A stretch of DNA of 36,735 nt, taken from a virus. Where the stretch lies: positions 1-36,735 of the IMG/VR virus record IMGVR_UViG_3300005530_000058, one strand, 5' to 3'. Below are positions 1 to 36,735 of this stretch, piece after piece (position 1 is the first letter of the stretch; each line of letters starts with the position of its first letter). The notes beneath the pieces are model-generated. The model saw only the letters and a program-made list of their open reading frames with translations, made no database searches and was not told the origin of the DNA. Made by a program: the position numbers and the translations under genes.

Positions 1-185
1 CTACCCCTGAGCAGATGACCTCGCTTATTGATTCTGCATTCACACTTACCGCTGCCGAAACCAACTTCCACTATCCAGTGGTAAACCGAGGGGGCACTAG
101 CGGTGCGGATGCCTACGGGGCACTTGCTACTGCTGCGGGAAAGCCCTCTCTGGCGGGTGAGACTGTGCTGAAGCCAGTACAATAA
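1..185 (+). CDS. Small hypothetical protein, possibly 5'-truncated by the window edge
   Basis: An open frame runs from base 3 to a TAA at 183-185. It is open at the left edge, so it is either the tail of a longer gene or a complete small gene starting at the only ATG, at 15 (56 residues, beginning MTSLIDSAF and ending LKPVQ). The product is rich in Ala, Thr and Gly with no motif I recognise. If the window is a circular molecule opened here, the sigma70-like promoter at 36702-36730 would start transcription about a dozen bases before this ATG, making it the first gene of the rightward arm. No clear ribosome-binding site is visible. The function is unknown. Confidence 0.5.
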   Translation, partial: TPEQMTSLIDSAFTLTAAETNFHYPVVNRGGTSGADAYGALATAAGKPSLAGETVLKPVQ

Positions 186-192
186 TTTAGCA

Positions 193-223
193 GGTAGTAG
201 ACTACCAGTAATTGAACTACTGG
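193..223. repeat. Two overlapping, mutually exclusive hairpins
   Basis: GGTAGT (193-198) can pair with ACTACC (201-206), and CCAGTA (205-210) can pair with TACTGG (218-223). The two stems share bases 205-206, so only one can form fully at a time. They lie just after the stop at 185 and before the first long rightward gene at 349. This could be a weak attenuator or terminator, or a protein-binding site. No T-run follows. The function is inferred only. Confidence 0.35.
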
Positions 224-306
224 AATACCCAAAGTTGGGGTCATATAAGTTTGTTAGTAATCTAAGTATTGAAACTAATTGACTACTCCAAAGACGAGTT
301 GACTTA

Positions 307-325
307 CACTTTCAAGAGTAAAGTG
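307..325 (+). terminator. Short hairpin followed by T-rich DNA, possible weak terminator
   Basis: CACTTT (307-312) pairs with AAAGTG (320-325) across a seven-base loop, and the next bases are AT-rich with short T runs. It sits about 24 bases before the ATG at 349. It could end transcripts from the left-edge gene or simply structure the leader of the next gene. The stem is short, so confidence is low. The rest of 186-348 holds two TTGACT words (279-284 and 299-304) but no convincing -10 partner for either. Confidence 0.25.
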
Positions 326-348
326 ATTTAATTTTACCTGATATTCTA

Positions 349-933
349 ATGCCCCTCCAACGCACCACTCCTAAGGACTCTCGTCCTTACTACAAAGAGG
401 CCCACGCACTCAGCATTAAAGTCTATGCTGATGCAATGATAGAGTCGGGCCACCCTCAAAGAATATATGCATCCACACTAGGCGTATCTGTGCATACTCT
501 TGAGAAGCATATCTCTCAAGCCGCTTGTTACCTAATGGATCACTTCGATACGCCCGAGAGAAAATATCTATTGTGGCGACGCAGTGTAAAAGTCACTAAA
601 CGTGAAGGTTGTGTCGTTCTTCAGTGGCGCACATTAGGAGGTGGTCGCTTTCGCGAGGTAGTAGATGCTACTCCACCGGGCTATACACCAGTGGATACTT
701 TGAGAGCTGCAAGGATAGATGGTAGGAGAGTGGAGCCACCGGCCCCAGTAACTATGGATTGGCAGAAGCCATTCGACGAATTCATACTTGGAGAAGGTCG
801 AGCAACACTTAAGATTGAGGAACTGGAATTGAGCAGTGAAGAACTGGGTTACATTAGTAGCAGCCTAGTAGGTATGACAGGATTTCGGTTAGTGAAACTA
901 GATAAACATAATATCATAATAGAGAGGAACTAA
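349..933 (+). CDS. Hypothetical protein with helix-turn-helix-like segment
   Basis: A 194-residue protein and the first long gene of the rightward arm. Residues about 37-58 (PQRIYASTLGVSVHTLEKHI) read like a helix-turn-helix: a helix, a Gly-containing turn, then a second helix with polar exposed residues, as in sigma region 4 or LuxR-type DNA readers. The middle is basic with beta-prone stretches, and the C-terminal part (about 150-194) looks like a small alpha/beta domain. As an early gene next to the replication genes it could be a regulator or DNA-binding accessory factor, but the HTH call is by eye and no family is recognised. The leader has no SD and is T/A-rich. The gene ends five bases before the next ATG. 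Confidence 0.75.
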   Translation: MPLQRTTPKDSRPYYKEAHALSIKVYADAMIESGHPQRIYASTLGVSVHTLEKHISQAACYLMDHFDTPERKYLLWRRSVKVTKREGCVVLQWRTLGGGRFREVVDATPPGYTPVDTLRAARIDGRRVEPPAPVTMDWQKPFDEFILGEGRATLKIEELELSSEELGYISSSLVGMTGFRLVKLDKHNIIIERN

Positions 934-937
934 ATAT

Positions 938-1090
938 ATGGAATACACGTTTAAGGTTACAGTGAAGATTGATACAGACGAGGATGAACATGCTCCTTTA
1001 ATCAGTGCAGTTAAGGATGAAATTGAAGTGGTTATTTCCGACTACTCAAACTATGAAATCTCATCAATCAATGTCGAACCTATTGAATAG
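938..1090 (+). CDS. Small acidic hypothetical protein (50 aa)
   Basis: An ATG at 938 opens a 50-codon frame ending TAG at 1088-1090, filling exactly the space between the genes at 349 and 1093. The product (MEYTFKVTVKIDTDEDEHAP at the start, SSINVEPIE at the end) alternates hydrophobic and polar residues like a small beta-alpha-beta fold, and it is strongly acidic. Tight packing on both sides (four bases before, two after) supports a real gene. The function is unknown. Confidence 0.65.
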   Translation: MEYTFKVTVKIDTDEDEHAPLISAVKDEIEVVISDYSNYEISSINVEPIE

Positions 1091-1092
1091 AG

Positions 1093-1377
1093 ATGACTCT
1101 CGACGCACTCATCCTAGGCACCATAGAAGGAGAGGAAACAGTTCTCTCCTATCTCGACTCTCTATCCAATGCTGCTCTTGAGGATTTGTTCCGCCCCATA
1201 TTCAATGTAACTCGTCCCGAGAAATCCCTCGCATCTAAGCGGCCCACTAATCCAATAGATAACCGAGGCGTGCCGACAAGGATAAAGAGAGGGGCCGGCA
1301 GACGAAGTGCGACAGTAGAAGATAAGTTAGCGGGATTGTCGGCAGATAAGAAAGCATTGTTGGAAGGATTACTTTAA
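1093..1377 (+). CDS. Hypothetical protein (94 aa) with basic middle segment
   Basis: A 94-residue protein beginning MTLDALILGTIEGEE. The N-terminal third is acidic and helical. The middle (about residues 43-72) is rich in Lys and Arg and probably disordered. The C-terminus (EDKLAGLSADKKALLEGLL) is a likely helix. It starts two bases after the previous stop and ends one base before the nuclease gene at 1379, so it is surely co-transcribed and may be translationally coupled to it. I recognise no family. An accessory partner of the following nuclease is possible from position alone. Confidence 0.65.
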   Translation: MTLDALILGTIEGEETVLSYLDSLSNAALEDLFRPIFNVTRPEKSLASKRPTNPIDNRGVPTRIKRGAGRRSATVEDKLAGLSADKKALLEGLL

Positions 1378-1378
1378 T

Positions 1379-2326
1379 ATGCCCATTACTACCCTAATGA
1401 TCGACGCCTCTTCCTTGCGTCACTCGGCTTGCATCATGGCCTTCTACAATACAGTAGTCCGTGGTGCCCGCTCACCTGTGAACTCTTCCGATATCGAATT
1501 CGGTAGCGCATTCCATATAGGTAAGAAGGTATTCGCGGAAACCGGCGATGAAGATATGGCTATCGGGCGCGCTGTGAAATACTTCAACACGACACCCATG
1601 TATGTGAAGCCCAAGAAGACGTGGCTAGACGTAGGGTATCTTACCAGCACGATTCAATCTCACAACGCACAGTATGCAATAGACGAATATGAAATTGTAC
1701 GTGACCCACATACAGGACAGCCTCTTGTTGAGCAACGATTCGCGTATCCCTATAAAGTATATCCCGACTACAATATCGAAGTTCTCCTATGCGGAACCAT
1801 TGATGAAATCTGCCGTAATACAATCGCCGATTTCTATGCCATTAAAGATTACAAGACGACTTCTACTTGGGATAGATCAGGCTACCTCAACTCTTATGTA
1901 CTCTCTTGCCAACTGATGTTCTACAAGTATGCACTAGAATCTTATGCAAGAATCTTTCCAGATAGTATTATTGGCAAAGTCGCCGGGCGACCAATCGGTG
2001 CCTTCATCGACGGGATATTCCTTTCAGCCACTAAAGGTTCAACCTTCGAGCGATCTAACGTCTTCTTCTATCCGGCGGATCAAATGGAAGAATTCGAGAA
2101 GGGTCTGGCGGCAGCGATTGAAAGGCTTGTGGAAGTAGTGGCAGGAAAGCAGGGATTGTTTAGGGAAGGTATGATGAACGGTAGTTGTGAGAAAGTATAT
2201 GGCCCTTGCACTTACTTCAAAGTGTGTAGTGAACCGATGCAAGAGATGCGCGAAAGTGCGATAGCAAATGAGTTTATGTGTGTGCCATACAACCCACTTA
2301 CACATGGGGCAGAGGAGAAAGTTTAA
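1379..2326 (+). CDS. PD-(D/E)XK exonuclease, Cas4/AddB-like with Fe-S cysteines
   Basis: A 315-residue protein with the full set of RecB/Cas4-type nuclease signatures. His46 lies in FGSAFHIG. The motif II acid is Asp142 in GTIDE, the motif III set is Asp157-Tyr158-Lys159 in IKDYKT, and the following Gln178 lies in CQLMFYKYAL. One cysteine near the N-terminus (Cys18) and three near the C-terminus (Cys270, Cys277, Cys283) have the split spacing that holds a 4Fe-4S cluster in Cas4 and AddB. Phage members resect DNA ends for recombination or degrade DNA during replication. The neighbours fit this: a Sak4-like ATPase and a probable ssDNA-binding protein lie just downstream. The start at 1379 is one base after the preceding stop. 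The leader lacks an SD. Confidence 0.88.
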   Translation: MPITTLMIDASSLRHSACIMAFYNTVVRGARSPVNSSDIEFGSAFHIGKKVFAETGDEDMAIGRAVKYFNTTPMYVKPKKTWLDVGYLTSTIQSHNAQYAIDEYEIVRDPHTGQPLVEQRFAYPYKVYPDYNIEVLLCGTIDEICRNTIADFYAIKDYKTTSTWDRSGYLNSYVLSCQLMFYKYALESYARIFPDSIIGKVAGRPIGAFIDGIFLSATKGSTFERSNVFFYPADQMEEFEKGLAAAIERLVEVVAGKQGLFREGMMNGSCEKVYGPCTYFKVCSEPMQEMRESAIANEFMCVPYNPLTHGAEEKV

Positions 2327-2355
2327 CTATTACTTGAGTCCCCACTTCTACCATC

Positions 2356-2442
2356 ATGAATGACCAACGACAACCACATAAGCCCTACCTTAACATGCTC
2401 ATTATATCCTCATGTGAGGGGTATCTAACCGCGGCCCCATAA
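2356..2442 (+). CDS. Possible tiny ORF (28 aa)
   Basis: An ATG at 2356 opens 28 codons ending TAA at 2440-2442, in the gap after the nuclease gene. The peptide begins MNDQRQPHKPYLNMLIISSC. There is no SD and no recognisable domain. The only support is that it fills a gap in an otherwise densely coded arm and precedes the better supported frame at 2456. It may be untranslated leader. Confidence 0.25.
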   Translation: MNDQRQPHKPYLNMLIISSCEGYLTAAP

Positions 2443-2455
2443 TTGGGTTTAGTAG

Positions 2456-2599
2456 ATGCGAAACAAAATCACAAGCCCTGTAGTGTTCTGGCCGTGTGGT
2501 AATGATAGAGACTGCAACTTGAGCATAGTTAGAAGGGCCGGTTGTCAAAGGACACACACATTTGTGATGGTAGAAATGGAGACTAAACATAACATATGA
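2456..2599 (+). CDS. Small hypothetical protein (47 aa)
   Basis: An ATG at 2456 opens 47 codons and the stop overlaps the next start in an ATGA (2596-2599), the arrangement of translationally coupled phage genes. The product begins MRNKITSPVVFWPCGNDRDC and has three cysteines and alternating hydrophobic residues, more protein-like than a chance frame. The opposite-strand frame here is less convincing because the region is rightward. I recognise no family. Confidence 0.5.
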   Translation: MRNKITSPVVFWPCGNDRDCNLSIVRRAGCQRTHTFVMVEMETKHNI

Positions 2600-2874
2600 A
2601 TTCAGCCCCCACATTTGAAGACCTCGCTAAACCACCATACTCAGGATTTGTACATCGTATTGCACATGAAGCAGATATCAAAGAAGTGGACGAATGCTTC
2701 CGCACACTTCCGTGGTGTTGCTATATCATATTGAGTTTACCGGAACGAAAAATCATTAGCAGAGAAGATTATGAAAAAGCCCTCATTGAGAATCTCAGCC
2801 AAACATCTACAGAAAGTAGTAAAGAAAGTACGACTAAAGAAGTCCCCAATCAAGTGGGAGTTAATGCTTCCTAA
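2596..2874 (+). CDS. Hypothetical protein (92 aa)
   Basis: A 92-residue protein starting MNSAPTFEDLAKPPYSGF. The first 65 residues look like a compact alpha/beta domain (ADIKEVDECFRTLPWCCYII). The last 25 are Ser/Thr-rich and probably disordered. It starts inside the ATGA overlap with the preceding small frame, and its end overlaps the next small gene by 11 bases. The function is unknown. Confidence 0.6.
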   Translation: MNSAPTFEDLAKPPYSGFVHRIAHEADIKEVDECFRTLPWCCYIILSLPERKIISREDYEKALIENLSQTSTESSKESTTKEVPNQVGVNAS

Positions 2875-2971
2875 TGCTTATGAGAATTATGTGGGGATGA
2901 CGAAGTGGCAAGATAAAATTTACAAACGTAAAATAGAAGCATTTAATAAAGGATATAATTATGACTCCTAG
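2864..2971 (+). CDS. Tiny basic hypothetical protein (35 aa)
   Basis: The ATG at 2864 is chosen because GGGAG lies six bases upstream, one of the few clear Shine-Dalgarno sequences in this arm. A longer frame from 2771 exists but would overlap the previous gene by over 100 bases. The product begins MLPNAYENYVGMTKWQDKIY and is Lys- and Tyr-rich and probably helical. It overlaps the upstream gene by 11 bases and the downstream gene at 2961 by 11 bases. The function is unknown. Confidence 0.5.
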   Translation: MLPNAYENYVGMTKWQDKIYKRKIEAFNKGYNYDS

Positions 2972-3152
2972 TGAGATACGAGATATTGCAATCAAACGAT
3001 TCAACGAAATGGCACCTACTAAATATAACAAGGGCCAACGCGAGCACGGTGGAATTCTCACTGATCGTGATGTATGGGCAGATATGGAACAAGAAGTAAT
3101 TGATATGTGGTTCTATATCCAAGCCGCGAAAATTAAACTGAACAAGCACTAA
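2961..3152 (+). CDS. MazG-like / dNTP pyrophosphohydrolase-like small protein
   Basis: A 63-residue protein. The segment at about 21-31 (KYNKGQREHGG) followed by an acidic helix containing Glu43, Glu45 and Asp48 (DMEQEVIDMWFYIQ) matches small phage proteins related to the all-alpha MazG/dUTPase-like NTP pyrophosphatases, where the acidic helix binds magnesium. At this length it would be a minimal half-domain, probably working as an oligomer, or a degenerate relative. A nucleotide-pool role fits the neighbouring replication genes. AAAGGA lies about ten bases before the ATG. The family call is from motif memory and moderate. Confidence 0.55.
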   Translation: MTPSEIRDIAIKRFNEMAPTKYNKGQREHGGILTDRDVWADMEQEVIDMWFYIQAAKIKLNKH

Positions 3153-3160
3153 TCCTGAAT

Positions 3161-3850
3161 ATGAGCACCACACCTAGTCTATACTTACCCAACATACTTA
3201 TTGCAGCCGATACTGGCTCCGGTAAGTCATCCGCGCTTGAGAAATTACCTCAAGATGAAACCACTCGAATCATTGAATCTGAAGGTAAAGCATTACCCTT
3301 CGCGCATCACTTCGATGTAAGATCAGTAAATACCATCGACGAATTTGATGCTGAATCTGACAAAGCCCATGCCGATTCTAAAGTTAAGATCATAGTGTAC
3401 GATTCTATATCCAAACATTTGCACCGCATCTTACAGATGTGCAGAGCGACCATGAAAGGGTACGATATATGGAGCGGTTATGGCAAGTATGGATTCAAGC
3501 TATTCAAGCAGATGCATTCCACAAGTAAGATAATCATTGCTACTTCGTTAGTAGAAGTACGAGAATTCGATGATGTGAACGAGCAGGGTAATCCGATTAA
3601 GACCTACAAGAAAGTGGCCGCGACTTTTATGGGTAAGGAACTCGAATCGAAAATCGAACCTGAGTTCGCTTGTGTTCTACATATCGACTTGAAACGAACA
3701 CCCAATGGTATTGAACACCAGTTCATCACTAAGCCTGACGGAGTTACCACATCCAAAACACCGCGGTCAATGTTTGTGGGTAAGAACAGGGTACCGAATG
3801 ATATTAGTCTAGTATTGAACGAGTTGCGTGTGGCGAAGATGATTTCCTAA
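3161..3850 (+). CDS. Sak4-like P-loop ATPase (RecA-fold AAA_24-type)
   Basis: A 229-residue protein. The Walker A motif is at residues 15-24 (AADTGSGKSS, Lys22), and the Walker B is KIIVYDSIS ending at Asp80. The size, the early Walker A and the following ATSLVEVREFDDVNEQGN region fit the phage Sak4/AAA_24 family of RecA-like single-strand annealing or recombination ATPases. Such proteins usually work with a phage SSB, and the next gene here looks like one. The PD-(D/E)XK nuclease upstream completes a plausible resection-annealing module. There is no SD. The only extra space is the 59-base leader of the next gene, which holds nothing I recognise. Confidence 0.82.
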   Translation: MSTTPSLYLPNILIAADTGSGKSSALEKLPQDETTRIIESEGKALPFAHHFDVRSVNTIDEFDAESDKAHADSKVKIIVYDSISKHLHRILQMCRATMKGYDIWSGYGKYGFKLFKQMHSTSKIIIATSLVEVREFDDVNEQGNPIKTYKKVAATFMGKELESKIEPEFACVLHIDLKRTPNGIEHQFITKPDGVTTSKTPRSMFVGKNRVPNDISLVLNELRVAKMIS

Positions 3851-3909
3851 TCTCAACAGAGACGAATAGCTGACGTAAACAGCATAGTAAACAACAAACA
3901 TAAAAACAT

Positions 3910-4476
3910 ATGGCAGTACAAGACCTAACTCAAGTCCAACCGGACACCACCCAAGATGGAGAAGCCCAGTCACTTCCCCGCAATATGCAAATCAATCGTG
4001 ACCGATATGATGTGCGTATTAAAACCTGTGGGTTCAAAGTCTCAGCCAAGGGCAATAAGATGCTCGAATTGGAGATTGAGATTTACAACCCAGACACCAT
4101 CAAACATGCCGCCACTGGCTTACAATATTCTGTGGCCGGTATGTCTTGTCGTAAGTATGTGATGATGCAGACGAATAATGACCTGCTTGCACTAGCAGAG
4201 TTCATGAAGCGTCTCGGACTCACACCAGCTATTGATGCTGAGAATCCTGAAACCGAGCAGTTTGTCGGTAAGTGTTTCTCGGATATCATTAGCCCGGCTA
4301 CTTACGAGAAGCGTAAGACACCCACCGCGGAACAGCTTCAAGCTGATCCTAAAGCTCAGGGCGATGTAATTGTTGACCCAGAGACAGGGAAGCCAGAAGT
4401 GAGTTACGGAATCCAGACTGGATTCGGTACGTCGGATGTGCGTAAAGCAACTAAGACTGCGAATGCGGGGTTCTAA
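3910..4476 (+). CDS. Probable single-stranded DNA-binding protein (DUF669-like)
   Basis: A 188-residue protein. The central region (about 30-75; RYDVRIKTCGFKVSAKGNKM then LELEIEIYNPD) has the beta-strand pattern of phage OB-fold-like DUF669/SSB proteins, which start with a short strand, a turn with Gly-Asn-Lys, and a long strand. The C-terminal 50 residues are polar and probably flexible, but lack the acidic tip of bacterial SSB. Position right after the Sak4-like ATPase is the usual place for this partner. It would coat ssDNA during replication and annealing. The ATG follows an A-rich leader with no SD. Confidence 0.6.
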   Translation: MAVQDLTQVQPDTTQDGEAQSLPRNMQINRDRYDVRIKTCGFKVSAKGNKMLELEIEIYNPDTIKHAATGLQYSVAGMSCRKYVMMQTNNDLLALAEFMKRLGLTPAIDAENPETEQFVGKCFSDIISPATYEKRKTPTAEQLQADPKAQGDVIVDPETGKPEVSYGIQTGFGTSDVRKATKTANAGF

Positions 4477-4480
4477 AAGT

Positions 4481-4687
4481 ATGATTGGAATTACAGACAA
4501 TAAAAAAACATTAGGTGAAGAGCCTGTGTGTTGTCAAGCAACAAGAGAAATGACTCTTGTTGAACAGCTTGAACAACAGAAGTCAAATCTGATTGAGCAT
4601 TTGGGACATATTGAAGAGGCTATTAAAGCCCTTAAACGTGATCCAAATTTAGAAAGTAAGTTCAATCTAATTCGTAGAGTTCGATAG
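4481..4687 (+). CDS. Small coiled-coil hypothetical protein (68 aa)
   Basis: The start at 4481 is preferred over an upstream in-frame ATG at 4436, which would overlap the SSB-like gene by 41 bases. GGGG lies about ten bases before 4481. The product (68 residues) has a long amphipathic helix (LVEQLEQQKSNLIEHLGHIE) likely to form a coiled coil, as in many small phage proteins of unknown role. A hairpin follows the stop at 4703-4726. Confidence 0.6.
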   Translation: MIGITDNKKTLGEEPVCCQATREMTLVEQLEQQKSNLIEHLGHIEEAIKALKRDPNLESKFNLIRRVR

Positions 4688-4702
4688 ATAAATAATAACT
4701 GC

Positions 4703-4726
4703 TGGCAGACCAGTCATAGTCTGCCA
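4703..4726 (+). terminator. Perfect 8-bp hairpin, terminator-like
   Basis: TGGCAGAC (4703-4710) and GTCTGCCA (4719-4726) form a perfect stem around an eight-base loop, followed by ATTTAATTT. It lies between the stop at 4687 and the ATG at 4736. The T stretch is interrupted, so termination may be partial. A processing or stabilising role is also possible, because no new promoter is obvious between it and 4736. Confidence 0.5.
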
Positions 4727-4735
4727 ATTTAATTT

Positions 4736-4921
4736 ATGAGTGACTTCATTTGTAATAAACATGAATGTGCAGAAACATTTACAGTAGAAATAGACGGTTC
4801 CACTCCTGTTAAATATTGCCCTTGTTGTGGTGATAGTGATATAAGTGAAACTTGTCCTATGTGTGGTAACAGCATTGATTCAGATACAAGAGTTTGTCCA
4901 GAATGTAGAGAAACAGTATAA
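4736..4921 (+). CDS. Zinc-ribbon protein (61 aa)
   Basis: A 61-residue acidic protein with nine cysteines. They form paired knuckles: Cys-x4-Cys near the N-terminus (ICNKHEC), YCPCCG in the middle, then TCPMCG and VCPECR near the end. The last two CPxC knuckles, about 14 residues apart, are a textbook zinc ribbon, and the first two probably make a second site. Such small ribbons serve as nucleic-acid or protein-binding adaptors. In this replication neighbourhood a role with polymerase or transcription is possible but not shown. The leader is AT-rich with no SD and the gene follows the hairpin at 4703-4726. Confidence 0.75.
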   Translation: MSDFICNKHECAETFTVEIDGSTPVKYCPCCGDSDISETCPMCGNSIDSDTRVCPECRETV

Positions 4922-4926
4922 CTTAT

Positions 4927-5283
4927 ATGAAACCTAATTCACAACCCGGCCTCCATAAAGCACTTAAAGATCGTGCTCAACTTCAACAGCAACATGACTA
5001 TCTAGTGAAATCTATCACTGAAGGATTGCTCGGTAAGCTATCATTGATCGGGGTTAATTCGCAAGGAGTTATCGCTCGCTCGTTTGTCACTGATGTTAAA
5101 GCTACTTATGTAGGTGCAGTTGCGGTGCGATTAAGTGATACTAATACCGACACTGGTATGTATTTCGACTTCCGTGGGTTGACAATATATCATACCTATG
5201 ACGAAGTAGAAACTGCTAAACATGTGGCGGATAATGAGAAGCAAAATCAGGTAGTGACTCCAATGACTCAACCGGCCCAATAA
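4927..5283 (+). CDS. Hypothetical protein (118 aa)
   Basis: A 118-residue protein starting MKPNSQPGLHKALKDRAQLQ. Residues about 10-35 form a Gln-rich helix. Residues 38-95 look like a beta-rich domain, and the tail is polar. It begins five bases after the zinc-ribbon gene and ends nine bases before the polymerase start, so it is part of the same transcript. I recognise no family. Confidence 0.65.
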   Translation: MKPNSQPGLHKALKDRAQLQQQHDYLVKSITEGLLGKLSLIGVNSQGVIARSFVTDVKATYVGAVAVRLSDTNTDTGMYFDFRGLTIYHTYDEVETAKHVADNEKQNQVVTPMTQPAQ

Positions 5284-5292
5284 ATATACGTT

Positions 5293-6882
5293 GTGTTCCA
5301 CCACACCCCCAAGTTAAATTACATAGGGCTATCCCTTATCGTATCTAACCCCTCCCGCTTCGACACAAATGAACTGCTCTCAGGCAACTCAGGTCAATGG
5401 TATTCACAAGAGGTATTCCGTAAAGCCGGAATTAACCGTTACCAAATTGACATACTTGACTGCGACGAGTTTAATCGGATTGGACGAACTCTATATCCGG
5501 GTACAAAAGTAGTGCTCTTACTTGGGGAAAGAGCACAAAGAGAAGTTGGAGGGGTTACTACAACATTAGGAGAGAATCGTGGCAGTCCTATAGTGAAGGG
5601 TGGAATTGTATATATTAGTAGCTATCCTTACCAAGACTGTTTCGACATAGTTGACCATGAATCAAGGCTCAATCCGGCCCTCAATGGTGAGATTAACGAG
5701 TATGGTAATTTTGAGGGCGCGGATAGCGACTCTGAAGATGATACCGAAGATGCCAAGTCCCGTCATGGTAAAACCAAGCGCGGCAATTACCGCTTCTGGT
5801 TGACTAAGGATACACAGAAAGCAGTACGCATACTACGAGAAGGATTGCGCCAGCATGTCGAACCAACCTATAACATATACCCCTCATCCACACAAGTAAT
5901 TCACCAACTAGACTCACATGAAAACACCGATTTCTATTTGGATATTGAGACTGATAGTGATCTTAATATCACTTGCTTTGGCTTTTCATTTGGCGATGAG
6001 CCTACTGTTTTTGTTGTGCCTTTGCTCAGGTATGACTACAGTACTGCTTATAGCTGTAATGGAAATATACTCCGGTCCCTTTGCCGCGCCATGCAGAGGA
6101 ATACGACAGTGGCACACAATGGCTCTGGATTTGACTTCTTTGTTCTTCCTTTCAAGTACGGTATTCCTTTTGGCAAAAGTTTGTACGATACTATGTGTGC
6201 GGCTCACCGCTGTCATTGTGAAGTAGAGAAATCACTGGGTCATGTTATCTCTCTATACACTGATCTACCCTATCACAAAGATGAGGGAGTATTTGAACCA
6301 CAGAACTCTCAACAAGAACAAAGTCTATGGCAGTACAATGGCAAGGATGTTTTCGCTATGCGAGAAGTTAAGAAAGGAATCGAGAAGTATGCTCAATCTA
6401 TTGCTGGTTTACCTGAGAGTATTCAACAAGCGAACGAAAGTATACGACCTTACCTTACTGTAACCCTGCAAGGTATTCGATACGATCCACAAGAGATTGT
6501 ACGAACACTTAAAGAAAACGATAGGATAATGACCGCTCTGCTTAGGTTATCCAAGGCCGCGGTTGGCGATGCAATGCTTGAGGATATTCGCGGCGCGGGT
6601 AAGTCCAGTTTGTTGGGTAGCTCAGATCAATGTGTAAAATACTTCCATGATATTTGTGAATATCCAGTCATCTCTTATGGCAAGGAGAGGAAGAAAGGTA
6701 AGTATGCTGGTACACGTAGACCTAGCTTAGACGAGAAGAATTTCCTAAAGTTAGTAATGAAACTTACAGATAAAGGAATACGTAATCCGGTAGTAGACTT
6801 AGTGCTTGGGTATCGTGGGATTGCGAAGGAATCGAGCATGTTACAGTTCACTGCATGGCCCGGAATAAGGAGATTGAGATAA
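5293..6882 (+). CDS. DNA polymerase I-like, N-terminal part: UDG-like domain + 3'-5' exonuclease + start of polymerase domain
   Basis: A 529-residue product from a GTG start at 5293. Residues about 8-120 resemble a family 4-type uracil-DNA glycosylase fold: IVSNPS near the start, then GNSGQWYSQEVFRKAGI, VVLLLGERA and GSPIVKGGIVYISSYP. The DnaQ-like proofreading domain follows, with Exo I DIET (Asp217, Glu219), Exo II HNGSGFD (Asp281) and Exo III YNGKD (Tyr348, Asp352), all apparently intact. From about 385 the thumb-like start of the family A polymerase begins. The protein stops after QFTAWPGIRRLR, just before the segment that leads into motif A. The palm and fingers are in the separate gene at 7395. 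Residues about 138-163 form an acidic linker. There is no SD. Confidence 0.85.
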   Translation: MFHHTPKLNYIGLSLIVSNPSRFDTNELLSGNSGQWYSQEVFRKAGINRYQIDILDCDEFNRIGRTLYPGTKVVLLLGERAQREVGGVTTTLGENRGSPIVKGGIVYISSYPYQDCFDIVDHESRLNPALNGEINEYGNFEGADSDSEDDTEDAKSRHGKTKRGNYRFWLTKDTQKAVRILREGLRQHVEPTYNIYPSSTQVIHQLDSHENTDFYLDIETDSDLNITCFGFSFGDEPTVFVVPLLRYDYSTAYSCNGNILRSLCRAMQRNTTVAHNGSGFDFFVLPFKYGIPFGKSLYDTMCAAHRCHCEVEKSLGHVISLYTDLPYHKDEGVFEPQNSQQEQSLWQYNGKDVFAMREVKKGIEKYAQSIAGLPESIQQANESIRPYLTVTLQGIRYDPQEIVRTLKENDRIMTALLRLSKAAVGDAMLEDIRGAGKSSLLGSSDQCVKYFHDICEYPVISYGKERKKGKYAGTRRPSLDEKNFLKLVMKLTDKGIRNPVVDLVLGYRGIAKESSMLQFTAWPGIRRLR

Positions 6883-6883
6883 T

Positions 6884-7000
6884 ATGATAACCATAACACT
6901 CGATGATCTTGGGATGTTAATATTTACTACTGCATTCTTTTCATTAGTTGCAGGATTCGTAATTGGATTTCTATATCATAATCATAAGACCAGAGTATGA
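6884..7000 (+). CDS. Single-pass membrane peptide (38 aa)
   Basis: An ATG at 6884 opens 38 codons ending TGA at 6998-7000. It overlaps the next ATG as ATGA. AAGGAG lies about 11 bases upstream. The product has one hydrophobic helix (about 10-31; LIFTTAFFSLVAGFVIGF) and a short basic tail (HNHKTRV), so it should insert in the inner membrane with the C-terminus in the cytoplasm. It lies inside the break of the polymerase gene. Its role is unknown; superinfection exclusion and membrane anchoring are guesses only. Confidence 0.6.
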   Translation: MITITLDDLGMLIFTTAFFSLVAGFVIGFLYHNHKTRV

Positions 7001-7401
7001 CCATCCACATCCCCAACTATATTACGCGCGCATATATCACCGAAGCTAACCGCGCCCAAGGATTACTATTTCTTTATGGCGACACAGTAGGTCACGATGG
7101 CAACGGAGGACAAGCCTCTCAAGCAAGAGGTTGTGAAGGTGCTCATGTTATACCTGTAAAGTGGAGGAAGTGCTATAATGACGAGGATGCATTCTTCAGC
7201 GACTACAAGTATGACCTACAGGTTGCTCTTATCATGCGCGCACTATGTGAGTTACCGGAAGGCAAGCCGATAGTGGTATTTCCAAAAATCGGTTTGGGCA
7301 TGAACAAGATGGATGTGAAAGCCCCCCGGACGTATAGAGCTTTGATTAGTATATTGAGAGGATTGCCGGATGTTATTAATAAGGACTCTCTTCCATGTTA
7401 G
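6997..7401 (+). CDS. Conserved phage protein with GNGGQA motif (DUF7831-like)
   Basis: A 134-residue protein. The block YGDTVGHDGNGGQASQARG (about 27-45), then AHVIPVKW, AFFSD, and the C-terminal VVFPKIGLGMNKMDVKAPRT, matches a conserved phage/bacterial protein family. I recall it as DUF7831; the number is from memory. The Gly-rich loop with Gln-Ala suggests nucleotide or ADP-ribose-type ligand binding, but the activity is not known to me. It overlaps the membrane peptide gene by four bases and the polymerase palm gene by seven, so the three are translationally coupled inside the split polymerase locus. Confidence 0.7.
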   Translation: MTIHIPNYITRAYITEANRAQGLLFLYGDTVGHDGNGGQASQARGCEGAHVIPVKWRKCYNDEDAFFSDYKYDLQVALIMRALCELPEGKPIVVFPKIGLGMNKMDVKAPRTYRALISILRGLPDVINKDSLPC

Positions 7402-8408
7402 ACCAACCCCGCACCTCTACCCATTACGTAATCACGGGTGCTAAGACCTATCGCCTAAGCTCGCGCAAGATACTCAAACAGTGGGGCGGCAACTTGCAGA
7501 ATATCGAGAAGTCTAACCGTAAGCGTTTCCAACCCGATCACGGGAAGCTATTCGTGCAGGTCGATCAATCTGGTGCTGAAGCTTTAATAGTCTCGCATTG
7601 TATGCCCAAGACAAATAAGCTAAGACAGCTATTTGACAATGGCATCAAAATCCACAACTACCTTGGCGTAGTATTTACCGAGCATTGGCGGGCGCGGTTT
7701 CCTATGGTAGAGGATTTCATCAAGATACCGATTGCTGAGATTAGGAACCACCCTAAGTGGTCAGAGTTTGTAAAAGCGGTAGCGGATAGCGATGAAAATC
7801 CACCTGCAACAAGATACTATTACCACTATAAGCAGTCCGGTCATAGTTTCAATTATGGTTGCCAGCCTAATGCATTCATTGGCAATATCCTATTGAAGTC
7901 TAAAGGTAAGGTACAGTTGAGCCTCTCCCAAGGTATGCGATACTACGAAGGTTATCACGCACTCCTTCCAGAGATTCAGAATAACTACCATCGTTGGGTA
8001 GCTAGAACCTACGAGAAAGATGGTATATTGAGGAACTTGCAAGGTTTCCCGATTCATATCACATCTCGTGTATTCGAGCACAACTATAAAGAAATCTATG
8101 ACAAGATTCCCCAAAGTACAGTAGGTACAATTACCAACATTGCATTTACACAGACGCAGAGACTAATAGAAGAGGAACGATTGGAAGGGTGGGATATCAT
8201 TCAGAATAACCACGACTCATACTTGGGGCAGTTTCCTGAAGGAGAGGTAGAAACCGCGGCCAAGGTTATGTGTGACTTGATGGAGCAAGAAATGGTAAGC
8301 CCGTTTGGTGAAAAGTTCCGTATGAAAGCCAGCATTCAAATCGGAGGTAATTGGTGTCCCTTTCATCCTAAGAAGAATCCTAATGGTCTAGTAGAGGTTA
8401 AACTTTAA
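7395..8408 (+). CDS. DNA polymerase I-like, C-terminal part: palm and fingers
   Basis: A 337-residue protein carrying the family A catalytic core. RLSS...NLQNIEKSNR (about 20-42) is the conserved entry. Motif A is VQVDQSGAEALIVSH with catalytic Asp57. Motif B is R140...K146...NYG (residues 153-155). Motif C is NNHDS with His273-Asp274. AAGGA lies about nine bases before the ATG, so it is translated on its own. It joins almost seamlessly to the C-terminus of the 5293-6882 product, so the pair probably assembles into one polymerase. His150 occupies the O-helix position that is Phe762 in E. coli Pol I. HDS replaces the usual HDE of motif C. Confidence 0.88.
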   Translation: MLDQPRTSTHYVITGAKTYRLSSRKILKQWGGNLQNIEKSNRKRFQPDHGKLFVQVDQSGAEALIVSHCMPKTNKLRQLFDNGIKIHNYLGVVFTEHWRARFPMVEDFIKIPIAEIRNHPKWSEFVKAVADSDENPPATRYYYHYKQSGHSFNYGCQPNAFIGNILLKSKGKVQLSLSQGMRYYEGYHALLPEIQNNYHRWVARTYEKDGILRNLQGFPIHITSRVFEHNYKEIYDKIPQSTVGTITNIAFTQTQRLIEEERLEGWDIIQNNHDSYLGQFPEGEVETAAKVMCDLMEQEMVSPFGEKFRMKASIQIGGNWCPFHPKKNPNGLVEVKL

Positions 8409-8425
8409 TTGGCATAAAACTTGCT
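8409..8425 (+). promoter_or_regulatory. Candidate sigma54-type -24/-12 promoter
   Basis: TTGGCA (8409-8414) and TTGCT (8421-8425) lie with GG and GC exactly 12 bases apart, as in the sigma54 consensus. The element is in the 63-base gap before the helicase gene at 8472. A TATAAT word at 8449-8454 lacks a -35 partner at 16-18 bases. One match of this length can arise by chance, and no enhancer site was identified. Confidence 0.3.
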
Positions 8426-8471
8426 ATAGAGATGAGTCCCTAAACGCATATAATCAGAGGCTTCCCCCGGC

Positions 8472-9875
8472 ATGACCAACAAAGAACGCTACGATTTGGT
8501 ACTTAGAGATTCCACCAGCCCACAATCATTCAAAGACTATGCCTATTACTTCCTGATATCCACTTGTTTACAACGTCGAGTATGGCTTGGAGGTTTCGAT
8601 CCTAACGTGCCCGGACAACTATATCCAAACATCTATGTAATTCTCGTTGGTCCAGCAGGCTGTGGTAAGGGTAGAACTATCGGCCCGATTGCAGATATGC
8701 TTAAGTACTGGCGTATAGGTGACCTATTGACGGGTCAGATTATAGGTTACGACCCAGAAGTAGAACTCACCGAAGAGATAGAAGCGAAGCCGCTATTATA
8801 CACAAGCGGCCCCCAAGATTTGAGTTACGAGCAGCTTCTTCGTAGGCAAGCCCAGAGCATCCGATATTGTGATTGGACACGTAGCAGAGGGAGTACTACT
8901 AAACCAGCAGGCACACCTAATAAGTACGGCAGTAGTCCAATGTATTTTCTATTGGAAGAACTTTCCAGTCTATTCCACAAGGACGCTCGCCGCGTTAGTA
9001 AGTACCTTCTAACTGCCTACGATTGTAACGACTTCGAAAGGGATATTATATCGCGCGGCAAGGACGTATTAAAGAAACCATGCTTGAGCTTTCTTGCAGG
9101 AACTACCCCACAAGACCTAGAAGATCAACTAGACGAATCAGTAATCGGAGATGGACTCGCTTCCCGTACGTGGTTCATCTATGAAATGGTAGAAGGCCAG
9201 CGCTTATGGGGTTATCGTCCACCAGATGCTAACCAGAAAGCTGCCAAGGCCGAACTCCTTCAACACATTAAGTCTCTTGCATTCGTTTATGGTAGGTGTC
9301 ATTTCTCTCCTGAAGCCGATGCATACTTAAAGCATTGGTGGGAAGTTGAATCATTGGACAACCGGCCCAATAACTCACCCAAACTGGATACCTACTACAA
9401 ACGCAAAATCATTCACGTCTCAAAATTAGCAATGATTTTGAACTTCTCAGAGCAAACTACTAATTATGAAATCTCGTTGGAGTGTGCTCAACGGGCGCTA
9501 GAGATACTCGCCCAAGCAGAACGTAAGATGCACTACGCATTGAACTTCAAGGGACGTAATCCAATAGCACCTGCTGCAAGTAAAGCTCTTGCATTCATGT
9601 TCGAGTATCGGAAACCTGTTACGCTTGAGTATATTCTAGCAGCGGATGGGGGCGGATTATACAATGATGTGAATGAGATGGAAGCGAAAGAAATGATGCG
9701 TCACTTAATGGCAAGCGAGAGAGTATATATGCCAAAACCGGGTTTCTACTTTCCTAGTAAATTGAAGGGTAGGGAGAACATTGTAATATTAGGGAATGGA
9801 AAAGGGAATACCACAACAAGTGATATCCCCGGTTCTGAGCTTAAAGCTTTGCCTTTAGATAAGAGCCTGCTCTAA
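8472..9875 (+). CDS. DUF3987-type replicative helicase/primase-associated ATPase
   Basis: A 467-residue protein. The Walker A is VGPAGCGKGRT at about 59-69 (Lys66). The Walker B is YFLLEELSSLF (Glu162, Glu163). The wide separation, the FLAGTTPQDL region after it (about 208-217) and the C-terminal helical part match the DUF3987 family, which in phages lies beside DNA polymerase and is taken to be a replicative helicase or its loader. No primase motifs are visible. Residues 134-152 form a basic, Gly/Thr-rich insert. It is the last gene of the rightward arm. Its TAA overlaps the stop of the convergent giant virion protein gene. The ATG at 8472 has a G/C-rich leader without SD. Confidence 0.75.
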   Translation: MTNKERYDLVLRDSTSPQSFKDYAYYFLISTCLQRRVWLGGFDPNVPGQLYPNIYVILVGPAGCGKGRTIGPIADMLKYWRIGDLLTGQIIGYDPEVELTEEIEAKPLLYTSGPQDLSYEQLLRRQAQSIRYCDWTRSRGSTTKPAGTPNKYGSSPMYFLLEELSSLFHKDARRVSKYLLTAYDCNDFERDIISRGKDVLKKPCLSFLAGTTPQDLEDQLDESVIGDGLASRTWFIYEMVEGQRLWGYRPPDANQKAAKAELLQHIKSLAFVYGRCHFSPEADAYLKHWWEVESLDNRPNNSPKLDTYYKRKIIHVSKLAMILNFSEQTTNYEISLECAQRALEILAQAERKMHYALNFKGRNPIAPAASKALAFMFEYRKPVTLEYILAADGGGLYNDVNEMEAKEMMRHLMASERVYMPKPGFYFPSKLKGRENIVILGNGKGNTTTSDIPGSELKALPLDKSLL

Positions 9876-9878
9876 GGC
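9851..9878. terminator. Bulged hairpin across the convergent stop codons
   Basis: GCCTTTAGA (9851-9859) pairs with TCTAAGGC (9871-9878) with one bulged T and an 11-base loop. It covers the overlapping stops of the two arms. There is no T-run directly after it on either strand, so a bidirectional terminator is only possible. No other terminator is visible where the arms meet. Confidence 0.25.
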
Positions 9879-12800
9879 ACCATAGAAGACTTCGCTTTAT
9901 TGATATTCGATTGCAACACAAAATCCTCAATACGATTGACTGCTTCTTTTTCACCTTGAGTCTTTACCAAGTAATTATAATATGAAACAAACTCACTCGG
10001 ATTATCCTTCAAAGAAGGGGCAGTTTGGTACGAATTTGCCTTTAAACCTTTTAGGAAACGTATCGCCTTCTCAGGTTCAGTCTTTGCTTTATCTTGAAAT
10101 TTCTGCATCAATTCAGGCAATAACTCCACTGCCTCGCCAATATCACTTGTCTGTTTGTAGTTCTTCGATTCAGCATCCAAGTATTTATTGGACTGAGTGG
10201 GTTCGCCAGATGGACTACCTGTAAGCTCTCGATATACCCTAAGATCACGGAACTTATCAGAGCGTTCAACATCACCCTTAGAGATAGTATTATTTGCAAT
10301 CATTCTCGCGGCCTGAATGTTATGGGTAAGAACGTCAAGTGCGTACATCTTAGTAGCATCCCACACATCTGTACCTTGTTGCAATGCCTCAGCATAGTCC
10401 GCGGTTTTCTTCTCCAAATCCATAACCGTAGTCGCCGCTGGAAACGATACCATATTCCTTGGGGTACGACCTTTAACGAATATGTCGGAGATAGTTTTAG
10501 CTGAATCGGATACAATACCAGCGTAGTTACCGAGTTGCATAAGAGTGACTAGTTCGGATACGACATTTTTAGTACTCGCCTCTGCAAGTGTCTCTTTAAG
10601 GTCTGCATCTTGTGACTTCCTACCAGTCAATACCTTATTCAATTCCTGAATAGCTTCACCAGTTAATACGCTACCGAGTAGGTATGTGAGCATCGGCAAA
10701 CGATTACTACCATCCATGAATGGTTTATACACATCTTGATAGATCACATTAGACTTCTCGATGCCCCACTTCTGCAAGCTAAGGAATGGACTCAGGCTAC
10801 CCTCCATTACTGCCGCCGGTAGTCCACGTCCACCATAAGAACCTTGAACACGATCAACCAGATTCTTAGCCATTTGGTTAAGAGCATGGTCTAGTTCTTC
10901 TCCTTTTAGTTCTCCTATCTTATCCACTTCTGTCAGTCTTCCAAACTTCTTCAACCACTCCACCGCTTTCACATCTCCACTGCTCGCAGCTAGTATATTA
11001 TTACGAGCGAGTTCTTTACCTACAGAGAACGTGATATCTCTACCGAAGTTCTCAAGAGCTTCTCGACCTTGCCACTTGCGTAGAAGGGTAGCACCCTTAT
11101 TTAGAGTTGCGGTTATACGGTCTGGTGCTTCCAGCAGGTCACCAATCTGGTAACGATCGAGATTAGGTTTCTTAGCAGCATAACGCAAGGCGTTCGCAGA
11201 TTCATTTCGCACATTAGCTATTCCCTTAAGCGCGGCCCCAAAATCACCTAAGCGAGTCATGTATGGCAATGTATTCACAGGAATGCTCAATACATCCCTA
11301 ACTCCAGTGGCTGGTCCAAGAATCGCCGAGGTCACCAATCGAGCAAATGCATTAACCTTAGGGTTGAATCCGCTCTGTGCTCCCAAATTCCTTAACACTA
11401 CCTTCATTGAGTCGCGAATCTCTTTAGCTTGTGGTACAGAGTTATCGGCGGTATCAACACCTTCATCGAAAGCATTGGTATCTGGATTCTTCAACTTAAG
11501 TATCTTGCGTATCTCCGGTTTGCTCTCTATCTCTTGGTAGAATGCCAAATCCGCGGCCGCTCTCTTACCATATTTTGCGAGGTTCGCAATTACATTCTGT
11601 TCGCGCAGTGATTCAGGTAATCCTAGGCCCGCGGTTCTGCGGATAGCACCAAAGTCAATAGACCTATAGTTATTACGCTCACCTGATAGGGCATCAACAT
11701 GAGCATTAACATCTTTAAGCGCAGTATCGAAGTCGATACCCTTATCGGTTACATCTTCAATATACTGTGCCCACTCACGCTTTCGGGCTTTAGCTTCTGG
11801 AGTGTTGGCTCGATTTACAAACAAGTCGAGCGCGGTATCGGACAATTGTGAGGGTATATAGTTCTGATTCTTACCAGCTTCGCGACCTTCGATTTTAATA
11901 CCAAGTTCACGACGGATATCAGCGATATCTCCTAGATAAGATTTCAATGTATCGTAAATCGCTGCGCCATCCTTAATGCCACTCACATCTATTGAGCTAT
12001 CATCCCTTGTTTTCCACTTCTCTAGCATCTTCTCTTCTACATACTTCACATTACTCTCGTCAAACTTCTTCAGATTGCTTACCAGTTCTTGTGCTCGTCC
12101 GATATATTGATCTTGTCGTGTCTCGAAGTTCTTGAATGACTCGGCAGCCGGTATGGATACTCTCGCGGCTTGATCGAACTGCGCTTCCGCGGGTTTGAAG
12201 AAACCTTTGCGAGTGGTGTCAATGGAGTCTATATCGGTGGGTTCTTGTTCCACTTCACTTAGTCGCTTACCTCCACTCTTCTGATATCCTTCCGGTGTAT
12301 GGCCACCAAAATACTTATTCTTAGTATCTTCCAATGCTCGCCACACACCCTTAAACTCCGGCGACTCAAAATCCATGTTAGGATCTTTCATCATTTCCGA
12401 AATCTTCTGGTAGTGTTCGTTGTATAAACGAGTGCCTTCTTCGGTATTACGTCCAACATCCTCGGTGGGTTGTTGCTGAATGTCCTCTCGTCGCACATAT
12501 CTATTCCTCGCCGGTTCCGTATCCTTAAAGCGTGCCTCTTCATTACCCTGTCGAATCTCTTCAAGAGATGGTTGTTTAGTGGGGCCGCCCTCAACTGCTT
12601 CTCGCATGTTTTGGAATGGAGTTCTATCTACTTCTCTCTGTTGATCTACAGGTTGTGCTATTGGGGTTCTAATCGCACCCACTTCCACACCCCTACTGGT
12701 TCGCCCATGAGTGAATCTATTACCAAGCCATCTGGCGAAGTCGTCAGTAGTTGCCTTCGGACTATTGAAGTTCGACCGATACCAACTTACCAAATCTTTC

Positions 12801-14596
12801 TTAACGCTACTATCCCTTTCCAACATTCGCTTAACATCCACATCTCCAGACCGCTGTGCAAGATATTCAAACTCAGGTGTAATACTACCATTACCCGGTT
12901 CCCTACCCTGAGCACGCTCGTTGCTTATCCACCTCTGCACCACTGGATCCTTTTCCATTGTGCTCTGGATATGGGCACGTTGTGCCGCCGGTAGTTCATC
13001 TGCTAGGATATGCGAGAATTCATGTGTAACCGTATCGGGTTGAGTTCCTGTAGCGCGTACTTTATTAGCACCCTCAGCATATCCATACACCTGCTTACCC
13101 TCAGGAGTAGTTATGGTTTGTCCGGGTTCGTAGGCAAAGTCAACTCCTTGATGTTGTCTAGCGCGTGCTTCATTGAGAGCAACCAGATTTTCACGAGTCC
13201 GTGGTTGTACTTGCTGTTCAGGTAGTTGTCCAATGCCTTCGACATTTCCCTTTGCAATTGCTTCTCGGTCACGTTTGAGTTGGTCTTTAGCGAGTTTGAG
13301 TTTCTGCTTACGGAGTTCGATGGATTCTTTTTGTGCTTTAAGTTCTTCATAAGACAGTACCTTATGTTCTTGTTCGAGATTAGCTTTCTCTTCTTCTACA
13401 TCTGCATGATTCTGTTCTGGAGATTGATACCTATCGCGCGTGTTACCCTCTAGGCGACGCATCTCTAAATCCGCGGCCGACTCTTGTGCATTTGCAGTGG
13501 CATCTGCTTCCATATTACCAGTGTAATCTGGGTAAATCTCCTTACCAGTCTCAGTCGTGACTATAGGTTCTGGCCGCGCTTCTGGATGTGCAGCAAGCTG
13601 TCTTGCTTTCATCAAGTCTGGATTCGCCTGTAAAGCTTCTTCTACTCGTGCCTTTACATAATCTTCTGCCCGAGGATTCCTTTGTGATTCGATCAATGAC
13701 CTAACCGGCCCCTCTGGATTAGGTGAAGTAGTGTCCTGTACATTACCATGCTCATCACCTGTGAACCTCGGTTTGACAAGTTCTCGATATGCTAACTCAT
13801 CTGCCGGTATCATACCCTCATGTGCAGCCGCGGTTCCGGGCATGTATGGATGAACACCAACCATTTGTGCAATGGCAGTTGGGCGATGTAATGCAGCACC
13901 GCCCAAAGTATTCAACAAGAGTTTACCTACATCGAAAGGTTCCGGCGATGTAGTCTGATCGTAGATATCTTGCGCTGCACCTAGACCTGCACCGATACCT
14001 ATATTTTGTCCGGCCGGTGAGGCAAGGACTTGACCTACAGAACCAACTACACCACGCCCTGCGCCAAATGCCTTAACCGCGTCCCTAACCATACTCGGAC
14101 TAGGACGCATTCCTAATGCTTGTGCAGCAAGGTTACCGCTTATAGCAGCATAAGGATGCTCAGTATTAGCTTCAGCAGTCTGCTGTAGGAATTCCTTACC
14201 TACATCACTCTGATTGAGGATTGCTTCTTGTCCTTTGGCAGCGGTAATTGCTCCCAAGATTCCACCCATAATTGTAGCACCTCCATGTGCTATCTGTCCA
14301 AATGGTGGCGGAATAGCCTCAAGCGGAGCCGCGGTTACTGCCGATGTAGCAGCACCAGAAGCAAGGCCACCTAGCATCGGTACAATACCTGTAGCTACAT
14401 TACGACCAAAAGTACCTGAAGCGGTGTGCTTCTGACTGCTACTGTCAGGGATAGGTTGTGATGGTACAGGTACTGGTGTGCTGCGTGGTACTACATCAAA
14501 CGTCTCATCGGATATGTCAAATCTATCAGGATCATAACCTTGATTAACAAGTGCGCGACGTTTGACTTCTGGTGAAAGTGGTTCTAGGAGGGGCAT
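9872..14596 (-). CDS. Giant internal virion (ejection) protein with HEFSH metallopeptidase motif
   Basis: A 1574-residue protein, the last gene of the leftward arm. In order: a polar N-terminus; a Gly/Ala-rich hydrophobic stretch (about 66-120) that could insert in membrane; a charged coiled-coil-like region (about 395-450); a zinc-peptidase motif HEFSHILADE with His525, Glu526 and His529, followed by EFEYLAQ as a possible third-ligand helix; then long helical, charged regions. A hydrophobic segment near residue 1100 (TSAILGPATGVRDVLSIPVN) leads into a helical C-terminal region of the large polyvalent protein type. Such proteins sit inside podovirus heads and are ejected with the DNA. The peptidase could cut scaffold or virion proteins, or periplasmic targets. 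No lysozyme motif was seen. Confidence 0.75.
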   Translation of the reverse strand: MPLLEPLSPEVKRRALVNQGYDPDRFDISDETFDVVPRSTPVPVPSQPIPDSSSQKHTASGTFGRNVATGIVPMLGGLASGAATSAVTAAPLEAIPPPFGQIAHGGATIMGGILGAITAAKGQEAILNQSDVGKEFLQQTAEANTEHPYAAISGNLAAQALGMRPSPSMVRDAVKAFGAGRGVVGSVGQVLASPAGQNIGIGAGLGAAQDIYDQTTSPEPFDVGKLLLNTLGGAALHRPTAIAQMVGVHPYMPGTAAAHEGMIPADELAYRELVKPRFTGDEHGNVQDTTSPNPEGPVRSLIESQRNPRAEDYVKARVEEALQANPDLMKARQLAAHPEARPEPIVTTETGKEIYPDYTGNMEADATANAQESAADLEMRRLEGNTRDRYQSPEQNHADVEEEKANLEQEHKVLSYEELKAQKESIELRKQKLKLAKDQLKRDREAIAKGNVEGIGQLPEQQVQPRTRENLVALNEARARQHQGVDFAYEPGQTITTPEGKQVYGYAEGANKVRATGTQPDTVTHEFSHILADELPAAQRAHIQSTMEKDPVVQRWISNERAQGREPGNGSITPEFEYLAQRSGDVDVKRMLERDSSVKKDLVSWYRSNFNSPKATTDDFARWLGNRFTHGRTSRGVEVGAIRTPIAQPVDQQREVDRTPFQNMREAVEGGPTKQPSLEEIRQGNEEARFKDTEPARNRYVRREDIQQQPTEDVGRNTEEGTRLYNEHYQKISEMMKDPNMDFESPEFKGVWRALEDTKNKYFGGHTPEGYQKSGGKRLSEVEQEPTDIDSIDTTRKGFFKPAEAQFDQAARVSIPAAESFKNFETRQDQYIGRAQELVSNLKKFDESNVKYVEEKMLEKWKTRDDSSIDVSGIKDGAAIYDTLKSYLGDIADIRRELGIKIEGREAGKNQNYIPSQLSDTALDLFVNRANTPEAKARKREWAQYIEDVTDKGIDFDTALKDVNAHVDALSGERNNYRSIDFGAIRRTAGLGLPESLREQNVIANLAKYGKRAAADLAFYQEIESKPEIRKILKLKNPDTNAFDEGVDTADNSVPQAKEIRDSMKVVLRNLGAQSGFNPKVNAFARLVTSAILGPATGVRDVLSIPVNTLPYMTRLGDFGAALKGIANVRNESANALRYAAKKPNLDRYQIGDLLEAPDRITATLNKGATLLRKWQGREALENFGRDITFSVGKELARNNILAASSGDVKAVEWLKKFGRLTEVDKIGELKGEELDHALNQMAKNLVDRVQGSYGGRGLPAAVMEGSLSPFLSLQKWGIEKSNVIYQDVYKPFMDGSNRLPMLTYLLGSVLTGEAIQELNKVLTGRKSQDADLKETLAEASTKNVVSELVTLMQLGNYAGIVSDSAKTISDIFVKGRTPRNMVSFPAATTVMDLEKKTADYAEALQQGTDVWDATKMYALDVLTHNIQAARMIANNTISKGDVERSDKFRDLRVYRELTGSPSGEPTQSNKYLDAESKNYKQTSDIGEAVELLPELMQKFQDKAKTEPEKAIRFLKGLKANSYQTAPSLKDNPSEFVSYYNYLVKTQGEKEAVNRIEDFVLQSNINKAKSSMVP

Positions 14597-14601
14597 ACAG
14601 A

Positions 14602-15858
14602 TTAATACATCGGAATTGCCGGAACTGGTTGTACTTTATTACGACGTTTCAATAGTTGCTGAAGAAGAGCAGGATTTTGTTGTATATCACGTTGAGTAGT
14701 CAGATCGAGTTGTGACATATCTTCTGCTGGTGCAGGTGTAGAACCGGCCCCCATAATACCATTAAGGAATGGTAAAGCCGCACCCCAATCAATGTCCTCA
14801 AACATATTAACTGAATTATCAGCAGTAGGAGTAGCCTTCACTTTAGATGGTGTAGCTTTAGGTGACGTAGTGGGCGCGGTAGTAGTTCCACTACCACCTT
14901 CCGCTACCTTAAGCATAGCATTTCGTTTAGCTTCTAATTCATCCTGATACCCACCACTTCTTGGTACAACACTTTGTACATCTTTAGTACCAGTTTGAAT
15001 CTTAGTCTTACCGTCTGGTGATACAAAGTATTCTGGCATCAATTGGTGTGACACATCGCTACCCGGAAAATTATATAGTCTTCCTGGCTCATTTCCAGAC
15101 ATGCCAAAAGCACCCATAACTCTCTCGCCCGGAGCACTAGAGACTTTAGTCTTGGCAAAGTTCTCTGCTTGAGCAGCTTGATTCATTGCACGAGTATTAG
15201 CAGCTACATCACCTGCATAAGTAGGAGCTTGAGTGGCAGCAAGTTTAGCTGCTTCTTGATTACCACCTATAGCACTACGCACTACATCAAACTGATTGGC
15301 AGGTGATAATGAACTTAATCCATTTATGCTACGTATAGAATTATCGTGAGTAGCATTTCCAGTTAACCGCGCCTGATTTCCGCCCGCTTCAATACCTTCT
15401 ATTTGACCTTGGTTTTGGAGTGCGGTTTGTGCCAAAGCATTCTGCTGTGCTTGAGTAGCAAGTTGTTGCTTCATAGCCATATCTGCCATAGCCATGTTAT
15501 TCTGCATATTCAATTTAGTAGCTAGTTGTCCAGCTCCACCCTTATTAAATATCATATCCATCATCGGATTCGACGCTTGCGCAGGAGAGAAACTAGGAGG
15601 AGATGCAACTACTCCACGATCTTTATATATTCTACGAACTGCATTATTTGTATCTATTGATTGATCTTCATCAGACAAATCTGCACCAGAGGTTTTTATA
15701 TCATTTTGTATTTTTGGCTCTGGATCAGTACCGGGACTAAATGTCCCGCCAGTTATACCACCCGCACCCATTAATCCACCTAAAATAGAGAGCAATCCTC
15801 CACCTCCACCTGAAGGCGCGGACATTACTGCATGAGATTTACGTGTTCTTACGGCCAT
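14602..15858 (-). CDS. Internal virion protein, low complexity (418 aa)
   Basis: A 418-residue protein. The N-terminus has a Gly-rich hydrophobic stretch (GGGGGLLSILGGLMGAGGIT). Residues about 105-160 are extremely rich in Met, Gln, Ala and Asn and should form long helices. A Thr/Pro-rich linker lies near 325-345, and the C-terminus is Gln/Leu-rich. This composition and the position between two other virion proteins fit an ejected internal protein of the podovirus head. No catalytic motif is visible. It is five bases from the giant protein gene downstream. Confidence 0.6.
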   Translation of the reverse strand: MAVRTRKSHAVMSAPSGGGGGLLSILGGLMGAGGITGGTFSPGTDPEPKIQNDIKTSGADLSDEDQSIDTNNAVRRIYKDRGVVASPPSFSPAQASNPMMDMIFNKGGAGQLATKLNMQNNMAMADMAMKQQLATQAQQNALAQTALQNQGQIEGIEAGGNQARLTGNATHDNSIRSINGLSSLSPANQFDVVRSAIGGNQEAAKLAATQAPTYAGDVAANTRAMNQAAQAENFAKTKVSSAPGERVMGAFGMSGNEPGRLYNFPGSDVSHQLMPEYFVSPDGKTKIQTGTKDVQSVVPRSGGYQDELEAKRNAMLKVAEGGSGTTTAPTTSPKATPSKVKATPTADNSVNMFEDIDWGAALPFLNGIMGAGSTPAPAEDMSQLDLTTQRDIQQNPALLQQLLKRRNKVQPVPAIPMY

Positions 15859-15869
15859 AAAATTAAGAG

Positions 15870-16358
15870 TTAAATTGGTTTGCCATCTACTGTATGATGT
15901 GTTTGATAAGACTTACAAACTGCTAAAGCATATATTTCTTGGGCGGCTTCATATGCGGACTTTATCGAGCCGGTTTCTTCAAGGACAACTATTTCTGTAA
16001 CCGCGGCTATAACATTATTATAACAGCACCTTACTATATCTGCATAAGTTTGTTGCCACTCCAAGTCAGAATTTTCCCACTTCACTGAGAGGAAGAATTG
16101 GTGCAGACAAGACTTTACCATCGAATACAATTTCGCCCTGTTAGTAACATAGAAGTCACTCGACAGTACTTCTACGAATTGGTTACAAACTCCACCAAAG
16201 AATGCGGCATCATTACGACGTTCTGGAATATCGACTAGATCGTCTATTCCGTGGCATAACCCACGAAAATCTTGTAACCACAAATACGCACCAGTATTCT
16301 TAGAATAATACTTTAGGAACGCTTCTTTAAGTTTCGACTCGGTATCCTCGGTTAGCAT
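15870..16358 (-). CDS. Hypothetical virion-region protein (162 aa)
   Basis: A 162-residue, mostly helical protein with five scattered cysteines (for example RGLCHGIDD and RCCYNN), beginning MLTEDTESKLKEAFLKYYSK. The cysteines do not form CxxC pairs, so zinc binding is unlikely. Its start overlaps the end of the upstream gene by seven bases, so translation is coupled. Its position among internal virion proteins suggests a structural or assembly role. I recognise no family. Confidence 0.6.
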   Translation of the reverse strand: MLTEDTESKLKEAFLKYYSKNTGAYLWLQDFRGLCHGIDDLVDIPERRNDAAFFGGVCNQFVEVLSSDFYVTNRAKLYSMVKSCLHQFFLSVKWENSDLEWQQTYADIVRCCYNNVIAAVTEIVVLEETGSIKSAYEAAQEIYALAVCKSYQTHHTVDGKPI

Positions 16359-17176
16359 ACACTAAGAGCGGTGCCAGCAGTTTCATTTACACGATCCAAA
16401 GCATCCCTAGCATTAGCTGTAAGGTCTTGGGTCTGTCTCTGGTTCTGCCCTGCTTCCCCTAACAAACCCTGACTCATACTTTGAACATTAGCTCCAAATC
16501 CACTACGTCCTGTGGAGTATTGTCCGGTAGCAGGATTAGCCCCGTAACTTGGCCTGCCTGTAGCGACCTGAAAAGCATCAGTACCCGATTTCATACTCGC
16601 TAAGTTTTGTGGCAATGCCTGTAAAGTATTAACTAATGTATTACGCTTCTTATCTAATGCACCTCCAAAGGTCATTGCATTACGTATAGCACTACTCGAC
16701 GCAGGCACATCTGCAACTCCACCGACTCTATTAGTACGGTTCAAACCGCGCTCGACATTAGCCATTTCGGAGCCGGTCAACCTATTAGGGTCTTGACCAT
16801 TTAGGAGATCTGTAAATTTATTAGCCCCAGTCTCTCTAAGATTGTAGTACTGGGGATCTATTTCTTTATTTAATGCTAAACCAGCACGAGCTAGATCTCC
16901 TCCAGAACCATTTACTACATTTAATTCATTTTGTGCAGTATTAAGTGCCTCTTGGCCCTGAATATCAGTGCCAATCTGAGAGAATCTAGGAAGAAAATAC
17001 TTAGCAAGAGACTCATCTAAAGCTAGATTTTGCGGGTCTATATTAGATCTACTATTAAAAAGAGACTGCTCATAAGGGCCAATCGCCCCCGCAGTACTTT
17101 CAGCTAATCTAGGTAGCCACTTTGCTAATGACTGAACTTGTTTGCCAGTCCCTTCAGGTAAAATTGTATCGCCCAC
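16352..17176 (-). CDS. Internal virion / ejection-like protein (274 aa)
   Basis: A 274-residue protein rich in Asn, Gln, Gly and Ala. It starts MGDTILPEGTGKQVQSLAKW, with a helical N-terminus, and has a Gly/Ser/Tyr-rich region near 210-235 (GRPSYGANPATGQYSTGRSG). The pattern is typical of podovirus internal core or tail-tip proteins. It directly follows the homing endonuclease gene in transcription order and shares no frame with the 111-residue gene on the far side of that insertion, so it does not look like half of a broken gene. The function is inferred from composition and position only. Confidence 0.55.
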   Translation of the reverse strand: MGDTILPEGTGKQVQSLAKWLPRLAESTAGAIGPYEQSLFNSRSNIDPQNLALDESLAKYFLPRFSQIGTDIQGQEALNTAQNELNVVNGSGGDLARAGLALNKEIDPQYYNLRETGANKFTDLLNGQDPNRLTGSEMANVERGLNRTNRVGGVADVPASSSAIRNAMTFGGALDKKRNTLVNTLQALPQNLASMKSGTDAFQVATGRPSYGANPATGQYSTGRSGFGANVQSMSQGLLGEAGQNQRQTQDLTANARDALDRVNETAGTALSVC

Positions 17177-17177
17177 T

Positions 17178-17681
17178 TTAGTTCAATGCTCCTCTCTCTG
17201 ATTGTTGTGGAAAATTAACACAAGCAAATTCTCCGAAATACTTACGTGCTGCTTCATCATATGCACGACCAGCCTCTTCTTCAGTATAGAAATAGCCAAG
17301 AGAAATTTCCTTATAGTTAACCATTATTCTTGCATGATATCGTTTTTGTCTTCCTTTAGAAGATTTTTTAGATACTCCCTTACATCTGCAAGTAACATGC
17401 TCAGAGACAGTCTTTGGGGTATTGAAATGATTTTGTTGTTTAGTACAAACTCTTAAGTTTTCTTTTGAGTTATTACAAGTATCTCCATCTTTATGATCTA
17501 CCCATTCACCTTTTTGAGCTTTTGCAATAATTCTATGTAAAGACGGAGAATCTGCACCGCTCAAATGGAATGTCTTATGTTGCTTATTGAAAGTCAATAG
17601 CTGTGTAAAATAATGACTGTCATCTTCATCAAGAATAAGAGTCACTCCAAAGCTTGGATAATATTTAGAAACTTGATTCAT
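17178..17681 (-). CDS. HNH homing endonuclease with AP2 DNA-binding domain
   Basis: A 167-residue protein. The HNH nuclease core lies at about 48-84 (LHRIIAKAQKGEW, then VDHKDGDTCNNSKENL with Asp62-His63 and the trailing Asn residues). An AP2/ERF-type DNA-binding domain covers about 101-157 (KGVSKK, YHARI, LGYFYTEEEAGRAYDEAARK). This pair is a standard free-standing phage homing endonuclease. It is wedged between two virion genes with only one or two bases on either side. It is a selfish element that would cut genomes lacking it at the site. Its DNA looks more AT-rich than its neighbours, in line with separate origin. Confidence 0.9.
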   Translation of the reverse strand: MNQVSKYYPSFGVTLILDEDDSHYFTQLLTFNKQHKTFHLSGADSPSLHRIIAKAQKGEWVDHKDGDTCNNSKENLRVCTKQQNHFNTPKTVSEHVTCRCKGVSKKSSKGRQKRYHARIMVNYKEISLGYFYTEEEAGRAYDEAARKYFGEFACVNFPQQSERGALN

Positions 17682-17683
17682 AA

Positions 17684-18019
17684 TTAAAATAGTTCAACTA
17701 ACGGTTTCTGTTCACCAAATATTCCACCAAGCATTCCAAGACTATCTTGGCTTGGGCCTCTTACTGGTGCAACCCTTGGTTTGAATACGTTAGTCATAGC
17801 GAGTTTATTAGCTATATCGCCAATAGGCGCGCCATTATAATAACCACTTAGGCTATTAACGAAGTTGTTATTTACCGCATTACCTTGTCCAAATTGAGCA
17901 AGATATTTAGTAACGAAATCGTTAGTGCGACGAGCATCACTTGCTAATTGCTTACGTGCAGTAGCCGCTGTTCGTATCTTTCCCTCAGTACTACCGGGCA
18001 TTCCAAAAGCTTCACCCAT
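17684..18019 (-). CDS. Hypothetical virion-region protein (111 aa)
   Basis: A 111-residue protein beginning MGEAFGMPGSTEGKIRTAAT. It has a helical N-terminal half and an Asn/Gly-rich second half, ending in a Pro/Gly-rich tail (FGEQKPLVELF). Composition resembles its internal virion neighbours. The homing endonuclease gene begins right after its stop, so its original downstream neighbour was probably the 274-residue gene. I recognise no family. Confidence 0.55.
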   Translation of the reverse strand: MGEAFGMPGSTEGKIRTAATARKQLASDARRTNDFVTKYLAQFGQGNAVNNNFVNSLSGYYNGAPIGDIANKLAMTNVFKPRVAPVRGPSQDSLGMLGGIFGEQKPLVELF

Positions 18020-18020
18020 A

Positions 18021-18389
18021 TTAAGTTCCTATTAGTTTTTTGAGAAATCGTTGTGTGTCGTAATGGATAAGTTTGCCTCGCCGGGTTGCCGTAAGTTGCC
18101 AGCCGTCTCTCTCATGCTGTCTGAGCAACCACGATGCGAACCGTTGCATACTACCTTTTGTAATACAAATGCACCCCACAATATGTAAACATTGAGTATC
18201 AGAATAGGCCACCGCAATACATACACCTGTAATACTGCCAAGGCAATCTGAATCGACAACAATAGTGCTAGCAACCATTGCATCAGATATAAGATCGTAC
18301 AACTGATTTGGTGTTGCTTCTTTGAATGCATTCGAGTTCCGGCGATATCTGAGGATGAATGAGACGATATCATTTATATTGAGGTTCAC
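18021..18389 (-). CDS. Hypothetical protein, possibly GNAT-like (122 aa)
   Basis: A 122-residue protein. The strand-turn-strand region (SITGVCIAVAYSDTQCLHIV, about 52-71), a following helix, and the end GKLIHYDTQRFLKKLIG resemble small acetyltransferase-fold phage proteins found beside tail and ejection genes in podoviruses. The usual acetyl-CoA loop (Q/RxxGxG/A) is not evident, so a catalytic role is doubtful. It overlaps the nozzle-like gene by four bases. The family call is weak. Confidence 0.55.
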   Translation of the reverse strand: MNLNINDIVSFILRYRRNSNAFKEATPNQLYDLISDAMVASTIVVDSDCLGSITGVCIAVAYSDTQCLHIVGCICITKGSMQRFASWLLRQHERDGWQLTATRRGKLIHYDTQRFLKKLIGT

Positions 18390-20125
18390 AACCCTAATGT
18401 TGTCCTATTTTGCAAATAACTTGACTGTTGCTGTTTCATTGTATTTCCACTCATAGTCACCAATCCAACATCACTTGCAGCAACATAAGTCAAATTCGCC
18501 AATACATTCCATTGGAGCAATACTCCGACTTTATATCCGTCTTTAGCCCTTGAGAAATCGAATGCCAAGTTATTGACACTACGATTAGTATCGCTACCGA
18601 AAGGGATATCAATAGGGCCGCTTGGAGCAGTAAAGTCTTTAGTGATAGCTTTGGCAAGTATTGTATCAAGTTGTTTCTGATTATCTACAAATAGTGTAGC
18701 ATTTGTAATGCCAGCGGTTTCGGCTTGCTCAAGGATTACCTTAATTGTACCCATGTCAAGTTCAGTCTTAGGATCAGAACTACAAAAATCACCTATATAC
18801 AATGAGCACATCGCTACTTCTTCAGCCGCGCCCCACTCATATACCTTTCCAGCCGACGTAAGGAATAGTAACTTTCGCTCGCCGGTATCCGTAAGAACTT
18901 GAGCGAACTGTCTTATGCTACCATAGACATTATCGTAAATATCTATTCCATCCCAGCACTGACGAAGTTCATCATACCACACAATTGCTGGACCATAAAC
19001 TGTATTCAACGAGAATAGACTATAATTATCAAATTGACCTGCACAAGTGATATGATTCGATTGATCGACACTATCGAATAGTCTCGATATGAGTAAAGAG
19101 AAGGGCGCGTTCTTGCCAGTGTTCTTTACTGTTAGAATAGCATTAAAGCTACGTATGGTTTTACCATCTATGAAGCATGTATCGCCATTAACGTCTCCGA
19201 TGAAACTCTCATTATTCAATGGACCAGTATTTGCAATATACTTATGAGTGAAGAACGGTTCGTTATACTGAGTCTCAGAGAAGTCTGGAGAGGTAATCAC
19301 AGAGTTCCTAGGACTACCCACATAGAAACTACCATCATCTGAGGCTATCCGGCCCAGACATGTTATGGTGTCGTAGAAGGGCCGCGTTGAGTTATTCTGA
19401 GCACCACCTGCATCTACCGATTCTAACTTATTACCTTCAGCATCAATAGAGATAACAAAGTCGAGTGGCCTACCAGATACACTTTGGAATACTTGCTTGC
19501 CATCTGTAATATAGAGTTTGCCATCTACGAATAGCATCTGCTTACCAATAGGGACATACTCTCTTCCATCGGCGCTATTCTGCCATTGGTCGAAATTCTT
19601 GGTTACTCTCGCGCTTCCGTTATTAAGTATAATCCAAGGCTGGCTGATACCATCCTGTACAACCGCGGCCACAGGTGAAGGTGCCGAAAGTTCATTCAGT
19701 AGGGTAACACTTGACGATGCTTCTTCATCTGGACTAACTCTCTTATAATTGATTGTACTTGCTGGCACCACCTCTAACCATAACTGTGGCGCGCCGGTGC
19801 TCATTTGAAAGTTAGCCACTTGATTGAAATTCTCTGAGCTATCAGTAGAATAATCTCTTACATAAGCTTGACCATTGGCAAATACTATAGCAAAATTACC
19901 GACACCATATAATCCCTGATAGTTATATCCCGCTGCCGTAGATGGCAAACCCGCGCCCAAAAGTTTAGGTTTGCGAATGGGCCGTATCTTACCATAGCGA
20001 GAGCGGCCGTTTATTAAAAGCGGGTATGCACCAGTAGGTAGTTTAGTACGATCAGTGAACATATCAAGACCTGCACTAAAAGAGTCTTGTACAAACACTG
20101 ATTTAGATGGATCGGTCTTAGACAT
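18386..20125 (-). CDS. Tail nozzle-like structural protein (579 aa)
   Basis: A 579-residue beta-rich protein. It opens with a segment common to phage tail proteins that form the nozzle or stabilise the tail hub (SAGLDMFTDRTKLPTGAYPL, then INGRSRYGKIRPIRKPKLLG). It continues with repeated blade-like units (for example YLGVGN-type strands, ILNNGSARVT, MLFVDGKLYITDGKQV, LLFLTSAGKVYEWG), consistent with a beta-propeller. It follows the connector-like gene by five bases, the usual podovirus order. AAAGGGT precedes the ATG. I infer that it plugs or extends the short tail. Confidence 0.7.
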   Translation of the reverse strand: MSKTDPSKSVFVQDSFSAGLDMFTDRTKLPTGAYPLLINGRSRYGKIRPIRKPKLLGAGLPSTAAGYNYQGLYGVGNFAIVFANGQAYVRDYSTDSSENFNQVANFQMSTGAPQLWLEVVPASTINYKRVSPDEEASSSVTLLNELSAPSPVAAVVQDGISQPWIILNNGSARVTKNFDQWQNSADGREYVPIGKQMLFVDGKLYITDGKQVFQSVSGRPLDFVISIDAEGNKLESVDAGGAQNNSTRPFYDTITCLGRIASDDGSFYVGSPRNSVITSPDFSETQYNEPFFTHKYIANTGPLNNESFIGDVNGDTCFIDGKTIRSFNAILTVKNTGKNAPFSLLISRLFDSVDQSNHITCAGQFDNYSLFSLNTVYGPAIVWYDELRQCWDGIDIYDNVYGSIRQFAQVLTDTGERKLLFLTSAGKVYEWGAAEEVAMCSLYIGDFCSSDPKTELDMGTIKVILEQAETAGITNATLFVDNQKQLDTILAKAITKDFTAPSGPIDIPFGSDTNRSVNNLAFDFSRAKDGYKVGVLLQWNVLANLTYVAASDVGLVTMSGNTMKQQQSSYLQNRTTLGL

Positions 20126-20130
20126 ACCCT

Positions 20131-21165
20131 TTAATAGTTATACCCACCGCCGCTACCAACACCACTAGCATTTGGCCTATTATACCAATTATTGAATGGT
20201 TGCTGGGCATCGGTGAATCCGTTGCGACCAAATTGCATTTCCAATTGTTTACCTTCTTCAGTATCTATATTAATCTCATCTAGTAGTTCGTGTGCTTTGG
20301 ATTGGTATGCTTTCGCACGTAATTCGTTACCTTGTTTCTGTGCTTCATAGTAAGCCATGAATTGAAAGAATATAGCACGATCAGCCTTAGCTCCACATGG
20401 AAACTCATCTTGTAGATTACGAAATGACACAAACCGCTGCTTGTATAATATGTCAACCGCGGTCAACAATTGGAAGTTTGAAGTGGCCGCTCCGAGCACA
20501 TTCGCGTCTCGAAGCTCAATTATCATATACTTGGGCGCGGTTTCGGAATTAGGAATTACTGAGAGTTCATTATCATCTACATCGGTCACCGTGATATCAC
20601 AATCATTTGGTGCAGTCTTTGATATAGATTGAACATCTAAGAAATTACCTAATGTGGATACACTCAAAGCACCCACAGCTATAGTTACTTTCTCTTGTGC
20701 TCGTGATGCAAGAGTAGTAGTGCCTGTGATATAGATATCTATTGGGGCCGGTTGCGCTTGCTCAATACTAAACGTGAGTACACTGGCATTAGATATCTCC
20801 CTTTTTAGGGGATAATCTTGTCTTGTTACCCTCATCGGCATCGCAAAGTAATTCGCTCCCCAACCACGACCTAGAGAATATCGCGGGCGCATATCCTCAT
20901 AGGGAATTTTACCTCCTAATATGTTTGAATACCGCAAGCCGCGAAGTTGGAATACGTAATAAGGGAGCGAAACTTGGGAAACATTTTGTACGTCTGTATC
21001 AATATTGAAAGTCTGCTCTCTTAGGCATCCTTCAATATCATTAGATTCATACAATTCTTTACTAACATCATTAATCTTGTCTATAATCCAAGCACGCTCA
21101 TTCTCATTAGAGACTGAGATACCAGTTTCAGTTGCGATATCTAGTAGGATTTTAGATAGAGGCAT
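20131..21165 (-). CDS. Tail/connector-like structural protein (344 aa)
   Basis: The start at 21165 (MPLSKILLDIATETGISV) is preferred to an upstream ATG at 21210 that would overlap the fibre gene. It leaves a 14-base gap. The helical N-terminus (residues 1-50, with ERAWIIDKINDVSKELY) resembles podovirus head-tail adaptor or tail-tube proteins of the T7 gp11 / P22 gp4 type. The middle is beta-rich, the C-terminus helical, and the last 15 residues are Gly/Asn/Tyr-rich. It lies next to the nozzle-like gene. The exact role is inferred. Confidence 0.55.
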   Translation of the reverse strand: MPLSKILLDIATETGISVSNENERAWIIDKINDVSKELYESNDIEGCLREQTFNIDTDVQNVSQVSLPYYVFQLRGLRYSNILGGKIPYEDMRPRYSLGRGWGANYFAMPMRVTRQDYPLKREISNASVLTFSIEQAQPAPIDIYITGTTTLASRAQEKVTIAVGALSVSTLGNFLDVQSISKTAPNDCDITVTDVDDNELSVIPNSETAPKYMIIELRDANVLGAATSNFQLLTAVDILYKQRFVSFRNLQDEFPCGAKADRAIFFQFMAYYEAQKQGNELRAKAYQSKAHELLDEINIDTEEGKQLEMQFGRNGFTDAQQPFNNWYNRPNASGVGSGGGYNY

Positions 21166-21179
21166 AATCGTTACGTGTA

Positions 21180-22331
21180 TTAGAGTGAAGCATAAATCCA
21201 AACTTGCCAATTAGTTACATCAGCAATAGCACCAAAAGGACCACCAGCTTTAGGACGAATCATATAGCCAGTCCCTGTACCTCCAACATCTACGCTCGCA
21301 TATACATTAGTTACGTCCGCAGATATTCCAAACGAAACAAAGTTCGTAGAATTAATACCTATAGAAGTAATACTAATAAGATCGTTGGCATTATAACCAT
21401 TAAGAGCACCGCCGGATATGTTCTTCACATACCCAATCAATACTCGTGGGGTTGCCGCAAGCCCATGTGCAATAGATATAATACCATCGGCAGCAGGAAG
21501 AGTTCCCAGTGAGCCAAAGAATGGAGTAGTTTTAACCCAGCTAGTTCCATCAGACCTTATAGCATCTCCAGAAGTTCCGGGAGTAGCCAATTTGTTAAGT
21601 CCTATTGTATGAACTGGGAATAGTGAACTAGAAGAATCATCATTAGAAGCAGCTTCAATGACTCCCGTTAAGGGATTTGCTCGCAAGATATATCCAGCAG
21701 TCCCATTTACAAGTCGATCATAAGTTAAGCTATTAGCAGCTATTAATCCTGTGACACTAAGAGCTTTCCAGATAGCAGTTCCAACAGAGCTACTATAGGT
21801 TAATACCATTCCATCGGTTGCAGTAGAGATATCCAACTTATTTGGTTGAAGTGTAGCCGCACCAATTACCGTAGCTGCATTAACTACTTCCACATATTGT
21901 CCTGCTGCATCCAATCGCACTAGAAAGTTCGACTTCGTTGCGTCTGCACTGCCATCTTGCTTATATGCGATCTTGCTCGAACCGGCCCCATTAAGTATGG
22001 ATACTGCATATGTGGCAATTTTGGCCGCGGTTATGGAGTTATCTGCAATAGCTAGTGTGGACCAATCGGCATAGGTATCTGAAGGGTAAGTTCCTTGGTA
22101 GATTTTAATCAATACATTATTCGCATCCTGTATATCGAGCCAAATATAACGTATAAACCGAGGGTTATTTGTTACATCAGGATGAGCACCGGCTGCACCT
22201 GACATAAAGATAACTTCTCCGATATTGGACAATGGAGCAATCTGGTTGACCATTGCCATTAGCTGCGCTTTACTCACACTAGTGAGGCCGCTTATATCGA
22301 AACCAGACTGAAAATCAAATTGAAGACTCAT
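21180..22331 (-). CDS. Tail fibre / receptor-binding protein (383 aa)
   Basis: A 383-residue protein, Ala/Gly/Ser/Thr-rich and beta-prone. The N-terminus (MSLQFDFQSGFDISGLTSVS) probably attaches it to the virion. The middle shows fibre-like repeating turns (ITAAKIATYAVSILNG, LIAANSLTYDRLVNG). The last 100 residues start with ISIAHGLAATPRVLIGYVKN, the H-x-L-G/A-x-x-P motif common in phage fibre tips that bind receptors, and end with a Trp-containing strand. It would contact the host surface. It is a likely receptor-binding protein together with the LamG protein immediately upstream. Confidence 0.68.
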   Translation of the reverse strand: MSLQFDFQSGFDISGLTSVSKAQLMAMVNQIAPLSNIGEVIFMSGAAGAHPDVTNNPRFIRYIWLDIQDANNVLIKIYQGTYPSDTYADWSTLAIADNSITAAKIATYAVSILNGAGSSKIAYKQDGSADATKSNFLVRLDAAGQYVEVVNAATVIGAATLQPNKLDISTATDGMVLTYSSSVGTAIWKALSVTGLIAANSLTYDRLVNGTAGYILRANPLTGVIEAASNDDSSSSLFPVHTIGLNKLATPGTSGDAIRSDGTSWVKTTPFFGSLGTLPAADGIISIAHGLAATPRVLIGYVKNISGGALNGYNANDLISITSIGINSTNFVSFGISADVTNVYASVDVGGTGTGYMIRPKAGGPFGAIADVTNWQVWIYASL

Positions 22332-22339
22332 AAATATAG

Positions 22340-23575
22340 TTAGGAATAGGTTTGTTGGGTTGTAAATTCTAATGGGAAATTTGTCAAAGGTATAGGTTCA
22401 GCTAATGCGGTATCTATTGTTAAAGTAGCATTAGTTACTGGAGTCACATCCAAATTGCTACTAACAACTGATAAGATAGAAGTTCTGATATCGAACGCGA
22501 CGGTATTATCTACTGTGCTATTTCCGTCAATATTCCATATCTCTACATAAGCATTATTGTCTTTGATTCTCTCTCCAGTATATATAGCAAAATTAGGGTT
22601 ATATACAAACCCATCTAAGTCCCACAATTTATAACGTAATACATTCCCGTCATCATCTTGCCAACTAATTACAGGAACGAAATTAGCATCAACTGGAGCT
22701 TTTATCGGATATACAAAAGAGAAATCCACTCCTGCATCAAGAGAAAATCTTCCAGCTATAAAACTACCTCCATATCTAAACGGATAATCATCTGCATCAT
22801 CAAATGCATTAGGTGCAGATATAATATCGCTACTATAGATATATCCATTTATAGAATCTACAAATGGATAAGCACTGAATTTAACATACCGAATTAGCCC
22901 AACATCTTGAACTCCAGATGTATCTCGTGGACTACGATAGCATCGTAAGATATCATCATCTGATCTTGCTACATTCCAAAACCGGATTTCGTCTATCCGA
23001 CCGCGCCAAGATGTAAGGTTAGTCAGTGAGTATATTTGAGATTCACCAAACATCGCAAGTCCAGTGCTATCTAGCAATGTCGAAACATCGACCGCGGTTG
23101 AGGCAATCAACATCCCATTAGCATAGAACTTAATTATTGGTACTGAAGTATCGAATACTACCGCAATATGTGTCCATTCATCTACCGACAGGTAATATCC
23201 AGTATCCAACTGTGCGTAATCTCCTAAAGATACAGTGGCAAAGTTCACATATACTCTACCACTATAGGTAGTATAAATCCAAACTTGATTGAATGCAGGG
23301 TCACTAGATTGTATCGAAAGAATAGTCCTATAAGGAGTCCCGACTTCATCGCCAGCAAAATAGTCTGGTTTTACCCAACATTCAAACGTGAACACATCCT
23401 TCTGATTCGGCCAACCAGTCCCATCATTATCGGCAAACACTTGCTGCCCACTAGTGACAGTATGAATACAGCCTTTAGGTTCTCCACAATCTGCACTGAA
23501 AGTAGGTACTTCTATAACTCCACGAAGTTTACCTACTCTGCGAAGCGGACGAAGCGTTTGGAAGTATTGGTCCAT
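22340..23575 (-). CDS. LamG / concanavalin A-like lectin domain virion protein (411 aa)
   Basis: A 411-residue protein. Residues about 55-205 match a laminin G-type jelly roll: FTFECWVKPD, RTILSIQSSDP, WTHIAVVFDTS, IKFYANGMLI and WRGRIDEIRFWNVARS are the usual strand markers. The N-terminus (MDQYFQTLRPLRRVGKLRGV) is likely virion-anchoring. The remainder is beta-rich with many aromatic residues. LamG domains bind sugars or protein surfaces, so this may help host recognition. There is no signal peptide, in contrast to the block at 24503-28197. It sits between the holin-like gene and the tail fibre gene. Confidence 0.72.
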   Translation of the reverse strand: MDQYFQTLRPLRRVGKLRGVIEVPTFSADCGEPKGCIHTVTSGQQVFADNDGTGWPNQKDVFTFECWVKPDYFAGDEVGTPYRTILSIQSSDPAFNQVWIYTTYSGRVYVNFATVSLGDYAQLDTGYYLSVDEWTHIAVVFDTSVPIIKFYANGMLIASTAVDVSTLLDSTGLAMFGESQIYSLTNLTSWRGRIDEIRFWNVARSDDDILRCYRSPRDTSGVQDVGLIRYVKFSAYPFVDSINGYIYSSDIISAPNAFDDADDYPFRYGGSFIAGRFSLDAGVDFSFVYPIKAPVDANFVPVISWQDDDGNVLRYKLWDLDGFVYNPNFAIYTGERIKDNNAYVEIWNIDGNSTVDNTVAFDIRTSILSVVSSNLDVTPVTNATLTIDTALAEPIPLTNFPLEFTTQQTYS

Positions 23576-23587
23576 ATATATGTAGTA

Positions 23588-23872
23588 TTAAACTGGAGGC
23601 GTAGTTTTAACGCCATCATCTACTTTATCGGAGTGTTGTTTGAAACTGCCATCAATATACACACGAACAACTAGCAAACCGGCCAGTAAACATTCGGCAT
23701 TTAGAAGTAACCAATCTGAGTATTGCCAAGTGTTTTGAACTACAGTAGGTCCAACTTGCTTAATCGTACCTACGAATGGTGTAAGCCATGCAATGACAAA
23801 ATACAATCCTCCACGAAGAAGGACTGGGCGCCACTTATTAAAACTATCTACTGTTTTCTCGACACTTGGCAT
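23588..23872 (-). CDS. Holin-like two-helix membrane protein (94 aa)
   Basis: A 94-residue protein with two hydrophobic helices: about 16-38 (PVLLRGGLYFVIAWLTPFVG) and 52-72 (SDWLLLNAECLLAGLLVVRV). The C-terminal tail is charged (DGSFKQHSDKVDD). Size, two helices and position directly after the spanin pair fit a class II holin, which would permeabilise the inner membrane at lysis. No sequence family is recognised, so holin is inferred from topology and context. Confidence 0.6.
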   Translation of the reverse strand: MPSVEKTVDSFNKWRPVLLRGGLYFVIAWLTPFVGTIKQVGPTVVQNTWQYSDWLLLNAECLLAGLLVVRVYIDGSFKQHSDKVDDGVKTTPPV

Positions 23873-23884
23873 ATACTTATCTAT

Positions 23885-24247
23885 TTATTTAGGCAACGAC
23901 TGAATAATATCTTTCATAATTTCCAATGCCTTAATTGCATTCGTTCCGCTCGATTCAGTATTCAAACCAGATTGACCTACACTCTGAGATTTCGCCCCAA
24001 GACTCACTCGCTGTTTATCTATGGTATTCTTACCATCGAATAGGGTAGCAGATTTCACTGTAGTAGACTTCTCTTCAAATGCCACTACGCTTGGCTGCCC
24101 CGGCACTGTAACTACTACCGGATTTTTCTCGTTCATCGCTACCGTATTCCGTGCGCAACTGGTTAATATCAGAATAGCGAACGCGGCCATTGCTAGATTG
24201 CAAAGATACGTTTGTATTACTATCGGTTGCAATTTGATTTTCATCAT
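23885..24247 (-). CDS. o-spanin (Rz1-like outer-membrane lipoprotein)
   Basis: A 120-residue protein starting inside the i-spanin gene in another frame. Residues 1-31 form a lipoprotein signal: basic start, hydrophobic core (LAMAAFAILILTSC) and lipobox LTSC with Cys31 as the lipidated residue. The mature part is polar with a helical end (NAIKALEIMKDIIQSLPK). It overlaps the upstream gene by 173 bases, as Rz1 overlaps Rz. The pair would bridge periplasm and fuse the membranes at the last step of lysis, so the host should have an outer membrane. The mature part is longer than many Rz1 proteins. Confidence 0.75.
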   Translation of the reverse strand: MMKIKLQPIVIQTYLCNLAMAAFAILILTSCARNTVAMNEKNPVVVTVPGQPSVVAFEEKSTTVKSATLFDGKNTIDKQRVSLGAKSQSVGQSGLNTESSGTNAIKALEIMKDIIQSLPK

Positions 24248-24485
24248 AATATCCTCTTTTTGTATAGTACCGTTTAACTAATCCTTTTATTTCACCAATA
24301 TCTTTCGTCATTTCTTTCTGTTCTTTGACGAGTTCTTTGACGTTTTCTTTAATCGAAGGGATGCCATAATAATTACTAAGCCCACTAACGACGCCACCAC
24401 AGATGGTAATAATCCCAACACAAATTCCAGTGATACTTCCGACACGTTTAAGGTTAATCTTTATGTCCCCTTTATTATTATTCAT
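24075..24485 (-). CDS. i-spanin (Rz-like inner-membrane protein)
   Basis: A 136-residue protein with a positive N-terminus, one transmembrane helix (about 14-36; VGSITGICVGIITICGGVVS), then a charged coiled-coil helix in the periplasm (ENVKELVKEQKEMTKDIGEI) and a Ser/Asn/Tyr-rich tail. This is i-spanin topology. The o-spanin starts within its last 58 codons in another frame. The overlapped tail has biased, low-complexity composition, as expected where two frames constrain each other. Confidence 0.75.
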   Translation of the reverse strand: MNNNKGDIKINLKRVGSITGICVGIITICGGVVSGLSNYYGIPSIKENVKELVKEQKEMTKDIGEIKGLVKRYYTKRGYYDENQIATDSNTNVSLQSSNGRVRYSDINQLRTEYGSDEREKSGSSYSAGAAKRSGI

Positions 24486-24502
24486 AGCAAGATGTGTACC
24501 AA

Positions 24503-24952
24503 TTAAAAATTCAATTTTTGCTTTCTATAAAACATCTTATTACTTTCATAAAAATAAATATCAACAATTCCAATAAGACTTGTATCCCTCCAAATAACTA
24601 AATCAATAGACTCTTCAAGGATTTCATCTGGATAAATATAAAAAGTGAAATGATTAGAATAGATTAAATAATTAGGTCTCCAATTTATAATTACCTCTTC
24701 TGATTGTATGGATTCTAAATTCTCAGTATTATAAGCAGTAACACAGAAATAGTAATTAATAAAAGGTTCAATACCAATCGGGATATAATTAGTGTTACTT
24801 AATATATCTTCATTATAATTATAATCCCTACTACTAAGACCTCTATAAATTTTATATCCAGCTAGATCATATTCTGTATTACTATCCCAGCTTATAGAAG
24901 CTGATATAATATTAAATACAAAAATAAAAAATATAAATTTCACGGAATACAA
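24503..24952 (-). CDS. Exported fibronectin type III-like protein (149 aa)
   Basis: A 149-residue protein. Residues 1-20 (MYSVKFIFFIFVFNIISASI) are a hydrophobic signal peptide. The mature start reads ISWDSNTEYDLAGYKIYRG, followed by INYYFCVTAYNTENLESIQS, the opening and closing strands of a fibronectin III domain (W, then GYxIYR, then Y-x-V-x-A-Y). The C-terminal 45 residues are aromatic-rich strands. The DNA is conspicuously AT-rich. It overlaps the SGNH hydrolase gene by 13 bases. It would be exported to the periplasm or beyond in the infected cell. Its role is unknown. Confidence 0.7.
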   Translation of the reverse strand: MYSVKFIFFIFVFNIISASISWDSNTEYDLAGYKIYRGLSSRDYNYNEDILSNTNYIPIGIEPFINYYFCVTAYNTENLESIQSEEVIINWRPNYLIYSNHFTFYIYPDEILEESIDLVIWRDTSLIGIVDIYFYESNKMFYRKQKLNF

Positions 24953-25692
24953 TTAAGCCTTCCAACATTAAGATTAATAGCACTTGTAGTTCTTAAGCCA
25001 TTAGTATAAGACAAGTTAAAAATCACATTTGCTGCAATTACTTGATAACCTAAAGTTGTTGGATGAATTGTATCCGAAGATATATATGTATAGTCTGGAG
25101 GATTATACGGTAGTAAAGAAGCATTATCTTGGACTTTCCAAACCAACCTACGATTTGCTAATAAATAACTATTTATCAAAGCTCTCCAGACTGGATAATT
25201 ATAGCTACTCGCACTATCATTTCCTTGCTCCGTAATCGTGAACGCATAAACGCATACATTAGAAGACCCAACTTGAACTACATGATTACTCCAAGCTGCA
25301 CACCACGCAAGAGCATCATTAGTAACCCCAGTTCCGGTATAATACTCAGGTAAATCTAATGCGCTATGAGATTGATTATGATTAACTCCGGCCATTAGAA
25401 AATAAATCTTTGGCCCGGGATATATATTATTTGCTAAGTTCGATTGCACTAATGGCCATTGATTGCTGATTACCATTCCTAAACTATAACCATTTTGAGC
25501 GTAGTTATATTGCCAAGCAAATTGTAAATTAGGCTGTGCTATTACATATTGAGGCCATGAAATTCCTGTATAATTAGTTACAGGACCAGCCGAGAAAGAA
25601 TCACCAACAATAATAGCTAGGTTTGTATTATAGGATTCTACAGCATTTAATTGTAGAATTAAAGTAAGTAAAATTAAAATCTTATTGACCAT
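24940..25692 (-). CDS. Exported SGNH/GDSL-type hydrolase (250 aa)
   Basis: The start at 25692 (MVNKILILLTLILQLNAVES) is chosen because it gives a clean signal peptide. A 25-residue upstream extension in the same frame would bury it and overlap the previous gene further. SGNH blocks are visible: block I GDSFSAG (Ser32), block II Gly in AQNGYS (about 68), block III GVNHN (Asn104) and block V DTIHP (Asp207, His210). It is likely an esterase removing acyl groups from surface polysaccharide, LPS or peptidoglycan. Fusion to a tail fibre is the usual phage arrangement. Here it is a separate exported protein. Three cysteines remain in the mature part. Confidence 0.75.
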   Translation of the reverse strand: MVNKILILLTLILQLNAVESYNTNLAIIVGDSFSAGPVTNYTGISWPQYVIAQPNLQFAWQYNYAQNGYSLGMVISNQWPLVQSNLANNIYPGPKIYFLMAGVNHNQSHSALDLPEYYTGTGVTNDALAWCAAWSNHVVQVGSSNVCVYAFTITEQGNDSASSYNYPVWRALINSYLLANRRLVWKVQDNASLLPYNPPDYTYISSDTIHPTTLGYQVIAANVIFNLSYTNGLRTTSAINLNVGRLNCIP

Positions 25693-26284
25693 AAATGCGG
25701 ATAATAGGATTTCTTCCCGTCGTTGTGGGCGCTCCATTTTGGCATACAGAACCAAGCCAGTTTTCAAAAGAACCTATAAGTGTGCCACCGGAAGTAGCAA
25801 ATTCAATAGTAACGAAATTGGAGCCGTCATCGCCGCCATCTTGCCTAACAATTTGAATGTCGTAATGAGTAGTAGTATTAACGGCCAAAGGAGTTGAGAA
25901 GGTAAAATCATTAGTTCCAGAGCTTAACCCAGTTACAGTATCAGAAGTAGCTAAAAGTGTATTTCCAAGATTACAACTAGCACCATTAGTATTATAAATC
26001 TTGATTACATAATTAATAGCACTAACATTACCAACTACTGTTTGTACAACCATTCCTATTTTGCATATTGAATAATTCGCAGTTGGAAGAAACTCTCTAA
26101 ATCCTACGCTATGATTACTAGCGTCACCAATAGCACTAGCATTTCCTGTAGTTACATAATTTGTATCTTTTAAAACACAACTACCACCGCTTCCACTAAC
26201 ATTCTTATGCTCTGCAAGTAAACTAAAATTAGCTTGTCCAGCACATACTAAGCAACCAAAAAATAATATAATAAAAATTTTCAT
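25682..26284 (-). CDS. Exported beta-sandwich-like protein (200 aa)
   Basis: A 200-residue protein with a signal peptide (MKIFIILFFGCLVCAGQANF). Cleavage is probably near Ala18; a lipobox reading at Cys11 is less likely because the signal would be too short. The mature protein is Asn/Thr/Gly-rich with alternating strands (YVIKIYNTNG, THYDIQIVRQDGGDDGSN) like carbohydrate-binding or fibre-type jelly rolls. It starts one base inside the stop of the upstream gene (TAATG). No catalytic motif is visible. Confidence 0.62.
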   Translation of the reverse strand: MKIFIILFFGCLVCAGQANFSLLAEHKNVSGSGGSCVLKDTNYVTTGNASAIGDASNHSVGFREFLPTANYSICKIGMVVQTVVGNVSAINYVIKIYNTNGASCNLGNTLLATSDTVTGLSSGTNDFTFSTPLAVNTTTHYDIQIVRQDGGDDGSNFVTIEFATSGGTLIGSFENWLGSVCQNGAPTTTGRNPIIRIYGQ

Positions 26285-27591
26285 TATTTTGTTACTTCAG
26301 CCCAAACATAAATATTACTACTTGTTGCAGTCTTTCTTCGCTGGTCCCAACATAAAATAAGATCTTGACTAGCAGTCGTAATAAACTGAGTTCCATTAAT
26401 AGTAGAGTTTGTAGATAAAAACTTTATTGTTTTATCACAAAATAAACTAATAGTTCTAGCAGATGAATCAGAGGTAAAATACATACGGCCAGAAAATCCA
26501 ATAGCCGTGTTAGTTAGCAAAAGATTCACATTTCCAGAAGTATCATTAGTAACCGAAGCTAATGTATCTCTATTTAGAGAGAGAGTTAGCGAAGATGCGT
26601 GAGCATAATTAGTTACTACAGGTAAAGGATTAGTGACATTAAGAGTGCTCACATTAAAAGTATCGCTAGATATTGTGCCACTACTAATTAAATTATCTGT
26701 TACAATATACCCAATATTAGTTATTCCAGTAGTAAAACCAGAAAATGTTCCAGTGCCACCAGTGCCACCATTAGCAATCTTTACTAAACTTCCATCAGCA
26801 AGTTGACCAATAGTATTAACAGGAGAAGCATTAGAACTTATGCCTTGTGCTGTTATTGTTTCTGCAATTAAATCAACTCTATTACTTCCAATTTGCACTT
26901 CACCTTCATTTGCAGAGTCTCTTATAGATAGTTTAGCTGTTCCTGAACCTACAAGAGATAATAATACATCAGATATACTTATAATACCATAAGAAGATAA
27001 ATTTGAAATCGCTGGATTATCTTTAATAGAGATTTTCCCATTAGAGATATTAAGTTGGTTAGCATTAACTGTAGTATTAGGAGTCCTAACAAGTTGTCCA
27101 CCGGCAGTTTGACCTATACTATTAACTGGAGCATTATTAGAAGTTATATTAAATAGTTTAATTCCATCTCCAACTGTTAATGAAGATAATGTAGATAGAT
27201 TAGTAAACACAATATCATCATTCGCTACATCATAAAGAACTTTTCCAGAACCTCCAGAAATTCCAATAGTTATTGTTCCACCAAGAATAGGATTAGTAAT
27301 GGTAACACCATCTTTAATAGATACTTGTCCACCATTAGTAGAAATCTGTGTTGTATTTGGTACCAAAAGAACATTAGTCAGACTATCAATTACTAGTGGT
27401 CCAATAAAGTTATAGGCCCCAGTAAGGCTACCACTAATAACAACATTAGTACCACCAAGTCCAATAGGAGTAAAGTTCGGTTGCCCCGGATTACCCGGAA
27501 CGAATATAGGTCCATAAATAGGAGCCGCGGCTTCAAGGTTAACCATACCGAGCGCAACTACTAATACTGATAAAATCTTAGAGATATTCAT
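26284..27591 (-). CDS. Exported fibre-like repeat protein (435 aa)
   Basis: A 435-residue protein with a signal peptide (MNISKILSVLVVALGMVNLE, cleavage near Ala23) followed by a Pro/Gly-rich collar (PGNPGQPNFTPIG). The body is built of Thr/Asn/Ser/Gly-rich beta repeats, including two related units: NSIGQTAGGQLVRTPN and NTIGQLADGSLVKIAN, each shortly after a SSNA/TSNN stretch; and QVSIKDGVTITN and KISIKDNPAISN. This looks like a trimeric beta-helical fibre, yet a true tail fibre should not need Sec export. Gly-Thr-Gly-Gly at about 275-282 could be a hinge. The C-terminus is a Trp-containing strand. The DNA is AT-rich. Confidence 0.68.
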   Translation of the reverse strand: MNISKILSVLVVALGMVNLEAAAPIYGPIFVPGNPGQPNFTPIGLGGTNVVISGSLTGAYNFIGPLVIDSLTNVLLVPNTTQISTNGGQVSIKDGVTITNPILGGTITIGISGGSGKVLYDVANDDIVFTNLSTLSSLTVGDGIKLFNITSNNAPVNSIGQTAGGQLVRTPNTTVNANQLNISNGKISIKDNPAISNLSSYGIISISDVLLSLVGSGTAKLSIRDSANEGEVQIGSNRVDLIAETITAQGISSNASPVNTIGQLADGSLVKIANGGTGGTGTFSGFTTGITNIGYIVTDNLISSGTISSDTFNVSTLNVTNPLPVVTNYAHASSLTLSLNRDTLASVTNDTSGNVNLLLTNTAIGFSGRMYFTSDSSARTISLFCDKTIKFLSTNSTINGTQFITTASQDLILCWDQRRKTATSSNIYVWAEVTK

Positions 27592-27610
27592 TAGGGTATT
27601 TAGTGGGGGC

Positions 27611-27642
27611 GGTATCTTTCTTTTCTGAAGTTAAAAGATACC
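27611..27642 (-). repeat. 9-bp hairpin in the leader of the exported fibre-like gene
   Basis: GGTATCTTT (27611-27619) and AAAGATACC (27634-27642) form a perfect stem around 14 bases in the 96-base gap between genes. On the transcribed strand it is followed by G/C-rich rather than T-rich DNA, so it is not a standard terminator. It may be a processing or stability element for the downstream exported-protein transcript. Confidence 0.4.
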
Positions 27643-27687
27643 AGAAACAATCTTCACCTGAACAACACAATCAACTTAGCACCACAC

Positions 27688-28197
27688 CTAGTTTCTTGTG
27701 TAAATGAGCACCGTAGAGTTCGTCTGAGTAGTCAGAGTAATACCCTGTACGAAATTCAAATCCACTGGCCCCGTGCTAACATATCCAGCAGCGGCGGCAA
27801 CTACTGACAACGCCAATGGAACATTATTACTACGAGCACCAATAGTAAAATTGGTATGGTATGCACCAGCCAAAGTCACATTAGTTTGAATCAAGTACTG
27901 TGTGGAAGTTGCATACACGAAGATCGCATTGGTTTGCAAGTTCGTGAATAGCAATCCGGGGATATTAGTCTGCATCGTATAAGCAGGAGTCGTATACGTG
28001 AGCTGATTACTTGAGGTATCATAGAAGTTGACAGTGTTCGCCGCTGTCGGAGAGATCACATCAATTTGATATACACCTTGTCGGCCAATAACTATTACGT
28101 TAGTGCCCGCGGTTGCAAAGTTAGAACTAATGATACCAGCATCGCAAGCGAAACTAGCACCGATCAATCCAATTGTAACGAGAAGTTTCTTAATCAT
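27688..28197 (-). CDS. Exported small beta protein next to capsid gene (169 aa)
   Basis: A 169-residue protein with a signal peptide (MIKKLLVTIGLIGASFACDA, cleavage after about residue 20). The mature part is exceptionally rich in Thr, Asn and Val with repeated TN pairs (AGTNVIVIG, MQTNIPGLLFTNLQTNAIFV, IQTNVTLAGAYHTNF), a beta-sandwich-like pattern. It directly follows the capsid gene (34-base gap), where phages often keep a decoration or head-fibre gene, but such proteins normally lack export signals. No family is recognised. Confidence 0.65.
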   Translation of the reverse strand: MIKKLLVTIGLIGASFACDAGIISSNFATAGTNVIVIGRQGVYQIDVISPTAANTVNFYDTSSNQLTYTTPAYTMQTNIPGLLFTNLQTNAIFVYATSTQYLIQTNVTLAGAYHTNFTIGARSNNVPLALSVVAAAAGYVSTGPVDLNFVQGITLTTQTNSTVLIYTRN

Positions 28198-28231
28198 ATA
28201 AGTATTTATCCTTTGTGTTAATCATTCAAAA

Positions 28232-29542
28232 TTAGGTCCCAGTCGTGCCTCCATTACCACGAACACGTTTGAATATAATAGGAACAATATAACGAGGCTG
28301 CACTGCTTGACAACCCAATGTGAGCCAGCTAATCAATTGCAGGTAACGACCATACTTGTTAGTCTGTTGTGTAAGCGTACCAGCTTCATCAATACATGTA
28401 ATGAGCAGGTCTTTAGTCATCTGAATTTCACCATTCCAGATCATACGTCCAAAGCCTTCTGGCAATCCCTTACCGGCAAACGCGGCTGGAGGTGGCCCAA
28501 CTTCAATGGTATTGTAACCCTTAGCACCAACGAGGAATGCAACCTCATAAGGAGCATTGCCAAGTTCAGTGTAGGTAGGATTAGGCACTGTTTCACCAAA
28601 GTTCGGCATCGCCGGATTCATTTCAATGGTATCAGGCTGAGGGAATGTACCATCTGCGGCAATACGAATAGGCTTATCTTCAAGCTTACAAGTAATACGT
28701 CCGAAGATATCACCAGTGAAACCCGCGGTCACAATGTTAAGGTCAATGGCGCGGTTAGCTTTGAGGTAAGGATCGAATGCGAACCTACTATAAGCTTCAT
28801 CGCTTAGGACGAGACAATACTTACCAGTCAAGCCACCAGAACCTTTGGGCATATTGCTACCCATAAACACGGGCGCGCCAATGCTCGTGGACATGAATGG
28901 CAACAGGCGACTCAGTGTATCCATACTGAGATTGCCGGGATTACCTATCTCTGCGAGGCGCGCTTGAATCCATCCAGTAGTCTTGCCAGTCGTACCAGCA
29001 TCATTACCGTCTTGTGAATATGGTGCGCTAACACCTTCACCTTGCAGATCGGTAGTGCGGTTCGGCAACCATACGTATGGGGCGCGGTGGAATACCTTAC
29101 CACGAATAAAGATATCCGAGAAACGAGTAATCTTCTTCTGGATATCCTCACGTGTAGGCTCTACTGCACTACCCATGAAATCTTGGAAGTCAGGAAGGAA
29201 TTGCAGAACTTGTGACTCGAACTGATGCCCGTAGATGATTTCATCCACGCTAACATCGCGCACTTGAAATGTATCAAGTTTAGGTGTTCCCTGAATAGGA
29301 TTAGGGAATGCGAACTGGCGAAGGTTCGGGCTAGGCACCTTACGAACACCACGCATTGTGATACCCATATTCGGCTGCCAGCGAATACTACCAGTGAATT
29401 TAGACCAGATAGCGTATTCTTCGAGGTACTCGCATTGTGTTTTAGCGAGATAGAAGGGTAGCTTCTGGTAGAGGTTTACATCTTGTTGCGACCAACCAGT
29501 ACAAATTGACTGGTTAATCGCGGGAACTGTATAATTGGCCAT
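28232..29542 (-). CDS. Major capsid protein
   Basis: A 436-residue protein following the scaffold-like gene, the expected place and size for an HK97-fold coat protein of a short-tailed phage. Features include an extended N-terminal arm (about 1-60), a long helix-rich and then beta-rich middle, DIFGRITCKLEDKPIRIAAD, and a C-terminal WLTLGCQAVQPRYIVPIIFK. The ATG at 29542 has no SD and is immediately preceded by a long hairpin leader (29543-29613). The DNA here has visibly higher G+C than the exported-protein block downstream. Assignment rests on context, length and overall pattern, not on one signature motif. Confidence 0.82.
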   Translation of the reverse strand: MANYTVPAINQSICTGWSQQDVNLYQKLPFYLAKTQCEYLEEYAIWSKFTGSIRWQPNMGITMRGVRKVPSPNLRQFAFPNPIQGTPKLDTFQVRDVSVDEIIYGHQFESQVLQFLPDFQDFMGSAVEPTREDIQKKITRFSDIFIRGKVFHRAPYVWLPNRTTDLQGEGVSAPYSQDGNDAGTTGKTTGWIQARLAEIGNPGNLSMDTLSRLLPFMSTSIGAPVFMGSNMPKGSGGLTGKYCLVLSDEAYSRFAFDPYLKANRAIDLNIVTAGFTGDIFGRITCKLEDKPIRIAADGTFPQPDTIEMNPAMPNFGETVPNPTYTELGNAPYEVAFLVGAKGYNTIEVGPPPAAFAGKGLPEGFGRMIWNGEIQMTKDLLITCIDEAGTLTQQTNKYGRYLQLISWLTLGCQAVQPRYIVPIIFKRVRGNGGTTGT

Positions 29543-29613
29543 ATTAAGTTATCAATAACAACGGTTATCAGTTCGTCGATAACCTTTACGTTGTTACTGC
29601 CCTGTAACTTAAT
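29543..29613 (-). promoter_or_regulatory. Long nested hairpin in the capsid gene leader
   Basis: Three perfectly complementary blocks nest around one loop: ATTAAGTTA (29543-29551) with TAACTTAAT (29605-29613); TAACAACG (29556-29563) with CGTTGTTA (29589-29596); GTTATC (29564-29569) with GATAAC (29578-29583). That is 23 pairs interrupted by small internal loops. On the mRNA the stem ends exactly at the capsid ATG. It may be an RNase processing site, a 5' stability structure or a translation control element. Confidence 0.7.
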
Positions 29614-29692
29614 AGGAGCGTGAGTGGACTAAACTCGATAAGTCCTATCGTCGTATAGCAAGTGCTGTGCCAAAAGAATAGTGGATATGAAA

Positions 29693-29728
29693 ATAGAGCT
29701 TACAAGATATTACTCCCGTAAGCTCTAT
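29693..29728 (-). terminator. 11-bp terminator hairpin between scaffold-like and capsid genes
   Basis: ATAGAGCTTAC (29693-29703) and GTAAGCTCTAT (29718-29728) form a perfect 11-bp stem with a 14-base loop. Read leftward the stem is followed by TTTT. It lies 22 bases after the scaffold-like stop. It should reduce read-through into the capsid gene, implying a separate capsid promoter in 29614-29692, which I could not identify with confidence. Confidence 0.65.
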
Positions 29729-29749
29729 CCTATTTAACTTAGTTAATCT

Positions 29750-31081
29750 CTAGCTATAGTATCTATTCGACGGTAGTTTCGCCTTGAACATATCAATAGT
29801 AACCTCATCTCCATTACTCTTCCCGCTACTCCCACCACCCCCTACAGTATTGTTACCTGTAGGTCCGGCTTTGCGCACATCTTTCTGTATACTCTCATTC
29901 GTTTCCTTCTTCTTTTGCTGTGCCTGATTGAACTGTCGCTCAAGGATCAAAGCGGCCCCTGCTTTTACTAGTAAATTGAAGGCCGGGTTTGCAGGAGTGA
30001 TACCCAACTCGATTACACTCTGCCTTATAGCCGCAGCGGTTTTACCTTGTGGAGTCTTCTCATTATCCCAAGTCTCAGCAGGGAATAGTTCACTAGTAGC
30101 TTGATTGATCTTAGCTACTCGTTGCTGGACAGTAGTACTAAAGTTCTGTTGAATGTTCTCTACTTCACCAGCAAGTTTCTGATATTGGTTATTGGCAAAG
30201 TCTTTGGCTTGCATTACATAAGCCATACCTTCTTCAGTATATTTCTGCGGAGCACCAACTACTAATTGGCCATTGTTGTCGATGTTACATGGTTGCCAAT
30301 CTTTACCATTTAATACATTGACATACTGGCGATTCCAATGTTGCTGCACTTGATTTGCTAATGTAGCATTACGAAATGATTCTTGATATTGTGGCAACAA
30401 TACGTATGCATGTTGGTTCTCGTAATAGCTATCGGGGATTTTAGTTAGTCCCTTTTGTGCAAGTGCGAGAGCTTCATCACGTTCTGCAATTTCAGATTTA
30501 TACTTGAGGTTATCCCTCAATCGTGCTGTTACCCATTCACGAGCACCCTTATCCATTTTCTTACCAAATACGTTCAGTTCAGGATAAGCTTCAAGGAGCG
30601 GATCAGCCTGTTGGTTTACTCGCTGTTGTTGCTGTTGAGTTGACTGCTCGACTGATTTATCTGTTGGAACAATAGTTTCGGTTTCAGTTGCGACTTGTTT
30701 AGGAGTTCCATCCTCATTGGTTTCGGCATTCGGCTGAACCTTATCTTCATCCTTCTCTTTTCCCTCTTCTCCTGTTTCAGTTGATTGCTCATTATTATTA
30801 GGGGTTGACTTTGCTTTTGCTTCTCGGGCTTCTTTCTCGAATAGAGGTTCAGGAGATACGAGTGGCCTATTGCCGGGCCTGAACATATCTATATCGACAT
30901 TACTATCGTTCCAGTTCGGCTCTGGCATTGTCGATTGATTGTCGGTATTAGGCTGTACCGTAGAGATATTTTGTGGGGCCGGTTGTGCGGCAGCAATGGC
31001 TTGAGTGATTGGGCCACCACCTCCGCCACCACCAGTATCTGCTGCGGCAGCAGGGTCAAAAAGGAGAATGTTTCGTTTCAT
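29750..31081 (-). CDS. Probable scaffolding protein (443 aa)
   Basis: A 443-residue acidic protein just upstream of the capsid gene. The N-terminal 160 residues are disordered and rich in Gly, Pro, Gln, Glu and Thr (GGGGGGG at about 18-24, QQQQQ at about 153-157). The middle and C-terminal parts are long charged or Gln-rich helices (AEVENIQQNFSTTVQQRVAK type). The C-terminus is a basic-then-Gly-rich stretch ending MFKAKLPSNRYYS, a plausible capsid-binding tip. Length, composition and position fit a podovirus scaffold. A virion metallopeptidase is encoded elsewhere, so proteolysis of this protein is conceivable but not shown. Confidence 0.65.
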   Translation of the reverse strand: MKRNILLFDPAAAADTGGGGGGGPITQAIAAAQPAPQNISTVQPNTDNQSTMPEPNWNDSNVDIDMFRPGNRPLVSPEPLFEKEAREAKAKSTPNNNEQSTETGEEGKEKDEDKVQPNAETNEDGTPKQVATETETIVPTDKSVEQSTQQQQQRVNQQADPLLEAYPELNVFGKKMDKGAREWVTARLRDNLKYKSEIAERDEALALAQKGLTKIPDSYYENQHAYVLLPQYQESFRNATLANQVQQHWNRQYVNVLNGKDWQPCNIDNNGQLVVGAPQKYTEEGMAYVMQAKDFANNQYQKLAGEVENIQQNFSTTVQQRVAKINQATSELFPAETWDNEKTPQGKTAAAIRQSVIELGITPANPAFNLLVKAGAALILERQFNQAQQKKKETNESIQKDVRKAGPTGNNTVGGGGSSGKSNGDEVTIDMFKAKLPSNRYYS

Positions 31082-31100
31082 ATATTAAATTATTAATAGA

Positions 31101-31271
31101 TTATCCATGAACAAACTCATGTGTCTTTTCACATGCCATCCCTTCCATTAGTTCTATATCCACCGATGTAACTATAGCTTTTACATGAGGATGGCAATTC
31201 TCATTTAACCATTTAATCAAAGGTTTAGACGCTTCTAACATTTCAGCTGCTTTTTCTATTGTGATGCTCAT
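31101..31271 (-). CDS. Small hypothetical protein (56 aa)
   Basis: The ATG at 31269-31271 (leftward) opens 56 codons to a TAA at 31101-31103, filling the gap between the 79-residue gene and the scaffold-like gene. The product begins MSITIEKAAEMLEASKPLIK and is amphipathic helix followed by strand, with two His/Cys-containing turns (NCHPH, CEKTHEFVH). A zinc site Cys-His-His / Cys-His-His is conceivable but unproven. No SD. Confidence 0.55.
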   Translation of the reverse strand: MSITIEKAAEMLEASKPLIKWLNENCHPHVKAIVTSVDIELMEGMACEKTHEFVHG

Positions 31272-31300
31272 ATTATATTTATTTGGTTGTTCAGTTTCTA

Positions 31301-31540
31301 TTATTCGTATTTTTCGGTGCGAATAAAATTGATTACGTTCCTTAACGCTCTACTTTCTACTCCCATAGCTCTCAAGAGTTTCTCATCTCCAGACTCAGCT
31401 AGATTCTCAAATCTAACTTGGACCTCCTGTTGCTTCAGCCTCAGACTGTCTATTACCTTCTGGGTTTCCTTGTTGAGTAGCCATTCCGCCCGGAGCGGGT
31501 TGAGGGTTACCATTTCCCCCTGTGGTGTTAGTGCTTCCAT
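31301..31540 (-). CDS. Small helical protein overlapping the portal gene end (79 aa)
   Basis: A 79-residue protein whose first 42 codons overlap the portal C-terminus in another frame (128 bases). AGGA lies about seven bases before the ATG at 31540, which decides the start; an internal ATG at 31513 has a G-run too close to it. The product is helical and charged (TQKVIDSLRLKQQEVQVRFE, RALRNVINFIRTEKYE). The overlapped portal tail is low-complexity Gly/Gln/Asn, consistent with the constraint lying mainly in this frame. The function is unknown. Confidence 0.6.
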   Translation of the reverse strand: MEALTPQGEMVTLNPLRAEWLLNKETQKVIDSLRLKQQEVQVRFENLAESGDEKLLRAMGVESRALRNVINFIRTEKYE

Positions 31541-33503
31541 TTGTTTGTCCTGTGCTTAATGTTTGTTGTGTTTGTTGCAACAGTAGTTGCAAATTCTGAA
31601 TTTCTTGTGGGCCTAGAGTTTTAATCTCATCAGGATTAGCCATAATGGCACTCAATACTTTCATGTATTCCTGTAGCAATACGGCTTTCTGATCTCCCAT
31701 CATCAATTTGGCTGCCCAACTTTCACCCTTCTCAGCAAACTGTAGTTTAAGTAGCTCTCCTAGAAACTCTGGTGCAATAGGTGTATTAGATATGATATCC
31801 CAATACTCTTTCATATTGGCTATCATTTCTTGTCGTTGGATTACATCAGTGTCACCGGCCGGTCGAATATCATATCGTGTGCTAACTACTTTCTTGTCAT
31901 TCTCAAACAACTCGATTACGTCAGTTGGGTCGGCCGGATTAGGCACCACTCGTAACTCACCAAGTAGTTCGATCTTATCTTGTAGGGCTTGAGATTGAAC
32001 TATTCTCCAAGCGGCGGTGAAAACATCCCTAACGCAAGCACTGAATAGAGTGATATTCACACTACTCAATAGTGCAGTATCTTGCTGTGCACTCTCGATT
32101 TCTTTTGCAGTAGTACGTGCTCCAGAGGATTTGTTCTGAACCGCGTAGGTCATTTGACCTATTGATTGGGCATTCTTTGTATCGAAGAATTGCAAGCCCT
32201 GAAGCATACTTGGATCAGGATAAGGCAACCTATTCCACTCCATCTCTACAGGAAATATAGCTCCATCCTTAATTTCTATAGATTGAATCTCACTCGCATT
32301 ACGACCATCTTGTGTCTTCTTGCTACCTATAAGCCAAGTCGCGCGGTTGTGTCCGTTGAGATAGCTACTGACACCAGTGGTCATTGCTTCCTGTTTGAAC
32401 TTATCTTTGAAGGCCCGGCCTTTACGTGCAGAAATCTCTTTGGATTCGGTTTCTTCAAATGGTAAGAGACGAACTGGATACAATGTCTCATCGACTGGTT
32501 GCCACTCTTTGGTTGGGATAGGTGGCTGGTCAATCATATCTACGCCAATCACGTTACCCATAATGTCGAGCCGCGGTTGTGGCACAGGGTCTTGACTAAC
32601 CATCACCGTAACTTGTTCGTCTACTCCATTATAGAATTTGGTCGGCGGTTTAATCCAACCATCACAAGCGAGCAAGGAATACCAATACACATATACCACT
32701 CCATTATATTTGCAGTAACCTTTCTTGATATCATAGACACGATCTTTGATGATACCGCTATTAGGTGTGTTTTGCTGCTGGTGATTCTTAAGTTTATCGC
32801 ATTGGTCTTTATCAAATCCAAACTTCTCAACGGCTGCATCTATTTGAGCACGAGTCCATTTATATACACGAGCGATGCGGCCATTGTTTTGGATATCTTC
32901 AGCATCCAATGAGAATTCTAGTCGATCGTGTCCGACATGTTCCACACCGCAATGGAGAGGTTTGTCGGCATCATACAAGACTTCATACCAATCCCAACCA
33001 TGAAGTTGAGCACCATCAATAGTCTTATGGTGATGTATGATCCAGTTGTTATACTGCATCCCGCGGGTGAAAGCACCCTCAAGCTCATCGTGTTTAGTTG
33101 AGGGATTTCTTATGTCACTGAATATGGCCAACCGGCGGGAGTTCTGAAGGTAAGCGATGAAGGCCGGTTTCTCCCTTGCAATATTCTCGTCGATTACCCT
33201 CATTGGGATAAGTATATCGGATTGCTTAATACGACCGGCTTTGCGTTCCTCTTCTAGGTTAATGTCAATCTTACGACGCTCACGATTGGCGATTGCCCTT
33301 ACTACTTCATCTTTGAATCCACGTTCGAGTTCTTGCAGATATGGCTTAGCTTGATTAAAGTCAAATATCTCTTCTTCGGCTTTCTTTTGCTCGGCTTCTA
33401 GCTGGACCTGTTCCGGGGTCTTCTCGATAGGGATATCCAGTGGGGCCGGTTGATCGAATTCGGTTTCGGGATTGGTTGGTTCTGTAAGGGTGGAGAGGGG
33501 CAT
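31413..33503 (-). CDS. Portal protein
   Basis: A 696-residue protein directly after TerL, the expected gene order and size of a podovirus portal (head-tail connector ring, 12-mer, DNA gate). It has a charged helical N-terminal region, a beta-rich middle (VYDIKKGYCKYNGVVYVYWY), a segment NKSSGARTTAKEIESAQQDT near 460-480 resembling the stem/wing helices of portals, a long C-terminal helical region and a disordered Gly/Gln/Asn-rich tail of about 60 residues. The tail overlaps the next gene. No SD precedes the ATG. Assignment is from order, size and pattern. Confidence 0.82.
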   Translation of the reverse strand: MPLSTLTEPTNPETEFDQPAPLDIPIEKTPEQVQLEAEQKKAEEEIFDFNQAKPYLQELERGFKDEVVRAIANRERRKIDINLEEERKAGRIKQSDILIPMRVIDENIAREKPAFIAYLQNSRRLAIFSDIRNPSTKHDELEGAFTRGMQYNNWIIHHHKTIDGAQLHGWDWYEVLYDADKPLHCGVEHVGHDRLEFSLDAEDIQNNGRIARVYKWTRAQIDAAVEKFGFDKDQCDKLKNHQQQNTPNSGIIKDRVYDIKKGYCKYNGVVYVYWYSLLACDGWIKPPTKFYNGVDEQVTVMVSQDPVPQPRLDIMGNVIGVDMIDQPPIPTKEWQPVDETLYPVRLLPFEETESKEISARKGRAFKDKFKQEAMTTGVSSYLNGHNRATWLIGSKKTQDGRNASEIQSIEIKDGAIFPVEMEWNRLPYPDPSMLQGLQFFDTKNAQSIGQMTYAVQNKSSGARTTAKEIESAQQDTALLSSVNITLFSACVRDVFTAAWRIVQSQALQDKIELLGELRVVPNPADPTDVIELFENDKKVVSTRYDIRPAGDTDVIQRQEMIANMKEYWDIISNTPIAPEFLGELLKLQFAEKGESWAAKLMMGDQKAVLLQEYMKVLSAIMANPDEIKTLGPQEIQNLQLLLQQTQQTLSTGQTNGSTNTTGGNGNPQPAPGGMATQQGNPEGNRQSEAEATGGPS

Positions 33504-33515
33504 AATATACTAAAG

Positions 33516-35459
33516 TTAGACTAAACCTTTCGCCATCAATAATGCTTCGAGACTATTACCTTTAATGGGTTCGGATTTAGCACCAATACCCATTATAGCG
33601 TCTCGATAGTTATTGAATTTCATTTGTTGAAGTTGTTCAAAAGTGTAACCGGCCTCACGTTTATCCGTATCGGCTAAGGCTTTCTCTATCTCCTCGAAGT
33701 GAGTACTACTCAGTGCTAATGCTAATGCGTCTGCCCTATCTGGTGATTTATGACCTTCTGCTTTCTCTTCGGACTTGCTCATTAGAGCAATACGTCCAGA
33801 AGTCTCATTCTTCTTGAAGTGACGATAAGCTAATTGGTTATACAAGAGCATCTCAGGATCGCTATCGACTTTACCTTCGATTACTAGAGGTAAGTACAAT
33901 AGGCATTCTTCAATGATACGTCTTATATTATACCACATCTCAGTACCACGATTAGCATATTGTTTGAATACAAATGCTCGTGATTGATTCAATACACGAT
34001 TTATCGTATGGCCGCGCTTAACTAAATGGTCAAGAATACCATGCCCAACACCACCATCATCAGCGTAGATTTCACATTGATCTTTACCGTACTTGGCATA
34101 GATACGATTAAGGCCGCGGTCGAGAGATTCTTCGGTAAGTGTGGTATCTTTCTCGCGGAAGTATAAGCAATACTCGACAAGTATAATATTTCCATGAATT
34201 ACTGTCATTGCGTTCTCGTCTCTACCGGCGGCTGTATCTAACCCTATTTTGACCTTACCGAAAGTCTTGGGTTTAGTCACTAACTTACGACTATGCTCGA
34301 TGCATCGGTTTAGGTGATCTTGGTCAATGACTACGCTACCACCAATAGAAGTGAATAGTGCGAGGATTTGTGACCTATACACTGAGCTATGTTCACCAAA
34401 TTGCTTACGAACTTCATCGATATGATCGCGACTAATGTGAGGACAGTCGAAAGCGGTAACTCGTCGGGCGTGTTTCCATGTAGTGAATGAGTGGTAGAAA
34501 TCACCTATTGGTTCATTGGGAGTGCTTACATTCAACCAGTAGTTATAACCAGTACACCGTGATAGCGCGCGGAAGATTTCGGGTTTAACGGTCTTGGCTT
34601 CGTTGACTATGATAGCCATCTCTGCATTAGGATAATCTGGGAACGGGTGATAACCTTCTGCCTTACCTTCTTCATCCGTGGCGAACATCCTTATTTCGGA
34701 ACCTGACTTTAGACACTTGATGAAACGCTTCGTTATTTTGAAGATTGGTTCTCCAAAGTAAGTATTCACTGTACGAGCTAAAGATGCAATATAATTCTCG
34801 GTCTGGGCAGTCAATTGAACTCCAGACGATGAGGTTATAATAGTCAAACTCCTGATTCTTGTCAAGGCAAACCATATAACAAAGGGTGCTACCACATAGG
34901 AGTCTTTACCGCTACCATTGGCCGCACATAGTGCAAACCTGTATGGATGTTCCGATGTAGGTTTAGCTTTAGCTAGTTCTTCGGTTACTTCTATTTGCCA
35001 AGTATGATATGGCATTATACCCTGCTGTAAATGCGGGGTAAAGAAATACATTAGTTCAAAAGGAGATTCAAATGGTAAAGTCTCCCAAGTACCAGACTTA
35101 TTAGACTCTAATGGACCGGATAAGTCTAGCTTGTCACCATCATATCGGCCTTCGTTCAATGACTCAACCGGGCCTTCTAAATATCCATTTGGAGGGGCGG
35201 GCGGGTTTGGGTAACTGAGGGGCGCGGTTACATCTTTAGTAGGAGCATTAGCAAGGGTCGAAACTCTATTGACTGGAATCGCTGAATCAATAGAGTTATC
35301 TTGCTGCTCAACTACTTGTGGCCCTAGACAATCCCTTGTAGACGACAACGCACTATCGCTAGGGATATCTTGAGGGGCCGGTGATGTAACCGCGCCTAAA
35401 GTCTTACTCTCTTGAGTATCTTCTATCTTACCGTCAGTAATGATGGTTACTTTGGCCAT
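33516..35459 (-). CDS. Terminase large subunit (TerL)
   Basis: A 647-residue protein. The ATPase half has Walker A AANGSGKDS (about 179-187, Lys185) and Walker B MAIIVNEA (about 281-288, Glu287), followed by the coupling segment LNVSTPNEP. The nuclease half has KIGLDTAAGRDENA (Asp408), IYADDGGVG (Asp467/468) and PDRADALALAL (Asp574, Asp577), the RNase H-like metal site. It pumps DNA into the prohead through the portal and cuts the concatemer. An unusual N-terminal extension of about 130 Pro/Ser-rich residues precedes the ATPase. The start at 35459 is the first ATG of the frame, so an internal start is possible but none has an SD. Confidence 0.92.
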   Translation of the reverse strand: MAKVTIITDGKIEDTQESKTLGAVTSPAPQDIPSDSALSSTRDCLGPQVVEQQDNSIDSAIPVNRVSTLANAPTKDVTAPLSYPNPPAPPNGYLEGPVESLNEGRYDGDKLDLSGPLESNKSGTWETLPFESPFELMYFFTPHLQQGIMPYHTWQIEVTEELAKAKPTSEHPYRFALCAANGSGKDSYVVAPFVIWFALTRIRSLTIITSSSGVQLTAQTENYIASLARTVNTYFGEPIFKITKRFIKCLKSGSEIRMFATDEEGKAEGYHPFPDYPNAEMAIIVNEAKTVKPEIFRALSRCTGYNYWLNVSTPNEPIGDFYHSFTTWKHARRVTAFDCPHISRDHIDEVRKQFGEHSSVYRSQILALFTSIGGSVVIDQDHLNRCIEHSRKLVTKPKTFGKVKIGLDTAAGRDENAMTVIHGNIILVEYCLYFREKDTTLTEESLDRGLNRIYAKYGKDQCEIYADDGGVGHGILDHLVKRGHTINRVLNQSRAFVFKQYANRGTEMWYNIRRIIEECLLYLPLVIEGKVDSDPEMLLYNQLAYRHFKKNETSGRIALMSKSEEKAEGHKSPDRADALALALSSTHFEEIEKALADTDKREAGYTFEQLQQMKFNNYRDAIMGIGAKSEPIKGNSLEALLMAKGLV

Positions 35460-35501
35460 TGCTTATTGATTCAATTTCTTATACTTCGCTGCGCTCAGCG
35501 G

Positions 35502-35663
35502 TTATTTCTTCGCAATCTTCACTGGATTATATCCATGATCTTTAGCTTGTTGTAACCTAACTTGTAATTCTTCTTTAGTAGTGATTGTGTGTGTTTCATA
35601 TATGTGATGATACTTTTTACCATCTTTTTCAAATATCACATAATATGAAATTATTTTATTCAT
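35502..35663 (-). CDS. Small basic hypothetical protein (53 aa)
   Basis: The ATG at 35661-35663 (leftward) shares ATGA with the stop of the TerS-like gene, and the frame runs 53 codons to a TAA at 35502-35504. The product begins MNKIISYYVIFEKDGKKYHH and reads strand-turn-strand then helix (KEELQVRLQQAKDHGY). The stop-start overlap argues for a real, translationally coupled gene. A short hairpin (CGCTG/CAGCG near 35487-35500) follows the stop. No family is recognised. Confidence 0.6.
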   Translation of the reverse strand: MNKIISYYVIFEKDGKKYHHIYETHTITTKEELQVRLQQAKDHGYNPVKIAKK

Positions 35664-36118
35664 GCCGCCACCACTTCCGCGTCCAGTGTGCGTGCTCCTA
35701 CCGCTTTCATCTTAGCATCACGCATTGCCTGACGGGCTTTGGCCATTGTCTCGCTGATCATTACTATATTGAACTTGTTCTCTTTCAATGCTTTTAGATC
35801 GTTGCGACCTTTGACTTCATTGATAACAAACTCTGCACACTTAAACCTCACACTATCAATATCCGAGGTTACCATCAGTTGTTTAATAGTACCTTTGGCA
35901 AGCTCCATATCGCCACGACCAAATACCTGTTCATTAGCCAATTCGAGTTCGCCGGTATCACCATTCTTTGATAATGCTAATTGTTGGAACTTCTTTGATC
36001 CTTGCAAGAGAATAGCCTTTACCGCTTCCACTTCCCATCCAAGGTCAGTAGCGATATCTTCAGGCATTAAACCTTCTTGTTCAAATGCAGTAATTACTTG
36101 TTGATTTGCGAGATCCAT
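35660..36118 (-). CDS. Terminase small subunit-like HTH protein (152 aa)
   Basis: A 152-residue protein two genes upstream of TerL. Residues about 17-36 (MPEDIATDLGWEVEAVKAIL) form a helix-turn-helix like those of small terminases. The middle helix region (VFGRGDMELAKGTIKQLMVT) and following helices could make the oligomeric core. The C-terminal tail is Ala-rich. It has the best ribosome-binding site of the window, AAGGAGGT at 36123-36130. TerS binds the packaging site and regulates TerL. A simple transcription factor cannot be excluded. Confidence 0.68.
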   Translation of the reverse strand: MDLANQQVITAFEQEGLMPEDIATDLGWEVEAVKAILLQGSKKFQQLALSKNGDTGELELANEQVFGRGDMELAKGTIKQLMVTSDIDSVRFKCAEFVINEVKGRNDLKALKENKFNIVMISETMAKARQAMRDAKMKAVGARTLDAEVVAA

Positions 36119-36122
36119 AATG

Positions 36123-36130
36123 ACCTCCTT
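36123..36130 (-). promoter_or_regulatory. Strong Shine-Dalgarno of the TerS-like gene
   Basis: AAGGAGGT on the minus strand lies four bases before the ATG at 36118. It stands out because most genes here, including capsid, portal and TerL, have no SD. Confidence 0.8.
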
Positions 36131-36140
36131 CTCTTTATGG

Positions 36141-36371
36141 TTAAATGGTCGGGCCGGGTTGCGGTTTGGTGTCTTCGGCTCCGGGCGTGAGCAATGGGCA
36201 CTCGCTGACCATGTTCAGTGGGGCCGGTTGAACGCATACTTGCACCATCAGGCAACCCATTACTATATCCTTTGCACTCTCACTGAACCCACTCAATTTA
36301 CCTTTTAAGTTCTCCATATCTACCACCACTCTAGCATTTCTTATGCCACACGTATCCATTACCTTACTCAT
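36141..36371 (-). CDS. Hypothetical protein, first gene of the leftward arm (76 aa)
   Basis: A 76-residue protein beginning MSKVMDTCGIRNARVVVDME and ending in a Pro-rich tail with VCVQPAPLN and KPQPGPT. The QPAP run is also found in the portal, scaffold-like and connector-like proteins and is encoded here by the same CCGGCC word, which supports this frame. An internal ATG four codons later is an alternative start. It is the first gene of the leftward arm, 22 bases before the TerS-like ATG, so it could be an early regulator or an assembly factor. The function is unknown. Confidence 0.5.
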   Translation of the reverse strand: MSKVMDTCGIRNARVVVDMENLKGKLSGFSESAKDIVMGCLMVQVCVQPAPLNMVSECPLLTPGAEDTKPQPGPTI

Positions 36372-36493
36372 ACACTCTACTTGTTATCTTCTAGTATAGA
36401 GTAGTATTGAAGTTCCTTATTTTACCAAAATTGTACGACGATCCTATGTCTGTCTGCCTGCCCAAAAGGGGGACATGACCTATGTGATAGGGT

Positions 36494-36573
36494 AACTGGG
36501 AGTCGGGTCTATTGCAATACATAAGTGATATGCACAGGTTACTCATGTATAGTTGGCCGGGTAATTCCCAGTT
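36494..36573. repeat. Long-range inverted repeat with nested arms
   Basis: AACTGGGA (36494-36501) pairs with TCCCAGTT (36566-36573), and inside them ATACAT (36517-36522) pairs with ATGTAT (36545-36550). Together they could extrude an 80-base structure in the non-coding end region. Origin, packaging recognition or regulator binding are all possible. Confidence 0.45.
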
Positions 36574-36610
36574 GCACACTAGAGATACTGAGGGTGCGCC
36601 ATAGGGATAT

Positions 36611-36663
36611 TCTCAAAAGTGAGAAAAGGTGCTCGTTTGTGCCATTTAGTCTCAAAAGTGAGA
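36611..36663. promoter_or_regulatory. Two identical 14-bp palindromic operators
   Basis: TCTCAAAAGTGAGA occurs at 36611-36624 and 36650-36663, 39 bases start to start, close to four helical turns. Each copy is a palindrome (TCTCA and TGAGA arms around a four-base centre), the usual form of a dimeric repressor site. The second copy ends 38 bases before the -35 element of the promoter at 36702-36730. The binding protein is unknown; the HTH-like proteins at 349-933 and 35660-36118 are candidates. Confidence 0.6.
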
Positions 36664-36701
36664 GTGTCGGTATTCTTTACACATAAGTTTTTGGTCCCGA
36701 A

Positions 36702-36730
36702 TTGAATACCCCTTGTTTCTCCTTTATACT
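36702..36730 (+). promoter_or_regulatory. Sigma70-like promoter pointing right
   Basis: TTGAAT (36702-36707), a 17-base spacer, and TATACT (36725-36730) give a near-consensus sigma70 promoter on the plus strand. Start of transcription would be about base 36737, just past the window end. If the molecule closes into a circle this is base 2 of the window, directly before the gene at 15-185 and the replication arm. This fits the absence of a phage RNA polymerase gene. Confidence 0.6.
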
Positions 36731-36735
36731 ACTCT

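Follow-up and report, generated by a model that had tools for sequence, protein, structure and literature searches.

Predicted Sec-exported proteins encoded next to the capsid-like gene of a podovirus-like phage clade

The particles of tailed viruses are assembled inside the cell, and because of this, export tags on fibre-, lectin- and enzyme-like genes are unexpected in their genomes. The tailed-phage proteins known to use the Sec system serve mainly in lysis or in superinfection exclusion. Among the lysis proteins, Sec use has been described for the signal-peptide endolysin of Oenococcus phage fOg44, for the SAR endolysins and for mycobacteriophage Ms6 (PMC6116005). The fOg44 endolysin, the SAR endolysins and the Rz1-type spanins are, like the predicted exports considered here, late phage proteins on the host Sec route, but in those cases a single enzyme or spanin is directed against the wall or the membranes, whereas the present locus encodes as many as five proteins resembling fibres, lectins or esterases and, in addition, a constant capsid-adjacent protein, all separately from the lysis genes. 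The superinfection-exclusion lipoprotein Llp of phage T5 is single, small and encoded by the phage. The proteins of the present block are likewise phage-encoded and predicted to be exported, and they may block receptors too, but they are not lipoproteins, and they differ from Llp in being encoded by several genes, in being adhesin-like and in belonging to the late structural region.

Outside the phages, the mosaic adhesive trimer (MAT) fibres of Bdellovibrio combine a signal peptide with a structure resembling phage tail fibres and with variable adhesive tips, and members of the MAT superfamily share a conserved beta-rich domain of about 130 aa immediately after the signal peptide and form trimeric fibres (PMC10769870). 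The MAT fibres are bacterial and used for predation, whereas the genes described here are phage genes beside capsid and lysis genes, and the likeness is one of description. The first protein of the block may also be likened to the cement and decoration proteins (KHP40, 7dou; the HFTV1 turret, 8qpg; Pam1, 7eel) by the place of its gene behind a capsid-like gene and, in a weak match of its predicted model, by a similar beta-sandwich topology. To our knowledge, cement proteins described so far have no signal peptides, their synthesis and assembly both taking place in the cytoplasm, whereas a signal peptide is predicted for the 169-aa protein at this locus. In genome plan, two INPHARED records resemble the genome analysed here, Caulobacter phage Kuura matching it and Manatee Spring phage ctMlz233 doing so more loosely: polymerase and DUF3987 primase genes face a gene for a giant protein or other late genes, and tail, capsid, portal and terminase genes follow. 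Unlike in the clade described below, the genes behind the capsid gene of Kuura and ctMlz233 have no signal peptide at their annotated starts, and searches of the open-licence literature brought up no tailed-phage clade described as having exported structural genes or a conserved export module behind its capsid gene.

The export block and its setting

By the window we mean the whole stretch of 36,735 nucleotides that was analysed. It represents most of one phage genome, since its bases 1-36713 match part of the IMG/VR contig 3300025912_000027 (48,115 bp) without a difference. The last 22 bases of the window mismatch this contig, whose own record starts with Illumina adapter sequence (CACGACGCTCTTCCGATCT, L009:1-19), an assembly-end artefact. 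The early genes lie on the plus strand and include those for an AAA protein, a split family-A polymerase and a DUF3987 primase, while the late genes on the minus strand have the order terminase, portal-like, scaffold-like and capsid-like gene, block, lysis genes, tail genes and a gene for a 1574-aa protein. The family-A DNA polymerase (5293-8408) is divided among three genes, one exonuclease-like, one of 134 aa and one with the polymerase domain, an arrangement also present in the four closest relatives. Among the tail genes an HNH endonuclease with an AP2 domain (17178-17681, GC 34%) resembles a free-standing homing endonuclease. The 1574-aa protein that closes the late region (9872-14596), versions of which measure about 2172-2415 aa in the relatives, contains no known domain, chance matches aside, and the PADLOC defence and anti-defence profiles gave chance-level Cas1 matches only in the window. 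The terminase is nearest to those of Akkermansia phages (30% identity), which at most hints at a Verrucomicrobiota host. The only match in a bacterial genome is RFVF01000144.1, a phage contig of 8 kb in a MAG that bears the label Proteobacteria; it was rejected as host evidence. All loci are metagenomic, and all results were computed from sequence.

Five adjacent minus-strand genes occupy positions 24503-28197 (Table 1), where a preliminary description had placed a block of exported late genes, and a Sec-type signal peptide (SP) is predicted for all of their products (5/5). The surrogate rule used for prediction combines a weight matrix of the von Heijne type with the hydrophobicity of the h-region and the charge of the n-region, and it fires on 0.85% of shuffled window proteins. 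Each of the five proteins has a positively charged n-region, an uncharged hydrophobic core and, according to the surrogate matrix, small residues at -3 and -1. When the 38 genes of the window were ranked by N-terminal hydrophobicity, the top seven were exactly the five block genes and the two adjoining spanin-like genes. Both the place of the five reading frames and the Sec signal on every product are thus upheld, the latter as far as the surrogate rule can tell.

The gene layout could be taken over from the preliminary description with two adjustments. The four distal genes overlap as described (-1, -11 and -4 nt), and three of the chosen start codons agree with the overlap of upstream stops; the 169-aa gene, which had been counted among the overlapping or nearly touching genes, stands 96 nt apart. 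The hairpin in this gap is not a standard intrinsic terminator because no T-run comes after it. The lengths of 169, 435, 200 and 250 codons stand, while the last gene, counted as 149 codons from an upstream TTG, more likely yields 146 aa from the GTG at 24943, since this codon overlaps the stop of the preceding gene (GTGA).

Table 1 Features of the block and of its surroundings in the window
Feature	Position	Strand	Basis
Putative major capsid protein, 436 aa, locus anchor	28232..29542	-	Gene order TerL, portal-like, scaffold-like, this gene
Constant protein with SP and predicted beta-sandwich, 169 aa (MIKKLLVTIGLIGASFA^CDA...)	27688..28197	-	SP rule, position, AlphaFold2 model
Intergenic stretch, 96 nt, with 10-bp hairpin (GGTATCTTTT...AAGAAAGATACC)	27592..27687	-	Border of native and foreign composition
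Predicted exported fibre-like protein, 435 aa, SP ...LEAAA^PIYGP, ANGGTGGTGTFSG motif	26284..27591	-	SP rule
Predicted exported beta-rich protein, 200 aa, weak DUF4082	25682..26284	-	SP rule; DUF4082 E 0.0068
Predicted exported SGNH/GDSL hydrolase, 250 aa	24940..25692	-	SP rule; Lipase_GDSL_2
Predicted exported FN3-like protein, 146 aa, GTG start	24503..24943	-	SP rule; fn3 E 0.0016
Inner-membrane spanin-like protein, 136 aa	24075..24485	-	phrog_739 Rz-like spanin E 0.0049; N-terminal hydrophobic segment
Outer-membrane spanin-like lipoprotein, 120 aa, lipobox LTSC	23885..24247	-	Sequence; weak phrog_812 Rz-like spanin
Small membrane protein, holin candidate, 94 aa	23588..23872	-	Position and hydrophobic segment only
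Tail protein with a LamG domain and no SP, 411 aa	22340..23575	-	Laminin_G_3 E 6.7e-18; orthologues in relatives
Tail-module fibre, without SP in the window	21180..22331	-	Alignment, genome search, N-termini

The nature of the distal products is indicated to varying degrees. For the 250-aa protein the SGNH assignment holds by profile and motifs: Pfam Lipase_GDSL_2 matches over profile positions 2-178 of 178 with E 8.7e-6, at 26.8 bits below the curated cut-off of 32.9, and the GDSFSAG, GVN and DTIHPT motifs are present and intact. The 146-aa protein may be fibronectin III-like (fn3 at 19 bits against a cut-off of 25; the Fn3-like PDB entry 3mpc at E 0.067). The DUF4082 match of the 200-aa protein reaches 16.8 bits, under the curated cut-off of 28.4, and for the 435-aa protein, which had been called fibre-like, no family match was obtained. 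Phmmer searches of the PDB with the 435-aa, SGNH and 200-aa proteins gave nothing useful.

Arrangement in related phages

Relatives were gathered by primase alignment and then by capsid alignments, the terminase alignment being too diverse for scanning. Scans of IMG/VR with the single capsid-like, SGNH, 169-aa and terminase proteins returned the same phage only, and tblastn searches with the block proteins one by one, covering 50,697 phage records, gave nothing apart from a weak FN3 hit to a Hoc-like protein, as annotated, of Moorella phage MCACPph1. Homologues of the capsid-like protein (32-52% identity) are present in about 16 IMG/VR contigs and in one MAG contig. The protein has no PHROG, Pfam or PDB match, so that the capsid label is given by position only, and a profile comparison with the Kuura capsid protein was negative.

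The gene directly behind the capsid-like gene is SP-positive in 15/15 contigs, the window included, and likewise in the MAG contig. Among the first four genes downstream of the capsid-like gene 43/60 are SP-positive, against 2/102 of the upstream genes of the same 15 contigs (Fisher p ~8e-23), with start codons treated alike in both sets. The counts show a conserved arrangement and not chance, and the SP is kept even where the capsid-adjacent proteins have only about 18-31% identity to that of the window. In a loose sample of about 75 more distant phage loci, SP runs of at least two genes were rare. One more distant contig has two adjacent SP genes of 138 and 302 aa (L094:11592-12873), which may be an independent case.

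As mentioned above, the first gene of the block is separated from the others, and the comparison with the relatives sets it apart as well. The capsid-adjacent SP gene is mostly of similar length to the 169-aa gene in the 15/15 contigs and in the MAG contig L116. Sequence homology is clear in G003, G005 and L116 and marginal in L122 and L123, and the remaining contigs are assigned by position, length and pattern. In the window, G003, G005 and L116 the homology begins after the SP, and the SP sequences in front of it differ. A non-SP gene of 104-144 aa that lies behind the 169-family gene in many relatives was considered as its homologue, without support from profile comparison. The 169-aa protein has no Pfam match. 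An AlphaFold2 model from 15 alignment rows, which replaced a first model from 6 rows (pLDDT 55), predicts a beta-sandwich in which the SP forms a helix (pLDDT 65, strand core 72-87). The best structural matches of this middling-confidence model are nucleoplasmin-type sandwiches, the HFTV1 turret (Z 7.9) and the KHP40 cement protein (Z 7.3); with Z of at most 8 they are no better than background or nucleoplasmin-type rows and may reflect a common arrangement of strands.

The four distal genes appear as an exchangeable cassette. Their GC content is 24-36% and their GC3 15-22%, compared with 43% for the genome as a whole; the composition of the 169-aa gene is native. Since the cassettes of the relatives mostly match the composition of their own genomes, the foreign composition is specific to the window phage. 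No homologue of the 435-, 200- and 250-aa proteins was detectable among the relatives. Positional counterparts of the 435-aa protein with an SP and a Gly/Pro-rich mature N-terminus occur in G003, G005, L134, L136 and L137, and the FN3-like protein has homologues in the L134 cassette (E 2.5e-10) and in L065 (E 3e-8). Elsewhere the predicted exported cargo consists of LamG, right-handed beta-helix, FN3/CHB_HEX_C (chitobiase C-terminal), choice-of-anchor Q and long fibre-like proteins.

Judged from their genes, these podovirus-like phages form a clade with a predicted export module behind the capsid-like gene, consisting of a constant SP gene, exchangeable SP cargo and lysis genes. The earlier proposal of a coordinated export block between capsid-like and lysis genes is thereby supported and extended to the relatives. 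The view of the block as one set has to be modified, as a constant gene of native composition is joined to a foreign cassette whose homology to the relatives' cargo is slight at best.

Lysis and tail genes beyond the block

Next to the block the two spanin-like genes overlap by 173 nt, and by sequence they have the features of a two-component spanin. In relatives a 154-aa protein with conserved Cys and His residues (GMCEEF ... GGHDT) is encoded at the lysis position (L101:4889-5353, with orthologues in G002 and G005 and weakly in G004); it was not seen in the window and is possibly a peptidase-type endolysin.

The tail-module fibre has orthologues in 15 other phages, and an SP is predicted in 6 phages and absent from 10, the window included. 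The SP-bearing orthologues are L124:14397-15506, L130:13631-14857, L101:6617-7732, L104:10562-11686, L105:2896-4026 and L108:3267-4421. Two relatives outside the set of capsid-bearing contigs, found via the primase and without the capsid region, have an SP on this fibre. A conserved N-terminal motif directly follows either the SP or the initiator Met. In the best topology of an adaptor-gene tree the SP state changed twice; one origin is also possible. The members of the family are taken to be virion fibres because the SP-less orthologue in L115 has a phage tail-collar domain. As the strongest pointer available, this family hints that exported proteins of the clade can be virion proteins, and it puts in question the statement of the preliminary description that export signals are normally absent from virion proteins.

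Possible roles of the exported proteins

We suggest that the module, as a set of Sec-exported adhesins and cement-type proteins, probably does its work beyond the inner membrane as infection ends. The block proteins would be produced along with the other late proteins, pass the inner membrane via Sec, lose their SP and take on their fold either in the periplasm or on the outer surface, and they may then serve, outside the cytoplasm, as adhesins and as enzymes that modify glycans. Two uses are conceivable, to which we give roughly equal weight. The proteins might bind, mask or de-esterify receptor glycans of the infected cell and of the debris it leaves, which would keep superinfecting phages and newly released progeny from sticking, or they might join the virions once the compartments have been merged by holin and spanins during lysis.

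Such an export requires that the hydrophobic starts are not membrane anchors, wrong start codons or products of chance. The use of a surrogate predictor and the picking of starts from ORFs leave room for an error of this kind, but the charged n-region, uncharged core and small -3/-1 residues in 5/5 products and in low-identity orthologues, the fit of three chosen starts to upstream-stop overlaps and the 2/102 positives among control genes make it very improbable indeed. It is also improbable that the genes are mere passengers captured from a host, i.e. bacterial secreted surface proteins akin to the Bdellovibrio MAT fibres or to anchor-type proteins, with leftover SPs and no role for the phage. 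The low GC content of the four cassette genes, the cargo domains typical of bacterial secreted proteins and the existence of SP-bearing, phage-fibre-like adhesins in bacteria (PMC10769870) would agree with capture. However, an SP gene at the same place in all phages examined, together with the 43/60 across a divergent clade, implies selection, the low GC is peculiar to the window while the cassettes of the relatives mostly match their genomes, and SPs are present on the phage tail-module fibre family too.

Action on the envelope, where exported binders and glycan modifiers would coat or edit the infected surface and the debris in the manner of a receptor-destroying enzyme, leading to superinfection exclusion and the freeing of progeny, is a serious possibility that we hold tentatively. 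The cargo includes an SGNH esterase, lectin, FN3 and beta-helix proteins, the cassette of the window is variable and compositionally foreign, and exported phage proteins working in the envelope are established, for example the fOg44 signal-peptide endolysin (PMC6116005). On the other hand, the genes lie among late structural and not among early genes, and neither the constant capsid-adjacent gene nor the gain and loss of the SP on the tail-module fibre is explained in this way. Attachment of cement- and fibre-like proteins, folded in the periplasm, to finished particles upon mixing at lysis is a possibility that we hold about as tentatively. The constant gene is placed where decoration genes often are, the predicted beta-sandwich of its product has some matches among cement and turret proteins, and the tail-module fibre family alternates between forms with and without SP while the mature N-terminal motif is unchanged. 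There is also a precedent in the P22 tailspike and several decoration proteins, which add to finished particles. Yet dilution at lysis would render such an assembly inefficient, the SP-less LamG and fibre proteins could be the receptor binders of the phage, the tail-module fibre of the window itself has no SP, and the structural matches of the 169-aa model are only at background level. We consider it rather unlikely that the clade builds part of its virion outside the cytoplasm, with the exported capsid-adjacent protein and interchangeable fibres, lectins and enzymes maturing in the periplasm and being added only at lysis.

A conserved module of several genes for predicted exports within the structural region, with a constant first gene and exchangeable adhesive or enzymatic cargo, points either to a new kind of host-surface management as infection ends or to virions that are completed outside the cytoplasm. 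The predicted exported set may also supply phage lectins, esterases and fibres that bring their export signals with them, and if completion of the virion outside the cytoplasm should prove true, the outer coat of the phage would be separated from the assembly of its head.
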